Source of the DNA: Paenibacillus glycanilyticus
Lineage (GTDB): Bacteria; Bacillota; Bacilli; Paenibacillales; Paenibacillaceae
Assembly: GCF_030161375.1 (NCBI RefSeq)
Contig: NZ_BSSQ01000007.1
Location: forward strand, 1 to 64,000
DNA: 64,000 bases
Reading direction: 5' to 3'
Each line of letters opens with the position of its first letter. Within the stretch, counting starts at the first letter, position 1. The notes below the pieces were generated by a model, which searched no databases, had not been told where the DNA came from, and worked only from the letters and a program-made list of their open reading frames with translations. Of the stretch, positions 1-64,000 are shown in pieces. The position numbers and the translations under genes were made by a program.

Positions 1-37
1 CCGGGTCTCGAGGGTTCGAATCCCTTCCTCTCTGCCA
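1..37 (+). tRNA. tRNA-Ser, 3' end only
   Basis: Only the 3' part is in the window: the end of a long variable arm, a T arm with TTCGAAT loop, an acceptor strand, G discriminator and encoded CCA. The anticodon is outside. The long pre-T-arm stretch, the G discriminator and its place before Glu and Val (order Asn-Ser-Glu-Val in B. subtilis arrays) suggest Ser, probably the GCT isoacceptor; the identity is inferred. Confidence 0.65.
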
Positions 38-57
38 TAATATTTCTTTATTAGTAA

Positions 58-132
58 GGCCCGTTGGTCAAGGGGTTAAGACACCTCCCTTTCACGGAGG
101 TAACAGGGGTTCGAATCCCCTACGGGTCACCA
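58..132 (+). tRNA. tRNA-Glu (TTC)
   Basis: Complete cloverleaf with a fully paired 7-bp acceptor (one G-T), anticodon stem CCTCC/GGAGG enclosing CTTTCAC (anticodon at 91-93), A discriminator and encoded CCA. Confidence 0.97.
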
Positions 133-161
133 TCTTTACAAAAAAAGATTTAAAAAAGTGC

Positions 162-190
162 TTGCCAAGACGACTTGAATATGATATATT
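162..190 (+). promoter_or_regulatory. Sigma-A promoter inside the tRNA array
   Basis: TTGCCA (162-167) and TATATT (185-190) are separated by exactly 17 bp in an AT-rich 90-bp gap between tRNA-Glu and tRNA-Val, the widest spacer of the array. The downstream tRNAs therefore probably have their own promoter besides read-through from upstream. Confidence 0.6.
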
Positions 191-222
191 ATAAAAGTCG
201 CTCGAGAGAGAAACGCCAATAT

Positions 223-298
223 GGAAGCTTAGCTCAGCTGGGAGAGCATCTGCCTTACAAGCAGAGGGTCGGGGGTTCGATCCCCTCAGCTTCCACCA
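223..298 (+). tRNA. tRNA-Val (TAC)
   Basis: Complete cloverleaf; anticodon loop CTTACAA closed by TCTGC/GCAGA; encoded CCA. Confidence 0.97.
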
Positions 299-316
299 TA
301 AATTACTTAGTAACGA

Positions 317-393
317 CGCGGGGTGGAGCAGCTCGGTAGCTCGTCGGGCTCATAACCCGAAGGCCGCAGGTTCAAATCCTGCCCCCGCAACCA
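317..393 (+). tRNA. initiator tRNA-fMet (CAT)
   Basis: Anticodon loop CTCATAA. The acceptor opens with an unpaired C1-A72 and the anticodon stem carries three consecutive G-C pairs below the loop. Both are hallmarks of initiator rather than elongator tRNA-Met. Confidence 0.95.
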
Positions 394-432
394 AAACTTT
401 ATCTTCGGTGTTTTACCGAGAATTCTCGATGT

Positions 433-509
433 GGAGCTGTGGTGTAGAGGCCTAACATGCCTGCCTGTCACGCAGGAGACCGCGGGTTCGAATCCCGTCA
501 GCTCCGCCA
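433..509 (+). tRNA. tRNA-Asp (GTC)
   Basis: Complete cloverleaf; anticodon loop CTGTCAC closed by CCTGC/GCAGG; G discriminator; encoded CCA. Confidence 0.97.
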
Positions 510-525
510 TTTTTATCAAACATCA

Positions 526-601
<76 letters not shown>

Positions 602-626
602 TTTTAGATGGTTGGAAATTTAATAT

Positions 627-702
<76 letters not shown>

Positions 703-709
703 TGTTTTT

Positions 710-793
710 GGATGGTTAGCGAAGTGGCCAAACGCGGGAGACTGTAAATCTCTTCCTAACGGTTCGGTGGTTCGAATCCATCACCATCCACCA
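710..793 (+). tRNA. tRNA-Tyr (GTA)
   Basis: 84-nt class II tRNA with a long variable arm; anticodon loop CTGTAAA; A discriminator; encoded CCA. It starts only 8 nt after tRNA-Thr. Confidence 0.97.
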
Positions 794-796
794 TTT

Positions 797-870
797 AGGG
801 GCATAGTTTAAAGGTAGAACAAAGGTCTCCAAAACCTTTGGTGTGGGTTCAATTCCTGCTGCCCCTGCCA
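797..870 (+). tRNA. tRNA-Trp (CCA)
   Basis: Complete cloverleaf beginning with AGGGGCA; anticodon loop CTCCAAA; G discriminator; encoded CCA. Three nt separate it from tRNA-Tyr. Confidence 0.97.
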
Positions 871-890
871 GATAATTAATTAGTGAATAT

Positions 891-967
891 GGCGGTCGTG
901 GCGAAGGGGTTAACGCACCGGTCTGTGGCTCCGGCATTCGTGGGTTCAAGTCCCATCGATCGCCCCA
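891..967 (+). tRNA. tRNA-His (GTG)
   Basis: The extra G-1 (891) faces C73 (964), the histidine identity pair, next to a fully paired acceptor. The anticodon GTG is at 925-927. The last anticodon-stem pair (positions 31-39, bases 922 and 930) is T-T instead of a Watson-Crick pair; all other stems are normal. Confidence 0.96.
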
Positions 968-995
968 TTATCACTAAAATGTTTTAAAAGATTGT

Positions 996-1070
996 TGGGG
1001 ATTAGCCAAGCGGTAAGGCAACGGACTTTGACTCCGTCATTCCAAGGTTCGAATCCTTGATCCCCAGCCA
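996..1070 (+). tRNA. tRNA-Gln (TTG)
   Basis: Complete cloverleaf starting with T1; anticodon loop TTTGACT; G discriminator; encoded CCA. Confidence 0.97.
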
Positions 1071-1075
1071 TTTAT

Positions 1076-1150
1076 GCGGAAGTGGCTCAGCGGTAGAGCA
1101 TCGCCTTGCCAAGGCGAGGGTCGCGGGTTCGATTCCCGTCTTCCGCTCCA
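1076..1150 (+). tRNA. tRNA-Gly (GCC)
   Basis: Complete cloverleaf; anticodon loop TTGCCAA closed by TCGCC/GGCGA; T discriminator; encoded CCA. Confidence 0.97.
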
Positions 1151-1158
1151 TAAAGTTT

Positions 1159-1232
1159 GGCGCCATAGCCAAGTGGTAAGGCAAAGCTCTGCAAAAGCTT
1201 TATCCCCAGTTCGAGTCTGGGTGGCGCCTCCA
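1159..1232 (+). tRNA. tRNA-Cys (GCA)
   Basis: Complete cloverleaf; anticodon loop CTGCAAA closed by AAGCT/AGCTT; T discriminator; encoded CCA. Confidence 0.97.
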
Positions 1233-1246
1233 TAATTTCATAATTT

Positions 1247-1323
1247 GCGGCCTTAGCTCAGCTGGATAGAGCGTTTGACTACGAATCAAAAGGTCAGGAG
1301 TTCGAATCTCTTAGGCCGCGCCA
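1247..1323 (+). tRNA. tRNA-Arg (ACG)
   Basis: Complete cloverleaf; anticodon loop CTACGAA closed by TTTGA/TCAAA; G discriminator; encoded CCA. A34 is presumably edited to inosine, as is usual for Arg-ACG. Confidence 0.97.
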
Positions 1324-1335
1324 AATAATTAACTT

Positions 1336-1417
1336 GCCGGTGTGGCGGAATGGCAGACGCGCGCGACTCAAAATCGTGAGGGAAACCGTGGAGGTTCGAG
1401 TCCTCTCACCGGCACCA
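1336..1417 (+). tRNA. tRNA-Leu (CAA)
   Basis: 82-nt class II tRNA; anticodon stem CGCGA/TCGTG with loop CTCAAAA; extended variable arm; A discriminator; encoded CCA. Last gene of the array. Confidence 0.95.
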
Positions 1418-1430
1418 ATTATGAAATGAT

Positions 1431-1467
1431 AAAGCCTTTAAGATCTTAGATCTTAAAGGCTTTTTTT
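1431..1467 (+). terminator. Rho-independent terminator of the tRNA array
   Basis: Near-perfect inverted repeat (arms 1431-1446 and 1448-1463) followed by a run of seven T. It sits 14 bp after the last tRNA. Confidence 0.9.
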
Positions 1468-1469
1468 GT

Positions 1470-1500
1470 TGTTTATATCGATTCCCGTATGACCATACTG
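1470..1500 (+). promoter_or_regulatory. Candidate sigma-G promoter of the germinant receptor operon
   Basis: CATACTG (1494-1500) is one base from the sigma-G -10 consensus CATACTA. It lies 18 bp after TGTTTA (1470-1475), a partial match to the -35 TGAATA. Germinant receptor operons are known to be transcribed in the forespore by sigma-G, so position and sequence agree; the -35 is weak. Confidence 0.45.
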
Positions 1501-1532
1501 ATTAATATCAAAAATGAGTGATGTGATCGAGT

Positions 1533-2996
1533 ATGAATCCAATCGATATTGCAACAATTAGAAAAAAGCTCGGGAACAGTGCTGATATTGTTTTTAAGGA
1601 ATTTAACATTCAATACGATAACAGAGTTCAAACCGTGAATTTGATCTATGCAGAAGGTTTCGTAGATACAAATGCCGTTCAAGATTTTGTATTGGAAACG
1701 TTGATGGTGGATTTGCCAAAGCTGGATACCGACAAGCATCCATTCCTGGATTTTATGACAGTGGGAGACGTCCAGGAACTGCAGTCAACGGATATGATGT
1801 ATCATGATCTGTTTTCGGGGCATGTCATTCTTATTCGGGAAGGTACGGAGATTCTTTCGATAGCTATGAGCGGAATCAAAGACCGCGCGGTTTCTGAAGC
1901 CATGACCGAGACGGTGAGCCGCGGTCCCAAAGAAGCGTTTACCGAAAACATTCAGACGAACACGGCCTTAATCCGGAGGAAAATAAAAAATCCGAATTTA
2001 TGGCTGGAGAATTTGCGTATCGGCAAAATGACTCAGACCAATGTTTCCATCATGTATATCAATGGAATTGTAACGGATAAGATCGTTGACGAGGTACGGA
2101 GCCGTTTGGCCAGGATTGATATTGACGGTATCTTGGAGAGCGGTTATATCGAGGAATTGATTCAGGATGCTCCTTATAGTCCATTCCCTACCGTATATAA
2201 CTCAGAGAGACCGGATGTAATCGCTGCTGAACTGCTGGAAGGCAAAATAGCCATATTGGTGGATGGAACTCCTCATGTGTTAGTTGTACCCGCGTTGTTT
2301 ATTTCTTTTATGCATTCGGCTGAAGATTATTATCAACGTGCGGATATTAGCTCGTTAATTCGGATTTTAAGGTTTGTAGGGATTTTTATCGCCTTACTAG
2401 GGCCTTCGCTATATATCGCCATTACGACTTTTCACCAGGAAATGCTCCCTACTCAATTGCTGATTGGTCTTGCGGCTCAGCGGGAAGGGATTCCTTTTCC
2501 TGCTTTTATTGAGGCATTAATTATGGAGATTACGTTTGAAATATTGCGTGAAGCCGGCGTAAGGATGCCGAGAACGATGGGACAAGCGATGTCGATTGTC
2601 GGGACCTTAGTTATCGGCCAATCGGCGGTTGCTGCCGGAATTGTGTCAGCAGCGATGGTTATTGTCGTCTCCATTACGGCTATTTCAAGCTTTGTGGTTC
2701 CTGCCATGAATATGTCGATATCGATTCGGATGATCCGGTTTTTATTAATGGGCTTGGCGGCTTCGTTTGGCTTGTACGGAATCATATTAGGCATTATTGT
2801 GCTGGTTCTGCATTTATGCAGTCTTCGGACGTTTGGCGTGCCTTATATGAGCCCGTTTGGTCCTTATATAGCACAAGACACGAAGGATACTTTAATTCGG
2901 CTTCCGCATTGGGCAATGCGGAAACGCCTGCGTCTAATCAATCAGAACAACCTTACCCGGAGCAAAGATAAAGCTCCGGGTCCCGAGCGGCGTTAG
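1533..2996 (+). CDS. Spore germination receptor A subunit (GerA/GerKA family)
   Basis: A-subunit of a nutrient germinant receptor in the spore inner membrane; with the B and C partners encoded downstream it senses germinants and triggers ion and DPA release. The 487-residue length is normal for the family. Residues 1-265 form the soluble N-terminal domain. The rest is a membrane region with about five helices, including the conserved stretch REAGVRMPRTMGQAMS and VIGQSAVAAG near residues 345-375. The start is the only usable one: the nearest upstream in-frame GTG (1518) runs into a stop. The ribosome site is weak on the AGGAGG side, but GTGATC (1523-1528) matches the other end of the anti-SD complement. 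The gene order A-C-D-B is a common Paenibacillus/Bacillus variant. Confidence 0.95.
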   Translation: MNPIDIATIRKKLGNSADIVFKEFNIQYDNRVQTVNLIYAEGFVDTNAVQDFVLETLMVDLPKLDTDKHPFLDFMTVGDVQELQSTDMMYHDLFSGHVILIREGTEILSIAMSGIKDRAVSEAMTETVSRGPKEAFTENIQTNTALIRRKIKNPNLWLENLRIGKMTQTNVSIMYINGIVTDKIVDEVRSRLARIDIDGILESGYIEELIQDAPYSPFPTVYNSERPDVIAAELLEGKIAILVDGTPHVLVVPALFISFMHSAEDYYQRADISSLIRILRFVGIFIALLGPSLYIAITTFHQEMLPTQLLIGLAAQREGIPFPAFIEALIMEITFEILREAGVRMPRTMGQAMSIVGTLVIGQSAVAAGIVSAAMVIVVSITAISSFVVPAMNMSISIRMIRFLLMGLAASFGLYGIILGIIVLVLHLCSLRTFGVPYMSPFGPYIAQDTKDTLIRLPHWAMRKRLRLINQNNLTRSKDKAPGPERR

Positions 2997-3029
2997 TCGG
3001 AGAATAAGGCAACGAGACGAGGTATTGCG

Positions 3030-4238
3030 ATGCGACGAACACTAATGCTCACTATGCTGGTTGTAACCATAACCCTGACGCTGACAGGCTGTTGGAACCG
3101 CCGTGAACTTAATGACCTGGCTATTGCGCTGGCTATAGGGATCGACAAAGCAGGAGATCAATACATGGTATCCGTTCAAGTTGTTGATCCGGGGGAGGTT
3201 GCCTCGAATAATCGAACCAGTACCCGTACTCCAGTAACGTTATATCAAGCGAAAGGACAAACGATATTCGAAGCCATTCGCAAAATGACCACGGTATCGC
3301 CAAGAACCATCTATTCGGCGCATCTTCGAATGCTGATCATAGGCGAGGATTTGGCGAAAGAAGGGATCGGGGATGCGCTCGAATACATGTCCAGGTATTA
3401 TGAGCACCGTACGGATTTCTACATAGCTATCGCTCGTGAAACATCAGCGGCTAGTACATTGAAGATTTTGACCCATCTGGAGTCAATCCCGGCAAATCAG
3501 CTGTTCTCTTCCTTGCAGACTTCGCAGAAGGAATGGGCTCCGACTGCTTCCATAACCCTTGACCAGCTTATTATGGATTTAGTCGATAAAGGGAAGGAAG
3601 CTGTCGTTACCGGACTTCGGTTAAGAGGAGATCAGGAAATAGGTCAAAGCAGGAGTAACGTGGAACAGATCTCTTCCCCCGCTCAGCTGCAGTATTCAGG
3701 TCTGGCTGTTTTTAGAGAAGATAAGCTAGTTGGTTGGTTGAATGACATTGAAAGCAGAGGCTATTCCTATATTCATGATGATATCTATAACACAGTTGGA
3801 GTAATTAATTGTCCTGAAGGCGGGAAAATGACGCTTGAAGTGATTCGTTCAAAAACGACTACAAAAGCAAAGATGATTAACGGCAAACCGGAAATTCGGT
3901 TAGGCATTCGCACGGAGCTCAGTATCGGAGAAGTACTGTGCAATATTGACTTGACTCAAAAGTCGTCTATCTATGAGTTGGAACATCAAGGGGAGGCAAG
4001 AGTACGGGGGTTCGTGGAGAGGACGATCAAAGAGGCCCAGGAAAATTACAAGGTAGATATTTTCGGATTCGGCGATGTTGTTCATCGTGCCTATCCGGCT
4101 TATTGGAAGCAGGTTGAGGATGAATGGGATTCGATCTTCGAGACCATACCGGTAGAAGTAGATGTCGTGTTCAACATTCGGCAAACCGGAACCGTAAATA
4201 ATTCCTTTATGCAGGAATTTAAACAGAAGAAGGAATAA
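3030..4238 (+). CDS. Ger(x)C family germination lipoprotein (receptor C subunit)
   Basis: C-subunit lipoprotein of the same germinant receptor. The N-terminus is a lipoprotein signal: two Arg, a hydrophobic stretch, then lipobox LTGC with the lipidated Cys at residue 21, followed by the family-typical WNRRELNDLAIALAIGID. The remaining roughly 380 residues match the usual size of Ger(x)C proteins, expected to sit on the outer face of the spore inner membrane. It is 33 bp downstream of the A subunit, preceded by GAGG about 8 nt before ATG, and clearly in the same operon. Sequence gives no clue to which germinant is recognised. Confidence 0.93.
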   Translation: MRRTLMLTMLVVTITLTLTGCWNRRELNDLAIALAIGIDKAGDQYMVSVQVVDPGEVASNNRTSTRTPVTLYQAKGQTIFEAIRKMTTVSPRTIYSAHLRMLIIGEDLAKEGIGDALEYMSRYYEHRTDFYIAIARETSAASTLKILTHLESIPANQLFSSLQTSQKEWAPTASITLDQLIMDLVDKGKEAVVTGLRLRGDQEIGQSRSNVEQISSPAQLQYSGLAVFREDKLVGWLNDIESRGYSYIHDDIYNTVGVINCPEGGKMTLEVIRSKTTTKAKMINGKPEIRLGIRTELSIGEVLCNIDLTQKSSIYELEHQGEARVRGFVERTIKEAQENYKVDIFGFGDVVHRAYPAYWKQVEDEWDSIFETIPVEVDVVFNIRQTGTVNNSFMQEFKQKKE

Positions 4239-4244
4239 GCAGAC

Positions 4245-4487
4245 ATGCTGAAATATTTAGGATTGCTCCTGGCAAGCGCGATAATGATTCTGATCGAGGT
4301 GCCGTCACTCTGGAAAAGAAAACGGATATGGGATCTATGGGTGTTCTCCACTCTATTGTTCTTCGGGATTGTATTGGTGATGATGAGATTTCTAAATCTA
4401 CATATTCCGAACCCGGTGAATGGAATTAATGAAGTCCTGGGGCCTCTTGCCGAAGCCGTATTTCAGAATTTAAAAGGGGGGAACTAA
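4245..4487 (+). CDS. Small two-helix protein of germinant receptor operon (D-type subunit)
   Basis: 80-residue protein with two hydrophobic segments, residues about 3-20 and 30-48, the second ending in MMRFLNLHIPNP. Small two-transmembrane proteins are often encoded between the C and B genes of Bacillales germinant receptor operons (the D subunits, e.g. GerKD and GerUD), where they modulate receptor activity. Assignment rests on size, topology and operon position rather than a catalytic motif. The start follows AGAAGGAATAAGCAGAC, 6 bp after the C-subunit stop, which suggests translational coupling. Confidence 0.75.
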   Translation: MLKYLGLLLASAIMILIEVPSLWKRKRIWDLWVFSTLLFFGIVLVMMRFLNLHIPNPVNGINEVLGPLAEAVFQNLKGGN

Positions 4488-4492
4488 TAAGA

Positions 4493-5593
4493 ATGCTTGA
4501 AAAAGGAAAAATAAGCCATCGTCAGCTGACCGTTCTTTCATTGCTCTATACGATTGGTACATCCATTCTAATTGTTCCCTCCATTATGTCCGTATTCTCC
4601 AGACAGGACGGATGGATCGCTTGTCTTGTTGGGGTAGTTGCCGATATTACCATCATCTTTATCTACTCGGCACTATCGAGTCGATATCCTAAGCTTTCTT
4701 TTGTTGAATACAGTGAGAAAATACTAGGGAAATGGCTTGGAAAAGCAGTCTCCTTGTTCTTCATGTCGTTTATTTTTCTGTTGTCGGCTTTCCTGCTGCG
4801 CGTGGTAGGAAATTTTATGACCACCCACATCATGCCCAACACGCCGATCGAAGTGACCATAATTTTGTTTATCCTTGTTGTCATTTATGCCGTAAGGCTT
4901 GGACTTGAAACAACGGCTCGCGCGGGAGAGATTTTCTTGCCGTTTGTTATTGTCCTGTTTCTGTTTCTTACCGTATTTCTGCTGCCGCAAATCAAAATCG
5001 ACCGGATTGAACCATTTTTGGAGGAAGGGTTTAAACCTGTTATTCTTGGGGCGTTTTATTATTTCAATCTCCAGGAACAAGTTATACTGCTGATGCTTGT
5101 TCCTTATTCAAACCGGCCAGATAAAGCAAGAAACGCCTTGCTTGTTGGAACATCAATCGGCAGTTTAATTATTATCGTAACGGTATTGTTGTCCACGTTA
5201 GTACTTGGCACCGAGTTTACGCAAAGAAATATGTATGCAAGTTATACGCTGGCCAAGCAGATAAGCGTTGGGAACTTTCTGCAGCGGGTGGAAGCGATGT
5301 TAGCGATTTTATGGCTGATCACTATATTTTTCAAAACGGCTGTATGTATGTATGCCTTATCGCTTGGGACAGCCCAGACGTTGCAGTTAAAGGATTACCG
5401 CACGCTGACGCTGCCATTTGGCCTCTTGCTCGTGTTCCTGTCGCTTATTGTCTACGACAACATCGTAAGCTTTATTTCTTTTACGCCAAAGGTATTCTCG
5501 TTGTATGCCACCATCTTTATGGTTATTATTCCGGTTTTGCTGCTATCGATAGACACGTTGCGTGCTAGCCTGAAGAAAGAGCAATCCTCATAA
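4493..5593 (+). CDS. Spore germination permease (GerB/Spore_permease family, receptor B subunit)
   Basis: B-subunit of the germinant receptor, an APC-superfamily-like integral membrane protein thought to bind the germinant. 366 residues with about ten hydrophobic helices across the whole chain, and family-typical features such as the N-terminal KISHRQLTVLSLLYTIGTS and a helix-breaking GLETTARAGEIFLPF around residues 135-150. Length is typical. The ribosome site GGGGGG lies about 10 nt before ATG and the gene starts 6 bp after the preceding one, completing the four-gene operon, which ends at the terminator just downstream. Confidence 0.94.
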   Translation: MLEKGKISHRQLTVLSLLYTIGTSILIVPSIMSVFSRQDGWIACLVGVVADITIIFIYSALSSRYPKLSFVEYSEKILGKWLGKAVSLFFMSFIFLLSAFLLRVVGNFMTTHIMPNTPIEVTIILFILVVIYAVRLGLETTARAGEIFLPFVIVLFLFLTVFLLPQIKIDRIEPFLEEGFKPVILGAFYYFNLQEQVILLMLVPYSNRPDKARNALLVGTSIGSLIIIVTVLLSTLVLGTEFTQRNMYASYTLAKQISVGNFLQRVEAMLAILWLITIFFKTAVCMYALSLGTAQTLQLKDYRTLTLPFGLLLVFLSLIVYDNIVSFISFTPKVFSLYATIFMVIIPVLLLSIDTLRASLKKEQSS

Positions 5594-5629
5594 GGTACTG
5601 TCTCTTAAGAAGAGAACAGTACCTTTTTT
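5592..5629 (+). terminator. Terminator of the germinant receptor operon
   Basis: Inverted repeat GGTACTGTCTCTT / AAGAGAACAGTACC (one bulged base) followed by TTTTTT, beginning at the B-subunit stop codon. Confidence 0.88.
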
Positions 5630-5668
5630 GCGCGATCAGACAAGCTTCGACCCTTAAGTCGGAACCGG

Positions 5669-5738
5669 GCACTCGACCTAGGTCTAGTGCAGAAACCGTC
5701 GTTGGTCCGTTTTAGAAAGCATGGATTCGATCTACAAT
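5669..5738 (+). promoter_or_regulatory. Regulatory region of the Psp/Lia-like operon: 22-bp palindrome and promoter
   Basis: A 22-bp inverted repeat at 5669-5690 has 10 of 11 pairs matching, centred on CCTAGG. About 20 bp further on, TTTTAG and TACAAT (5733-5738) stand 17 bp apart. The -35 is poor, as expected for an activator-dependent promoter, and the palindrome sits where a response regulator such as the LiaR-like protein of this operon would bind. The activator assignment is inference. Confidence 0.4.
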
Positions 5739-5810
5739 AGGAACATAAGCAAGAGAGCTTCACAGCAAGAGATAAACAAAGCAATTCTAAGAGAGGCGGT
5801 GGAAGAAATA

Positions 5811-6110
5811 ATGGATGGTAAAAAGGCGTTGGGCTTATTGCTTGCAATAGCAGGCGGTATTCTGGTACTCAAGTTTTTCGGAATACATCTTGGCTTCTTA
5901 TTCGGAACCCTGTTTGCAATTGCATTAGTTGGACTCGGGGTGGTGGCCTGGAGAAGCAATAGAAAAATTATCGGTGCGATTGTAGGCGGCATCGGGATCT
6001 TGATGCTTCTGCCGGCATTGTCCAAATTGATTATGCTGGGAATCGCGGTAGTACTGATCATCTTCGGTATTTCGATGGTCAAGAAAAATAACAACAATCG
6101 ACATTTCTAA
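5811..6110 (+). CDS. Small membrane protein, LiaI/LiaF transmembrane-region-like
   Basis: 99-residue protein made of about four hydrophobic segments (KKALGLLLAIAGGILVL, LGFLFGTLFAIALVGLGVVAW, IIGAIVGGIGILMLLPA, KLIMLGIAVVLIIFGIS) with a short basic tail. Such proteins precede pspA/liaH genes in Firmicutes; in B. subtilis the membrane protein LiaI recruits the PspA homologue LiaH. An in-frame ATG at 5721 would add 30 residues, but that ATG falls inside the candidate promoter and has no ribosome site. The ATG at 5811 has GGTGGAAG 6 nt upstream and is preferred. First gene of the envelope-stress operon. Confidence 0.7.
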   Translation: MDGKKALGLLLAIAGGILVLKFFGIHLGFLFGTLFAIALVGLGVVAWRSNRKIIGAIVGGIGILMLLPALSKLIMLGIAVVLIIFGISMVKKNNNNRHF

Positions 6111-6133
6111 TAAAAAAGCGAGGAGGGACACAC

Positions 6134-6814
6134 ATGAGCATTATGCGGCGAGTGCGCGACATAACAGTCGCATCGTTGAACGAAAGATTGGAGAAAGCAG
6201 AAGATCCGGTACGCCTGATCGACCAGTTCCTCTGGTCGACACGGGAAGAGATTATCCAAGCGGAGCGGCTGCATCAGCAGTACATGGGACATAGCAACCA
6301 TCTGAAAGCGCAGTGGCTGCAAGCTGAAGAACAAAGGGAAAAACGCGAAAAGCAAGCTATGACTGCACTGAAAGCCGGTGAAGAACAGCTGGCACGAATC
6401 GCCCTTCATGAGAAAGCAACAAGTGAGGAGCGTTCGAAGCAGTACCGCGAGCTGTATGAGCAAAGCCGTCAAAATACGATGGACCTGGAAGATCAGCTTC
6501 GTGAAATGCGCAGTGAATACCAGCTGGTCTACGACAAGCGCGAATATTACGCGGCAAGAATGGAGTCGCTACGGCTTCAGCAACGCATGAATGCCCGCTA
6601 TACAGAGCAAGGTGGCGGCGTTCAGCCAGGATCGATGTTCCGCAGGCTGGAAGACCGGATCGGCGATATGGAAATGGAAGCAAAAAGCTTGCATGATCTG
6701 CGCAGAATGGGCAAAGAGTTCGTAACTGAAGCGGGCAATCAAGTACAATCCGTAATCGAACGCGAGCTGCAGCAATTAAAGAAGAAGCTTGAGAAGGAAG
6801 GATGGTCGTCTTGA
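6134..6814 (+). CDS. PspA/IM30 family membrane-stress protein, first copy
   Basis: PspA-type peripheral membrane protein that oligomerises on stressed membranes. 226 residues, almost entirely coiled coil, with the family opening MSIMRRVRDITVASLNERLE and the early EDPVRLIDQFL that marks PspA/LiaH/Vipp1 proteins. A short Gly-containing break occurs near residue 160 (EQGGGVQPGS) before the final helices. The ribosome site GAGGAGG is 9 nt from ATG. The gene lies 23 bp after the small membrane protein and overlaps the next start by 4 nt. It is clearly diverged from the second pspA of the operon, particularly in the C-terminal third. Confidence 0.92.
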   Translation: MSIMRRVRDITVASLNERLEKAEDPVRLIDQFLWSTREEIIQAERLHQQYMGHSNHLKAQWLQAEEQREKREKQAMTALKAGEEQLARIALHEKATSEERSKQYRELYEQSRQNTMDLEDQLREMRSEYQLVYDKREYYAARMESLRLQQRMNARYTEQGGGVQPGSMFRRLEDRIGDMEMEAKSLHDLRRMGKEFVTEAGNQVQSVIERELQQLKKKLEKEGWSS

Positions 6815-7287
6815 AAAAACTGTACCGCTCCCGCCGTGACAAGAAGCTCTTTGGTCTTTGCGGCGGACTTGCAGAAATGATCAATGTAGATGCGACGCTT
6901 ATTCGTATCCTGCTTATCGTCGTTACCATCTTCACGAGCGGATTTGCGATTCCTGTCTATATCATTGCGGGTCTTATCGTTCCTAAGGAACCAACGTTTT
7001 ATAACGGGCAGGGCTTTGGACCAGGCGGCTTTGGAGGATATGGAGGCGGTTATGGCGGCAACGGCGGTTTCGGCGGCGGATATAACGGCGGCCAAGGCGG
7101 CTTCGGCGGTTCCTACAAGAACCCGCCGCAAGGACAATGGGACAACTATTCGCAAACGCGTTCCAATCCAAATCCCAACTCTTCGCAATTCGATAGCATG
7201 ATGGATGACTTGGAGAAAAAAGCACTTCGTAAAGAAAACGAAGAATTACGCGCCAAATTGGCTAAATACGAGAAGGGAGAGATTTAA
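6811..7287 (+). CDS. PspC-domain protein with Gly-rich linker and C-terminal coiled coil
   Basis: PspC domain at residues 1-55 ([20 protein letters not shown] then a transmembrane segment ending IVPKEP), normally a membrane partner of PspA. It is followed by a roughly 45-residue Gly/Phe/Tyr-rich tract of GFGG/GYGG repeats and a short C-terminal coiled coil ([20 protein letters not shown]). An ATG at 6802 is in frame, but its Shine-Dalgarno would touch it. The TTG at 6811 has AAGGAAGG 9 nt upstream, starts exactly at the conserved [14 protein letters not shown], and overlaps the pspA stop as TTGA, a typical coupling arrangement. The last helix resembles a docking element for the flanking PspA coiled coils (inference). 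Confidence 0.88.
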
Positions 7288-7289
7288 CA

Positions 7290-7994
7290 ATGGGAATCTT
7301 TAAAAGAATGAAGGATATGACGAAGGCATCGGTGAATGAGGTATTGGATAAAATGGAAGATCCGGTAGTCATGCTGAATCAATACCTGCGTGACATGGAA
7401 TCCGAAATTCATCAAGCAGAAGTAACGGTAGCGAAACAAATGGCGAATGAGCGCCGTCTGAAACAACGTCTGGAAGAAGCGGTTCGCAGCATTTCCGACC
7501 GTGAGTCCAAAGCAGAAGCAGCGCTTCGCGCCGGCCAAGAAGAGCTTGCACGCAAGCTGCTGGAAGAGAAGCTTTATTTCGACCAGAAGGTTAACGAATA
7601 CAGCGACCTGCATGCACAAGCGAAAACGCAAGCGGAAGAGCTTATGCAACAGCTGCATGGCATGAAAGAAGAGTTCTATCAGCTCCGCAATAAACGCAAT
7701 GAGCTTGCGTCCCGCGCACAAATTGCGAAAGCTCAAAAGCAAATGGCTGTAATCTCTTCGAACCATACGATTGACAGCGGCAGCGCTTCAAGAGGATTCT
7801 ACCGGATGGAAGAAAAAATCATGCAGCTTGAAGCGGAAGCGGATGTGCTTCGCACTCCATATGCGGCATACAGCGGTACGGGTACTGGCGGCACAGCCGG
7901 CGCTTTTAACGCCATCGACATGGAGAAGAAGCTGAAGGTTGACGAGCAGCTTGAAGCCTTGAAAAATAAGTTGAACAAGTCTGAAGAAGAATAA
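7290..7994 (+). CDS. pspA: PspA/IM30 family membrane-stress protein, second copy
   Basis: Second PspA homologue of the operon, 234 residues, starting [20 protein letters not shown] with [18 protein letters not shown], the classical PspA N-terminal amphipathic helix and helix 2. The coiled coil continues to about residue 180, followed by a Gly/Ala/Thr-rich break ([11 protein letters not shown]) and a final charged helix. The ribosome site GGGAGA lies ahead of ATG, 2 bp after the PspC gene stop. It probably forms membrane-protecting oligomers, either with or in place of the first PspA, under control of the kinase/regulator pair downstream. Confidence 0.94.
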
Positions 7995-8015
7995 TCAATG
8001 AAAGTATGCTAGTTA

Positions 8016-8056
8016 GGAAGAGCGGACCGGGAAACAACCAACCGGTCTGCTCTTCC
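8016..8056 (+). promoter_or_regulatory. Intercistronic GC-rich hairpin without T-tract
   Basis: 15-bp stem (one G-T pair; arms 8016-8030 and 8042-8056) with an 11-nt loop between pspA and the kinase gene. No run of T follows, so it is more likely an RNA-processing or 3'-end stabilising structure that lets the psp genes be expressed above the kinase/regulator genes than a strong terminator. Confidence 0.55.
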
Positions 8057-8087
8057 CTGCGTACGTATGAAAGGAATGGAACGATCG

Positions 8088-9101
8088 ATGGCTGAGGGGC
8101 AAGGCAATGAGCGTCATCCTGCGGTTAGGCCAAATAAAGAAGCAAGACGTAAACATGTGACCGAGACCGTATTGTGGCTCATCATAATCGTGAGCCTTGT
8201 CATCATCGTGTTACAAGCTATCGGGTACGTTCAGCTATACACCTTTAAAGGGAAATGGGCTATCCTTGGGCTTACCGTAATCGGGGCAGCAATAGCTGTA
8301 GCAGCTGTCGTAGGATTTCTGCAGAACTCCAAGCTTAAGCAGGCGGTTGAGCGATTAACCGAACAGCAGCGAAGACGCAGCTATAGGGTGACGTTGAATT
8401 CGGAAGAGGACACGAGCGGCACTCCCGTATCCGAGCAGGAGCAAAGCGATGCCATCTGGACGGAGAAGGTCAAGTTCTCGGCTGTAATTGAGGAAAGGCA
8501 ACGGCTTGCAAGAGAGTTGCATGATGCGGTCAGCCAGCAGCTGTTTGCGATTTCCATGACGGCTACGGCAGTGAGCCGTACCATTGAACGAGACTGGGAA
8601 CGGGCGAGAAGGCAGGTGCAGCTCATTGAAGAGATGGCGTCGGTTGCCCAATCGGAGATGCGTGCGTTGCTCTTGCATTTAAGGCCGGTGCATCTTGACG
8701 GCAAGAATCTCGCAGCTGCTCTAACCACGCTAGTGGACGAGCTTAAGCAGAAAGTTCCGATGAGCATTGATCTGGATGTTGATGACTCGATTACGATGAA
8801 GCCGGAGGCGGAGGACCACTTGTTCCGGATCGCGCAGGAAGCGTTATCGAATACGCTTCGCCATGCAAAAGCAGAAAGCATGGAAATTAAACTGCATCGG
8901 AAAGGCCCTGAAGTACGTATGTTATTAAAAGATACCGGCATCGGGTTTGATCTTGAAGCAAAAAAACAGACCTCATATGGATTGCTAACGATGGAAGAAC
9001 GTGTAAATGAGCTTGGCGGCTATTTACATATGGTTTCAAAGCCGGGCGAAGGAACGAGTATTGATATCCGGGTTCCGGTCGACGGCGGAATAGAGAATTA
9101 G
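8088..9101 (+). CDS. LiaS-like sensor histidine kinase (HisKA_3 / HATPase_c)
   Basis: Membrane sensor kinase of the NarL-type class. Counting from this start, two transmembrane helices (about 28-48 and 57-78) leave a very short extracytoplasmic loop, the intramembrane-sensing layout of LiaS. The HisKA_3 box ERQRLARELHDAVSQQLF carries the phospho-His at codon 8520-8522. The ATPase domain shows FRIAQEALSNTLRHA (N box), DTGIGFD and SYGLLTMEERV. ATG 8067 and 8076 are also in frame; the ATG at 8088 has AAGGAATGG 8 nt upstream and is preferred. Its partner regulator gene follows after 11 bp, and linkage to pspA/pspC suggests cell-envelope stress sensing. Confidence 0.9.
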   Translation: MAEGQGNERHPAVRPNKEARRKHVTETVLWLIIIVSLVIIVLQAIGYVQLYTFKGKWAILGLTVIGAAIAVAAVVGFLQNSKLKQAVERLTEQQRRRSYRVTLNSEEDTSGTPVSEQEQSDAIWTEKVKFSAVIEERQRLARELHDAVSQQLFAISMTATAVSRTIERDWERARRQVQLIEEMASVAQSEMRALLLHLRPVHLDGKNLAAALTTLVDELKQKVPMSIDLDVDDSITMKPEAEDHLFRIAQEALSNTLRHAKAESMEIKLHRKGPEVRMLLKDTGIGFDLEAKKQTSYGLLTMEERVNELGGYLHMVSKPGEGTSIDIRVPVDGGIEN

Positions 9102-9112
9102 GACATGTACAT

Positions 9113-9802
9113 GTGAAGGAAGCGGTGAATAAGGTGGAACCGATCGAACAACTGAATGAGCGAATTAAAGTTTTGCTAGTCGATGATCATGAGATGGTAC
9201 GTATCGGACTTGCTGCCGTGCTGGACACGGAGGAAGGCATCGAGGTCGTTGGGGAAGCAAGCAACGGCTATGACGGAATTCGGCTGGCTCAGGCCTATAA
9301 GCCTGACATCGTACTTATGGATCTTGTCATGGATGGCATGGACGGAGTGGAAACGACCCAAAAACTTCTGGAGTTGTATCCGGAATGCAAAGTCATCGTG
9401 CTGACTAGTTTTATCGATGACAGCAAGCTGTATCCGGTTATTGAAGCGGGAGCGTTCAGCTATCTGCTCAAGACCGCAAGAGCGACGGAAATTGCCGACG
9501 CCATACGCGCTGCGGCACGAGGACAATCGGTGCTGGAGTCACAAGTTGCAGCCAAGATGATGAACCGGCTTCGCAAGCCGAAACAGCCGGTGCAGGCTGC
9601 CCTTCATGATGATTTGACGGAACGGGAAATGGACGTTCTGAAGCGGGTTGCGCAAGGCATGTCCAATCAGGAAATCGCAGACCAGCTGTTTATCGGCGTC
9701 AAAACCGTAAAATTTCATATTACGAACATCTTTAACAAGCTTGGCGTGGAAGACCGTACCCAAGCGGCGATCTATGCGCATAAGCAAGGTATTGCGGAAT
9801 AG
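9113..9802 (+). CDS. LiaR-like NarL/FixJ family response regulator
   Basis: Receiver domain at residues about 18-135 with acidic pair DD24-25, phospho-acceptor Asp70 in PDIVLMDLVMDG, and the Thr/Lys positions (VLTS, YLLKT). C-terminal LuxR-type HTH at about 165-225 (LTEREMDVLKRVAQGMSNQEIADQL...VKTVKFHI). Start codon is uncertain: GTG at 9113, 9125 or 9134 are all in frame, and 9113 has AGGA about 9 nt upstream. It ends the operon before a terminator. Likely autoregulates the whole six-gene unit, perhaps through the palindrome at 5669. Confidence 0.92.
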   Translation: MKEAVNKVEPIEQLNERIKVLLVDDHEMVRIGLAAVLDTEEGIEVVGEASNGYDGIRLAQAYKPDIVLMDLVMDGMDGVETTQKLLELYPECKVIVLTSFIDDSKLYPVIEAGAFSYLLKTARATEIADAIRAAARGQSVLESQVAAKMMNRLRKPKQPVQAALHDDLTEREMDVLKRVAQGMSNQEIADQLFIGVKTVKFHITNIFNKLGVEDRTQAAIYAHKQGIAE

Positions 9803-9827
9803 ATGATCGAGGATGTTATCGCGGGCA

Positions 9828-9868
9828 AGAGGCTCACCTGAAGTTATCTTCTAGGAGAGCCTCTTTTT
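9828..9868 (+). terminator. Terminator of the Psp/Lia-like operon
   Basis: Arms AGAGGCTCACCT and AGGAGAGCCTCT enclose an apical loop and are followed by TTTTT. Confidence 0.85.
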
Positions 9869-9910
9869 CCTGTATAAAGGGAAGGAGCGGCTGTTTTTAA
9901 CTCGAATAAG

Positions 9911-10519
9911 TTAAAGACGGCGGTTAAGAAGCATGCCGCTTGTCGGGAACGGCCAGTAAGCCGTCATGGTGTCGTAATAACAGCTGTAAGGCTGAAGAAG
10001 AGGTATGTCTTGGCGCAGCAAGTCCAGAGCTTTCACCGATAAAGGTTCCTCAAGTGCCTTGTGCAGACAGGTCAACCAGCCTGTTGGGCCGATAAGTTGT
10101 TGAACGGATGGGTTGGTCTGGCCGAGGGCTGGATGATGCATGGCTTGGTCAATGGCTGAATGAAGCTGCGGCTTCAAAACGGCTTCATGATTCCGAAAGA
10201 AATGAAGAAGCTCGTTAACCGTGGAAAGTACTTGATCGGTCTCCTCCTTCATGACGTCGGTAGAGGGATCGTGCTTGATTCGCCGGGCAGAGGCACGGAT
10301 TTGTTGCTGGGCTTGTCTCGTATACTGTAGCCATCGCGCTGCTGTCTCAGCAGCATGACGGTATGGAGCTCCCCAGTCAAAGCTGTTATAAAGGCTAGGT
10401 TCAGGAGGCAGTCTGGAAGGTTCCTCTTCACGGAACGGGGGGCGGCCGTATGGACGGACCGGGGAGATACCATATAATTTTTCTGCTCGGCTTGTTAAGG
10501 ATACCGGTGTCATTCTCAT
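9911..10519 (-). CDS. Uncharacterised 202-residue protein
   Basis: No family recognised. Predicted soluble, no signal peptide. The first 50 residues are Pro/Arg-rich and probably disordered (PVRPYGRPPFREEEPSRLPP), followed by a helical segment (RHAAETAARWLQYTRQAQQQIRASARRI) and a region containing VNELLHFFRNHEAVLKPQLHSAIDQA. The ribosome site AAAGGAGG is 8 nt before ATG, so the gene is very likely real. It is transcribed opposite to the stress operon and is followed, on its own strand, by no clear terminator. The next gene upstream on the same strand is 82 bp away and may share the promoter. Confidence 0.75.
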   Translation of the reverse strand: MRMTPVSLTSRAEKLYGISPVRPYGRPPFREEEPSRLPPEPSLYNSFDWGAPYRHAAETAARWLQYTRQAQQQIRASARRIKHDPSTDVMKEETDQVLSTVNELLHFFRNHEAVLKPQLHSAIDQAMHHPALGQTNPSVQQLIGPTGWLTCLHKALEEPLSVKALDLLRQDIPLLQPYSCYYDTMTAYWPFPTSGMLLNRRL

Positions 10520-10601
10520 CAGGGCTGCCTCCTTTTCATTTCATCATTAGTTAAGTTCAGCTTATAACGCTATTGGAGCAAAAGCTGGCGAATGATGTCT
10601 G

Positions 10602-10997
10602 TTAGTATAAAAGAAATAATAAAGCGACTTGATCAAATTCAAGCGTTTCGGCTTCGCGCTTCGGATACGAATAATGTGGACGCGGTTCATAATAGGAAGG
10701 GTCAAACGGAAAGGATTGCGTCTGAACGGGATACGCTGATTTACTTGAGTTGGCTTGCGATTTAGACTTGGAAGCAGCGTTTTTCTTGTTTTTTTTCGAA
10801 GGCGATTTCACTTGTTGTTGCGGGGGTTCCGGTTCTGTCGCAGTGGCAGCATTGGGATCCCCGTCCAACTCCAGCTTCCCGCCCGCGCATTTGCTCAGCA
10901 AGCCGATATGCCTCGAACCATCCTTCATCACGATATAAACGGGCATTCCGCGATAATGCGATACGACTTCTTCCTGCAGAGGATATATTTGATCCAC
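10602..10997 (-). CDS. Uncharacterised protein with possible LSm-like N-terminal domain
   Basis: 131 residues starting at GTG with TAAGGAGGAG about 7 nt upstream. Residues 13-47 (SHYRGMPVYIVMKDGSRHIG then LLSKCAGGKLELDG) show the strand pattern and the G-x-V-x-V...DG...G-x-L spacing of a small Sm/LSm beta-barrel. A Lys/Ser/Asn-rich low-complexity tract follows (KSPSKKNKKNAASKSKSQAN), then a Pro/Tyr-rich tail with YEPRPHYSYPKRE. The LSm reading is weak and based on pattern only. An RNA- or membrane-associated small protein is one possibility; a spore-coat-type protein with a Tyr-rich tail is another. Confidence 0.7.
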   Translation of the reverse strand: MDQIYPLQEEVVSHYRGMPVYIVMKDGSRHIGLLSKCAGGKLELDGDPNAATATEPEPPQQQVKSPSKKNKKNAASKSKSQANSSKSAYPVQTQSFPFDPSYYEPRPHYSYPKREAETLEFDQVALLFLLY

Positions 10998-11114
10998 GTT
11001 GGCTCCTCCTTATGTTTGTATCTATAGGCTTTGCAACCAGTGTATTCACCTACAGGCGAATGGGTATGGTTAAACACCTAGCGGTAATAAACGTGTTAAG
11101 AGGAGTGAAGATTT

Positions 11115-11861
11115 ATGGCAACAAACCGATTCATGAGAAGAACAGAGGAAGAGACTTCGCTTAAGCGATCCAGGCTTGCTATTATTTTGGCGGGGGCAGT
11201 ACTTGTTACCGGCATCATCTGGGCGATCGCAAATAAGGATCAAATAGGGTCCGAGCATCGTTCAAGCGTTCTTGCGCACGATATCGCTTTGGTCTGGCAA
11301 TGGACGGACAAGCTTTACAGCAAGGGAGAAGCAAGCAGGGAATGGACAATTAGATGGGATGTAACCGGTGAGGCGGCTTCATTGGAAGAGGTTGAACAAC
11401 AACTTCATACGGATGAAAAAGGCTTGGAGCAGGGTACACTGTCCATATTCCCGTTAACGGCGGACAACCAGGTGATGATCGTATACGTGACTAAGCAGCA
11501 GGTGGACGAGAAACAGCTATTGGCTTTTATCAACAGGGCTGAGACTTTATTTAAGCAATCGGGAACGACCTATTCCGCCGGGATGACGGTTCGGGGGGAA
11601 ACGGAATATAATAACGCAGCGGCACGTCTCGCTCAAGCAGCTAGCGGCAAACGGGTCGACCGGTACAAGGATGAGAGCGGAACGACCAGTGAAGCCTATT
11701 ACACGGAGAAGTTGTTCTCATCGGTAGAGGCGGGGGCGGGCAAAAAGGCTAATCTGCAAATTGCGGTGCATCGCGAAACGGAGTCGGGAGCTTTGTCGCT
11801 GATCGTCGGAATTCCTTTAATTACGGGGGATTACACCGTTCCCGAAACAGAAAATGATTAG
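11115..11861 (+). CDS. Membrane-anchored protein of unknown function, possibly YwmB-like
   Basis: 248 residues with one N-terminal transmembrane anchor (about residues 21-40, SRLAIILAGAVLVTGIIWAIA) after a basic, charged cytosolic head, and the remainder predicted extracytoplasmic. The body contains WTIRWDVTGEAASLEEVEQQL and LSIFPLTADNQVMIVYVTKQ, reminiscent in length and layout of the YwmB family, but I cannot confirm it. The ribosome site AAGAGGAG lies about 11 nt before ATG. Divergent from the LSm-like gene; the 117-bp gap must hold both promoters. Confidence 0.75.
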   Translation: MATNRFMRRTEEETSLKRSRLAIILAGAVLVTGIIWAIANKDQIGSEHRSSVLAHDIALVWQWTDKLYSKGEASREWTIRWDVTGEAASLEEVEQQLHTDEKGLEQGTLSIFPLTADNQVMIVYVTKQQVDEKQLLAFINRAETLFKQSGTTYSAGMTVRGETEYNNAAARLAQAASGKRVDRYKDESGTTSEAYYTEKLFSSVEAGAGKKANLQIAVHRETESGALSLIVGIPLITGDYTVPETEND

Positions 11862-11987
11862 TAGAAATATGAAAGCCAATTAGTTTTTTTTATGATCGGA
11901 TGAATAGCAGTTTAAGGATTAATATGCTAAACTACATAAATAAAAATAAAAAAAAATATATGGAAAGAATGAGGGAACTGAACTGTT

Positions 11988-13529
11988 ATGAACGTTGAAT
12001 TAAATGCGCAAGGCGCTATTTATTATATTTTCGGAGCGACGGGCGATTTGGCGAAGCGCAAGTTGTTTCCTGCCTTGTTCAGCTTATATAAAGAAGGAAA
12101 GTTATCTGAGAATTTCGCCGTTGTAGGTCTTGCGCGCAGAGAGCGCACAAACGAGCAGTTCCGTGCCGACCTGTATGAGTCGATCGTGGAATTCTGCCGT
12201 TACAAAGCGGACGATGTAGAGCTCTGGAACCGTTTCGCGGAGCACTTCGAATATATGCCGCTTGATATTAACAATGTGGAAGCATTCCGCGGTCTGGCTA
12301 CTTTGTCCGATCAACTGGATGCGAAATTCAATATTCCGGGCAACCGTCTGTTCTACCTGGCGCTTGCGCCGTCCCTGTTCGGGCCAGTATCGTTCAGCCT
12401 GCGCGATGGCGGACTGCTGGAATCCAAAGGCTGGCACCGCGTAGTTATCGAGAAGCCGTTTGGTTACGATCTGGAATCGGCACAAAAGCTGAATGACCAA
12501 ATTACGCAAGTCTTCAAAGAAGAAGAAGTCTACCGTATTGACCACTACCTCGGCAAAGAGATGGTGCAAAATATTCAAGTTATCCGTTTCGCGAACGCAT
12601 TTTTTGAGCCGCTGTGGAACAATAACCATATCGCAAACGTGCAAATCACGCTATCGGAAACGGTTGGCGTAGAGGAACGCGGCGGTTATTACGACAAGTC
12701 CGGCGCGCTTCGCGACATGGGCCAAAACCATATGCTTCAAATGCTTACGATGATCGCAATGGAGCCGCCTAGCCGTCTGCATGGCGAAGATATCCGCGAC
12801 GAGAAGGTTAAAGTGCTTCGCTCCCTTCGTCCGTATGCATCAAGCGACGAAGTACGCAGCCAAGTTGTACGCGGTCAATACGCGGCAGGTTCCCTGAAAG
12901 GTAAAGAGCTTCCAGGCTACCGTGAAGAAGATTCGGTTGGCGAGAACTCCACAACGGAAACGTATTTCGCGGCTAAGCTGGCGGTTGATAACTTCCGTTG
13001 GGCTGGCGTACCGTTCTACATCCGTACAGGCAAACGCCTCCCGGTTAAAACAACCGAAGTGGTAATCGAGTTCAAATCGATGCCGCAGAACGTATTGTTC
13101 GCGCAGCGCCATGACCTGCAGCCTAACCTGCTTGTTATCCGCGTTAACCCGATGGAAGGCATCTATATCAAAGTAAATGCCAAGACGCCGGGCGAGGACA
13201 ATTCGGTACAACCGGTTAATATGGAATTCTGCCAAAGCTGCCAAATCGGCATCAACACGCCTGAAGCTTATGAGCGCTTGATCCATGATGCTGTTCGCGG
13301 TGACTCCACTTACTTCACGCGTTGGGACGAAGTTGCTCAAGCATGGGAGTTTGTTGATCGCATTGCAGCCGCATGGCGCGAAAGCTCGACTGATCTGCAA
13401 CATTACCCTGCAGGCTCGTGGGGCCCGGAAAAAGCAGAGCAGCTGCTTGCGCAAGACGGCTTCAAATGGTGGCCGGTTAACGGCCAAGAAGAAGACAATG
13501 TGATCTGGGTTTCAAATAGCGGCAAATAA
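11988..13529 (+). CDS. zwf: Glucose-6-phosphate 1-dehydrogenase
   Basis: Catalyses NADP-dependent oxidation of glucose 6-phosphate to 6-phosphogluconolactone, the entry step of the oxidative pentose phosphate pathway, in the cytosol. 513 residues, full length. The nucleotide-binding motif FGATGDLAKRKL is at residues 15-26 and the signature RIDHYLGKE at 183-191 with the catalytic His; EKPFGYDLESA near 155 is also typical. The upstream region is AT-rich (11880-11985) with AGGGAA before ATG. It is followed after 40 bp by a cyclase-family hydrolase gene and likely co-transcribed with it. Confidence 0.98.
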   Translation: MNVELNAQGAIYYIFGATGDLAKRKLFPALFSLYKEGKLSENFAVVGLARRERTNEQFRADLYESIVEFCRYKADDVELWNRFAEHFEYMPLDINNVEAFRGLATLSDQLDAKFNIPGNRLFYLALAPSLFGPVSFSLRDGGLLESKGWHRVVIEKPFGYDLESAQKLNDQITQVFKEEEVYRIDHYLGKEMVQNIQVIRFANAFFEPLWNNNHIANVQITLSETVGVEERGGYYDKSGALRDMGQNHMLQMLTMIAMEPPSRLHGEDIRDEKVKVLRSLRPYASSDEVRSQVVRGQYAAGSLKGKELPGYREEDSVGENSTTETYFAAKLAVDNFRWAGVPFYIRTGKRLPVKTTEVVIEFKSMPQNVLFAQRHDLQPNLLVIRVNPMEGIYIKVNAKTPGEDNSVQPVNMEFCQSCQIGINTPEAYERLIHDAVRGDSTYFTRWDEVAQAWEFVDRIAAAWRESSTDLQHYPAGSWGPEKAEQLLAQDGFKWWPVNGQEEDNVIWVSNSGK

Positions 13530-13568
13530 TTTATTCATAGCACACCGCTGACGGAGGGATATACCTTT

Positions 13569-14192
13569 ATGTTTAAGGTTTACGATATTTCGATGACCAT
13601 CGAAGAAGGCATGCAAGTATGGGGCAACCATGAAAGCAAGCAACCCGACATCAACTCCCAGCCTACCTCTCCAGACGGCGTTAACGAATCGCGCATCGAT
13701 ATGGATGTCCATTGCGGCACCCATGTCGATGCGCCTCTGCATATGCTGGAGGATGGCGCTACAATTGAAACGATTGGTCTGGAGGAGCTCGTAGGCAATG
13801 CCCGGGTTCTGGATTTCACGGACGTGAATGACAGCATTACAAGAGAAGACCTGGAGAAACATGGCCTGCAAAAAGGCGAGTTCATCCTTGTGAAGACGAA
13901 AAACTCCTATACGGATACGTTTGAATCCGATTTTGTGTTTTTACGCGATGACGGCGCCCGTTACCTCGTTGAGGTTGGGGTACGCGGCATAGGTACGGAC
14001 GGTCTTGGCATTGAAAGATCCCAAGCCGAGTATCCTACGCACCGCACGCTGTTCCGCAACAATGTCATTATTGTCGAAGGGCTTCGCCTGAAGGAAGTGC
14101 CGCCAGGCTCTTATTTCATGGTGATCGCACCTTTGAAATTGACCGGTATTGAAGCTGCGCCAGCACGCGCGCTCTTAATCGGGAATGGATAA
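13569..14192 (+). CDS. Cyclase-family metal-dependent hydrolase (kynurenine formamidase-like)
   Basis: Cytosolic hydrolase of the Cyclase superfamily (arylformamidase type). 207 residues, normal length. The metal-binding signature HCGTHVDAPLHM lies near residues 55-66, and further conserved pieces are VGVRGIGTDGLGIE and the C-terminal PLKLTGIEAAPARAL. No kynurenine-pathway genes are nearby, so the physiological substrate is unknown; other family members hydrolyse cyclic amides or ring esters. The ribosome site GGAGGG lies upstream of ATG. It sits between zwf and prfC, 44 bp before the latter. Confidence 0.88.
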   Translation: MFKVYDISMTIEEGMQVWGNHESKQPDINSQPTSPDGVNESRIDMDVHCGTHVDAPLHMLEDGATIETIGLEELVGNARVLDFTDVNDSITREDLEKHGLQKGEFILVKTKNSYTDTFESDFVFLRDDGARYLVEVGVRGIGTDGLGIERSQAEYPTHRTLFRNNVIIVEGLRLKEVPPGSYFMVIAPLKLTGIEAAPARALLIGNG

Positions 14193-14236
14193 ATGAGCGT
14201 TGCTACGCGACGCCATGAAGGGAAGGCAAGGCAAGC

Positions 14237-15826
14237 ATGAGCCAAACGTTAAGCAATGAAATAGAACAGGAAGTAGATAAACGCCGCACGTTCGCGATTA
14301 TTTCTCACCCTGACGCCGGTAAAACCACGTTAACGGAGAAGCTCCTCTTATTCGGGGGAGCTATTCGTCTTGCAGGATCGGTAAAAGCCCGCAAAGCTAG
14401 CCGCCACGCGACATCCGACTGGATGGAAATCGAGAAGCAGCGCGGTATCTCGGTTACGTCCAGCGTAATGCAATTCGATTACTTGGGACATCGCGTAAAC
14501 ATTCTGGATACGCCGGGTCACCAAGACTTCTCCGAAGATACGTACCGCACCTTGACGGCGGCGGACAGCGCGGTCATGCTGATTGACGTTGCGAAAGGCG
14601 TCGAGGCGCAAACGATCAAGCTGTTCCAAGTCTGCCGCAAACGCGGCATTCCAATCTTCACGTTCATCAACAAGCTGGACCGTGAAGGCCAAAGCCCATT
14701 TGAACTGATGGAAGAGCTGGAGCGGGTACTTGGCATCCGTTCGGTGCCAATGAACTGGCCAATCGGCATGGGACGCGAGTTGTGCGGCGTATACGACCGG
14801 ATGAAAAATCAAGTTGAGTTGTTCCAAGGCAACGACCACAGTACGATCGAGGTACGCGAAGTAGAGGACTATAACGATCCGATCATTCGCGAGATGGCTG
14901 GGGACTACCTGCATGATCAACTCGTGCAGGATCTGGAGCTGCTGGACGTCGCGGGGGATCCGTTTGATTATGAGAAGGTTCAGGCAGGCGAACTGACGCC
15001 AATCTTCTTCGGAAGCGCCGTGAACAACTTCGGCGTACAGACCTTCCTCGAGAACTTCTTGGAGCTAGCTCCAAAGCCGGCTCCGCGGATGAGCACAAGC
15101 GGTTCCGTTGACCCAACAAACGAGAAATTCTCGGGTTATGTCTTCAAGATTCAAGCGAACATGAACCCGGCACACCGCGACCGTATCGCTTTCCTTCGGA
15201 TTTGCTCAGGGCGTTTCGAACGCGGCATGAGCGTTAAACATGTCCGTGCGGGCAAGGACATTAAGTTGTCCCAGCCGCAGCAGTTCCTGGCGCAGGACCG
15301 CGATATTGTCGAGACGGCTTATCCGGGCGATATTATCGGCTTGTTCGACCCGGGCATTTTCCGAATTGGGGATTCCTTATCGCAAGGCTCCGAGGTCGTA
15401 TTCGACGAGCTTCCTACGTTCTCTCCGGAAATCTTCGCTAAGGTAACCGTGAAGAACGCTTTGAAGCATAAGCAATATCAGAAGGGGATAGACCAGTTGA
15501 CGGAGGAAGGCACCATTCAGGTGTTCTACACGGCGAGCGGTTTTGCCGACGAAACGATTCTTGGCGTAGTCGGACACCTCCAATTCGAGGTATTCGAGTA
15601 CCGGATGAAGGGCGAATACGGCGTTGACATTCAGCTGCACCGCATGCCGTTCCAATTCGCGCGCTGGATCGTAGACGACAAGATCGATCCTTCGAAATTC
15701 CGGATCAACTCCACGCTTGTGAAGGATAAAAAGGGCAACTACGTTGTTCTGTTCGAGAACGAATATGCGATGCGCACGGCGATGGATAAAAATCCTACGA
15801 TGAAATTCTTGGAGACAGCTCCATAA
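14237..15826 (+). CDS. prfC: Peptide chain release factor 3 (RF3 GTPase)
   Basis: Translational GTPase that recycles RF1/RF2 from ribosomes after termination. G1 motif SHPDAGKT at residues 23-30, G3 DTPGHQDF at 91-98, G4 NKLD at 145-148, with the RF3-specific RKASRHATSDWMEIEKQRGI effector region between G1 and G3. 529 residues is standard for RF3. RF3 is not universal among Firmicutes, but is common in Paenibacillus. Ends before a strong terminator. Confidence 0.97.
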   Translation: MSQTLSNEIEQEVDKRRTFAIISHPDAGKTTLTEKLLLFGGAIRLAGSVKARKASRHATSDWMEIEKQRGISVTSSVMQFDYLGHRVNILDTPGHQDFSEDTYRTLTAADSAVMLIDVAKGVEAQTIKLFQVCRKRGIPIFTFINKLDREGQSPFELMEELERVLGIRSVPMNWPIGMGRELCGVYDRMKNQVELFQGNDHSTIEVREVEDYNDPIIREMAGDYLHDQLVQDLELLDVAGDPFDYEKVQAGELTPIFFGSAVNNFGVQTFLENFLELAPKPAPRMSTSGSVDPTNEKFSGYVFKIQANMNPAHRDRIAFLRICSGRFERGMSVKHVRAGKDIKLSQPQQFLAQDRDIVETAYPGDIIGLFDPGIFRIGDSLSQGSEVVFDELPTFSPEIFAKVTVKNALKHKQYQKGIDQLTEEGTIQVFYTASGFADETILGVVGHLQFEVFEYRMKGEYGVDIQLHRMPFQFARWIVDDKIDPSKFRINSTLVKDKKGNYVVLFENEYAMRTAMDKNPTMKFLETAP

Positions 15827-15846
15827 ACGGCATTTACTATTACTAT

Positions 15847-15883
15847 AAATCCCCCTGATCCATTGAGATCAGGGGGATTTTTG
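15847..15883 (+). terminator. Terminator after prfC
   Basis: 14-bp perfect stem AAATCCCCCTGATC / GATCAGGGGGATTT, 6-nt loop, followed by TT. Confidence 0.9.
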
Positions 15884-15924
15884 CGTGCTGTCCTAAAAAA
15901 GGAAAATTTAAGCCTCTTATCCCG

Positions 15925-15971
15925 TTGACGAAAGCAGCGCTTTCATGACATAATGTACGCGTGTACATTAT
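15925..15971 (+). promoter_or_regulatory. Promoter with two operator-like palindromes, LacI-family operon
   Basis: TTGACG (15925-15930), 18-bp spacer and CATAAT (15949-15954). A perfect inverted repeat with 9-bp arms (ATAATGTAC / GTACATTAT, centre GCGT; 15950-15971) covers the -10 and start site. A second one (GAAAGC / GCTTTC, 3-bp centre; 15930-15944) fills the spacer. Binding of the LacI-family protein encoded immediately downstream to one or both would give autorepression; this is inferred from position. Confidence 0.6.
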
Positions 15972-16022
15972 AGTGATGACAGTCATTATCGCAATAGATT
16001 TTAGTACAGGAGGCTGCCGGCC

Positions 16023-17027
16023 ATCAGCAGGAAAGAAGTAGCAAAGCTTGCCGGGGTATCGGAAGCAACTGTATCCCGGGTACTTAACAACGTAGGACCA
16101 ATTAAGGAAGATACTCGCGTTCGCGTGCTGGAAGCGGCGAAGGAACTCGGTTATGTTCCAAATGCGCTTGCGCAACGATTGGCGAGGAGGAAAAGCGGGA
16201 ATGTAGGCGTTATTTTGCCTTTTGTCCCAAAGGTACATCTGTTCTCGACGTATTATTTCGCGGAAATATTAAGCGGAATCGGCGAAGCGGCAAAAGTCTG
16301 CAATTATGATTTGCTTCTTATATTCCGGGAGCCGGACAGTCCGCGCGATTATGCCAAGCTGTTCCGGACGCAAAAGGTGGATGCCTGTATCGTGCTTGGC
16401 GCGCAAAACGACTCGGAAGAACGGGCTGCGCTTACGGAGCTTCATAAGGAAGGTTATCCATTCTGCCTAGTGAATCAGCGCTTTGAAGACGAAGGGTACC
16501 TTACGGTTGACGCGGACCATGAATCGGGCAGTTATGCGGCTGTTCAACATCTTCTTGCGTGCGGCTACAAGAGAATTGGTTTCTTGAACGGGCCGGATGC
16601 TTTCTCGAGCAGCGGCGATCGGCTTGCCGGTTACAAACATGCGCTTGAGGAAGCTGGATTACTGCTGGCTGACGAGATTATCTTCACTGGCAATTACAGC
16701 AGGAAAAGCGGCTACGAAGCAGCCAAGCGGATAGCCGAGGGGATCAGAAGCAAGGGAATTGACGCCGTGTTTGCAGCCAATGACCGGATGGCGATTGGCT
16801 TAATGGACGGCTTGCGCGAATATGGCATGGAAGCAGGCAAGGATTACGGCTTGATCGGTTACGACGATTCGGACAGTTCGAGAATTGTAAGTCCTAAGCT
16901 GACGACGGTCTCGGTTCCTTTTTACGAGATGGGGCGGAAAGCGGCGATGAAGTTGCTGGCTACTGAATCGGAGGAGACAGGGAACACGATTCTTCCGGTA
17001 GAACTTATTAAACGAGAAACAACCTAA
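16023..17027 (+). CDS. LacI-family transcriptional regulator, apparent ATC start
   Basis: N-terminal LacI HTH (SRKEVAKLAGVSEATVSRVL, residues 2-21, then hinge ending NALAQRLARR) and a periplasmic-binding-protein-like sugar-binding domain (IGYDDSDSSRIVSPKLTTVS near the end). The first ATG (16125) would delete the HTH. Reading back in frame, the only codons between the HTH and an in-frame TAG at 16002 are TAC, AGG, AGG, CTG, CCG, GCC and ATC. An AGGAGG at 16008-16013 stands 9 nt before the ATC at 16023, giving a normal LacI N-terminus, so initiation at ATC is the best reading; CTG 16014 has no usable spacing. Probable local regulator of the oxidoreductase/ThuA operon it heads. Confidence 0.8.
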   Translation: MSRKEVAKLAGVSEATVSRVLNNVGPIKEDTRVRVLEAAKELGYVPNALAQRLARRKSGNVGVILPFVPKVHLFSTYYFAEILSGIGEAAKVCNYDLLLIFREPDSPRDYAKLFRTQKVDACIVLGAQNDSEERAALTELHKEGYPFCLVNQRFEDEGYLTVDADHESGSYAAVQHLLACGYKRIGFLNGPDAFSSSGDRLAGYKHALEEAGLLLADEIIFTGNYSRKSGYEAAKRIAEGIRSKGIDAVFAANDRMAIGLMDGLREYGMEAGKDYGLIGYDDSDSSRIVSPKLTTVSVPFYEMGRKAAMKLLATESEETGNTILPVELIKRETT

Positions 17028-17056
17028 ATTCTTATTCGAGAGGCGGTAGTTAAAGA

Positions 17057-18226
17057 ATGAGCAAACTTCGCGTTGGAATGGTTGGATATAAATTTATGGG
17101 GAAGGCACATAGCAATGCGTACCGCGCGCTGCCGATGTTCTTCCCGGAAACGGCAGTATTGCCGGAAATGACGGCTATCTGCGGCCGTGACCCTGTTGGA
17201 CTTGAGAAAGCCCGTTCGCAGTTCGGCTGGCAAAGCAGCGAAACCGATTGGCGCAAGCTGGTTGCGCGCGACGATATCGACTTGATCGATATTAATGCGC
17301 CAAGCGATGCCCATAAAGAAATTACGATCGCCGCAGCCGAAGCCGGCAAGCATCTGTTCTGCGAGAAACCGCTCGCGCTAACGCTGGAGGATGCGAACGA
17401 AATGCTGGTTGCCGCGGAGAAAGCCGGCGTTAAACATATGGTAGGCTTCAACTACCGTTTTGCCCCGGCAGTTCAACTCGCGAAGAAGCTGATCTCGGAA
17501 GGACGCATCGGCAAAATCCATCATTTCCGCGCCGTATTTCTGCAGGATTGGATCCTGGATCCGGATTTCCCGCTTGTCTGGCGTCTGAAGAAGGAAATTG
17601 CCGGTTCCGGTTCGCATGGCGACCTAGGGGCTCACTTGATTGATATGGCCCGTTTCCTCGTTGGCGAGTTCCAGGAAGTGATCGGGATGGAAGAAACCTT
17701 CGTTAAGGAACGTCCGGTATCCGAATCGATGACGGGGCTTAGCGCAACAAAAAGCGGTGCGGACGCGCCACGCGGCGAAGTGACCGTGGATGACGCAACG
17801 TTGTTCTTGACCAGGTTCGAGAATGGCGCTCTGGGCAGCTTTGAGGCGACGCGCTTTGCGGCTGGCCATCGTTGTACGAATGCGTTTGAGATTAACGGCA
17901 GCAAAGGCAGCATCAAGTTCGACTTCGAGCGGATGAACGAGCTTCAGGTCTATTTCACGGATGATGCTGACGATGTGCAAGGCTTCCGCCGCGTGCTCGC
18001 TACCGATGCTTCCCATGCTTATATGGATGCTTGGTGGCCGGCCGGTCACACGATTGGTTACGAGCATACATTTACCCACGAGGTTCATGAGCTCATGACG
18101 GCTATTGCGGAAGACCGCCAACCGGTGCCGAACTTCTATGACGGCGTGAGATGCCAAGAGGTGCTTGTTGCGGTAGAGCGTTCGATTGCGGAACGCCGCT
18201 GGGTTGCTTTGAAAGAGTTTCAATAA
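17057..18226 (+). CDS. Gfo/Idh/MocA family oxidoreductase, first copy
   Basis: NAD(P)-dependent sugar or cyclitol oxidoreductase. N-terminal Rossmann fold starting LRVGMVGYKFMGKAHSNAYR, where the usual GxGxxG is GYKFMG, and the catalytic-site motif HLFCEKPLALT around residues 97-107. The C-terminal alpha/beta domain shows GDLGAHLIDMARFLVG near 190. 389 residues. The gene lies 29 bp after the LacI regulator and 30 bp before thuA-like. Substrate cannot be read from sequence; family members act on sugars, inositols or 3-keto-sugars. Confidence 0.92.
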   Translation: MSKLRVGMVGYKFMGKAHSNAYRALPMFFPETAVLPEMTAICGRDPVGLEKARSQFGWQSSETDWRKLVARDDIDLIDINAPSDAHKEITIAAAEAGKHLFCEKPLALTLEDANEMLVAAEKAGVKHMVGFNYRFAPAVQLAKKLISEGRIGKIHHFRAVFLQDWILDPDFPLVWRLKKEIAGSGSHGDLGAHLIDMARFLVGEFQEVIGMEETFVKERPVSESMTGLSATKSGADAPRGEVTVDDATLFLTRFENGALGSFEATRFAAGHRCTNAFEINGSKGSIKFDFERMNELQVYFTDDADDVQGFRRVLATDASHAYMDAWWPAGHTIGYEHTFTHEVHELMTAIAEDRQPVPNFYDGVRCQEVLVAVERSIAERRWVALKEFQ

Positions 18227-18256
18227 ATCTGCGGGCAGAGGAGACTAACGAAGACA

Positions 18257-18944
18257 ATGAGAAAAGCGCTAATCGTATGGGGCGGTTGGGACGGCCATCA
18301 GCCGAAGGAAGTTGCGGACATTTTTCAAGAGGTGCTGGTGAAGGAAGGTTACGAGGTTGAAGTATCGGATACGCTGGACGCTTTCGCGGACGGGGAGAAG
18401 CTGAAAGGGCTCGATCTGATCGTTCCGATCTGGACGATGGACAAGATTAAGCCGGAATATGTGCAAAACGTATCGGAAGCCGTACAAAGCGGCGTTGGGC
18501 TGGCTGGTTGCCATGGCGGCATGTGCGATGCTTTCCGTGAAAATGTCGACTGGCAGTTCATGACCGGCGGCCAATGGGTGGCGCATCCGGGTAATGACGG
18601 CACGAATTATACTGTTAACATCAAACATAGCTCAAGTACGCTTACGGAAGGCATTGAAGACTTTGAGGTTAGCTCGGAGCAATATTACCTGCATGTGGAC
18701 CCGGCGGTAGAAGTGCTTGCGACAACCCGTTTCCCGGTTGCCGAAGGCCCGCATTCGCTGAATAAAGCGGTTGATATGCCGGTCGCATGGACGAAGCGCT
18801 GGGGCGTTGGCCGCGTCTATTACAATTCGCTTGGCCATCAAGCCAACATAATCGATATTCCCGTAGTGAAAGAAATGATGCGCCGTGGATTCAATTGGTG
18901 TGCGGAAGGCAAAACTGCAGCGGTAAACGGAGGGGCTCTCACTC

Positions 18945-18958
<14 letters not shown>
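18257..18958 (+). CDS. ThuA-domain protein
   Basis: ThuA-family glutamine-amidotransferase-like fold, 233 residues, with ALIVWGGWDGHQPKEVADIF at the N-terminus and the conserved LAGCHGGMCDAF and GGQWVAHPGN segments in the middle. In Sinorhizobium, ThuA acts with the Gfo/Idh protein ThuB in trehalose/disaccharide use through 3-keto intermediates. The same partnership is suggested here by the flanking Gfo/Idh genes. The end overlaps the next gene by 14 bp. The role beyond sugar catabolism is inferred. Confidence 0.9.
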
Positions 18959-20045
<1,087 letters not shown>

Positions 20046-20062
20046 TAACTATTTACTTACTT

Positions 20063-20099
20063 AAACAGGCTGGCGGAATTTTTCCGCCAGCCTGTTTTT
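20063..20099 (+). terminator. Terminator of the LacI/ThuA operon
   Basis: Stem AACAGGCTGGCGGA / TCCGCCAGCCTGTT with TTTTT after it. On the other strand it may also serve sspI, although the T-run there is only three. Confidence 0.92.
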
Positions 20100-20130
20100 G
20101 CTCGCTGCAGGCTTAGCGATCTGGGAAAGG

Positions 20131-20352
20131 TTAAGTCGCTGCTTGCTGCTGGAGCTTGGTATGCAGAGCATCAATGAGACGAACCTTCTCCTCAGCGGAA
20201 ATTTCCTGCCAAATCAGTTCAAATAAAACACCTAGTCCGGGGAGCGTCTTCTCATCGTTGCCGATGGAGTCGTCAATGACATCCTTCATTTCTTTCTTTG
20301 AGTTGTTCCGTACGTTGTTAATGACGGCTTGACGCAAATCCAGATTGATCAA
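20131..20352 (-). CDS. sspI: Small acid-soluble spore protein, SspI family
   Basis: 73-residue minor SASP of the SspI family, expected in the spore core. Recognised by INLDLRQAVINNV at the N-terminus and LPGLGVLFELIWQE in the centre, both diagnostic of SspI. An upstream in-frame TTG at 20367 lies inside the Shine-Dalgarno GGAGGG, so the TTG at 20352, 7 nt after it, is the likely start. That gives the family-typical N-terminus. Transcribed away from the K+ channel gene. A forespore promoter is expected from the family, but I could not identify it with confidence. Confidence 0.9.
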   Translation of the reverse strand: MINLDLRQAVINNVRNNSKKEMKDVIDDSIGNDEKTLPGLGVLFELIWQEISAEEKVRLIDALHTKLQQQAAT

Positions 20353-20436
20353 TCGGATTCCCTCCAAGTCAAAATGAAATTGTGGCTTAATTACTGTATC
20401 CGAATTTGGCGATTTTCATCCGGAAGCGATGGATAT

Positions 20437-20444
20437 GCTATAAT
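20437..20444 (+). promoter_or_regulatory. Extended -10 promoter of the KtrA-type gene
   Basis: TGCTATAAT gives a perfect TATAAT (20439-20444) with the TG extension and no good -35, about 65 bp before the start codon. Confidence 0.6.
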
Positions 20445-20508
20445 AATCGGGATAAGGTAAACATCGGCAACGTAATTTGCGGGTTTGAAGGGAGTAGGAG
20501 GAACCGAG

Positions 20509-21174
20509 ATGGCTAAGAAACAATTCGCAGTTATTGGTATGGGGCGCTTTGGCTCCAGTATCGCCACTTCACTTACGAACATGGGGTATGAGGTTCTTGC
20601 GATAGACTCAAATGAACAACGGATTCAGGAGTCCATTAATACAGTCACCCATGCGGTGACAGCAGACTCCACGGATGAGGAAGCTTTGCGCTCGCTTGGC
20701 ATCCGCAACTTTGACGTTGTTGTTGTAGCCATTGGAGACGACATTCAGGCGAGTATTCTGACGACTCTAATTCTGAAGGATCTTGGCGTTAAGATGACTG
20801 TTGTTAAAGCGCAAAATGAACTGCACGGCAAAGTATTACAGAAGATTGGCGCGGACAAGATTGTTTATCCGGAGCGGGATATGGGCCTGCGGGTTGCGCA
20901 TCATTTAATATCCCCTAATATTTTGGACTACATTGAACTCTCCGATGATTATAGTATTATCGAAGTGAAAGCGCCGGAAGCCATGATCGGAAGAAGCTTG
21001 AAGCAACTCGATATCCGGGCGAAATTCAAATGCAACGTAATGGCTATCAAGAATAATGGGGTTATGAATATTGCTCCGTATGCCGAGGATTTGATCCGCG
21101 GGGAGGACGTTCTGGTCATCGTCGGGAAAAACTCGGATTTAACCAATTTGGAAAAAGCTTATTCGGAAGGCTGA
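20509..21174 (+). CDS. KtrA/KtrC-type K+ channel regulatory subunit (TrkA-N, TrkA-C)
   Basis: Cytosolic RCK protein that gates a KtrB/KtrD potassium channel in response to nucleotides. RCK-N domain (residues 1-135) opens with QFAVIGMGRFGSSIATSL and has the adenine-ribose acid in AIDSNEQR. RCK-C (TrkA-C) follows at about 138-215, with MIGRSLKQLDIRAKF. 221 residues is the usual KtrA/KtrC length. A start 24 nt upstream is possible in frame, but AGGAGG is placed 7 nt before the ATG at 20509. The membrane subunit is not in the window. The short leader leaves no room for a c-di-AMP (ydaO) riboswitch. Confidence 0.93.
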   Translation: MAKKQFAVIGMGRFGSSIATSLTNMGYEVLAIDSNEQRIQESINTVTHAVTADSTDEEALRSLGIRNFDVVVVAIGDDIQASILTTLILKDLGVKMTVVKAQNELHGKVLQKIGADKIVYPERDMGLRVAHHLISPNILDYIELSDDYSIIEVKAPEAMIGRSLKQLDIRAKFKCNVMAIKNNGVMNIAPYAEDLIRGEDVLVIVGKNSDLTNLEKAYSEG

Positions 21175-21182
21175 TCTTAAGC

Positions 21183-21977
21183 ATGAATCATTTATTATTA
21201 ACTTCTATTCAAAATGAGCGGGTGAAGCAATGGGCATCCCTGCTGGATAAAAAATACCGGGATCGTACCGGACTTTTCATTATTGAAGGCGTTCATCTCG
21301 TACTGGAAGCATTCAAGTCTTCCGCGGCTGTGCGGTGCGTTGTTTATAATGGGGAACGAGGAATTCCGCATGAGCTTGAACAGCTAGCGCGCGAGGGTGG
21401 AACCGAGTGGGTGCAAGCCACAACGCAGGTAATGGCCAAATGCACGGGAACGGATACGCCGCCGCCGGTGTTTGCCGTGCTTGAGAAGCTGAAGCGGGAT
21501 GACAAGGCCTTATTCCGCGACAACAGCTTGGTAGTTGTCCTTGACGGAGTTCGAGACCCAGGCAACGTGGGTACCATTATCCGCAGCGCGGATGCCGTAG
21601 GTGTGGATGCGGTTGTGCTTGGCAAAGGCAGCGTTGATCTATATAACCCGAAGACGGTGCGTTCGACGATGGGGTCGCTGTTCCATCTTCCGATTATTGA
21701 AGCGGACCTTGCGGAGCTGCTGCCGGAGGCGCAGAAGAAAGGCATTAAGCTAGTTGGGACAAGCTTGCAAGCGACACATACGTGTTATTCCTATGACTGG
21801 ACCGCAAGCACATGGCTTCTGATGGGCAATGAATCGGAAGGATTGTCCGAAGCCGTACGCCAGATGGCGGATGAGTCGGTCATTATCCCGATGCAAGGCG
21901 AGTCGGAATCGCTTAACGTAGCGATGGCGACGACAGTGCTGCTGTATGAGTCGTTGCGGCAGCGGAAGTATGGTTGA
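21183..21977 (+). CDS. SpoU/TrmH-family RNA 2'-O-ribose methyltransferase
   Basis: SPOUT-fold rRNA/tRNA methyltransferase that transfers methyl from SAM to a ribose 2'-OH. N-terminal substrate-binding domain (residues 1-95, KYRDRTGLFIIEGVHLVLEA). SPOUT motifs: VLDGVRDPGNVGTIIRSADA (motif 1 with the catalytic Arg), WLLMGNESEGL (motif 2) and IIPMQGESESLNVAMA (motif 3), the last two forming the SAM knot. 264 residues, resembling B. subtilis YsgA. It starts 8 bp after the KtrA-type gene and is likely co-transcribed. Confidence 0.93.
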   Translation: MNHLLLTSIQNERVKQWASLLDKKYRDRTGLFIIEGVHLVLEAFKSSAAVRCVVYNGERGIPHELEQLAREGGTEWVQATTQVMAKCTGTDTPPPVFAVLEKLKRDDKALFRDNSLVVVLDGVRDPGNVGTIIRSADAVGVDAVVLGKGSVDLYNPKTVRSTMGSLFHLPIIEADLAELLPEAQKKGIKLVGTSLQATHTCYSYDWTASTWLLMGNESEGLSEAVRQMADESVIIPMQGESESLNVAMATTVLLYESLRQRKYG

Positions 21978-21993
21978 TAGGCGTTCTGACAGA

Positions 21994-22035
21994 AAAGACA
22001 TTCGCTCCCTGTATGGGAGATGAATGTCTTTTTTT
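21994..22035 (+). terminator. Terminator after the RNA methyltransferase gene
   Basis: Stem AAAGACATTC...CTCCC / GGGAG...GAATGTCTTT with TTTTTTT following. Confidence 0.85.
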
Positions 22036-22126
22036 GCTGCGATTTTCAAAGGTAGCTAATTACCACTTATTTAAATTACAATTTGTTCCATAAAAATCCG
22101 ATAAATAGAAATATAAGCTTTTCACT

Positions 22127-22225
22127 ATGAAGGGGGATGTGGCAGTAATACGGTATTTACCGGATCGATGGTTCGATAAGACGTTGCAAGACATATTAAA
22201 ACTAGAGAGGAGAAAGCTAATTTGA
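22127..22225 (+). CDS. Possible 32-codon upstream ORF coupled to the membrane methyltransferase
   Basis: ATG 22127 to TGA 22225 encodes MKGDVAVIRYLPDRWFDKTL and a basic tail LERRKLI. Its stop overlaps the TTG start of the next gene as TTGA, and the coupled gene's Shine-Dalgarno lies inside this ORF. No good ribosome site precedes its own ATG, and the region has ordinary AT-rich composition, so it may be chance. A promoter-like TTGTTC-N17-TAGAAA precedes it at about 22083. No homologue recognised. Confidence 0.3.
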   Translation: MKGDVAVIRYLPDRWFDKTLQDILKLERRKLI

Positions 22226-23289
22226 ATGATTCTATATCACTCATAATCATGCTGTCTAAAACGCTAGGATACTCTATTAGCGTATCATTGCTGATGGCAA
22301 TATTTTTTAGGTTAACAATAAATAAGTTTCAAACCATAAGATCCATATTTCTTGGCTTAACTCGCGTCTCAATGATTTTTGTTTACGTTTGTGTACCCCT
22401 GTTAATTCTTTCGTTATCTGCCTTTTTATTAGCAGCGATCGCTTTGATCTCGGGGGTTCAAATATCTGATCCCATAGCTAATACAGTTGTGTTTGCAGTA
22501 AGTTATTCGATGTCATTTGGAATCATCGTCGTGGTCTGTTATCTTATTGCATTTGTCGTACCTATGAAGGTAACGGGACAATTTCATACCATGCAGTACG
22601 AAAAATACGGCCCACTTAGTAAGTGGGGTGACGAGACCCGAGCGTATAAGCGTAATATAGCATGGGAAGGAAATGTAATTGAGCAACTCGGAACAATCTT
22701 AAAAGATATTAAGGGATATAATCATAAGCTACGAATCTTAGCTCCAGCAGCGAATAATGGACATGAAGAATTATCTTTAGCGAAAACTCTATCCAATCTA
22801 TTACATAGAAAAATTCGTATGAGAACGAGTGACATTGCTACAATGTCTCATGCAGGTTTCTATCAAGATGCACAAGTAACATTTACTTATGAACAGCGTG
22901 ATGCCTATGATCTCCCTAAGTATTTAGATGAACGGCAAGATGCTATATACGATCCGAAAGGGATCCTTTGGTTTACAATGGGACAGGAGAAGAAATTATT
23001 GAAAGCCCTCCGATTGTATTATGATTTGCTTGAGGATGATGGAGTCATAATAATTGATGCAGGCGAGACGAGGAAATTACTTCATGCGTATAACGTATTG
23101 CGATTGAACTTTTTTATGAGTTTGACTTACTACGCAGAAATATCAACTTATGAGAGATTACGAAAATGTTTTTCAACCGGTTCACAAGCGAGTTTATTAT
23201 TCACCATCGAATTGGTACCGAACCTGAGCGGGCCATATGGAATGGCTATTTTGCGGAAGATTCCAGCAGCACAAGAAATCACAGCATAG
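22222..23289 (+). CDS. Membrane protein with C-terminal CheR-like SAM methyltransferase domain (predicted)
   Basis: 355 residues, TTG start with AGAGGAG about 10 nt upstream. N-terminal half: hydrophobic helices at about 8-30, 48-78 and 86-114. Residues 145-340 resemble a CheR-type methyltransferase: LRILAPAANNGHEELSLA (171-188) parallels the CheR SAM motif with its GEEPYSLA ending, SDIA (203-206) parallels TDIS, and DAIYDPKGILWFTMGQ followed by YYDLLEDDGVIIIDAGE (about 240-282) parallels the region after the catalytic loop. The usual S-A-A-C-S-T-G and C-R-N sequences are changed, so activity is unproven. The gene is visibly more AT-rich than its neighbours, suggesting acquisition. No chemotaxis genes are nearby. 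Function unknown. Confidence 0.7.
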   Translation: MNDSISLIIMLSKTLGYSISVSLLMAIFFRLTINKFQTIRSIFLGLTRVSMIFVYVCVPLLILSLSAFLLAAIALISGVQISDPIANTVVFAVSYSMSFGIIVVVCYLIAFVVPMKVTGQFHTMQYEKYGPLSKWGDETRAYKRNIAWEGNVIEQLGTILKDIKGYNHKLRILAPAANNGHEELSLAKTLSNLLHRKIRMRTSDIATMSHAGFYQDAQVTFTYEQRDAYDLPKYLDERQDAIYDPKGILWFTMGQEKKLLKALRLYYDLLEDDGVIIIDAGETRKLLHAYNVLRLNFFMSLTYYAEISTYERLRKCFSTGSQASLLFTIELVPNLSGPYGMAILRKIPAAQEITA

Positions 23290-23365
23290 TTTATTAACCC
23301 GGGAAACGGGTGACGTTAAGCTGTTCGACCATGATAGAGGACGCATGAATCTGATCAATGGTGAA

Positions 23366-23395
23366 GAAGAACCCGGTCATAAGACCGGGTTCTTC
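23366..23395 (+). terminator. Hairpin downstream of the membrane methyltransferase gene
   Basis: Perfect 13-bp stem GAAGAACCCGGTC / GACCGGGTTCTTC with ATAA loop; no T-run follows, so termination would be atypical. The 207-bp gap up to the CBS gene otherwise shows only AT-rich sequence, presumably the CBS gene promoter. Confidence 0.5.
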
Positions 23396-23496
23396 GCGCG
23401 TATAACCCGGAATATACTCACTGTTTCTGATGGAAAGATTCATTTATATTTAGTAAGTATGGTTTCGATAACAATCTCGAAGCAAAGGGGAATCCG

Positions 23497-23955
23497 ATGA
23501 AAGCACGCGATATGATGGTCACCCAAGTATACAAGGTCAAGGAAAGCGATAACGTACGCGGAGTGATTGAGAGGTTCATCGAACATGGCATCAGCGGCGT
23601 GCCGGTAGTTAATGACGCAAACGTTGTTGTCGGTTATGTTAGCGACGGCGATATTATGCGTTTTATCGGCAAGCCGGATTACGGCGTGTTCGAAATGCTC
23701 TCGAATATGTTCTTTGTGCAAACGGGGGAGCTAGAGCCCTTCGAGGAGAGAACGAAGCGGCTGCTCGACCTTAATGTAATGGAGATCGCCCAGAAAAAAA
23801 TCATCACGGTAGACTGGGAAGAAGAGATTGAGAATGTTGCCGGTATTCTAGGGAAAAAGCGGATCAAGAAACTGCCGGTGGTACGCAGAAACGTGTTGGT
23901 GGGCATTATTAGCAGAGGCAATGTGGTCCGGCATGCTTTTAATAATTTGCTATAA
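23497..23955 (+). CDS. CBS-domain pair protein
   Basis: 152-residue stand-alone Bateman module. CBS1 at residues 1-60 (MKARDMMVTQVYKVKESDNV...GISGVPVVNDANVVVGYVSDGDIMR) and CBS2 at about 90-150 (IMEIAQKKIITVDWEEEIE...KKLPVVRRNVLVGIISRGNVVR), with a helical insert between them. Such modules bind adenine nucleotides and regulate partners; none is encoded adjacent. The ribosome site AAAGGGG lies before ATG. Confidence 0.92.
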   Translation: MKARDMMVTQVYKVKESDNVRGVIERFIEHGISGVPVVNDANVVVGYVSDGDIMRFIGKPDYGVFEMLSNMFFVQTGELEPFEERTKRLLDLNVMEIAQKKIITVDWEEEIENVAGILGKKRIKKLPVVRRNVLVGIISRGNVVRHAFNNLL

Positions 23956-24039
23956 GGATCCGCCTGGTTGTGCTTGGGAGCTTGCTTATTTGGTCATACT
24001 GGCTAGTAATAGGAGACCTTGAAGGAGGCGCACCGCAGC

Positions 24040-24291
24040 ATGACCATATTACCGATCCTGGAACGGCTTGCAGAGTTGTGGACCATTCGTGGGCGCAGGC
24101 CGCTAACCGCGGAAGAGCAAGCGGACTTGGAGCATTGTCTGACGTTTAATGCTATGCATATTAGACAACTAGCCCATTTGCACAATTTATCGCTTGCCGC
24201 GTCCATCGCGGGGGACATCGAATGGCAGCACGAGATTTGCCAAAGGCTGGAGAAGCTGAGCGGCCTGCCGCCGGGTTCGCCCCAATTGTAG
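24040..24291 (+). CDS. Small conserved Paenibacillus-type protein of unknown function
   Basis: 83 residues. The text ILERLAELWTIRGRRPLTAEEQ, the cluster NAMHIRQLAHLHNLSLAAS and the ending GDIEWQHEICQRLEKL resemble a small helical family often found in Paenibacillus genomes (DUF7667-like; assignment from memory, uncertain). Starting at the upstream TTG (24019) would place the Shine-Dalgarno inside the coding region; ATG 24040 follows AAGGAGG by 11 nt. Predicted soluble and all-helical. A terminator follows. Confidence 0.7.
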   Translation: MTILPILERLAELWTIRGRRPLTAEEQADLEHCLTFNAMHIRQLAHLHNLSLAASIAGDIEWQHEICQRLEKLSGLPPGSPQL

Positions 24292-24318
24292 GGGTAGAGG
24301 TTATTACAGTAATTTCCA

Positions 24319-24357
24319 AGGATACAGGGATGAACAATCCGCTGTATCTTTTTTTTA
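24319..24357 (+). terminator. Terminator after the small conserved gene
   Basis: Stem GATACAG / CTGTATC with inner GGAT/ATCC pairing, followed by eight T. It isolates the start of the carbohydrate region. Confidence 0.8.
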
Positions 24358-24422
24358 TTTGAAACGCGTATATTCGGAGATATAATGGGTTCATCAAACA
24401 GCAAACTTGCCGAGGTGATGGG

Positions 24423-26033
24423 ATGTTTACGCTCATTCTGGTGGACGATTTTTTCGTAGAGAGAGAAGTTATGAAAGATATTATTGAGGAAGAGGGACTA
24501 GAGTTAAGGTTAATTGGCGAATATGCCAACGGCAGAGAAGCGTTAATCGCTATGCAAGAGGAACTGCCGGACTTTGTGCTTACCGATATCGAGATGCCGA
24601 TTATGGACGGGATTGAACTATCCGAGAGGATCAAACAATTATATCCCAATGTAAAAGTAATCTATTCCAGCTTCTATCAGAAATTCGAGTATGCCAAAAA
24701 AGCGATTGACCTCGAAGTCGAAGCTTATATCCTAAAGCCTATTATCAAGGACGAAGTGGTTCAAACGCTGCGAAGAATTATTGAGGAAAAGAAGTTGCGC
24801 CTAGCCAGCGAAGAACAAGAGCAGGAGTTGAGAAGACTCCTGGAGCAAAGCAAGCCGGTGCTACTCCAAAAGTTTATTCGGGATTTTTTTGTAGGCGCTT
24901 ACAAGAGCGATGGGGAGATTGAATCCCGTCTCGATTATTTTGAGCTAACCCTTCTAAAAGGCCGGTATGCGGTGATTGCCATGCAGATCGATGATTTCGA
25001 GTCGCATGTACACGGCAAAGGTCTGGAAGAGAAAGAGTTGTTCACTATTTATGTCACCAAGTACATAGAGGAAGTATTGCAGCGGTATCCAGGTCATGTC
25101 GGAATGATGTGGGAACCGTCTATTTGGGCGGTACTCTTATCCTGTGCCGGAGAAGAAACGGAGCTTCAGGAGACGGTTTATCAGATTGCCGAAGCACTCA
25201 TAGACAAGCTCAAAACGCTGGAGATCGGGATAACGGTGGGGATTAGTCCTTCCTTCGACAAGCTGCACTTCACCAATCACAACTTCGAAAAAGCCGTTCA
25301 TGCGCTTCAATACAAGTTTGGCGCAGGGAAAGGACAAGTCCTGTATTACGATCAAATCGATGTCGAACCGTTTCATCCGGAGATTGGGATTAATGAATTA
25401 CTGACGGAATTATCCTCTCTCTTTATGAATAGCGAACAAGCCGATGCGGACCGGTTTATAGATCAGTTTTTCGGAAAACTGGGCAAGAACCTAAATGAAA
25501 GCACAACTAAAAACTATTGCTACAGCCTTGTGATTTGCTGTCAGATTCTGATTAGCGAATGGAAGATTAACGCGGCTACCGTATTTGGCGAGGAGCTTAA
25601 TGTATGGGAAACGCTTGCCAAATACGAAACGGTAGCCGATCTTAAACAGTGGATCCGATACATCTTTACGGTCATGCTGGACCAACTGCATATCCGAAAC
25701 GCGGGTCAGTCCCGCAGAATCATCGACGAGACGAAGCGTTATATCGAGAAGCATTTCAAGCAGGATATCTCGATCAAGACGATTGCCGACCATATGTTCT
25801 ACAACCCGAATTACTTGAACAATTTGTTCAAGCAGGAGACCAGCGAGACGATTCTGGAGTACATCACCAAAGTCCGGCTGGAAGAGGCAAAGAGATTGCT
25901 CCTCGCCAGTCCCAATATCCGGATGTCTGAATTGGTGGAAGCGGTCGGCTATAAGCATGAAGCTTATTTCCGCAACCTATTCAAGAAATACACCGGCTTA
26001 AGTCCCAAAGAATATAGAGAGACGATAAGGTGA
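24423..26033 (+). CDS. YesN-type response regulator (REC + AraC HTH), first module
   Basis: Cytosolic regulator of a carbohydrate two-component system. REC domain (residues 1-120) with DD8-9, phospho-acceptor Asp55 in VLTDIEMPIMDG and Lys in AYILKPI. A long central linker (about 125-425) is coiled at its start (EEKKLRLASEEQEQELRRLL). C-terminal AraC DNA-binding pair of HTHs (430-536: IKTIADHMFYNPNYLNNLFK ... MSELVEAVGYKHEAYFRNLF). 536 residues is typical for this class in Paenibacillus. Directly followed by its YesM-type kinase, then an ABC importer, which it probably activates. Confidence 0.94.
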   Translation: MFTLILVDDFFVEREVMKDIIEEEGLELRLIGEYANGREALIAMQEELPDFVLTDIEMPIMDGIELSERIKQLYPNVKVIYSSFYQKFEYAKKAIDLEVEAYILKPIIKDEVVQTLRRIIEEKKLRLASEEQEQELRRLLEQSKPVLLQKFIRDFFVGAYKSDGEIESRLDYFELTLLKGRYAVIAMQIDDFESHVHGKGLEEKELFTIYVTKYIEEVLQRYPGHVGMMWEPSIWAVLLSCAGEETELQETVYQIAEALIDKLKTLEIGITVGISPSFDKLHFTNHNFEKAVHALQYKFGAGKGQVLYYDQIDVEPFHPEIGINELLTELSSLFMNSEQADADRFIDQFFGKLGKNLNESTTKNYCYSLVICCQILISEWKINAATVFGEELNVWETLAKYETVADLKQWIRYIFTVMLDQLHIRNAGQSRRIIDETKRYIEKHFKQDISIKTIADHMFYNPNYLNNLFKQETSETILEYITKVRLEEAKRLLLASPNIRMSELVEAVGYKHEAYFRNLFKKYTGLSPKEYRETIR

Positions 26034-26043
26034 GGGGAATCTG

Positions 26044-27906
26044 ATGCTCCATTGGATTAAGAAGTATATGCTGAACGTTTCGCTAAAGATGAAGCTGATC
26101 ATCGCTTATACCATTCTTGTGACCGGCATCATTCTCGTTATAGGCGTAGCGACGTATGACATTGCTAGATACAATCTCGAAAACAGGGAAAAGGCGCTGC
26201 TCTATCAAAATTTGAAAAAAACCGGGAGCATTCTTGATTTTAATCTGGAGATGTATTTGCGAAAATGCGAGATGATCTTCTCCAACACCAGCATTCAGAA
26301 GGCGCTAGGCAAGGATTACTCATCCTCCGACGTCTCGGAGATTTACGATACGTACCAGAATACGTTCTACGGAACAATAACGCCAATTATGCAGGAACTG
26401 GTATATCCGGATCTTACGCTCCATTCGTCTACACGGGGGATCGGAACGGACATGGTCGAGACGTCCATCTATACGATGAATCCGCTGTTGCCTCCGGATG
26501 GCCTGATCATTAAAGACTTTGAACCGATTAAGGACGAAGCTTGGGTGAAGGAGATGCTTCGCAATCCGACCAAACCTTATTGGCGTGGATTGTTCTCCGC
26601 GTTAAACGGCCAGGCGACGACGGAATATGATTATATTTCGATCAACAGGATCATGAGATCCTTTGAAAGCATGAAGGAGCTTGGCGTGCTTTTGATTAAA
26701 ATCCCGATTATAAGATTGAATTACCTGCTCTCGCAAGGCTTCGACAATGAGGACATGTCCCTGTACCTCATGGATGAGAAGGGGAGTAATATTATCTCGA
26801 TTGCGGGCAAAAACATGTCGCTGAAGTCGGAGGATATTACGGGCCTAACGAAGCTGCCGTTCAACGACAAACAAACTGCCCACCTCAAGACAATTAATGA
26901 TCGTAAATACTTGGTATCCTCCGTGCAATCGGATATTACCGGTTGGAATCTGATTGAGGTATACAAATATTCGACGGTCTCCAATCGGCTGGACAGCATC
27001 AAGCTGGTCATTATCCTGGTCTTTATCGCGGGATTTGTTGTATTTCTTATTTTTACCGTCTTCATCTCGCACCTGATTACCCGCCGCATCGATAAAATTA
27101 TGAGGAAGATGGACTTGGTGAAGGCGGATCGGCATACCAAGCTGTACGAAATGGGCGGAAACGACGAGATCGGGCAGCTGGACCGGAATTTTAACGATAT
27201 GGTTCGCAGAATTAACGAGCTTGCGGAAAGCGAAAGCAAACATACGATGCAAAAAGCGGGGCTGCAGCTGGAGTTGCTGCAATCTCAGATCAACCCTCAC
27301 ATGCTGTACAATACGTTGTCCACGATCCAGTGGAGAACGAAAAAAGCGGGAATCGAGGATGTGAACACGGTAATCGACCGTTTGATCCGCTTCTTCAAAT
27401 ATTACTTAAACAACGGAATTATTGTGTCCAGCATTGGCAACGAGATTGATATTATCCGTCAGTATCAAGACATTATCCGATTCACCTATCAGATGGATTT
27501 CGAGACCAAGATTGAGATTGACGAACGGATTCTAAGCTATTATTCGTTAAATTTGTTGTTGCAGCCTATTGTGGAAAATGCGCTCATTCATGGCATTAGG
27601 CCATCCGGCAGGCCGGGCCTTCTCGTCATATCAGGTGAAATTCAGAATGAAATTCTGATCTTTACGATTCGCGATAACGGGATCGGAGTGGACCCGGACA
27701 AGCTGGAGCGGATGAGAAGCCTTGAGCCCGATCCTCGCAAGGGCGGGTACGGATTGGCGAATGTCGTGAAGCGGATCCGTTTGTACCTGGGCGAGATGTA
27801 CGGCGTGACGATTGAGAGTGTCCCGGGCGAAGGGACGAAGGTTGAGCTACGCGTACCGGCTCTGACGCTGGAACAAATGGAAGCAAAGGTCAAACCTGTG
27901 ATTTGA
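26044..27906 (+). CDS. YesM-type sensor histidine kinase, first module
   Basis: Membrane kinase, 620 residues. TM1 at about 16-38, a roughly 280-residue extracytoplasmic sensor, TM2 at about 320-345 (LVIILVFIAGFVVFLIFTVF) and a HAMP domain. His_kinase box LELLQSQINPHMLYNTLSTI has the phospho-His at residue 419, and the HATPase domain shows LLLQPIVENALIHGI, IRDNGIGVD and GYGLANVVKRI. It starts 10 bp after the regulator gene with GAGGGGAA before ATG. In this family the external domain often senses sugar-loaded binding protein or the oligosaccharide itself. The ABC genes downstream are the expected target. Confidence 0.95.
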   Translation: MLHWIKKYMLNVSLKMKLIIAYTILVTGIILVIGVATYDIARYNLENREKALLYQNLKKTGSILDFNLEMYLRKCEMIFSNTSIQKALGKDYSSSDVSEIYDTYQNTFYGTITPIMQELVYPDLTLHSSTRGIGTDMVETSIYTMNPLLPPDGLIIKDFEPIKDEAWVKEMLRNPTKPYWRGLFSALNGQATTEYDYISINRIMRSFESMKELGVLLIKIPIIRLNYLLSQGFDNEDMSLYLMDEKGSNIISIAGKNMSLKSEDITGLTKLPFNDKQTAHLKTINDRKYLVSSVQSDITGWNLIEVYKYSTVSNRLDSIKLVIILVFIAGFVVFLIFTVFISHLITRRIDKIMRKMDLVKADRHTKLYEMGGNDEIGQLDRNFNDMVRRINELAESESKHTMQKAGLQLELLQSQINPHMLYNTLSTIQWRTKKAGIEDVNTVIDRLIRFFKYYLNNGIIVSSIGNEIDIIRQYQDIIRFTYQMDFETKIEIDERILSYYSLNLLLQPIVENALIHGIRPSGRPGLLVISGEIQNEILIFTIRDNGIGVDPDKLERMRSLEPDPRKGGYGLANVVKRIRLYLGEMYGVTIESVPGEGTKVELRVPALTLEQMEAKVKPVI

Positions 27907-27995
27907 GACGTTAATATGTGTTTTGCCGTCTGTGAAATCTACCTCCATTCCTTCACAATAAAGCTATAAACAAGCAGAAGAGATGGAGGTAGATC

Positions 27996-28970
27996 ATGGC
28001 GTCAATAATCCCTACAGAGCGGAATTCGCCGCAGAGCCCAACCGTTAAATCCGATTATGGAAAGAGGAAAAATTTGCTTAATAAGATCAAGTCTCAAAAA
28101 ATACTGTTGTTGTTTCTTATCCCCGCAATGATCGCCGTATTTGTGTTCAACTATTTGCCTTTAGTCGGATTGTCCATCTCCTTTCTAAATTACCAGCCAG
28201 CCAAAGGGTTATTTGGAAGCGATTTCGCTGGGCTGGAGCATTTCCGGACCTTTCTGAAGGATCCTGAGTTTTATTCGGCTTTGAAGAACACGCTTGGCAT
28301 TGGCGGACTACTTCTGCTGTTTGGTTACCCTGCTCCCATTTTTCTGGCCCTGATGATCGATAACGTCAGAAACGCGAGATTCAAGAAAGTAACCCAATCC
28401 GTTACTTATCTCCCGCACTTTATTTCCTGGGTCATATTCTCCGGTCTTGTCTACGAGATGCTCGACGTGGATAACGGGATCATCAACGTCATTCTGATGA
28501 AGCTGGGCATAGAGCCGATTTCCTTTATGAGCAGTCAGAATTATTTCTGGACCATCCTGGTCAGTTCCTCGATTCTGAAAGAAATTGGTTGGGGGACGAT
28601 TCTTTACTTGGCGGCTATCTCGGCTATAAATCCGGAGGAATACGAAGCGGCAAGCGTCGATGGAGCCGGCAAGCTAGCTCGCATCTGGCATGTCACCATT
28701 CCCGGGATTGCTCCAACGATGGTGCTGGTCTTCCTTCTATCTCTTGGCGGACTACTAAGCGTGAACTTTGATGCCATCTATAACATGATTAATCCGCTTG
28801 TTCAGCCGAAGGCGGAGGTACTTGGCTACTATACGTTCCGTACAGGTATTATGTTAGGCAAATATTCATATTCGACGGCGATTGAACTCGTGAATTCCTT
28901 GATCTCGTTCCTAATCGTGTTGATTTCACTCAAAATTGCCAAGCGGTTTGCCGATTACTCCGTCATTTAG
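27996..28970 (+). CDS. Carbohydrate ABC transporter permease (LplB/YtcP-partner type), first importer
   Basis: Inner-membrane permease of a CUT1-type oligosaccharide importer. 324 residues with six helices; first at about 42-65 (ILLLFLIPAMIAVFVFNYLPL). The EAA loop that docks the ATPase is EEYEAASVDGAGKLARIWHVT near 220-240. The short leader PTERNSPQSPT is variable. The ribosome site GGAGGT lies 7 nt before ATG. No ATPase gene is present in the cluster; such importers usually share a genomic MsmX-type ATPase. Confidence 0.95.
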   Translation: MASIIPTERNSPQSPTVKSDYGKRKNLLNKIKSQKILLLFLIPAMIAVFVFNYLPLVGLSISFLNYQPAKGLFGSDFAGLEHFRTFLKDPEFYSALKNTLGIGGLLLLFGYPAPIFLALMIDNVRNARFKKVTQSVTYLPHFISWVIFSGLVYEMLDVDNGIINVILMKLGIEPISFMSSQNYFWTILVSSSILKEIGWGTILYLAAISAINPEEYEAASVDGAGKLARIWHVTIPGIAPTMVLVFLLSLGGLLSVNFDAIYNMINPLVQPKAEVLGYYTFRTGIMLGKYSYSTAIELVNSLISFLIVLISLKIAKRFADYSVI

Positions 28971-28988
28971 TAGAAAGGATAGATTCTA

Positions 28989-29867
28989 ATGAGACAAAGC
29001 TTGGCTGAAAGGTCGTTTAACGGTTTCATTTACTTGTTCCTCATCTTGCTGTGCGTCGTAACGGTGTATCCCTTCTTGTATGTGCTCTTGTATTCCTTTA
29101 GCGATGCAACAGCGGCATCCGCAACGCAAATTACGCTATATCCGGTAAAAGCTACTTTGGAGAATTACACGGCCGTATTCGCGAATAAAAATATTTTCCA
29201 TTCGTTTTTTGTATCCGCTTCCAGAACGGTTATAGGAGCTATATCCCACGTGTTAGTAACGAGTTTGGCTGCTTATTCGCTGTCGAAAGCTCATCTCATT
29301 GCCAGAAAAAAGCTGCTTGTTTATTTTCTTATTCCGATGTACTTCAGCGGCGGTCTGCTTCCTTTCTATGTGTTAATTATCAATCTGCATCTCAATAACA
29401 ACTTCTTGGTGTACATTTTGCCGGCCCTGTTTGGCACCTATAATATGCTGCTCTTCAAAACGTATTTCGAGCATCTGCCGCAAACGATTGAAGAAGCCGC
29501 GAAGATCGACGGCGCGGGAGACTTCACGATTTTCACCCGAATTGTTATTCCGTCAAGCATGCCTATTATCGCAACCGTCCTGCTATTCTCCGGGGTTGGA
29601 CAATGGAATGCATACTTCGATGCCATTCTGTTCGTGACGAAGGAGAATCTGATGCCGCTTCAGACGCTTCTGTACCGGATCGTTGTGGAGCAGCAAGCGG
29701 ACACGATGGAGAAGATTATGAAGCTAGCCAACAAGAAGTCCAACGTGACGCCGGAATCGATTAAGATGGCCACGATTGTTGTTTCGATTGTACCCATCCT
29801 GATTGTTTATCCGTTTCTTCAACGGTTCTATATTAAAGGCGCGATGCTGGGAGCAGTTAAAAGCTGA
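28989..29867 (+). CDS. Carbohydrate ABC transporter permease (LplC/YtcP type), first importer
   Basis: Second permease of the same importer, 292 residues, six helices. N-terminal TVYPFLYVLLYSFSDATAAS, the central LIPMYFSGGLLPFYVLIINL and the EAA loop QTIEEAAKIDGAGDFTIFTR match the LplC/YtcP family. The C-terminal YPFLQRFYIKGAMLGAVKS is the family ending. It begins 18 bp after the first permease with GAAAGGA upstream. Confidence 0.95.
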   Translation: MRQSLAERSFNGFIYLFLILLCVVTVYPFLYVLLYSFSDATAASATQITLYPVKATLENYTAVFANKNIFHSFFVSASRTVIGAISHVLVTSLAAYSLSKAHLIARKKLLVYFLIPMYFSGGLLPFYVLIINLHLNNNFLVYILPALFGTYNMLLFKTYFEHLPQTIEEAAKIDGAGDFTIFTRIVIPSSMPIIATVLLFSGVGQWNAYFDAILFVTKENLMPLQTLLYRIVVEQQADTMEKIMKLANKKSNVTPESIKMATIVVSIVPILIVYPFLQRFYIKGAMLGAVKS

Positions 29868-29957
29868 TTGCCGTTTATTTTGCCTGGAGGTGATGTTGGG
29901 GCAAGCTGCCGGATTTGAATTGCAAACGAAGTTTAACCATAATGGGAGGTCATAACC

Positions 29958-31751
29958 ATGGTCAAAACAAAAAGAATCAGCTCCATGATTACCGTCTCGC
30001 TCTTATTAACCAGTCTGATGGCCGCATGCGGCAACAACAATAATGCTAATGAGAGCTCAAATGCGAATGCCAGCGCAAGTGCAGACGCAAACACGGACAG
30101 CGCAAGCAACGCAACGCCCGAAGCCTCCAAAGAGCCGGAAAAACCGCTTGAGTATTCCTTCCTTGATTTATATCGCAGCGCAAAGCCCGTTGGCATCGAC
30201 AACCCGAATGATGTCGTGACTCCATGGGTAGAGAAGAAGTTCAATATTAAGCTGAAAGAATACACGACCGGCGGCGACCGGACGGCAACGGATGTGCTGA
30301 ATATGATGGTTGCCGCGGGCAATCTTCCCGATGTCGTTATCGTTCCTCATCCGTTCAAGGCCCAATTCTACGAGACCGGACAATTCGCCGATCTATCGGA
30401 ATATAAGGATCTGCTCGTCAACATGAACCAATATACGTCGGATCTGGGATGGAATAACTTGAGTCTCGACGGCAAGCTTGTTGGTCTGCCAAATACGGCA
30501 GAGCCGGATATGACTAAGCCCGATCTGGCCTCCCAAGTGAATTCCGATATTTTCTATCAGCCGCTCAACAACTGGGTACCGGTTGTCCGCGAAGATATTC
30601 TGAAGCAGCTTGGCTATACGTTCAAACCGCTTAGCCAGTTGCAAGGAGAACTGGACGCGAATCCGAGACAGATCGCGCTGGATGATGCAACGCTTGAACC
30701 GGCGATCAATACGTTCGAAGACTTTGAGAAACTTCTCTATCAAATTAAAGATCTGCATCTGAAGGTGGACGGCAAAGAGTTAATTCCGCTCGAGATGCCG
30801 GACTGGGGAGCTTACCACTTCAGCGTCTTGTTCTCGCCGACTGGCGGCTGGTATTACGACAAGGCTGCCGATAAAGTAACGGGTTATCTGGACAATCCGG
30901 GCATGAAGGAATATTATCAAACGCTGGCCAAATGGATGAAGGACGGTATTCTGGACAAAAACTGGCTGATTAACAAGCCGGAACAAGCGCAAGAGAAGAT
31001 TGCATCCGGACGGGTGGCGGTGACCATGTGGGCACCGGATATGACGGCGGCAAGAAATGCCCTGAAGGCAAAAAATCCGGAAGCCGAGATGCATCCTATT
31101 AATTGGCCAGCGCCGAAATACGCCGAGAAGTCGTACGTCGATGCCGCATCACCGGCAGGTTGGCCGATCTTTATGATCAACAAGAACGTGAAGGACATTC
31201 CAAGACTGCTCAAATACTTCGACTGGTTCTACTCGGAAGAAGGCAAGGACATTACAGCTTGGGGACCGGAAGAAGCCGGACTGTGGGAAATGAAAGACGG
31301 CAAGAAAGTGTTCAAGGATGAGAAGTTATGGGAAGCCATTCGCGACACCAAGAAGACGGAAGACGGGAAAAACCAAGAGTACTACGGCATTCTGGGTACA
31401 TCCGAATCTTCCATTACGGCACCGGCGCCAGGCTACAATAACAAAACGCCGTATTACAGCTATCCGATCAAGCTGGATGCTTATGACAGGCTGCACATCT
31501 ACCTGTCCAATCCGAAGATCAGCTACGACGGTTCCGTCTTGCCTGCGATGACCGGCGCGTCCAGCGAGACCAACGGCTATTACTGGAGTACGGCTCGCCA
31601 GAAGGTGGCTCAAATCCTGTCTGCCAAGAGCGATGCGGCTTTTGACAAACAGTGGGATGAAGTCGTTAATGACTTCAAGCAGAAGAGCAATTATGATGCG
31701 GCCGTACAAGAGATGAAAAAAGCTTTCGACAACGTATTGTCGGGCAAATAG
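29958..31751 (+). CDS. Extracellular solute-binding lipoprotein, first importer
   Basis: Substrate-binding protein of the first importer. Lipoprotein signal with lipobox LMAAC and lipidated Cys24, followed by an Asn/Ser/Ala-rich flexible linker (about residues 25-60) and a large two-lobe binding domain. 597 residues, the size of LplA/YtcQ-type proteins that take oligosaccharides. The ribosome site GGGAGG lies upstream of ATG. High-level expression relative to the permeases is usual, but no extra promoter was recognised in the 90-bp gap. Confidence 0.94.
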   Translation: MVKTKRISSMITVSLLLTSLMAACGNNNNANESSNANASASADANTDSASNATPEASKEPEKPLEYSFLDLYRSAKPVGIDNPNDVVTPWVEKKFNIKLKEYTTGGDRTATDVLNMMVAAGNLPDVVIVPHPFKAQFYETGQFADLSEYKDLLVNMNQYTSDLGWNNLSLDGKLVGLPNTAEPDMTKPDLASQVNSDIFYQPLNNWVPVVREDILKQLGYTFKPLSQLQGELDANPRQIALDDATLEPAINTFEDFEKLLYQIKDLHLKVDGKELIPLEMPDWGAYHFSVLFSPTGGWYYDKAADKVTGYLDNPGMKEYYQTLAKWMKDGILDKNWLINKPEQAQEKIASGRVAVTMWAPDMTAARNALKAKNPEAEMHPINWPAPKYAEKSYVDAASPAGWPIFMINKNVKDIPRLLKYFDWFYSEEGKDITAWGPEEAGLWEMKDGKKVFKDEKLWEAIRDTKKTEDGKNQEYYGILGTSESSITAPAPGYNNKTPYYSYPIKLDAYDRLHIYLSNPKISYDGSVLPAMTGASSETNGYYWSTARQKVAQILSAKSDAAFDKQWDEVVNDFKQKSNYDAAVQEMKKAFDNVLSGK

Positions 31752-31775
31752 AGGTTGCAGTTGCGGCTAGAAGAT

Positions 31776-31810
31776 AAGGAGCGTACCGGGTATGGTCGCT
31801 CCTTTCTTAT
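31776..31810 (+). terminator. Probable terminator after the first binding-protein gene
   Basis: Stem AAGGAGCG / CGCTCCTT followed by TTCTTATT. It overlaps the region where an upstream ATG (31792) of the next gene would lie, which favours the later start of that gene. Confidence 0.6.
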
Positions 31811-31836
31811 TCCACGAATGGGAAGGGGCTATATTC

Positions 31837-34392
31837 ATGGAGCGATTAAACAAGCTCAATAAGAAGCTTGTTCTGTTAATTAGCCTGATCTTCATCATGC
31901 AGGCATTTGCCGTACCGCCAGTCATCCATGCCGCGGATTATACGGTTGGAACGGATGGAACCCGTTCTTATCTGCTAGCTTATGATGCCAGCCAATCCGG
32001 TTATTTGTTAAAGGTATTGAACAACGGGACCGAGCAGTGGGTCTCCAAACACGGTTCGGTAGGCGTTAAGGTTATTACCCAAAGCGATCAGCTGCAGAAC
32101 ACGATCTATAAGCCTTATAGTTCGGTGCAAGCGGTAACGGATGGTTATCAGGGATCGGTTACGATCAGCACGGCTAACGGCAGTTCTATCCAAATAACGG
32201 ACAGCTACAGCATGGTTCAAGGCAATCTGAACGTAGCTAGGGAAATCAAGGTGTTGTCTGCCGCATCAAGCGATAAAGGCTTTATGACGGAATTTCCGAT
32301 TCGGACAGCCGCGGCATCGTCCGCGACCGATTTCAAATGGTTCTCGCCTAGTGCCTGGTACGGCAATGACGATCAAACCTTTGGAACCTATTCCTCCCGG
32401 ATTGCCTGGGACGGGCAGGAAAGCGCAACCGGAGTGGAAGCTTTGTCGGCACCGTTTATAACGAGTTACCGCATGAACTCACAGCTTGGTTTAACGCTTG
32501 CGGACCAAACGCCAGGCGCAAGGGAAACAATTGTTGCGGATGAGAACGTGGAGGCGCTTAAATATTTGGTCGACAGCAGAATGAATCTGCCCGGGCTCGG
32601 AATGCGTCTTGCATCGGAAGGATCCGTTCAATATGTCGAGATGTTCCATACGTATCCTGCCTATACGAAGAGAAGAATGATCCCCGATACAAGCACGGGA
32701 GGACGAATCTGGCGTTTTCTGCCGATGACGAACGGACTTACTAGACTGACGAAGATGCAACTGAACTATAAACCGTATACCGACTTTCAGAATGCCGTAC
32801 GTCAAACCTGGCGAGCTGCCTACGACGAGTTGGCGATCGTGGATATGCGGGTTGACCCGAACGAACATAAGGATACGCTTTATGAGCATATCGATAAATC
32901 TTATGGTGTCGTAGGCGGTGCTCCTCAATATTTAACGAACGCGGATCATTTCATGCCCGACAGCGGCTTTTTGTGGCGAAATGCGGATTTGGCCTGGTTA
33001 ATGCTTGCCGCAGGTTACGAGAAAGGAAAGCAGAATTATATTAATCATGCTATAGCGGTACTTAACGATCAGGTAGCGAATGATCGAATCGACGCAAACC
33101 AGACGGATACGGATATGGAGCGGGCGAAGACGGAAGGGTTCCAAGCCGTACTGAAAGCCTACCAGCTAGAGCTGGCCCATGGCGTAACGCATGCCGATTG
33201 GTACTCCTACCTGATTGGCAAAGCAAATGCGCGCCTAAATTCAACGGATATTCAAAGCCTTGGATTTATGGTCGATATCGCAAAATATACGGGTAACGCC
33301 AGCTATAAAACGGCAGCAATGAACATCGGCAATGCTATATGGAACATCGGCCATGGCGACTATAAGTTTTACGGAGGACTATTCTACTTCTCTGCTTCGG
33401 ATATCGTGGACAGAGAATCCGGTTACCTTGCCCTATACGGTTATCTCGGCCTATACGATTTGACGGGAAGCTCGACTTGGCTCGATCGCGCCAAGATTGC
33501 CGCAGACTTCGTAGAGACCAACGAGGTCATTCAGAACGTGAAGATGACCGCCGAAGACGCGACGGGTACAGAAGACAAGAACGCCGTGTTTGGCAACGAT
33601 AATCTGCCTCCTTACGGAATGAGCTTTATCGCTTCCGACGGGTTGGGAGTAGACATCTTTAACGCTGTCGCCGTCCCGGAATATTACCGATTGTACCAGG
33701 CAACTTCGGATTCGCATTATTTGGATTTTGCCAAGTTCTTGGAACGGAACACTATGCTGTACACCAATCTGGGAGACAAAGTAGGCGTTATGGACGATTC
33801 GCTCCACTCGTCGGGTCTTGGCTTCACCAATGAATATTTCTTCCTTGGGCCAAGCGGCGACAGCGGGGGCAAAGGCAGGGGAAGAGGGCATGACAGCAAC
33901 TTGGCATGGGTTCCTTATGTACTGTTATCAGAAGCCCAGCGGATGAAGGACATGACAGGCAGCTATTTCCTAACTCCAACGCAGAGAACGGATTGGAACG
34001 TAGCCCAATTCAAACCCGTAACGGTATCAAGCACGGATAATGCTATTCATGACGCGGCAAGCGCGGTGGACGGAAATCCGGAAACCAGATGGGCCGCTTC
34101 CAGCAGCAGCAAGCCGCAATGGCTTGTCGTTGATTTGGGGCAGAAGCATAATATCAGCAGTATGAAGACAACCTTCGAGTTTGCGGGGTTATATTACCAA
34201 TACAAAATAGAGTATTCCAGCGATAATACGAACTGGACGACGTTTGCCAACCGGACCTCCAATACAACCCCAATGGCGACGTATTCCGATGCGGGCAACA
34301 TCAAAGCGAGATATGTGAAGCTAACGGTGACCGGAGCCGAATGCACCGCATGGGTTGCGTTCGGATTTTCGCGGTCAGCTTCAGGTGCTTAA
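31837..34392 (+). CDS. Secreted protein of unknown catalytic class, C-terminal discoidin domain clipped
   Basis: 851 residues from an ATG with GGAAGGGG 8 nt upstream; a 45-nt longer in-frame start overlaps a terminator and lacks a signal peptide. Signal peptide about 1-32 (KKLVLLISLIFIMQAFAVPP then AA). Residues 33-330 are beta-rich. Residues 330-690 look like repeated helical hairpins of an alpha/alpha toroid, as in many glycosidases and polysaccharide lyases (NADLAWLMLAAGYEKGKQNY, ESGYLALYGYLGLYDLTGSS). Residues 700-851 are an F5/8 type C domain, but the last strand breaks off at TAWVAFGF and runs into an unrelated SRSASGA. The enzymatic family is not recognised. The gene runs 38 bp into the out-of-frame GH39 remnant. 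Confidence 0.8.
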   Translation: MERLNKLNKKLVLLISLIFIMQAFAVPPVIHAADYTVGTDGTRSYLLAYDASQSGYLLKVLNNGTEQWVSKHGSVGVKVITQSDQLQNTIYKPYSSVQAVTDGYQGSVTISTANGSSIQITDSYSMVQGNLNVAREIKVLSAASSDKGFMTEFPIRTAAASSATDFKWFSPSAWYGNDDQTFGTYSSRIAWDGQESATGVEALSAPFITSYRMNSQLGLTLADQTPGARETIVADENVEALKYLVDSRMNLPGLGMRLASEGSVQYVEMFHTYPAYTKRRMIPDTSTGGRIWRFLPMTNGLTRLTKMQLNYKPYTDFQNAVRQTWRAAYDELAIVDMRVDPNEHKDTLYEHIDKSYGVVGGAPQYLTNADHFMPDSGFLWRNADLAWLMLAAGYEKGKQNYINHAIAVLNDQVANDRIDANQTDTDMERAKTEGFQAVLKAYQLELAHGVTHADWYSYLIGKANARLNSTDIQSLGFMVDIAKYTGNASYKTAAMNIGNAIWNIGHGDYKFYGGLFYFSASDIVDRESGYLALYGYLGLYDLTGSSTWLDRAKIAADFVETNEVIQNVKMTAEDATGTEDKNAVFGNDNLPPYGMSFIASDGLGVDIFNAVAVPEYYRLYQATSDSHYLDFAKFLERNTMLYTNLGDKVGVMDDSLHSSGLGFTNEYFFLGPSGDSGGKGRGRGHDSNLAWVPYVLLSEAQRMKDMTGSYFLTPTQRTDWNVAQFKPVTVSSTDNAIHDAASAVDGNPETRWAASSSSKPQWLVVDLGQKHNISSMKTTFEFAGLYYQYKIEYSSDNTNWTTFANRTSNTTPMATYSDAGNIKARYVKLTVTGAECTAWVAFGFSRSASGA

Positions 34393-35842
34393 GCGGGATA
34401 TTGGATTTGAATATGTAAGGTTTCATGGAATACTCGCGGATGAACTTCTAGTCTATAACGAACAGTCGGACGGAAGCGTGTATTATAACTTCAACCATAT
34501 CGACGCGTTACTCGACACCTTGCTTGCCGAAGGCGTGAGGCCCTTCCTTGAGCTTGGCTTTATGCCGTCGCAGCTTGCTTCATCGGCAGGCGAAATTTTT
34601 TATTGGAAGGCCAACGTAACCCCGCCGAAGGATCTGGTCCGCTGGCTCGACCTGATTGAAGCATTTGTTCGGCATTTATTGAACCGTTACGGGATTGCGG
34701 AAGTAGTGAGCTGGTACTTTGAGTTTTGGAACGAGCCCGATATTGAAGGGGTCTTCTGGAAGGGAAGCCGCGAACAGTTTTTTGATTTTTTCCGTGCAAG
34801 CTGTGAGCGCTTGAAAACAATTGATGCCAGATTGAAAATCGGCGGCTTCGGGAACCTGGGCATGGTCGGAGATGGTGATTGGCTTCAAGACTTTGCCGAT
34901 TACGCCCGCAAGCATGATTTGCAACTGGATTTTTATTCGTTCCATGTCTATCATCTATCCGATTTCGAAGTCGCTAGCGAACAGGCAGCCGTTGCGACGG
35001 AGCTGCTTGCCGATGCGGATTATGCCAGTGATCTTCATTCTGAGCTGCTTAATCAGCTTACGGGCATTCGCCTCGGTGATGCAAATACGATTCAGCGGGC
35101 GGTTGAAGAGGAAGTCGCTCGGTCAGGTACGCTACCCATGACGACGGAAGAACGGTGGATTACGGAATGGAATGCGAATACCGACTGCCGTGACCTTGTT
35201 CACGATACCTGCTACATGGCCGCTTTTATTATAAGGACGGCTTTGCAGATTGGTCCGCATGTCGAAGGATTGGGCTTTTGGACGGCGACGGATCTACACG
35301 AGGAGTTTCGTCTGCCTCAGCCGGTCTTTCACGGCGGATTTGGCCTCATGACTTACAATGGAATCAAGAAAGCGGGGTTCCATGCTTTTGCCTTCCTTGC
35401 CAAGCTTGGCGATGAAATCTTGCTGCAAAAGGAAGGGATTATAGTCACGCGAAGAGGCGATGACTATCAGATTCTGCTGTATCATTATTGCCACTATAAC
35501 GATCTGTATGACCGGTTTGATTATTCCCAGCTTACGTCGATTTCGCGTTATGGCGTATTTCTAAACAGCGAGCTAGAAGAGGTAAAGGTGCGTTTGCATA
35601 GTCTGAATGGCGACTTTACGATAGAAGAACAATGGGTAAACCGTAAACAAGGCTCGTCGTTTGATGCTTGGGTCGAGATGGGGGCACCGGACATCTTGAA
35701 CGGGGCTGGTCACAATCACTTGGTACGGATGGCTGAGCCGGGTTACCGGACCCGAATGGAGCGGGCTGAAGGGATAATGGAGTTAAAAGCTGTTCTTGAG
35801 CCGCATGAGATTCGGCTAGTTACGATAAAGCGCCGATATTAA
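34355..35842 (+). pseudogene. GH39 beta-xylosidase lacking its N-terminus
   Basis: Remaining 495 codons match GH39 beta-xylosidases: IGFEYVRFHGILADELLVYN, acid/base Glu127 in FEFWNEPD, nucleophile Glu271 in WITEWNAN, and VFHGGFGLMTYNGIKKAGFHAF. Geobacillus XynB-type enzymes carry about 25-30 further residues at the N-terminus (beta-1 region), which are absent. In this frame the homologous reading can be followed back only to GLRSDFRG at 34352, where it meets the preceding gene in another frame. There is no ribosome site before TTG 34355. Both catalytic Glu remain, so a coupled or residual product cannot be ruled out. Without its own start it is best treated as a 5'-truncated gene. Confidence 0.7.
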
Positions 35843-35862
35843 TATCGCGCAGCAGAACCAAT

Positions 35863-35900
35863 AAAGGGACATTCGCAAGCAGCGGGTGTTCCTTTTTTTT
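35863..35900 (+). terminator. Terminator after the GH39 remnant
   Basis: 13-bp stem (several G-T pairs) AAGGGACATTCGC / GCGGGTGTTCCTT followed by six more T. Confidence 0.8.
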
Positions 35901-35926
35901 AGGTCCATGAGGAAGTCAAATAGGAA

Positions 35927-35940
35927 TGTAAGCGATAACG
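35927..35940 (+). promoter_or_regulatory. Candidate cre (CcpA) site upstream of the GH3 gene
   Basis: TGTAAGCGATAACG agrees with TGWAANCGNTNWCA at 13 of 14 positions. It lies 120 bp before the GH3 start in a 217-bp gap, suggesting catabolite repression of the operon. Confidence 0.5.
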
Positions 35941-36059
35941 AAATAGAAAACGGAACAGCGGAACGAGTGCTTTGGAATGAATATAACGCCCAGCTGAACT
36001 ATCATTACTATTAATAATTGGAATTAATATCTCATTCATTCAAAGCAGGGGGAATCCAA

Positions 36060-38330
36060 ATGAACCGTGATATAAAGGGACTCGCAAGCCAGATGACGTT
36101 GGAAGAAAAAGCAGGGATGTGCTCCGGCCTAAGCGTGTGGCATTTAAAAGGCGTTGAACGACTTGGCATTCCTTCCATTATGGTGGCGAATGGACCAAAT
36201 GGCCTTCATAAACAAGCCGCATCGGAAGGCATTAACATGAACGGCGCTACTCCCTCCACCTGTTTTCCAACAGCAGCAGCGCTAGCGAGCACGTGGAACC
36301 GCGAACTCATCCATGAAGTTGGCGTTGCGCTCGGAGAAATATGCCAGGCGGAGAATGTAGCCGTGCTGCTTGGACCGGGAACAAATATTAAACGGTCTCC
36401 TCTGGGCGGTCGAAACTTTGAATATTTCTCCGAAGATCCTTATTTATCCTCGGAGCTGGCAGCAAGTCAAATCCAAGGCGTGCAAAGTCAAGGCGTAGGT
36501 ACGTCATTGAAACATTTTGCCGTGAACAATCAAGAGCATCTTCGGATGAGTTATGACGCCATCGTCGACGAACGGACGTTGCGCGAAATTTATTTGGCCA
36601 GCTTCGAAGGTGCCGTGAAGAAAGGAAAGCCTTGGACGGTTATGACGGCATACAACAAAATCAACGGTACTTATGCCTCGCAAAATGAACATTTACTGGA
36701 TGATGTATTGCGGAAGGAATGGGGCTTTGAGGGGGTAGTTGTATCCGATTGGGGCGCTGTTGATCAGATTATCGAATCCTTGGCTGCCGGACTTGAGCTT
36801 GAGATGCCAGGCAATAATGGCCTTACCGACAAGAAAATCATTCAAGGCGTGCGGAATGAAACGTTGCCGTTAGAGGTGCTGGATTCGGCTGTTGAACGGA
36901 TTCTTGAGCTCATCTTCAAGCATATGGACAACAAACGGGAGCATGTAACCGTACGTACAGAGGATAACCACGCTCTTGCGCGTAGAGCGGCAGGTGAAAG
37001 CATCATCCTGTTGAAAAATTCGGATGGGTTGCTTCCTTTACCGAAGAACGGCAAAATTGCGATCCTTGGCGCATTGGCTCAAAATCCTAAATTCCAAGGC
37101 GGCGGAAGCGCCTTTGTTGTACCAACGCAAGTAGATATTCCAGTCGAGGAGATGAAGCAGCTTGCCCATCATGGGGATCTTATCGCCTATGCACCCGGTT
37201 ACGCGGTAGATACAGAGGAAGTGGACGGTCAACTCATCGAGGAAGCCAAACAGGTTGCGGGAGCAGCCGACATTGCGGTGATTGTCGCCGGCATTCCGGA
37301 TGGGTTCGAGTCCGAGCTGTCGGACCGTCGACATCTGCGTCTCCCTTATAACCAGGAGCAATTGATTGAAGCGGTTGCCGCTGTTCATGACAAGGTTGTC
37401 GTAGTTCTCATGAACGGCTCTGCCCTTGAGATGCCATGGGCATCTTCGGTTCCGGCCATTGTTGAAGCATATCTCGGCGGGCAAGCCATTGGAGGGGCGC
37501 TTGCGGACATCCTCTACGGCGAAGTAAATCCAAGCGGCAAGCTGGCGGAGACGTTCCCGGTGAAGCTGGAAGACAACCCTTCCTACTTACACTTCCCGGG
37601 CGAAGGCAAACGAGTGGAATACAAGGAAGGGATCTTTGTCGGTTATCGTTACTATGATACGAAGAAACTGGAGCCTCTCTTCCCATTCGGACATGGGCTT
37701 AGCTATACAACGTTTGCCTACTCGGATCTTAAGCTGAACACCGCGAGTATGCTCGATACCGACACGCTTGAAGTTCAGGTGACGATTACGAATACCGGAG
37801 AACTCTCGGGCAAAGAGATTGTACAGCTGTATGTGAAGGATACGGTAAGCACAATGAAGCGGCCTGATAAAGAGTTGAAAGACTTTGCCAAGGTTGATCT
37901 GGAGCCGGGCGAGCAAACGACGGTTACGTTCACGCTCGGTCAACGCGCCTTTGCGTATTACAACGCGGAATTGAAGGATTGGCATGTAGAAAGCGGAGAG
38001 TTCGCCATCATGATTGGCTCTTCCTCCCGGAATATCGCCTTGCAGGCTTCGCTTGAAGTCCATTCTACCGTAGCGCTTCACCAGACATTCACGCGTAACT
38101 CGTTGCTCGGCGAGTTGATGACGAACCCTGCCGCTGCCTCGATGCTGCAGTCGCTGGCCCAGCAGTTCCAAGCCGCCATGGGGATTTCGGAGCAAGATGA
38201 AAAAATGGCGAAAATCATGCAAGCCGCGCTTGCTACCATGCCTTTGCGCAACCTGGTATCCTTCAGCCAAGGTGCCTTCACGGATGAGATGTTGGAGCAA
38301 TTGCTCGGTCAATTAAATGGGCATCATTAA
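36060..38330 (+). CDS. GH3 family beta-glycosidase with altered substrate-binding residues
   Basis: Retaining beta-glucosidase/xylosidase-type enzyme, 756 residues, no signal peptide, so cytosolic. GH3 TIM barrel with RSPLGGRNFEYFSEDPYL, KHFAVNNQE, VMTAYNKING and the nucleophile Asp in VVVSDWGAVD. The alpha/beta sandwich shows FESELSDRRHLRLP. A fibronectin-like domain follows (EVQVTITNTGELSGKEIVQLYV). The last 85 residues (MTNPAAASMLQSLAQQFQ ... DEMLEQLLGQ) are an extra helical tail. The family's early -DGP-G-R- motif, whose Asp and Arg contact the -1 sugar, reads MVANGPNGLHKQ here (Asn44, His50). ATG 36060 follows CAGGGGGAA by 7 nt; an in-frame TTG at 36018 has no ribosome site. Confidence 0.92.
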   Translation: MNRDIKGLASQMTLEEKAGMCSGLSVWHLKGVERLGIPSIMVANGPNGLHKQAASEGINMNGATPSTCFPTAAALASTWNRELIHEVGVALGEICQAENVAVLLGPGTNIKRSPLGGRNFEYFSEDPYLSSELAASQIQGVQSQGVGTSLKHFAVNNQEHLRMSYDAIVDERTLREIYLASFEGAVKKGKPWTVMTAYNKINGTYASQNEHLLDDVLRKEWGFEGVVVSDWGAVDQIIESLAAGLELEMPGNNGLTDKKIIQGVRNETLPLEVLDSAVERILELIFKHMDNKREHVTVRTEDNHALARRAAGESIILLKNSDGLLPLPKNGKIAILGALAQNPKFQGGGSAFVVPTQVDIPVEEMKQLAHHGDLIAYAPGYAVDTEEVDGQLIEEAKQVAGAADIAVIVAGIPDGFESELSDRRHLRLPYNQEQLIEAVAAVHDKVVVVLMNGSALEMPWASSVPAIVEAYLGGQAIGGALADILYGEVNPSGKLAETFPVKLEDNPSYLHFPGEGKRVEYKEGIFVGYRYYDTKKLEPLFPFGHGLSYTTFAYSDLKLNTASMLDTDTLEVQVTITNTGELSGKEIVQLYVKDTVSTMKRPDKELKDFAKVDLEPGEQTTVTFTLGQRAFAYYNAELKDWHVESGEFAIMIGSSSRNIALQASLEVHSTVALHQTFTRNSLLGELMTNPAAASMLQSLAQQFQAAMGISEQDEKMAKIMQAALATMPLRNLVSFSQGAFTDEMLEQLLGQLNGHH

Positions 38331-38451
38331 GCATTTTTATTTTTAACTTAGAATTTTTTTTGGAATCACCATCCCATGTAGAGGTTATGGCTAATGGATC
38401 GCGAAAGCAATGGAGGAGCGAGAGCTACATAAGGATGGAGGCGCACGGGTA

Positions 38452-39480
38452 ATGAGAAAAGTATTAATAATCGGCGGCACGGGAATGATCAGCGAAGCGA
38501 TAACAGCTCGTTTGTTGTCGGATGGGGCAACCGAAGTTGTTCATCTGAATCGGGGCAGCAAGCCTTCGCCGGAAGGTGTCCGAAGTATCCAAGCGGACCG
38601 AAGCGACAAACAGTCGCTGAGGGAAGCCATTCAATCGGAACAGCCATTTGATTGCGTCATCGACATGGCCGCTTTTACGGCAGCGCATGCCAAAGACGCC
38701 GTTGAGGTATTCAGCGGCATGACGAAGCAATATCTCTTCTGCAGCACCGTTGACGTCTACTCCAAGAATGCGGACTATTATCCGATAGATGAAGCGCATC
38801 CGAGGAAGCCAAGCTTGTCCTTTCCTTACGCCTACGGCAAGAGGGAAGCAGAAGACGTGCTGCTGGCGGCTTATGAACAGCAGAACTTTCCCGTTACCAT
38901 TTTGCGCCTTGCTCAGACTTATGGGGGGACCTCCAATGCTATTGCATCCCTAGGCGGCGGCGAGTATCAAATGCGCAGGCTCCGGGAGGGCCGCCCGATT
39001 ATTGTACACGGTGATGGATCCTCGTTATGGGTAGCTTGCCATCGGGATGATGTAGCTGTTGCTTTCGCGAATGCCATTGGCAATAAGAACTCTATTGGCC
39101 GGGCATATAATGTAACAGGCGAAGAATGGATGACCTACAATCAATATTGGAGCATTGTAGCGAAAGCGCTCCAAGCGCCCGAACCGAAATTTGTTCATAT
39201 TCCCACGGATCTTCTTCAGGCGATGTTGCCCAAACGCGCGGAGTGGTGCGCTGAGAATTTTCAGAATGTGACGATTTTTGATAATACGGCTGCCCGCACT
39301 GATCTGGATTTCCGGTATTCCATTCGTTGGGAAGATGGCATTCGGGCCGTAATCAACGAGCTCGATCTACAAGGGTCTATCGCGGGTAGCGAAGAGAGGG
39401 TTTATTATGACCGTTTGCTGGAATGTTGGCAAGAACAGGTGAACAGACTAATAAGCGAGCTACGACCTTACGACAATTAG
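38452..39480 (+). CDS. NAD-dependent epimerase/dehydratase-family protein
   Basis: Extended SDR, 342 residues. Rossmann motif KVLIIGGTGMISEAITARLL at residues 3-22 (GxxGxxS type), HLNRGSKP after beta-2, and catalytic YAYGKREAE (Tyr-x-x-x-Lys) near residue 130. The C-terminal part (GEEWMTYNQYWSIVAKALQ) resembles nucleotide-sugar epimerases and atypical SDRs. An earlier ATG (38410) lacks a ribosome site; 38452 has GGATGGAGG 10 nt upstream. Located 121 bp after the GH3 gene, probably acting on a released sugar. Substrate not deducible. Confidence 0.88.
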   Translation: MRKVLIIGGTGMISEAITARLLSDGATEVVHLNRGSKPSPEGVRSIQADRSDKQSLREAIQSEQPFDCVIDMAAFTAAHAKDAVEVFSGMTKQYLFCSTVDVYSKNADYYPIDEAHPRKPSLSFPYAYGKREAEDVLLAAYEQQNFPVTILRLAQTYGGTSNAIASLGGGEYQMRRLREGRPIIVHGDGSSLWVACHRDDVAVAFANAIGNKNSIGRAYNVTGEEWMTYNQYWSIVAKALQAPEPKFVHIPTDLLQAMLPKRAEWCAENFQNVTIFDNTAARTDLDFRYSIRWEDGIRAVINELDLQGSIAGSEERVYYDRLLECWQEQVNRLISELRPYDN

Positions 39481-39495
39481 ATCATTTATATAAAC

Positions 39496-39537
39496 GAAGC
39501 AGACGTTCCATTATGAGATGGGACGTCTGCTTTTTTC
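39496..39537 (+). terminator. Terminator after the epimerase-like gene
   Basis: 14-bp stem AAGCAGACGTTCCA / TGGGACGTCTGCTT followed by TTTT. Confidence 0.9.
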
Positions 39538-39557
39538 ATTTGGATCATCCGGAAATC

Positions 39558-39621
39558 TTAAAACGATTACAAAAACTATTTAAGATAGTACATTTTGTAA
39601 GTTTCCTCCGGAAGGTAGAAT
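39558..39621 (+). promoter_or_regulatory. Promoter block of the GH43 gene, shared with the second ABC operon, plus candidate cre
   Basis: TTAAAACGATTACA (39558-39571) matches the cre consensus at 13 of 14 positions. It is followed by AGTACATTTTGTAAGTTTC and CTCCGGAAGG, with TAGAAT at 39616-39621 as -10 and only TTTTGT as -35 (17-bp spacer). The stretch from ATTAC through the -10 is nearly repeated before the second ABC operon at 49870-49931. The weak -35 suggests an activator, plausibly the AraC-type regulator encoded at 53641. Confidence 0.5.
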
Positions 39622-39667
39622 GAAGAACACTAGCCAGAAAAGCAATCGAGCAGGGAGATGGACAAAA

Positions 39668-39739
39668 ATGAAAGCGGTTTATTTGTCTATAGAGCCGGAG
39701 GAGGTGACTCGCGGATACAGCGTAGTGCGTTCGTACTAG
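39668..39739 (+). CDS. Possible 23-codon leader peptide
   Basis: ATG with GGGAGATGG 8 nt upstream, encoding MKAVYLSIEPEEVTRGYSVV and RSY, ending 39 bp before the GH43 start. Its first 13 bases, ATGAAAGCGGTTT, are identical to the start of the permease gene at 49975. It may be a leader peptide or the relic of a copied permease start. Real translation is not shown. Confidence 0.3.
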   Translation: MKAVYLSIEPEEVTRGYSVVRSY

Positions 39740-39778
39740 GAGGAAGAAAACATAATGATTGATCAGGGAGGATTGCAA

Positions 39779-42700
39779 ATGTTCAGGAATCGTTTCAAAT
39801 ATCTGCTGCTTGGTCTTGTGGTGCTGCTGATGCTGCCGCAATGGAGCGTTGCAGCTGCAGCGGCAGAACCGACGCCAGATCAGGCAGATTCAATATCGGC
39901 TTCGGCAACAGGAGGAACAGAGGTGTCCGATTTCTATAATGTGATCATGCAGGTAGGTGCCGACCCGTATGTGTACAAGCATACGGATGGCTTTTATTAT
40001 AACGTCTTTGTTAACGCCAGCGGCATCATGATCCGCAGAGCGAAGACCATCTCCGGCATTGATGCCGGCGAGCGCAGCTTAGCTTGGACACCGGTGAAAG
40101 GAACGATGTACAGCTCCGATGTATGGGCACCGGAGATGCACTATCTCAAAGATAGCGACGGCGAGTACAAGTGGTATATCTACTTCGCGGCTGACAACGG
40201 AACAAACGCCAACCACCGCATGTACGTGCTGGAGAACGATAGTGCTGATCCGATGACCGGAACCTGGGAGTTCAAGGGGAAAATAACGGACTCTTCCGAC
40301 CGCTGGGCGATCGACGGAACGGTGATGACCGTAAACGATAAGCCTTATTTCATTTGGTCCGGCTGGGAAGATACGGACGGCAGCTTTCAAAATTTATATA
40401 TCGCGGAGATGAGCGATCCTAAGACCATCAGCTCGGAGCGGGTATTGCTGTCGACGCCTGATCACGATTGGGAATCGTCTCCGGGCCGAATTAATGAAGG
40501 CCCCGAAGTGACTATACATGGCAACACGATCAACTTGGTTTATTCCGCTAACGGAAGCTGGACGGATAGTTATTGCCTTGGACTCATCACGGCCCAAGTT
40601 GGCGACGACTTAATGAATCCCGGCTCCTGGGTCAAACACGACCAGCCGATATTCTCCAGCGCAAACGGCGTCTACGGCCCCGGTCACCATAGTCTCACCA
40701 CTTCTCCCGACGGCAGCGAGGACTGGATTATTTACCATTCCGCCCGCTGGTCCGGATCAGGGTGGACCCGCAATGTCCGGGCACAAAAATTTACTTGGAA
40801 CGAAGACGGAACGCCGAACCTCGGAGAGCCCGTCGATCCGAACCAACCGATTGCGATCCCTTCAGGAGAACCGGTACGTCAGCGTTATGAGGCGGAAGAC
40901 GCCCAGCTCGTGAAAGATCCTGGCGGTGAGACCGGTCCAAGCGTCCTGCGGGAAAACACGGCTTCGGGCGGGAAAAAGATTACGAATATGAAGAATGCCA
41001 ATGATAAAGCTCAATTTACGGTTAACGTGCCGGAGGCAGGCATGTATGTGCTCTCCGTGCGAAACGCCAACGGTACATCGAGTGCGGCGGATGCTTCACA
41101 TATCTTGTCGGTCAATGGCAACTCCGGCGCCAAGCTGAGCATCGTGTATTCCGGCTGGAATCGTTGGGGCGCCTCCACGGCGAAAGTGTATCTGCAGCAA
41201 GGCGATAATATCATTCGTTTCTCTGCCGGCGCTAACCTTGCGGAAATAGACAGCATGGATGTTTTCAAACTTGATTCTTCAGAGTTGGTATTCGATTCAC
41301 CGGGATATACGCTGGGGCTTGGCGACAATCGCAGCTTGCCCGTATACTTGGTAGCCGGTACGACCAATACCCTTGCGGACAGCGGAGTTGCTTTCAGTTC
41401 TTCCGACAATCAAGTGGTTCAGATTAATGGGTCCGAGATCAAGGGGATCAAGGCAGGCAGTGCAACGATTACCGCAACCTATAACGGGAAAACAGCAACT
41501 ACCACGGTTGTTGTTAACGCTGAACCGAAGACTGTGCAGTCCATTGCCATCAGCGGACTGAACAACATTCTGACCGGCGGGATGACAAGTCAACTGCAGT
41601 TATTAGCAAATTACAATACGTATGAAGTGCAGGACGTGACGGCTGGCGCGACATACTCGAGCAGCAATCCCGACGTGGCTCAAATCTCGGACACCGGTGA
41701 AGTCTATGATACTCAGCCGGGTGATACGGTAATCACGGCCGCGTACGGCGGCAAGGAAGCAACTTTCAACTTGACGGTCCTTCCCGATCCGTCTCAGGTT
41801 CCTCAGATTGTCACGCAGGTAAAAACGCCATCCGGAGCAACCCCTAAGTTGTCTGGCGTTGTTGACGTTGAGTATAAGGGAGCAAACAGCACGGCCGAGG
41901 TTAGTTGGAAGCTGGACGGCATTGACTTCAATTCTCTTGGCATGGTCCAAGTGCCAGTCTTGTTGACTCTGAATGGCGAGGAGGTTCCGGCTGCCGCTTC
42001 CGTTGAGGTTATTCCGGGATGGGGCCTTGATGAGATCGTGAAGCAAGCCCGCAGCCGGATAGACAACTTCTCGTATCCGCTGGGCGAAGGGCTCGGCAGC
42101 TATAGCAAGTCTGCGTATGATGCGCTTCTAGCGAAGCTCGACCATGCGGAGCAATTATCGGCTGACGCAAGTTTGACGGAAGAGCAATTTAATGAAGAAC
42201 GGACTTCCCTTGCCAATCTGGAAGCCGATCTGTTAGGTTCGCTCAACAGCACGCAAGATGGCGTATTCTATAACGCTTACCGGGATTTCTCCAGCGATGA
42301 GACGGGCAAGTATCCGTTTGGCTTTAACATCGAAGACCTGACGAATGGGGCTACCGCAACGGTGCAAGAAGAAGAGGGCAATAAATTCCTGCGACTGACG
42401 ACTACCGCTACCGCAGGGAAAGCGAACCTGTTCCTTCCTTATCTGGGCGAGGTGACAGCCGGGGCGGATCAACGCATCGTGATCGAATATCGCGCACGTT
42501 TAAACACCAACTTCCAGTACGCCAATGGCGCTATGGAGAGAAACGACAGCGGAACTGGCAATTACTCCATGGTATCTGCATTTGATACGGGCAAGCTGAT
42601 CGTGCAGGATGGCGCTTCCAAGAAGACCGTCCAGAACTACACTATTAACACGTGGTACAAAATTAAAATGGTAGCCAACTGGGATGCCAAAACCTACACC

Positions 42701-43978
42701 GTCTATATCAACGATAACCCTGATCCTGTAGCTACGGACTTTGTCTTCCGCCATACGGGCGGCAACATGCTGACAGGCCAGCGTTTTGGCGTAGACGGGT
42801 ACGCTAACGCATCCATGGACTTTGACGATTTCAAAGTGACGGTAACCGGCGGAACGAAAGCCACTCCTGTTGGGCTTAAGGCAAGCAATGAAACAGCGGC
42901 GGGCGCTAAAGACGGAACCATCACCGGCGTGAACGCCTCGATGGAATGGTCTTCCGATAATGGAGGGACATGGTCCAACGTAGAGGGGGATATCCTATCG
43001 AATCTGTCTCCGGGGGCCTATTGGATTCGTTACCGTGAAACCGATGACTATAAAGCCAGCTCCCAGGTGGAGTTAACCATCAAAGGTTATGAGCAACCAA
43101 CGAACCCTTCTGACGGAGGTGGATCTAGCAGCTCTACAGGCGGAGGAGCAGCTACTACAATCAAGAACGAGGACGGCAGTACGACCACCATCGTTACGGA
43201 TCAGAAGACCGGAACGGTAACCGAGACAACGACTTGGCCTAACGGAGTGAAGGTAGAGACGGTTACGACTTCCCTTGGGGAAGTCTCGTCTACCGTCCAT
43301 CTGCCCGCTGGCGTGGCTGAAGCACGGATTACGATTCCGGTGAAAAATGCCTCCGCCACTACCGTGGCCTACACGGTCAAGGCAGTCGGAACCAGGAATA
43401 TCATAGGCGACTCTATTCTTACGGACAACGGAATAAGTTTCATAGCCAGAGGCGATATGACGGTCAAATTAATCGACAACAAAATTACTTTCAAGGATGT
43501 GCCAGGCAATCACTGGGCTGCCGAAGCGATCGCTTTCGCCTCTAGCCGCGAGTTGTTCCTTGGAACGGGGCAAGGCGTATTTACCCCGGGCGAATCGATG
43601 AGCCGGGCTATGCTCTTCACCGTATTGGCAAGGCTCGGCGACGTGGAGACGAGCGGCGGCGCGAATTGGTACAGCAAAGCGCAAGACTGGGCTGTAACGG
43701 CTGGAATCAGCGATGGCAGCGCACCTAATGCTGCTATTACGCGGGAGGAGCTTATTACTCTTCTGTACCGGTATGCCGGACAACCCGCAACAAGCGGAGA
43801 TGGCAAGAGCTTTGCCGACAGCGGCGAGGTGTCCTCTTGGGCAAAAGAAGCGATGAACTGGGCGGTAGCGAATGGGATTCTAAGCGGCAAGCCGGGGAAC
43901 CTTCTGGCTCCTGGAAACAGCGTCACCCGGGCTGAAGTGGCCACGATTCTTGCCCGATTTATTGCTTCGCGAACCTAA
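39779..43978 (+). CDS. S-layer-anchored GH43 alpha-L-arabinofuranosidase-like enzyme
   Basis: 1,399 residues. Signal peptide about 1-28 (YLLLGLVVLLMLPQWSVAAA). GH43 five-blade propeller at about 50-355 with its three acids: Asp62 (QVGADPYV), Asp179 (WAIDGTV) and Glu240 (RINEGPEV). A CBM6/35-like module (RQRYEAEDAQLV, about 365-505), two Ig-like repeats (the second Big_2, about 586-680) and a hinge (YPLGEGLGSYSKSAYDALL) come next. From residue about 825 to the end the sequence is shared with the GH115 protein: a LamG/concanavalin-like domain, a Gly/Ser-rich linker and three SLH repeats (about 1238-1399). ATG 39779 follows GGGAGGA by 7 nt; ATG 39755 also has AGGAGGAAG and would add 8 residues. 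Expected on the cell surface, clipping arabinosyl side groups. Confidence 0.9.
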   Translation: MFRNRFKYLLLGLVVLLMLPQWSVAAAAAEPTPDQADSISASATGGTEVSDFYNVIMQVGADPYVYKHTDGFYYNVFVNASGIMIRRAKTISGIDAGERSLAWTPVKGTMYSSDVWAPEMHYLKDSDGEYKWYIYFAADNGTNANHRMYVLENDSADPMTGTWEFKGKITDSSDRWAIDGTVMTVNDKPYFIWSGWEDTDGSFQNLYIAEMSDPKTISSERVLLSTPDHDWESSPGRINEGPEVTIHGNTINLVYSANGSWTDSYCLGLITAQVGDDLMNPGSWVKHDQPIFSSANGVYGPGHHSLTTSPDGSEDWIIYHSARWSGSGWTRNVRAQKFTWNEDGTPNLGEPVDPNQPIAIPSGEPVRQRYEAEDAQLVKDPGGETGPSVLRENTASGGKKITNMKNANDKAQFTVNVPEAGMYVLSVRNANGTSSAADASHILSVNGNSGAKLSIVYSGWNRWGASTAKVYLQQGDNIIRFSAGANLAEIDSMDVFKLDSSELVFDSPGYTLGLGDNRSLPVYLVAGTTNTLADSGVAFSSSDNQVVQINGSEIKGIKAGSATITATYNGKTATTTVVVNAEPKTVQSIAISGLNNILTGGMTSQLQLLANYNTYEVQDVTAGATYSSSNPDVAQISDTGEVYDTQPGDTVITAAYGGKEATFNLTVLPDPSQVPQIVTQVKTPSGATPKLSGVVDVEYKGANSTAEVSWKLDGIDFNSLGMVQVPVLLTLNGEEVPAAASVEVIPGWGLDEIVKQARSRIDNFSYPLGEGLGSYSKSAYDALLAKLDHAEQLSADASLTEEQFNEERTSLANLEADLLGSLNSTQDGVFYNAYRDFSSDETGKYPFGFNIEDLTNGATATVQEEEGNKFLRLTTTATAGKANLFLPYLGEVTAGADQRIVIEYRARLNTNFQYANGAMERNDSGTGNYSMVSAFDTGKLIVQDGASKKTVQNYTINTWYKIKMVANWDAKTYTVYINDNPDPVATDFVFRHTGGNMLTGQRFGVDGYANASMDFDDFKVTVTGGTKATPVGLKASNETAAGAKDGTITGVNASMEWSSDNGGTWSNVEGDILSNLSPGAYWIRYRETDDYKASSQVELTIKGYEQPTNPSDGGGSSSSTGGGAATTIKNEDGSTTTIVTDQKTGTVTETTTWPNGVKVETVTTSLGEVSSTVHLPAGVAEARITIPVKNASATTVAYTVKAVGTRNIIGDSILTDNGISFIARGDMTVKLIDNKITFKDVPGNHWAAEAIAFASSRELFLGTGQGVFTPGESMSRAMLFTVLARLGDVETSGGANWYSKAQDWAVTAGISDGSAPNAAITREELITLLYRYAGQPATSGDGKSFADSGEVSSWAKEAMNWAVANGILSGKPGNLLAPGNSVTRAEVATILARFIASRT
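42254..43975 (+). repeat. Duplicated surface-anchoring module, copy A (in the GH43 gene)
   Basis: 1,722 bp coding for LamG-like, linker and SLH domains, matching copy B at 47998-49719 in equal length with no net indel and only scattered, largely silent differences. The match begins around CAAGA-GG-GTA and ends one codon before each stop. Similarity at protein level extends about 80 residues further upstream (YPLG-GLG-Y hinge). Confidence 0.9.
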
Positions 43979-44025
43979 TACAACTTACTGAAATTATCCA
44001 CGATGAAACCATAACGCTTCGCTTC

Positions 44026-44074
44026 GCGGATCTTGAGCGATCACGGCTAGGCCAGCTGCTCAAGATCCGCTTTT
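44026..44074 (+). terminator. Terminator between the GH43 and GH115 genes
   Basis: 13-bp perfect stem GCGGATCTTGAGC / GCTCAAGATCCGC followed by TTTT. It implies that the GH115 gene depends on read-through or a promoter in the remaining 35 bp. Confidence 0.85.
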
Positions 44075-44109
44075 GCGCGGGCGAATATATAAAATTGAGG
44101 TGAGTTAAT

Positions 44110-47100
44110 GTGATCAGAGATGCAAGACGCGTAATGGCCGTAATGATGATGATCGCGCTTTTGATCGGGATGATGCCTGCTTATGCAGCTGCTAATCCAT
44201 CCGCTCAGGACGAGGACGAAGGAATCGTTAAGGAAACGGGGGAAGTTGGAGATTTTCCATTAGCGGTTAACGCAACGGCAGCGAACATTTGGGTGGATGC
44301 GGCGGAGGAAGCTCCGGTCAGACGAGTGGTGAACGACTTGAAGGATGACATCAAGCGAGTCACCAATCTGGACGCCAACGTGAGCAGCGAGACAGCCCTG
44401 CCCGCAGGTCCCGTCGTTATCGTGGGCACGCTTGCTAACAGCGCGCAGATTCAGTCGCTGGTCAGCGAAGGGAAGATTACCGCGGATGAAGTAAACGCGA
44501 TCCAGAATAAATGGGAAGCTTATTTAATCAAAGTTTTGGACGACAATACTTTGGTTATCGCGGGATCGGATAATCGCGGAGCTATTTTTGGCGTATACGA
44601 GCTTTCGGAACGAATGGGCGTTAGCCCTTGGTATTTTTTTGCCGACACAGCTATCCAAACCAAGAGCGCCGTATACATAGCTGCCGGTACTTCCGTTACA
44701 GATCTGCCGGACGTGAAGTACCGCGGCGTGTTCCTCAATGATGAAGAGAAGCTTGGCCGCTGGGCTAAGGAAGTATTTAAAGACCCGGATAATATGGGAC
44801 CCAAAACGTATGCCAAAATTTTCGAGCTTATCTTGCGATTGAAGGGGAACTACATCTGGGCAGCCATGCATGTTAATTCCATTAACAATGTGCCCGGCAA
44901 TATTGATCTGGTGAAGGAATACGGCATCGTGCTTGGTTCCAGTCACCCCGATATGCTTCTTCGGACGAACACGCACGAGTGGGATGATTGGAAACAGGAT
45001 TATGCCCAGAAGATGGGCGTTAATCCGGATACGATTGAATACGACTACACGGTAAGCAAGGATGCGGTGCTCCAGTACTGGCGCGAAAGCATTGAAAGCC
45101 ATAAAGACATCGACGCGCAATGGACGCTTGGGATGCGGGGAATCCATGACGAAGCTTTCAGCGTGAAAAATCTGATGGACTCCGCCTATGATTACTTGGG
45201 CAGCGATCTGGAGGATCGGAAAGCCGGACTGATGAACGAGATCATCCGGGAGCAGCAGAAGATGCTTAAAGAGATATTAGGCCAGGAGAAATACGATAAT
45301 TCGTTCCAGGCGTTTATCCCTTACAAGGAAGTTCTCCCCATCTACAACAACCCTAAATTTGATCTGCCCGACAATGTGACGGTGATCTGGTGCGACGACA
45401 ATCACGGAATGATGCGGAGAATGCCGGATGCAACAGAACGTGCGCGCGAAGGAGGAAATGGGTTATATGATCACGTCTCCTATTGGGCTCCCGCTGACCA
45501 AAGCTATACGTGGCTTAATTCGATCCCTCTTTCCTTAATGGGGGAGGAGCTAAGCAAGTCTTGGGATCATAATATTCGGAAGTCTTGGATACTGAACATT
45601 GGCGATATCAAACCTCAAGAAGCCGAGATGACCTTCTTTATCCGTTACGGATGGGATGTAGAGAAGTACAAAAATAATTCGAAGCAATTCCTGAAAGACT
45701 GGGTTGGCGAGCAATTCGGCAGTGAGTACAGCGACGAGACAGCCGACATTCTCAATACGTTCTATCAGCAGACAAACGTTCGCAAGCTTGAGCACATGCA
45801 GGTTGGCGTGTTCAACCAGACCCAATACGGGGATGAGAGTTCGAAGCGCATGGCGGTATACCAGGATTTGTTCGACCGCGCCGCGGCGATCTATAACGCG
45901 CTTCCGGAGGAGCAGAAGCTCGGCTTCTACGAACTGGTGCAATCCAAAATAAACTGGGCCTATTATGTGAATAAAGCCTACTATTATGCGGATCGAAGCA
46001 ATCTGGCCTACGATCAGGGTAGGATGGCTTCCGCCGATTCGTTCCTCAAACTCTCTCAAGAGGCAGATCTGGCAAAGAAAGCGGAAATTGCGCGGTATAG
46101 CACAATGGCTGATGGCAAGTGGAAGGGATTCATTGATCCCGAAAACGCGGCGCCGCCGGTCACTAACCAGCTTCCTGCCGGCACGCCGGCGCTGGTACTG
46201 GGGGAACCGTCCTTAGGCGCGGTTGTACAAGGCGAGAATAAGCCGCAGGAGAATTCCAAGCTAGTCTTCTCCCCGTACAACCAAGACGGTAAATTCATCG
46301 ATATCTTCAATAAAGGAGCCGGCAGTATCAACTGGACAGCTTCCGCCGATCAGCCTTGGGTACATCTGTCCTCCGAAGCCGGCACCATAAACGACGAGAC
46401 TCGCCTCTATGTTACGATTGATGAAATCGAAGCCCACAAAGGCGAATCAGCAACAATTACGATTACCGACACGGCAGCAAATACGGTCAAGACCGTTCAA
46501 GTAGCTGTTGAAGATCCGGCATTAGCCTTGTCCGAAGTGAAGGGGTATGCGGAAGCCGACGGTTATGTTTCGATTGAAGCGGAGCATTACAGCCGCTTGA
46601 ACGCAAGCGGCAATAAGACGTGGGAAGTTATTCATGACTTGGGCCGTGCTTCCGGCGGTGACGTCGTACGTGCTTACGATCCTGATCTAGGAGCCGTGGA
46701 CGAAGCTGCGATCACTTCGACAGCCCCAAGCCTGGAGTATGATATTAACCTGACTTCCGCGGGTCAGTTCCCGCTCGAGATCTACCGGATTCCGACGCTT
46801 AATTCCAAGGGAAAGGTACGCTTTGCGGTATCCGTGGACGATTTAGCCCCGATTGTCGTGGAATCTGCGGCAGCCGATGAAGGACAAGGCACGATCTGGG
46901 TAAGCAACCTTTTCCATATGATTGAGAAGCATGTCGTTACTATGCCTGCAATGACAGCTGGAAAACATACGATTAAGCTGTGGATGGTAGATAGTTTCAT
47001 TATGATCGACAAGATGGTGCTGTACACCGGTCCGGAAGGCGTCATTCCGACTGAACTTGGTCCTGACGAGAGTTATAACGATGCGTTTAATACGACGTTT

Positions 47101-49722
47101 AGCCCCGGCACCCAGCTTCTGTCCCGGAACTCTACAGCCGCAGAGCCGAAAAACATCCCGGCTGGCTGGGGAGCGGGCGCTTTTGTTGAAACAGGTGGAA
47201 AGGTAGGCATTGAAGCCGAGTACGCCATGGAACATGAGCTTGAATCCGCAAGCCAGATTACGGATGACATGAAGGCGTATACCGTATCGAAGCGAGATCA
47301 GGCAGCCGCGGCAGGAAAGATTGCTAACGCGTGGCGTCTCACCCAGTCGGATACCGGCATGGCGATGCGCCTTCCCGATCTGGGCGGGCAGTGGTCAGAC
47401 GATGCCGACTTCTCTGCATCGAGTCCGGAATTAACGTATAAGATCAATTTCGCAAACACCGGCGATTACAATGTCTGGGTGCGCTGGCGGTATGTCGACA
47501 ATGCCTCTGACTCCATTCGCGGCGGGTTGGACGGAAGCAATGGCAACTTCTCGACTGCTGTCTTTTTCAGCAATGATCTGGACGAGAAATGGCACTGGAA
47601 AAACGTAGGCAAAGTTAACGTCGCCACAGCGGACGAGCATGCCTTCAGTCTGTGGATGCGCGAGGATGGTTTGTATATCGACCGGATTTACTTGACGAAA
47701 AGCGGCGATACGCCAACCGATGCCCTATGGAGTCCGTCTCTTCGGACGGAGAGTACGGCGGGACAGAGGCTTCAAGCAGCCGTTGACGCCAAGCGCGCCG
47801 GGATGTCCGGCATCTCTTATCCGTTAGGCGATGGTCTTGGTCAATACAGCCAAGCTGCTTATGATTCCTTGCAAAGCGCGCTGAACGCAGCGGATGCGTT
47901 GGCCAAGAATGTTGCAACTACGGATCAGCAAGCCTCCGATGCCCTGAATGCGATTACAGTCGCCGAGTCGGCTCTATCGGATTCTCTTGTTCTTGCGCAA
48001 GACGGAGTAAGTTATAAGGCTTACCGGGATTTTGTCGGCGATGAAGCGGGTGAAGTTCCGTACGGCTTTAACGTAGAAGACCTGACGAATGGCGCTACCG
48101 CAACCGTTCAGGAAGAAGAGGGTAATAAATTCCTTCGGTTGACGACCACGTCTACTGCGGGCAAAGCGAATCTGTTCCTGCCTTATAGCGGTGATGCGGC
48201 GGCTGCGGGAGACGAGCGCATCGTAATCGAATATCGCGCAAGGCTAAACACCAACTTCCAGTATGCTAACGGAGCCATGGCGAGGAACGACAGCGGGACT
48301 AGCAATTATTCGATGGTCACGGCGTTTGATACGGGTAAGATTATGGTGCAAAATGGCGGGTCCAAGAAGTCCGTCCTAAACTACGCGCTTAATAGCTGGT
48401 ACAAAATTAAAATGGTAGCCAACTGGGATGCCAAAACTTATACCGTCTATATCAACGATGATCCGGTGCCAGTGGCCACGGACTTTGTCTTCCGCCATAC
48501 GGGCGGCAGCAAGCTGACCGGCCAGAGGTTTGGCATTGACGGGTATGCTAACGCGTCCATCGACTTTGACGATTTCAAAGTGACGGTAACCGGAGGAGCG
48601 AAAGCCACTCCCGTAGGGCTTAAGGCTAGCAATGAAACAGCGTCAGGCGCTAACGATGGAACCATCACCGGCGTGAACGCCTCCATGGAATGGTCTTCCG
48701 ACCAAGGGGCTACCTGGTCCAATGTTGGGGGAGATACGCTGCACAATCTGGCTCCGGGAACGTATTGGATTCGTTACCGGGAGACCGCTGACTATAAAGC
48801 CAGCTCCCATGTGGAGTTAACCATCCAAGGTTATGTTCAACCGACGAATCCTTCTGATGGTGGTGGATCTAGCGGCTCTACTGGCGGAGGAGCAGCCACT
48901 ACGATCAAGAACGAAGACGGCAGTACGACCACCATCGTTACGGATCAGAAGACCGGAACGGTAACCGAGACTACGACATGGCCTAACGGAGTGAAGGTAG
49001 AGACGATTACGACTTCCCTTGGGGAAGTCTCGGCCACCGTCCATCTGCCTGAAGGAGTAGCAGAGACGCGAATTTCGATTCCGGCGAAAAATGCCTCCGC
49101 CACTACCGTGGCCTACACGGTTAAGGCAGACGGAACCAGGAAAATCATAGGGGACTCCGTTCTGACGGACCGCGGAATAAGTTTCATAGCCAGAGGCGAT
49201 ATGACGGTCAAATTAATAGACAACAAGATTACTTTCAAGGATGTGCCCGGCAATAACTGGGCAGCAGAAGCGATAGCGTTCGCCGCTAGCCGCGAGTTGT
49301 TCCTTGGAACGGGGCAAGGCGTATTTACCCCGGGCGAATCGATGAGCCGGGCCATGCTCTTTACCGTATTGGCAAGGCTCGGCGACGTGGAGACGAGCGG
49401 CGGCGCGAATTGGTACAGCAAGGCGGAAGACTGGGCTGTAACGGCAGGTATCAGCGACGGCAGCGCACCTAATGCTGCTATTACGCGGGAGGAGCTTATT
49501 ACTCTTTTGTACCGATATGCCGGACAACCAGCAACAAGCGGAAATGGCAAGAGCTTTGCCGACAGCGGCGAGGTGTCCGCTTGGGCGCAGGATGCCATGA
49601 ATTGGGCTGTTGCCGCTGGGATTCTGAACGGCAAGCCGGGAAACCTTCTGGCGCCTGCAAGCAGCGTCACTCGGGCTGAAGTGGCCTCTATCCTTGCACG
49701 GTTTATAACTATGCGCAGCTAG
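44110..49722 (+). CDS. S-layer-anchored GH115 xylan alpha-1,2-glucuronidase
   Basis: 1,870 residues from GTG with GAGGTGA upstream. Signal peptide about 1-28 (VMAVMMMIALLIGMMPAYA). GH115 catalytic region at about 45-690: NKWEAYLIKVLDDNTLVIAG, SDNRGAIFGVYELSERMG, DVKYRGVFLNDEEKLG, LRLKGNYIWAAMHVNSINN and TLGMRGIHDEAF are family hallmarks. These enzymes remove (4-O-methyl-)glucuronic acid from internal and terminal xylose units of xylan. A C-terminal GH115 beta domain (about 810-980, GYVSIEAEHYSRLNASG) and a second similar module (about 1030-1185, VGIEAEYAMEHELES) follow, then the hinge. From 1296 on comes the LamG/linker/SLH block shared with the GH43 protein. Predicted cell-surface enzyme. 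Confidence 0.94.
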   Translation: MIRDARRVMAVMMMIALLIGMMPAYAAANPSAQDEDEGIVKETGEVGDFPLAVNATAANIWVDAAEEAPVRRVVNDLKDDIKRVTNLDANVSSETALPAGPVVIVGTLANSAQIQSLVSEGKITADEVNAIQNKWEAYLIKVLDDNTLVIAGSDNRGAIFGVYELSERMGVSPWYFFADTAIQTKSAVYIAAGTSVTDLPDVKYRGVFLNDEEKLGRWAKEVFKDPDNMGPKTYAKIFELILRLKGNYIWAAMHVNSINNVPGNIDLVKEYGIVLGSSHPDMLLRTNTHEWDDWKQDYAQKMGVNPDTIEYDYTVSKDAVLQYWRESIESHKDIDAQWTLGMRGIHDEAFSVKNLMDSAYDYLGSDLEDRKAGLMNEIIREQQKMLKEILGQEKYDNSFQAFIPYKEVLPIYNNPKFDLPDNVTVIWCDDNHGMMRRMPDATERAREGGNGLYDHVSYWAPADQSYTWLNSIPLSLMGEELSKSWDHNIRKSWILNIGDIKPQEAEMTFFIRYGWDVEKYKNNSKQFLKDWVGEQFGSEYSDETADILNTFYQQTNVRKLEHMQVGVFNQTQYGDESSKRMAVYQDLFDRAAAIYNALPEEQKLGFYELVQSKINWAYYVNKAYYYADRSNLAYDQGRMASADSFLKLSQEADLAKKAEIARYSTMADGKWKGFIDPENAAPPVTNQLPAGTPALVLGEPSLGAVVQGENKPQENSKLVFSPYNQDGKFIDIFNKGAGSINWTASADQPWVHLSSEAGTINDETRLYVTIDEIEAHKGESATITITDTAANTVKTVQVAVEDPALALSEVKGYAEADGYVSIEAEHYSRLNASGNKTWEVIHDLGRASGGDVVRAYDPDLGAVDEAAITSTAPSLEYDINLTSAGQFPLEIYRIPTLNSKGKVRFAVSVDDLAPIVVESAAADEGQGTIWVSNLFHMIEKHVVTMPAMTAGKHTIKLWMVDSFIMIDKMVLYTGPEGVIPTELGPDESYNDAFNTTFSPGTQLLSRNSTAAEPKNIPAGWGAGAFVETGGKVGIEAEYAMEHELESASQITDDMKAYTVSKRDQAAAAGKIANAWRLTQSDTGMAMRLPDLGGQWSDDADFSASSPELTYKINFANTGDYNVWVRWRYVDNASDSIRGGLDGSNGNFSTAVFFSNDLDEKWHWKNVGKVNVATADEHAFSLWMREDGLYIDRIYLTKSGDTPTDALWSPSLRTESTAGQRLQAAVDAKRAGMSGISYPLGDGLGQYSQAAYDSLQSALNAADALAKNVATTDQQASDALNAITVAESALSDSLVLAQDGVSYKAYRDFVGDEAGEVPYGFNVEDLTNGATATVQEEEGNKFLRLTTTSTAGKANLFLPYSGDAAAAGDERIVIEYRARLNTNFQYANGAMARNDSGTSNYSMVTAFDTGKIMVQNGGSKKSVLNYALNSWYKIKMVANWDAKTYTVYINDDPVPVATDFVFRHTGGSKLTGQRFGIDGYANASIDFDDFKVTVTGGAKATPVGLKASNETASGANDGTITGVNASMEWSSDQGATWSNVGGDTLHNLAPGTYWIRYRETADYKASSHVELTIQGYVQPTNPSDGGGSSGSTGGGAATTIKNEDGSTTTIVTDQKTGTVTETTTWPNGVKVETITTSLGEVSATVHLPEGVAETRISIPAKNASATTVAYTVKADGTRKIIGDSVLTDRGISFIARGDMTVKLIDNKITFKDVPGNNWAAEAIAFAASRELFLGTGQGVFTPGESMSRAMLFTVLARLGDVETSGGANWYSKAEDWAVTAGISDGSAPNAAITREELITLLYRYAGQPATSGNGKSFADSGEVSAWAQDAMNWAVAAGILNGKPGNLLAPASSVTRAEVASILARFITMRS
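47998..49719 (+). repeat. Duplicated surface-anchoring module, copy B (in the GH115 gene)
   Basis: Partner of copy A at 42254-43975, identical in length (1,722 bp). Two long identical runs occur around GTATTTACCCCGGGCGAATC and ACCACCATCGTTACGGATCA. Same order of LamG-like, Ser/Gly linker and SLH domains. Confidence 0.9.
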
Positions 49723-49757
49723 GCTAGTATCAGCAAAATAAGAGTTACTTTTACTTA

Positions 49758-49799
49758 AAATAGCGATGCAGAGAGCTATCCCTGCCATCGCTATTTTTT
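49758..49799 (+). terminator. Terminator after the GH115 gene
   Basis: Stem AATAGCGATGGCAG-type arms (AATAGCGATG / CATCGCTATT) followed by TTTT. Confidence 0.85.
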
Positions 49800-49869
49800 G
49801 CGGACAGCCTCCGACAGCTTAATGGCAAACGGAGCTTTTTAACCCTGAATTACTTATATCACCACGATT

Positions 49870-49931
49870 TTAAGTTATTACCAAATTCATTTAAATGAGT
49901 ACATTTTTTAAATTTCTCCGGTAGCTATAAT
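49870..49931 (+). promoter_or_regulatory. Promoter block of the second ABC operon, shared with the GH43 gene
   Basis: TATAAT at 49926-49931 with no clear -35; upstream TTTAAATGAGTACATTTTTT and AAATTTCTCCGG align with 39579-39611. The remaining leader up to ATG is of similar length in both (49 versus 52 bp). Likely a common activator site. Confidence 0.5.
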
Positions 49932-49974
49932 GAAAACATAAGAGCTCCTTAATACAGCCGGAGGGATGAGAGAA

Positions 49975-50919
49975 ATGAAAGCGGTTTTAGAACGAGAATA
50001 CGCTGCGATAAAGAAGAAAAACAAATTTCTTCACAACATCAAAAGAGACAAATGGTTGTACACTCTTTTGCTGCTGCCCTTTGCATATATCCTGATCTTC
50101 AAATATGCCCCGATCTACGGCGTTGTGATGGCGTTCCAGGATTACAACATTTTTGCGGGCATTAAGGGAAGCGAATGGGTTGGGATGGACGTGTTCCAGT
50201 TCATATTCCAACAGGACAGCTTCTACCGTGCGCTTAAGAATACGCTGCTTCTTAATGTTTATGACTTGATCGCGGGTTTCCCGGCGCCTATCATACTTGC
50301 GATTTTGCTTAATGAATTGAGAGCGGCGAAGTTCAAGAAATTAACGCAAACCGTATTGTATCTACCTCACTTTTTATCCTGGGTCATTATCGGCGGCATG
50401 GTCTATCTGATGTTCTCCAACAGCGGTATGGTGAACACGTTCCTGGACAACCTCGGGCTTGGGAAGATCGAGTTCCTATCGCAGAAGGTGCCTTGGTTAA
50501 TCACTTATATTTCCGTTGGCGTATGGCAGCATATCGGCTGGGGGACGATCATCTATCTGGCGGCCATGACGGGAATTAATAGGGAATTGTATGAAGCTTC
50601 CGATATCGACGGCTGCAGCAGACTTCGCAAAGTATGGCATATTACGTTGCCAGGCATTAAATCTACGATTAATATTTTGCTGATTCTCCAGATTGGTAGA
50701 ATGGTTTCTATCGGGTTCGATCGGCCGTTTGTAATGGGCAATTCATTAGTGAGCGATTACTCGGATGTAATCAGTACATTCGTATATAGAGTTGGTATTA
50801 GCTCGGGGGATTTCTCCCAAGCGACAGCGGTAGGATTATTCCAATCCGTCGTTGGCCTGATCCTGCTGATTGGCGCTAACTATATTGCGAAGAAATTGGG
50901 TGAGGATGGGATATGGTGA
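49975..50919 (+). CDS. Carbohydrate ABC transporter permease (LplB type), second importer
   Basis: Permease of the second CUT1-type importer, 314 residues, six helices, the first at about 30-50 (LYTLLLLPFAYILIFKYAPI). EAA loop RELYEASDIDGCSRLRKVWH near 205-225. GGAGGG lies directly against an in-frame ATG at 49966 but 9 nt before the ATG at 49975, which is preferred. Head gene of a permease-permease-binding protein-regulator-kinase cluster. No ATPase gene alongside. Confidence 0.94.
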   Translation: MKAVLEREYAAIKKKNKFLHNIKRDKWLYTLLLLPFAYILIFKYAPIYGVVMAFQDYNIFAGIKGSEWVGMDVFQFIFQQDSFYRALKNTLLLNVYDLIAGFPAPIILAILLNELRAAKFKKLTQTVLYLPHFLSWVIIGGMVYLMFSNSGMVNTFLDNLGLGKIEFLSQKVPWLITYISVGVWQHIGWGTIIYLAAMTGINRELYEASDIDGCSRLRKVWHITLPGIKSTINILLILQIGRMVSIGFDRPFVMGNSLVSDYSDVISTFVYRVGISSGDFSQATAVGLFQSVVGLILLIGANYIAKKLGEDGIW

Positions 50920-51809
50920 GTATGGCGAGCACTTTCGGCAAGAAGAAAAAAATGAGCGTGGCGGATATCGTCATTATCGTCTTTATCGTGGCGTTATGCT
51001 TCACCTGTATCGTTCCGTTCCTCTATATGATTGCGCTTTCCTTAAGCTCGAACGAAGCGATTATTTCGCAAAAAGTAGGCTTGTGGCCGGTAGGCTTCAC
51101 GCTGGAAACGTACAAAACGATCCTAAGCGACGTGGAGATGCTGTATACGCTTGGTTACAGTATTCTGCTAACGGTACTCTACACCGCAGTGTGTATGTTC
51201 TTGACCATTTGCGGAGCGTATCCATTAACGAAAAAACGGCTGATGGGAAGAAACTTTATTTTGTCGGCGCTAGTCTTCACGATGTATTTCAGCGGAGGAT
51301 TGATTCCTTCCTATATTCTGGTTAAAAACCTGGGGATGATGAACACGGTATGGAGTTTGGTGCTGCCGGGCGCTATGAGCGTGTTTAACTTAATCATTCT
51401 GAAGACGTTCTTCACCAACCTTCCGGAGAGTCTGGAAGAGTCGGCCGCAATTGACGGCTGTTCGGATATGGGCATTCTGATGAAGATCGTGCTTCCTCTG
51501 TCGCTGCCTTCCATCGCCACATTAAGCCTTTTCTATGCGGTGGACAGATGGAACGGATTCCAGGATGCGCTGTTCTACATTACGGATAAAAATTTATATC
51601 CGATGCAAATGAAGCTGTATCAGATCATCTCGGCCAATCAGCAGCTGGACAGCCAACAAGGCGGAGAAGGCGGCGCAGGCGCTTATATTGTGCCGGAGTC
51701 GTTGAAAGCGGCCAGCGTTATGTTTACAACCATCCCGATCCTGCTCATCTATCCAAAATTGCAGAAGTATTTCGTGGACGGCGTGATGACGGGAGCCATC
51801 AAAGGCTGA
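50913..51809 (+). CDS. Carbohydrate ABC transporter permease (LplC type), second importer
   Basis: 298 residues, six helices; CIVPFLYMIALSLSSNEAII at the N-terminus, FTMYFSGGLIPSYILVKNLG in the middle, EAA loop ESLEESAAIDGCSDMGILMK, and a Gln/Gly-rich cytosolic insert (QQLDSQQGGEGGAGA) before the last helix. It overlaps the preceding gene by 7 bp, so translation is probably coupled. The ATG at 50922 is an alternative start. Confidence 0.94.
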   Translation: MVSMASTFGKKKKMSVADIVIIVFIVALCFTCIVPFLYMIALSLSSNEAIISQKVGLWPVGFTLETYKTILSDVEMLYTLGYSILLTVLYTAVCMFLTICGAYPLTKKRLMGRNFILSALVFTMYFSGGLIPSYILVKNLGMMNTVWSLVLPGAMSVFNLIILKTFFTNLPESLEESAAIDGCSDMGILMKIVLPLSLPSIATLSLFYAVDRWNGFQDALFYITDKNLYPMQMKLYQIISANQQLDSQQGGEGGAGAYIVPESLKAASVMFTTIPILLIYPKLQKYFVDGVMTGAIKG

Positions 51810-51920
51810 TCAGGATAAAGAACGGATTGAAAGGGGTGGTTCCCGGACTGGCTAGCGGATGTAAAGAAGCTTTGCAATACGAATCATTTTAATATCTATC
51901 ATTTGAAAGGGTGGGTTTAA

Positions 51921-53525
51921 GTGAATACACGTACAAAGAAAAAAGCAGCCATTTTGTTTAGCACAGCGTTATTGGCCGGTGTTGTGGCAGGTTGCGGCGG
52001 GAATAACGGCAATAATGAACCAGCGGCATCCAATGCCGGATCGCCAGCGGCGGAAGCAACTTCCGGTCCCGTTGAAACCTTGACTGTAGAAGTATTCGAC
52101 AGAGGTATTCAAGGACAACCGGATTTGAATAACAATACGTGGACCAAATACGTGAACGAAAAATTCGGCAAACCGAATAACGCCGTTGTAAAATTCGTTT
52201 CCGTCCCTCGCTCCCAGGAAGTCGATAAGCTGAACGTACTCATGGCTGCCAACGAAGCGCCGGATATTTCCTTCACTTACGACGGTACAACGGTAACCCG
52301 CTTTGCTAAAAACAAAGGTCTCTATACGCTCGACGAATTGCTCGAGAAGGATGGCCAGCAGCTGAAAGCTTATCTCGGCGATACCGTTCTTGACTACGGG
52401 AAATACGAGGGCCAACAAGTTTCCATCCCGGCGAAGCGGACTCTGCTTGCTTGGAACGGCTTGTTTATCCGCAAAGATTGGCTCGATAAGCTGGGACTTC
52501 CTGTTCCTACTAATAAGGATGAATTGTACGATACGCTTGTTGCCTTCCGCGACAAGAATCCCGGCAATGTAAATGGCGTCATTCCGTGGGCGACTGCGGC
52601 TGCCGGCATGAACTACACGTTTGGCAACCTGGTTCCGTCCTTCTGGGGCCCAATGTCGGAAGAAGAGTTCGTTACGACAACGAACTGGCTGAAGCCCGGC
52701 AACAAGGATGCGTATAAATGGCTGAACAAGCTGTATTCGGAAAAACTGATCAGTCCCGACTTTGCTTTGGACAAAACGGCTAAGCAAGCGGACGCCGACG
52801 TGACGAACGGCAAGGTAGGTTTCTATGGGGCTAACTGGGATTATCCGCTTACCGCAAAAATGCGCGAACCGCTGAAACAAAACGCGCCGGACGCGAACTA
52901 TGTTCCGATCGATGCCTTCAAGAACGCGGAAGGAAAATATATCAAAGAGACTTATAATGAAAACGGCCTTTTCTCCTTCATTCCAAAAAGCAGCAAACAC
53001 GCGGAACTGGCGATGAAATACCTGAACTGGATGGCTGATCCGGAAGTGTTGTTCTTCCTGCAGTTCGGCGAAGAAGGCGTCAATCATACGATGGTGGACG
53101 GCATCCCGCAAGGGATTGCGCAAACCGGCGAAAATATGCAGATGAGCAATCTCAATCTGGATTATACGTTGGTTGTAAACGGCGCGGAGCTAGGCGATAC
53201 CGAAAAGAATGTCAAAACGTACGCGGCAGCCTTGGCAACCGGAGATAAAGACTATGAGAAAATGGCTGTTGATTCCTATGCGATCAACACGACAGACGGC
53301 TATACCGGCTTCTACTATGGCGTTCCGAACGAAGCCAGCATCAAATACGGCAAAACGCTTGGCGACATGAACAAGCAAATGATGGATAGATTGATCGTGG
53401 CCAAGCCGGCAGAGTTCGATTCCTTGTACGACAAGCTTGTGAAAGAATATATGGACGCCGGCGGCAAAGCGGTTCAAGACGAGAACATTAAGCATTACAG
53501 AGAAGTTAAAGAGAGCAGCAAGTAA
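51921..53525 (+). CDS. Extracellular solute-binding lipoprotein, second importer
   Basis: 534 residues from GTG with AAAGGGTGGG upstream. Lipoprotein signal ending LLAGVVAGC with lipidated Cys25, a short Asn/Gly/Ala/Ser linker, then a two-lobe family-1-like binding domain (LTVEVFDRGIQGQPDLNNNT ... FSFIPKSSKHAELAMKYLNW). Distinct from the first binding protein, so the two importers probably take different oligosaccharides. Ends at a strong terminator, separating it from the regulatory pair. Confidence 0.94.
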   Translation: MNTRTKKKAAILFSTALLAGVVAGCGGNNGNNEPAASNAGSPAAEATSGPVETLTVEVFDRGIQGQPDLNNNTWTKYVNEKFGKPNNAVVKFVSVPRSQEVDKLNVLMAANEAPDISFTYDGTTVTRFAKNKGLYTLDELLEKDGQQLKAYLGDTVLDYGKYEGQQVSIPAKRTLLAWNGLFIRKDWLDKLGLPVPTNKDELYDTLVAFRDKNPGNVNGVIPWATAAAGMNYTFGNLVPSFWGPMSEEEFVTTTNWLKPGNKDAYKWLNKLYSEKLISPDFALDKTAKQADADVTNGKVGFYGANWDYPLTAKMREPLKQNAPDANYVPIDAFKNAEGKYIKETYNENGLFSFIPKSSKHAELAMKYLNWMADPEVLFFLQFGEEGVNHTMVDGIPQGIAQTGENMQMSNLNLDYTLVVNGAELGDTEKNVKTYAAALATGDKDYEKMAVDSYAINTTDGYTGFYYGVPNEASIKYGKTLGDMNKQMMDRLIVAKPAEFDSLYDKLVKEYMDAGGKAVQDENIKHYREVKESSK

Positions 53526-53531
53526 TTCATA

Positions 53532-53575
53532 AGATACGAAGAAACCATCGTACACCATGGTTTCTTCGTATTTTC
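53532..53575 (+). terminator. Terminator after the second binding-protein gene
   Basis: 15-bp stem ATACGAAGAAACCAT / ATGGTTTCTTCGTAT followed by TTTT. Confidence 0.9.
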
Positions 53576-53640
53576 TCGTTGCTATTGACGGAAAGCTTTG
53601 CTATTATTCGATAGAAATTTAAATGTTCAGGGGGATACCC

Positions 53641-55086
53641 ATGCACAAGGTCATGATTGTAGATGATGAGTCGTGGGCGATTCGAGGAATCCGCAACGCC
53701 TTTGACTGGGAGAAATACGGGTTTGAAATAACGGGTCAATTTACAAGCGCTTACATCGCGTGGGATGCTATTCTGGCAGAGAAACCGGACTTGGTATTTA
53801 CGGATATCCGCATGCCGGACATCTCCGGACTGGATCTCATGCAGAGAGCCAAAGCGCATGATTTGGATACGGAGTTTGTCATCGTTAGCGGATATGCGGA
53901 ATTTAAATACGCTCAGGAAGCGCTGCGCTACGGCGCGCTTAATTATTTCCTGAAGCCTTTGGATGTAGATATGGCGGATTCGTTTATTGGGGAGCTTGCC
54001 ACGCATTTCTCCAAAAGAAGCACGCAACGCAACCAGCTTCTTCTAGATGCACTCACCTCTACCGATGAAGAAGAGATTAAACGTTATTTGCCGTTTTCCG
54101 AGGATGCGGATGAATGTTACTACCAAGTGCTTTCTATCGATTTCGAAGACGGCAACATTGATTTCAGAAAGCTGCTCTCTTTGGAAGGAAAGCCTGTTAC
54201 GGCTCTGGAAGTTGAAGCTGGAACAAATAAAAAGCTGATTGTTCTGACGACGGAACATAAATCTTGCTTGGAAGAACTATGGGATGAATCTGTCTTGAAA
54301 AATACTGGCAGGAATAATGTGGGCATCAGCAGCATTTCCAGCCAGCTAACACATATGAGCAAACTGATTAAAGAAGCGGATTTGTCTGCCTCGCAGGCTT
54401 TTTTGGACAAAGGCGCAAGTATCGTTCATTACGACCCGAAGGTTCAATTGGTGAAGCCTTGCATCGATAATATTCATCGGATCATTCAAGGTGACCCATT
54501 CGACGACATGGAACCGTACATCAATGGGCTGCAGGCTTACTTCAAGGATCAGCAGCTTGGCATGAGCGAGGTTGTTTACTTATGGAATCAGGCGGTCGGA
54601 ATCCTGATCAACGCTTATGCGGAGGAATTGAAAGACATGGAGATGGAATTTCTTAATTATTCCGAGATTAAGGAACGATTCGAACACTTTGAGTCTTTGT
54701 GCGGCTTTTTGCATGATGTCCTCACCTCCATCACGCAAGGAAATAACCGCTCTTTGCACGAAGGGGATATCTTGTCCTGCTTCAATCGGATGGTCGCTTA
54801 TATTGACGCTCACTATGAACAGAAATTGTATTTAAAAGATTTGTCCGCCCAATTTTTCATTAATCAAGTGTATTGCTGTCAATTATTTAAGAAAAATCTA
54901 GGCAAAACCTTCTCCGAATACGTATCGGAGCTCCGAATTAAGAAAGCCCGCGAGTTATTGAAGAAAACGGATCTGTCGATCGAAGAGATCGCCATTCAGA
55001 CCGGGTATGTGGAATATTACTATTTCAATAAGGTTTTCAAGAAGCATTGCGGAATAACACCTGCGAAATTTAGAAAAAGCAGTTAA
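53641..55086 (+). CDS. YesN-type response regulator (REC + AraC HTH), second module
   Basis: 481 residues from an ATG with CAGGGGGAT 6 nt upstream. REC domain with MIVDDE (DD8-9), phospho-acceptor Asp55 in LVFTDIRMPDISG and NYFLKPL. AraC-type HTH pair at about 380-481 (LYLKDLSAQFFINQVYCCQL ... SIEEIAIQTGYVEYYYFNKV). Kinase gene 21 bp downstream. The natural target is the second importer just upstream and, through the shared promoter block, perhaps also the GH43 gene. Confidence 0.94.
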   Translation: MHKVMIVDDESWAIRGIRNAFDWEKYGFEITGQFTSAYIAWDAILAEKPDLVFTDIRMPDISGLDLMQRAKAHDLDTEFVIVSGYAEFKYAQEALRYGALNYFLKPLDVDMADSFIGELATHFSKRSTQRNQLLLDALTSTDEEEIKRYLPFSEDADECYYQVLSIDFEDGNIDFRKLLSLEGKPVTALEVEAGTNKKLIVLTTEHKSCLEELWDESVLKNTGRNNVGISSISSQLTHMSKLIKEADLSASQAFLDKGASIVHYDPKVQLVKPCIDNIHRIIQGDPFDDMEPYINGLQAYFKDQQLGMSEVVYLWNQAVGILINAYAEELKDMEMEFLNYSEIKERFEHFESLCGFLHDVLTSITQGNNRSLHEGDILSCFNRMVAYIDAHYEQKLYLKDLSAQFFINQVYCCQLFKKNLGKTFSEYVSELRIKKARELLKKTDLSIEEIAIQTGYVEYYYFNKVFKKHCGITPAKFRKSS

Positions 55087-55107
55087 CGATGAACGGAGCA
55101 GCAGGCC

Positions 55108-56904
55108 ATGAAGACGAGTAGACTGAAATTGAAGCATCAAATATGGCTTATCTTTTTTTTCGCTATCGTTATATTTACGGCCATGGTGCTGTATTTCTTC
55201 TATAGTTTCTCTCATCTCACCCAGAACAGGGCTGCCAATTTCGGGAACCAAATGATAGAGCAAACGCGAAGCAAGATCGATACCGTCTTTAACGATATCC
55301 GGGTCAGTACCAGCATAGCGGTCAACAGCAAACTGATTCAGGAATATACCGTAGTGGACGATGATTACAAAAGGGCATTTGATAGCGGCAATTATGCACT
55401 GGATCTCATGGATTATATGAGGTCCTTTAATTCGTATGTGAGCGGGATCGTCATAGACGACGCTCGCGGGAAACAGCTTTATAGTCTGGACTCCTCGGGC
55501 GGCGACATTTTCTTCCTCAAACGTTATGGCAGCTTTATCCGCACGTATAAGATGGACCCTTCGCTACGGGAAAAGGGGCAGTTCACCACGACCTTAAAAG
55601 ACGATAACGGAGGATCGGAACAGTTCTTTTATATTGAACCGATTGTCGAATCGATAGGGGGAGTCCATTTCTCCGAGATAACGGGTTATTTCACCGTAAT
55701 GGTCAATATGGACAAGCTGCAAGGACTGGTGGAAAATACGGAATTGACGCCACACTCCACCTTGTATATTCTGGACAGCCAGGATGAGGTCATTGCGTCC
55801 ACGGATGCGAAAGCTCGCGGCACGTTGTTCAAGGATATCCTGTCCATGGATAAGGACACCTTGCTTAACGGCGTGAAAACAACAATCAACGGAGAACGTA
55901 TTCTCGTTCAGGTCAAAGGTCTGGAACAAGCGGATGGATGGCGGATCGTGAGCATGATTCCGGTGCACGAATTGACTGCGGACATGAACCCCATGAGGAA
56001 AGTCAGCATTATTGTCGGAATCGGGATTATTCTTATTCTGATCATGATGGGCATCTTCTTCATGAATAGTCTGATGAAGCCGGTGATGGGGCTAGTTCTG
56101 GATATGAAGCGGGTAGGAAGAAGGGACAGGAGCTTCCGGATTAAAGTCCGGTCTACGAATGAAGTAGGATCGCTTGCCCGCGACATCAACCGGATGATGG
56201 ATGAGATGGAAGATATGACGAAGGATATGTTCAATACCCAAGCCAGATTGTACAAATCCGAGCTTAGCCAGAAACAGGCGGAGTTTTCTGCTCTGCAGAG
56301 CCAGATCAACCCGCATTTCCTATACAATACGCTGAATTGCATCAGCAGCATCGGATTGGAATACGGAAGCAGGGAAATTGCGCAGATGACTTCGTCCATG
56401 TCCAAGATTTTCAGGTACAGCATCAAGCAAGACGAGCTTGTACAGATCAAGGAAGAAGTGGACTGCATTCAGGCCTATATAAAGATTATCTCTATTCGTT
56501 ACGAGAATAAATTTGCCATGAACATACATGTCGAAGAGGGACTGCTTGAGATGAGTACCCCCAAGATGATTCTCCAGCCTATTGTGGAAAATGCCGTCTA
56601 CCACGGGCTCGAGCGGATGGATCAAGGGGGGCGGCTAGAGGTTACGGGAAGTATGGATGCGAATGGAGACGTGTGCTTCCGCATAATGGATACCGGGAAA
56701 GGAATGGAGCCGAAGGAGCTGGCCGCCCTCCAGACCAAGCTGGGCATGGGCGCATTAGAAGGACAGTCTTCGCAAAGCATTGGACTTACCAATATTCATA
56801 ACAGGCTCCGGCTGCTGTTTGGTGAAAGGTACGGAATTACCGTGGAAAGCCGGATCGACCATGGGACGACCGTGACCGTGAAGATCCCGTCTTTGAAGCA
56901 GTAA
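55108..56904 (+). CDS. YesM-type sensor histidine kinase, second module
   Basis: 598 residues. TM1 at about 13-36 (WLIFFFAIVIFTAMVLYFFY), extracytoplasmic sensor of about 260 residues, TM2 at about 298-320 (ILILIMMGIFFMNSLM), HAMP. His_kinase box ALQSQINPHFLYNTLNCISS with phospho-His403, and HATPase with ILQPIVENAVYHGLE, DTGKGM and SIGLTNIHNRLRLLFG. Transcribed with the regulator. The 3' end shares a bidirectional terminator with the convergent GH63-like gene. Confidence 0.95.
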   Translation: MKTSRLKLKHQIWLIFFFAIVIFTAMVLYFFYSFSHLTQNRAANFGNQMIEQTRSKIDTVFNDIRVSTSIAVNSKLIQEYTVVDDDYKRAFDSGNYALDLMDYMRSFNSYVSGIVIDDARGKQLYSLDSSGGDIFFLKRYGSFIRTYKMDPSLREKGQFTTTLKDDNGGSEQFFYIEPIVESIGGVHFSEITGYFTVMVNMDKLQGLVENTELTPHSTLYILDSQDEVIASTDAKARGTLFKDILSMDKDTLLNGVKTTINGERILVQVKGLEQADGWRIVSMIPVHELTADMNPMRKVSIIVGIGIILILIMMGIFFMNSLMKPVMGLVLDMKRVGRRDRSFRIKVRSTNEVGSLARDINRMMDEMEDMTKDMFNTQARLYKSELSQKQAEFSALQSQINPHFLYNTLNCISSIGLEYGSREIAQMTSSMSKIFRYSIKQDELVQIKEEVDCIQAYIKIISIRYENKFAMNIHVEEGLLEMSTPKMILQPIVENAVYHGLERMDQGGRLEVTGSMDANGDVCFRIMDTGKGMEPKELAALQTKLGMGALEGQSSQSIGLTNIHNRLRLLFGERYGITVESRIDHGTTVTVKIPSLKQ

Positions 56905-56911
56905 GGAAGAT

Positions 56912-56948
56912 AAAGGCCTGAATGTGCTAATCGTTCAGGCCTTTGCTT
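56912..56948. terminator. Bidirectional terminator between convergent genes
   Basis: AAAGGCCTGAA / TTCAGGCCTTT with A/T runs on both sides, lying between the kinase stop and the GH63-like gene stop. Confidence 0.8.
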
Positions 56949-56952
56949 TCAT

Positions 56953-59697
56953 TTAAACTGGCCGAATCCATAATGACGCTTGCGGCAAGCAGTTGCTTAT
57001 GATGAGATCTACGCCTCCGTTAGGATGACAGGAGCATATTACGTCGCATCCCGTACCGGCAGCCTCGTAGGACAATCCATCGGCCAGATTAACCCGTATA
57101 TGAAAGGGCTGATCGGATTGTCCGGCATAATGAAATGCCGCGCGGTATTCCGTATAGTCATCCTTGCAATATTGCTCCAGCATCCAGACGTTAAACCCTG
57201 TCGTAACTTTGCCCAGTTCATAATAAGACGCAAACCAATTGACCACTGGTGCCGATAACCCGCCAAATTGATGCCAGCCCGCGCCGCGCCCCGACTGCAC
57301 GATAAAATGCTCATAACAGTTGTAAGTGGCTTCCGTCTCGCGTTTCCATAACTCCAGCGCCGTAATTGCAATACGGTAAGCGAGGTCCGGGTAACCGTAA
57401 TCGAACATGGTTTTCCAGAAAAACCACTGATGGGGCATCCAAACCGCACCGTTCCAATAGCCGTCCGCCCGATAATAAGGGGCGCTCTGATCTACCGTGG
57501 ATAAGCCGATTGGCGTCCAGAAACGTTGTTCATCAAATAAAGCGTCAATTAGACGGTGGGCACGGTCTTTGTCGCAGATTCCTGCAACGAGCGGGTATAG
57601 ACCGTCCATCCCCTGATTGTAATTGGTTCCGGAGCCGTGACGCAGGAGACCTTCGTATTCTCCTTTATCGTTATGCAGCACATAGCCGTAATAGCCGGCT
57701 TCCTCATCCCAGGCATATGAGTTGAGGGCATCGCTCCATCTCCCAATGTCCTTGTCGTATTCCCGGATATCCATTTGATAATGATTGGATGTCTCCGCCG
57801 CCATCTTGAGGATTTTGGCGATTCGAATGAGTTGGCTTGTCGTAATGACGGAAGCTGCTATAGGACCTAAGTTTTGCTCATGTACATGTTTCTGAGGCGG
57901 ATAGTCGTCCCAGCCCCCGGAGTTATAGAAATAATCCCAGGTTTGAAGCAGACCGGTTTCAAATACGTCCGTAGTTGAACCGTTGATTTTGCCTGCGAGG
58001 AACAAGTAGTATTGCCGTAATCTGGGGTAGAAATAGTTAAAGAAATCTGGGGACTGCTTGCGGTTCCACAGCTCCTGGAACAAATAATGCTGCACGGGAA
58101 CCGGGCTGCCGTGATGAATAAAGGCCGCTTCGGGATCTCCCGGCTCCGTCATATAAGCATTTAAGCAATCCATTGCCCGGCTGTCATCAAGATCGGCGAA
58201 GCCAAGCCCGATAAATCCGGAATCCCAAGTATACAGGGAATCCCACCATCTCCCCGGCGTGTTGTGGCGAATGAATTGCCGCTTGGTGTAGACAGGGAAA
58301 ACCGTATTGGTCAGCAAAGTCGCCCGCATGAGCTGCTGGCTGAAGGCAAACCGGTCGCCTGACGGATATGCGGGAGCAGACTCCAGCTTCCTGCGTTCCA
58401 TCTGATAGATAGACTCGCAGGCGCTGGCATCCAACGCAAAGCTTGCCAGCCGGTTCTGTACTTCTTCCAGGGTCCCGCCGCACACCATACCGTGAAGAAC
58501 AAGGGATGATGCCGGGTTTAGGGGAATCGGACGCATAAATACATTCGTATAATGTCCGTTTCCGTTGCCATGCAGGACAGCACTCACATGATTGTGCACC
58601 GTATGGCGGGCGAATTGATCAAGCTCGTCCGTTCTAAACTGTCTGATCTCCGCATCGGGATAATTCCACAACAAGCCGTAATAGCAGGGGTTATCCGGAT
58701 AATGAAGAATTAGGCTGCCGGGAACGGGCCCTTCCAGCAGCTCCGGTTCGATGTGCCAAGGGAGATCTACGAACGTCGCCTCTTTGGAAGTCTGCTGCTC
58801 GACAAACGTAAAACTGTCAAGAACAATAGGGTTAGCACTCCGTGTACGAAGACTGACAGCCAACTTGCCAGCAGGCAAGCTTCCAATATGCAGTTCCGAT
58901 AACGTTAAGCAGCCGGAAGGTTCAAGATGAAGCAGGTACTCCTGCTCCCCAAGCCGAAGTTCGAGCTCCGCACCCCGTATGGCTTGACCGCGGAGCAGGA
59001 AGACGGCGTCCTTCAGGGAGGTATCGAGGTTTATCTCGTAACGGAGCATATCTCCGGCATCCGTTCCGAACGGACCGCCAATAGCCGACCCTCCCGTAAA
59101 ATGCTGTCCGCGGATTTCTCCGCGCGACAATCCGTCGTAGACCAGACCGTTTGCGGGCCGCGGCTTGGCAAAGACCAATTCTTTGCAATCCAGCGCGTCT
59201 ACCCACTTTGCTCCTTCAGGGAGCCTTGCTTCCGCGAAGATTTGGACTTCGCCGTGTCCCGCCAGCCGGGGAGGTTGGAGGGAAGCCATCGCGTGCAGCA
59301 CCAGATTTTGCGGATGCTCCGTTTGATTAGCGAAGTTAACGCGGATCAGCCGGCTCTGTTCATCGATCCGAGTGAACGATATATCCGCGTAGACCCGATC
59401 CTTCCATTCCATTTCGTGGCGGTGGGAGAAATGGCTGAAATCCGGCGAAGCCTCCCACGGATGGTAGCCGGATTCCCATAGGACATTAGGAATGTCTATT
59501 TTTCTTCGATAGAATCCCGGCATTAGGCTTAGATCAAATCGAACGCCTTTCGACGCATCGTTAATGTGAGAAATGCCGATATATTGCTTGGCATAAGGTC
59601 CCCAAGAAGGCAAATTCAAGTCATGGTTATTGGAAAGACGCTGGTAATCATTCATGTCGGCAGACGGCTCCTTCGGCTTGCGGCGTTTTCTCTTCAT
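56953..59697 (-). CDS. GH63-like (MGH1-type) cytosolic glycoside hydrolase
   Basis: 914 residues, no signal peptide. N-terminal beta-sandwich region (about 30-400), then an alpha/alpha six-barrel with RWWDSLYTWDSGFIGLGFAD (about 483-502), GGWDDYPPQ (594-602, position of the GH63 general acid), YRADGYWNGAVWMPHQWFFW (742-761) and CYEHF with the candidate base Glu796. Related GH63 enzymes cleave alpha-glucosidic or other alpha-linked bonds by inversion. Substrate is unknown; an imported oligosaccharide is likely. The start is uncertain: no ribosome site precedes ATG 59697, while an internal ATG (59655) has AAGGAG 12 nt upstream. Divergent from an AraC-family gene that may regulate it. Confidence 0.85.
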   Translation of the reverse strand: MKRKRRKPKEPSADMNDYQRLSNNHDLNLPSWGPYAKQYIGISHINDASKGVRFDLSLMPGFYRRKIDIPNVLWESGYHPWEASPDFSHFSHRHEMEWKDRVYADISFTRIDEQSRLIRVNFANQTEHPQNLVLHAMASLQPPRLAGHGEVQIFAEARLPEGAKWVDALDCKELVFAKPRPANGLVYDGLSRGEIRGQHFTGGSAIGGPFGTDAGDMLRYEINLDTSLKDAVFLLRGQAIRGAELELRLGEQEYLLHLEPSGCLTLSELHIGSLPAGKLAVSLRTRSANPIVLDSFTFVEQQTSKEATFVDLPWHIEPELLEGPVPGSLILHYPDNPCYYGLLWNYPDAEIRQFRTDELDQFARHTVHNHVSAVLHGNGNGHYTNVFMRPIPLNPASSLVLHGMVCGGTLEEVQNRLASFALDASACESIYQMERRKLESAPAYPSGDRFAFSQQLMRATLLTNTVFPVYTKRQFIRHNTPGRWWDSLYTWDSGFIGLGFADLDDSRAMDCLNAYMTEPGDPEAAFIHHGSPVPVQHYLFQELWNRKQSPDFFNYFYPRLRQYYLFLAGKINGSTTDVFETGLLQTWDYFYNSGGWDDYPPQKHVHEQNLGPIAASVITTSQLIRIAKILKMAAETSNHYQMDIREYDKDIGRWSDALNSYAWDEEAGYYGYVLHNDKGEYEGLLRHGSGTNYNQGMDGLYPLVAGICDKDRAHRLIDALFDEQRFWTPIGLSTVDQSAPYYRADGYWNGAVWMPHQWFFWKTMFDYGYPDLAYRIAITALELWKRETEATYNCYEHFIVQSGRGAGWHQFGGLSAPVVNWFASYYELGKVTTGFNVWMLEQYCKDDYTEYRAAFHYAGQSDQPFHIRVNLADGLSYEAAGTGCDVICSCHPNGGVDLIISNCLPQASLWIRPV

Positions 59698-59807
59698 TGT
59701 AATGGCAAGGTGCTTGAAAAAGCCTCTTGATAGCCGATCCTTTTGTCTTGATAACGGACATTTACCATATAAGCAGTAGCAATGTAGTTAATGAGGAGGC
59801 CAGAGAT

Positions 59808-60743
59808 ATGACGGTGAGTTTCAACGCTTATGACAGAGAGCAGGTCGATTACGCAGATCCTCATTTTCGGATGAAAATATGGACGATCAACCGCCAAAGC
59901 AAGTCATCCGAGGAGTATGGACCATGGCATTACCATGAGGAAATGGAGTGGATTGCCGTCCTGAAAGGTGCAATGACGATTGAAACAACCAATCATACCT
60001 ATCCGCTGCAAGGCGGCGACGTCATGCTGGTAGGCTCAAATGAGCTTCATCGTTCCCATAAATACGGAACTTCCGAATTGGTCTACATCGTATGCCACGT
60101 TGATATGACCGCTTTTATGGATCCGTCCCTGCTGACGTATTATGCGGCTTTGACCGGTAAATCCGCCAATCTGACTATGCTAAGCGAGCAACTCGGCAAG
60201 TCAGGGTCAAAGGGACAAGCCTATGATTTGCTCAATAGAATGCTCCGGGATATGACGGTCAAGAAAAGGGGATACGAGTTCGCCGTTAACGCCAGCTTCA
60301 AAATGCTTTTGCATACGCTCATTCAAATCGATGACAGGAAGATTATTGCGCCGATGGATCCGCAACTGGGAGATAAACTTCGCCCTGCGTTAGCTCTTAT
60401 TGAGCAGCGGCTGGAGACATCCTGCCTGATCGCCGATATCGGCAGGGAGCTGAACTACAACGCTAGTTATTTTGCCAAGCTGTTTAAGAGAGGAATGGGA
60501 ATGACGTTTACCTCTTACGTGCAAATGCGGAGAATGAAGCGGGCCGCGCAGTTCCTGCTTACGGAGTCTTGGTCGGTCACCGAAATCAGCGGCAGAGTGG
60601 GATTTGCAAGCCCGGCTCAATTTTATCCGCTGTTTAAGCGACATTTCGGCTGCTCGCCGAAGCAGTTCGCGGGCCGTCATGGACGGGATGACGGATCGAT
60701 TGGGGAACATTCGCTCATGCAATGGGAAAGCGAAGAACAATAA
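59808..60743 (+). CDS. AraC-family regulator with cupin sensor domain
   Basis: 311 residues. N-terminal AraC_binding cupin (about 25-110: PWHYHEEMEWIAVLKGAMTI then YPLQGGDVMLVGSNELHRSH) and C-terminal double HTH (about 200-300: LIADIGRELNYNASYFAKLF ... VTEISGRVGFASPAQFYPLF). ATG 59808 is preceded by GAGGAGG at 8 nt; an upstream in-frame ATG (59727) lies in the divergent promoter gap and lacks a ribosome site. One-component sugar sensor, probably controlling the divergent GH63-like gene. Confidence 0.92.
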   Translation: MTVSFNAYDREQVDYADPHFRMKIWTINRQSKSSEEYGPWHYHEEMEWIAVLKGAMTIETTNHTYPLQGGDVMLVGSNELHRSHKYGTSELVYIVCHVDMTAFMDPSLLTYYAALTGKSANLTMLSEQLGKSGSKGQAYDLLNRMLRDMTVKKRGYEFAVNASFKMLLHTLIQIDDRKIIAPMDPQLGDKLRPALALIEQRLETSCLIADIGRELNYNASYFAKLFKRGMGMTFTSYVQMRRMKRAAQFLLTESWSVTEISGRVGFASPAQFYPLFKRHFGCSPKQFAGRHGRDDGSIGEHSLMQWESEEQ

Positions 60744-60783
60744 GGGATGGTTCCGCTATGATGGCGGTCCCATCCCTAATTAA

Positions 60784-61449
60784 TTAGAAAAGGTGCTTCG
60801 TAATCTTCTGCGTCAGGTGCTCAATTCTTGGCATCATGCCGGCATCATCAACGGCTGAGAGCTTATCAGGCTTAAACAACTGGATTTTTTTCAGCTGATA
60901 ATAATCATGCAAGACTTGCTCAACCGTTAATTGATTCGTCATGAGATATTTAACGTTAAACATTCCTCTTAGAATCTCATCCTGCTTAATCAGCAGCTTC
61001 CCATTGACGTTATTAAAAATCCCCTTATGAACGCCTTCTTCATAGAAAGCTAATATCAGCCGTTCCCGCTGCTTCATGGCTTCATCAAGTTTATCATGCC
61101 ATTCTGGGTAACTGGTCTCAAGCTCCTTCAGGAAGATTTCCGTGAAATATTCGTTAAGCGAGACCGTCTGCTCGAATATGAGCTGGAACCTTGAGCTGAA
61201 GCTCTGCTCGGAATCAAGCGGCTGTAAAGTCAATTCATTGATGTATCCGATAAAGCCTTCAATAATAAATCCGATGATCTCTTCTTTTGTTGAGAAATAC
61301 TTATATAAAGTCGCTCTGCTGACTTCCATGACTCTCGCAATCTCATCCATCCGAACGGATTGCAATCCGTTCTTGCGCAAATATGGGATCAGCTTCGCAA
61401 TAAGCTTCGATCGTGCTTTATGCTTTTTATCCGTTTCATTCCTGTTCAA
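60784..61449 (-). CDS. TetR/AcrR-family transcriptional regulator
   Basis: 221 residues from a TTG with AAAGGGGG 7 nt upstream. Open reading continues about 80 codons further upstream, but that part is an unrelated AT-rich stretch covering the divergent promoter, and an ATG at 61470 has no ribosome site. HTH near residues 30-65: VRMDEIARVMEVSRATLYKY then FSTKEEII. The C-terminal ligand domain is variable. Divergent from the aldo/keto reductase gene, the likely target. Confidence 0.9.
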   Translation of the reverse strand: MNRNETDKKHKARSKLIAKLIPYLRKNGLQSVRMDEIARVMEVSRATLYKYFSTKEEIIGFIIEGFIGYINELTLQPLDSEQSFSSRFQLIFEQTVSLNEYFTEIFLKELETSYPEWHDKLDEAMKQRERLILAFYEEGVHKGIFNNVNGKLLIKQDEILRGMFNVKYLMTNQLTVEQVLHDYYQLKKIQLFKPDKLSAVDDAGMMPRIEHLTQKITKHLF

Positions 61450-61519
61450 ATCATTACCCCCTTTTTTCATTATAACCGGAATCGCGATTACGTATATAAA
61501 ATTGATACACGATAAATAA

Positions 61520-61569
61520 AGTAGACAGTTTTTATATATTTTGTTTACTGTGTATGTTTTGTGTGCTAA
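61520..61569. promoter_or_regulatory. Divergent promoter/operator of the TetR and aldo/keto reductase genes
   Basis: Imperfect inverted repeat AGTAGACAG (61520-61528) / TTGTTTACT (61541-61549), two mismatches, in a very AT-rich gap with TATATA at its centre. It overlaps a plausible TTGTTT -35 of the reductase gene, a layout typical of TetR autoregulation. Confidence 0.4.
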
Positions 61570-61616
61570 GATTACTTCGAAGTGAAAGTGAAGCGAAGGA
61601 AGAGAGGGTAAACGGG

Positions 61617-62564
<948 letters not shown>

Positions 62565-62619
62565 TAATCGTAGTTTTGTTTTTTGACGGATTCCTTTAAA
62601 ATAAAGAAAGAATAACGCA

Positions 62620-62672
62620 GAAACCACGTCATCAGCGAAGTTTAAGTACTTCCTTGATACGTGGTTTTTTTT
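62620..62672 (+). terminator. Terminator after the aldo/keto reductase gene
   Basis: Long hairpin with outer stem AAACCACGTNATCA / TGATACGTGGTTT followed by a further TTTTT. Confidence 0.8.
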
Positions 62673-62743
62673 ATCGCAAGAATTGAGGGGAGCTTAGATC
62701 AAACGATGCAGGAATCCAAGCAATATTTAGGAGGAGATACGAA

Positions 62744-64000
62744 TTGGGCGTAACGATTAAGGAAGCCGCGCGGGTTGTTCCTTCGTTCAGGCAGCTAGCC
62801 TGGCAAGAGACGGAGTTTTATGCGTTTATTCATTTTACCGTTAATACGTTTACGGACCGCGAATGGGGAACGGGGGAGGAATCGCCGGGGATCTTCAATC
62901 CTTCGGAGCTAGATGCCAGGCAGTGGGTGAAGGCATGCCAAAGCGCCGGAATGAAGGGATTGATCTTAACTTGCAAGCATCATGACGGATTTTGCTTATG
63001 GCCCAGCCAGTACACGGAACATTCGGTGAAGAGCAGCCCTTGGAAGCAGGGGAAGGGCGATGTAGTCAAGGAAACGGCCGAAGCCTGCCGAGAAGCGGGA
63101 CTGAAATTTGGCATTTACGTCTCGCCTTGGGATCGGCATGAAGCGAGTTATGGGGATTCCGAGCGATATAACCGGTATTTCGTTAATCAGTTGACCGAGT
63201 TGCTGGAAGGTTATGGGGAGCTGTTCTGCGTATGGTTCGACGGGGCATGCGGAGAAGGCCCTAACGGCAAACGGCAGGTCTATGACTGGGACGCCTATTA
63301 CGAAGTGATTCGCCGTTTGCAGCCGGGTGCGGTAATTTCGGTTTGCGGTCCGGATGTGCGCTGGTGCGGCAATGAAGCGGGACATACGCGGCTTGTCGAA
63401 TGGAGCGTAGTGCCGGCAAGTCTTCAGGATAACGAGAAAATTCAGGCGAATTCCCAGCAGACGGACGGCGGGGAGTTCGCGAAGCGGCTTGGCTCCGAGG
63501 AAGAGGATCTCGGCAGCCGCAAGGTTCTGGCCGAGACGGACCACGTTGTCTGGTATCCGGCCGAGACGAACACGTCAATCCGTCCCGGTTGGTTCTATCA
63601 TAAGCATGAAGACGACAAAGTGAAATCCGTAGCCGAATTAGTTGATTTATATGAGCGGACGGTTGGAGGGAACAGCACTTTCCTGCTCAATCTCCCTCCC
63701 GATCGGCGCGGGCTGATCCATGAGCAGGATATTTCCCGGCTACGGGAGCTTGGGCTCGAGCTGAAGAGAAGGTACGGGAGCAACCTCGCGAGCGATGCGG
63801 TCATTACGGCAACCGAAGGGGGCGAGTCGGCTACGCTTGAGATGAAGTGGGAGAATCGAATAACCTTCGATCGCGTCATGCTTCAGGAACAGATCCGGGA
63901 AGGTCAACGAATTGAACGGTTTTGCCTCGAATGGCATGACGGTGCGGATTGGAACCCTTTCTATGAAGGCCAAGTCATCGGTTATAAAAAAATATGCAGG
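62744..64000 (+). CDS. GH29 alpha-L-fucosidase, 3' end beyond the window
   Basis: Open reading of 419 codons to the edge, from a TTG with AGGAGGAG 7 nt upstream. GH29 signatures: FYAFIHFTVNTFTDREWG, GLILTCKHHDGFCLWPSQYT, and the nucleophile Asp166 in FCVWFDGACGEG (codon 63239-63241). Also GWFYHKHEDDKVKSVAELVD and GGNSTFLLNLPPDRRG, the end of the catalytic barrel. No signal peptide, so cytosolic, acting on imported fucosylated fragments. The acid/base is not conserved in GH29 and is not assigned. The C-terminal beta domain is just beginning at the edge. Confidence 0.92.
   Translation, partial: MGVTIKEAARVVPSFRQLAWQETEFYAFIHFTVNTFTDREWGTGEESPGIFNPSELDARQWVKACQSAGMKGLILTCKHHDGFCLWPSQYTEHSVKSSPWKQGKGDVVKETAEACREAGLKFGIYVSPWDRHEASYGDSERYNRYFVNQLTELLEGYGELFCVWFDGACGEGPNGKRQVYDWDAYYEVIRRLQPGAVISVCGPDVRWCGNEAGHTRLVEWSVVPASLQDNEKIQANSQQTDGGEFAKRLGSEEEDLGSRKVLAETDHVVWYPAETNTSIRPGWFYHKHEDDKVKSVAELVDLYERTVGGNSTFLLNLPPDRRGLIHEQDISRLRELGLELKRRYGSNLASDAVITATEGGESATLEMKWENRITFDRVMLQEQIREGQRIERFCLEWHDGADWNPFYEGQVIGYKKICR

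Follow-up and report, generated by a model that had tools for sequence, protein, structure and literature searches.

The window analysed here is the stretch of 64,000 bases (1-64000) at the start of contig 7 in an assembly of 6.65 Mb in 36 contigs. Neighbouring annotations (Pfam and the list of open reading frames) make the region of interest one of sugar-use genes. It contains a permease-like gene (28989-29867) and a gene that probably encodes a solute-binding lipoprotein (29958-31751). These two names were given by eye, the second without a Pfam match. Next comes a forward-strand gene for a secreted F5/8C protein (31792-34392), with a core of weak GH127-like similarity and then a truncated F5/8C domain. 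GH39 sequence follows in another frame (34341-35842, forward strand). Past it lie an intrinsic terminator on the same strand (35863-35900; a 14-pair stem then a T run, with a folding z-score of -4.71 for 35845-35905) and an intact GH3 glycosidase gene with Pfam GH3 domains (36060-38330, forward strand). Beyond the GH3 gene are an epimerase gene and then one for a GH43 protein with SLH domains.

The reading frame of the F5/8C protein (31792-34392, stop TAA at 34390-34392) overlaps the GH39 frame, which is open from 34331 to 35842 and out of frame with it. Upstream of 34331 the GH39 frame contains stops, and there is no AraC part there. The ungapped DNA identity to L002 (P. macquariensis) and L003 (P. 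pectinilyticus) is 20/100 and 17/100 over 34241-34340, and it jumps to 68/100 for both over 34341-34440. Because of this jump we place the joint at about 34341, and the exact crossover may lie within about 34339-34362. Homology on the left holds up to E850 and homology on the right begins at 34341, which puts the deletion junction we propose at 34339-34343. The junction is confirmed as real in the assembled sequence. The first-pass annotation had two clipped genes joined out of frame at 34300-34420; the overlap and the incompleteness of both domains bear this out, and the breakpoint can now be given more closely. The tetranucleotide distance across the junction is 0.177, and it ranges from 0.128 to 0.249 at 23 other points of the window. 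This absence of a compositional step speaks against foreign DNA on one side. After E850 an apparent F5/8C-like AWxxF can still be read, and the same bases encode APHGLRS in the GH39 frame, where they are regulator DNA. The likeness is either chance or a trace of bases common to both sides at the crossover.

Residues 743-850 of the upstream protein match positions 2-116 of the 127 in the Pfam F5_F8_type_C profile. This profile end alone is weak evidence of truncation because in a relative, L182, whose F5/8C domain is intact, the match likewise breaks off before the profile ends, at 119 of 127. The missing strand motif is the stronger sign. The final-strand motif [EDN][FLI]x[VIL] is present in 45/45 distinct F5/8C copies from related genomes that align far enough, these being the copies from which it was read off, and it is absent in the window protein. 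In keeping with the first-pass annotation, the upstream protein does not have a complete F5/8C domain with its final strand. Its last 16 codons, past E850, are out-of-frame regulator DNA. A search of 394 family genomes with the upstream gene gave weak matches, in 18/394 at 1e-20 including itself. Among 392 order genomes at 1e-30 only the gene itself and one other genome, G462, were found, the latter at 37%. The G462 protein (1382 aa), the only full-length relative recovered, has three CBM35 stretches before its F5/8C domain and a CE2_N-like stretch after it, so the loss on the left side may exceed one strand. The core of the upstream protein (31792-33990) is in its own right rare, with this one clear relative among the 392 order genomes and otherwise weak GH127-like similarity.

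The downstream gene was first taken for a xylosidase. Sequence comparison and a tree identify it instead as what is left of an AraC-type regulator with a GH39 domain, namely its C-terminal half. The named full-length relatives nearest to the GH39 part come from two Paenibacillus genomes and then from other Bacillota. The L003 homologue has 847 residues and consists, by Pfam, of an AraC_binding/cupin part, HTH_18 and then GH39; L004 also carries these parts. The closest relatives are 62-63% identical over the whole GH39 part, and L057 is 64-65% identical over a portion of it. There are 28 loci whose best segment reaches 46.8% identity or more to the window GH39; all were examined, and 27 have an AraC part before GH39 in the same open frame, and their open AraC-side frame is 313 to 373 codons long. 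The AraC profile behind this count was built from 26 of the 28 loci, so the count is in-sample for those 26 rows; L047, left out of the building, also scores with it. Stand-alone GH39 proteins appear in this survey at 34.7% identity or less only, the broken L057 apart. Among the matches listed from the 394 family genomes, G241 stands at 63%, the next match is at 41%, and there are shorter open frames (501-611 aa) at 32-41%. The tree of 75 rows (42 AraC-GH39 proteins, 32 with GH39 alone and the window), made by a quick method that gave long-branch warnings, places the window as sister to L003 (99) inside a clade of 26 AraC-GH39 rows (SH-aLRT 100).

The window gene shares the C-terminal GH39 domain of this regulator clade by its place in the tree, and it does not have the N-terminal AraC_binding/cupin and HTH_18 parts in frame. 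It is a regulator remnant and not a functional member. Relative to L003, regulator residues 1-348 (1,044 bases) are missing, and with them the entire sensor and DNA-binding half. Gone as well are the spacer between the genes and, from the end of the upstream gene, no less than its final strand and stop. The claim that the GH39 sequence lacks its first 25-30 family residues holds against the Pfam model, where the Glyco_hydro_39 match begins at profile position 31, but not against its true relatives, from which about 348 residues are missing. None of the relatives examined shows an overlap like that of the window, and a conserved arrangement is rejected, since in 27/28 close loci the AraC part shares one open frame with GH39 and the exception, L057, is broken.

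It could be argued that the two domains really form one secreted fusion enzyme, F5/8C-GH39, and that a sequencing error of a single base splits it. They are adjacent and on the same strand, which fits. However, each domain is cut short at the joint, GH39 loci L002-L063 and L065-L093 have no F5/8C match listed at E 1e-5, and the GH39 part belongs to the AraC-regulator clade. We give this idea practically no chance of being right.

The remnant itself is well preserved. The columns that are invariant in 25 relatives number 110, and the window has a different residue in 3 of them (Q to K, K to R and Q to R); intact L003 also has 3 differences and the other rows have 0 to 4. The AlphaFold model of the remnant has a mean pLDDT of 84.6, its first element is the helix 11-23, and it aligns to residues 27-484 of 1w91 (Z 36.5, rmsd 2.5, 445 residues) in a fold search covering the chains ranked by Foldseek. 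As modelled, the remnant is a GH39 barrel without its first strand: it is not complete, beginning at position 31 of the Pfam model and at residue 27 of 1w91. The GH39 beta-xylosidases (Geobacillus XynB1, PDB 1w91/2bs9) share this fold. The remnant carries the glutamates aligned to their catalytic pair, residue 135 (34733-34735, forward strand) with E160 of 1w91 and residue 279 (35165-35167, forward strand) with E278, which we take to be the acid/base and the nucleophile respectively. It differs from these enzymes in lacking the part that matches residues 1-26, and the tree places it with the regulators and not with stand-alone GH39 proteins. Both glutamates are kept in 26/26 rows. That regulators of this AraC-GH39 clade keep the catalytic pair in every row compared is a separate observation, and it suggests that the sensor half of these proteins might still act on sugars.

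We think it likely that a single deletion, in this strain or its recent ancestors, cut and joined two neighbouring genes. This is the best explanation, and an assembly join is less likely; the first-pass annotation had named both. The deletion would have taken the last strand and stop of the F5/8C gene, the spacer in which the promoter of the regulator gene lay, and the regulator's first ~348 codons. This makes at least about 1.07 kb, and more by the length of the spacer. The remaining parts would have been joined in different frames at about 34341, leaving the upstream protein to end in 16 out-of-frame residues. The function of this sugar-linked regulator would be lost because the remnant lacks the DNA-binding part, the first barrel strand and a good ribosome site. 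In ordinary deletion-born bacterial pseudogenes, too, two incomplete genes meet out of frame and no control signals separate them, and the window case shows nothing unusual beside them. It is most likely an ordinary gene-disrupting deletion and not a new kind of genetic element.

Since the remnant shows no decay, either selection kept acting on the gene until a short time ago or the cell itself does not carry the break; in other words, the event is recent or it is an assembly error. An assembler could have dropped more than 1 kb between two genes that are both intact in the chromosome. The undecayed remnant fits this, as does the fact that the assembly is a draft in 36 contigs. Yet there is no N within 31500-37500, and no repeat lies at the junction to explain a misjoin; the 16 other matches that 34260-34420 has in the genome do not rise above chance (E 0.93 or more). 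Nor was a close copy of the missing AraC half found in the genome itself, on contigs above the length filter and among the best 150 of 211 and 150 of 213 candidates scored. The best match there is a divergent paralogue on contig 24 (C24), at 30%, in an 848-residue open frame. The same result rejects, within this assembly, a rearrangement that left the missing half elsewhere. We consider an assembly error unlikely.

Some observations do count against the deletion. L057, although a broken locus itself, has no AraC part either, and L002 and L003, both without an adjoining GH3 gene, do not confirm the right-hand neighbourhood. No locus with the upstream gene adjoining an AraC-GH39 gene was found among the neighbourhood loci examined and, by its open reading frame list, L182. 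A copy from the same species is absent from the comparison set and the nearest relatives are 62-63% identical, so the sequence before the deletion is not seen. We still regard the deletion as the better account, and if it is real this strain could serve as a natural knockout to find out which processes the AraC-GH39 regulator controls.

What the remnant still makes can be judged from the signals around it. No promoter-like or terminator-like site is listed on either strand from 34251 to 34572, in keeping with the first claim that nothing of the kind stands between the two genes; the predicted-site counts over the whole region 31400-36300 are 7 where 6.0 are expected and 9 where 5.1 are. The first in-frame start in the GH39 frame is TTG at 34355 and the first ATG is at 34562. 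The seven in-frame starts from 34331 to 34700 pair weakly with the anti-Shine-Dalgarno sequence, at -6.1 to +0.1 kcal/mol, whereas the neighbours (seven candidate starts of six genes, leaving out a site at 36066, 6 bases inside the GH3 gene) pair at -10.0 to -14.0. The upstream transcript now probably runs through the remnant to the terminator at 35863-35900, and most likely the cell makes little GH39 protein, if any.

Reinitiation at TTG 34355 or GTG 34385, near the upstream stop, or else frameshifting, might nevertheless yield a short active product from the remnant, a GH39 enzyme or an effector domain. Both catalytic glutamate codons and the rest of the domain are intact, and GTG 34385 stands just ahead of the upstream TAA at 34390. 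Against this, the ribosome-site pairing is weak, the remnant has no counterpart of 1w91 residues 1-26, where the first barrel strand lies, and frameshifting would give a secreted chimera in which both domains are broken. We also know of no enzyme activity for this AraC-GH39 regulator clade. Such a product is, in our opinion, very improbable. It would be a still bolder proposal that the deletion turned the GH39 domain into a protein of its own, made by translational coupling and still able to bind or cut a sugar. If true, a regulator domain would have been turned back into an enzyme or a sugar-binding protein, but we hold out extremely little hope for it. The clipped GH39 is better read as a lost regulator than as a damaged xylosidase.

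The remnant corresponds to the C-terminal half of AraC/XylS-type regulators with a C-terminal GH39 domain, and it differs from them in that the cupin and HTH parts are missing. The regulator type is already known, and the model of AryK of Staphylococcus aureus (NCBIfam NF047455) describes a relative. In L003 residues 32-417 match this model (2.7e-63); in the window remnant residues 278-407 do so (model 543-673; 4.7e-11). Both matches fall below the curated cut-off, so neither is an AryK ortholog by the model. No literature on AraC-GH39 regulators was found by title and the start of the abstract, which is not proof of absence. In Paenibacillaceae, what many GH39 matches hit is an AraC-type regulator, of which they are the C-terminal half, and this is an annotation trap.

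The GH3 gene as a conserved partner of the regulator is only partly borne out. A GH3 gene at 60-62% lies directly 3' of the AraC-GH39 gene, in the same orientation, in L155, L156, L158 and L028/L157; the last two look like one genome, which makes four genomes, and their GH39 is only 35-36% identical to that of the window. In L154/L159 (one genome) a GH3 gene at 51-53% lies about 1.5 kb further on, and there is one at 56% in L162, whose GH39, however, is a stand-alone protein. None was found beside AraC-GH39 in five loci: L002, L003, L152, L160 and L161. As far as these loci suggest, the pairing is recurrent, yet it is not common to the closest relatives L002 and L003.

Breakage of these genes is seen elsewhere as well. 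The P. macquariensis AraC-GH39 gene (L002:4942-7485, also L163) is split by a TAA inside its GH39 part into open frames of 671 and 176 residues. The GH39-regulator genes of P. prosopidis (L028:4878-7407) and Bacillus ISL-45 (L047:4907-6620) have frame breaks; among the 27 loci with an AraC part, L002 and L047 are broken elsewhere in the gene. A passage in one report (PMC3922988) describes aryK itself as inactivated in one clone. Loss of AraC-GH39 regulators seems to be recurrent, and the window case would be one more such loss, by deletion. In a Spirochaetaceae MAG (L057:4484-5362) the AraC part is absent, an internal stretch is lost and GH39 itself is broken.
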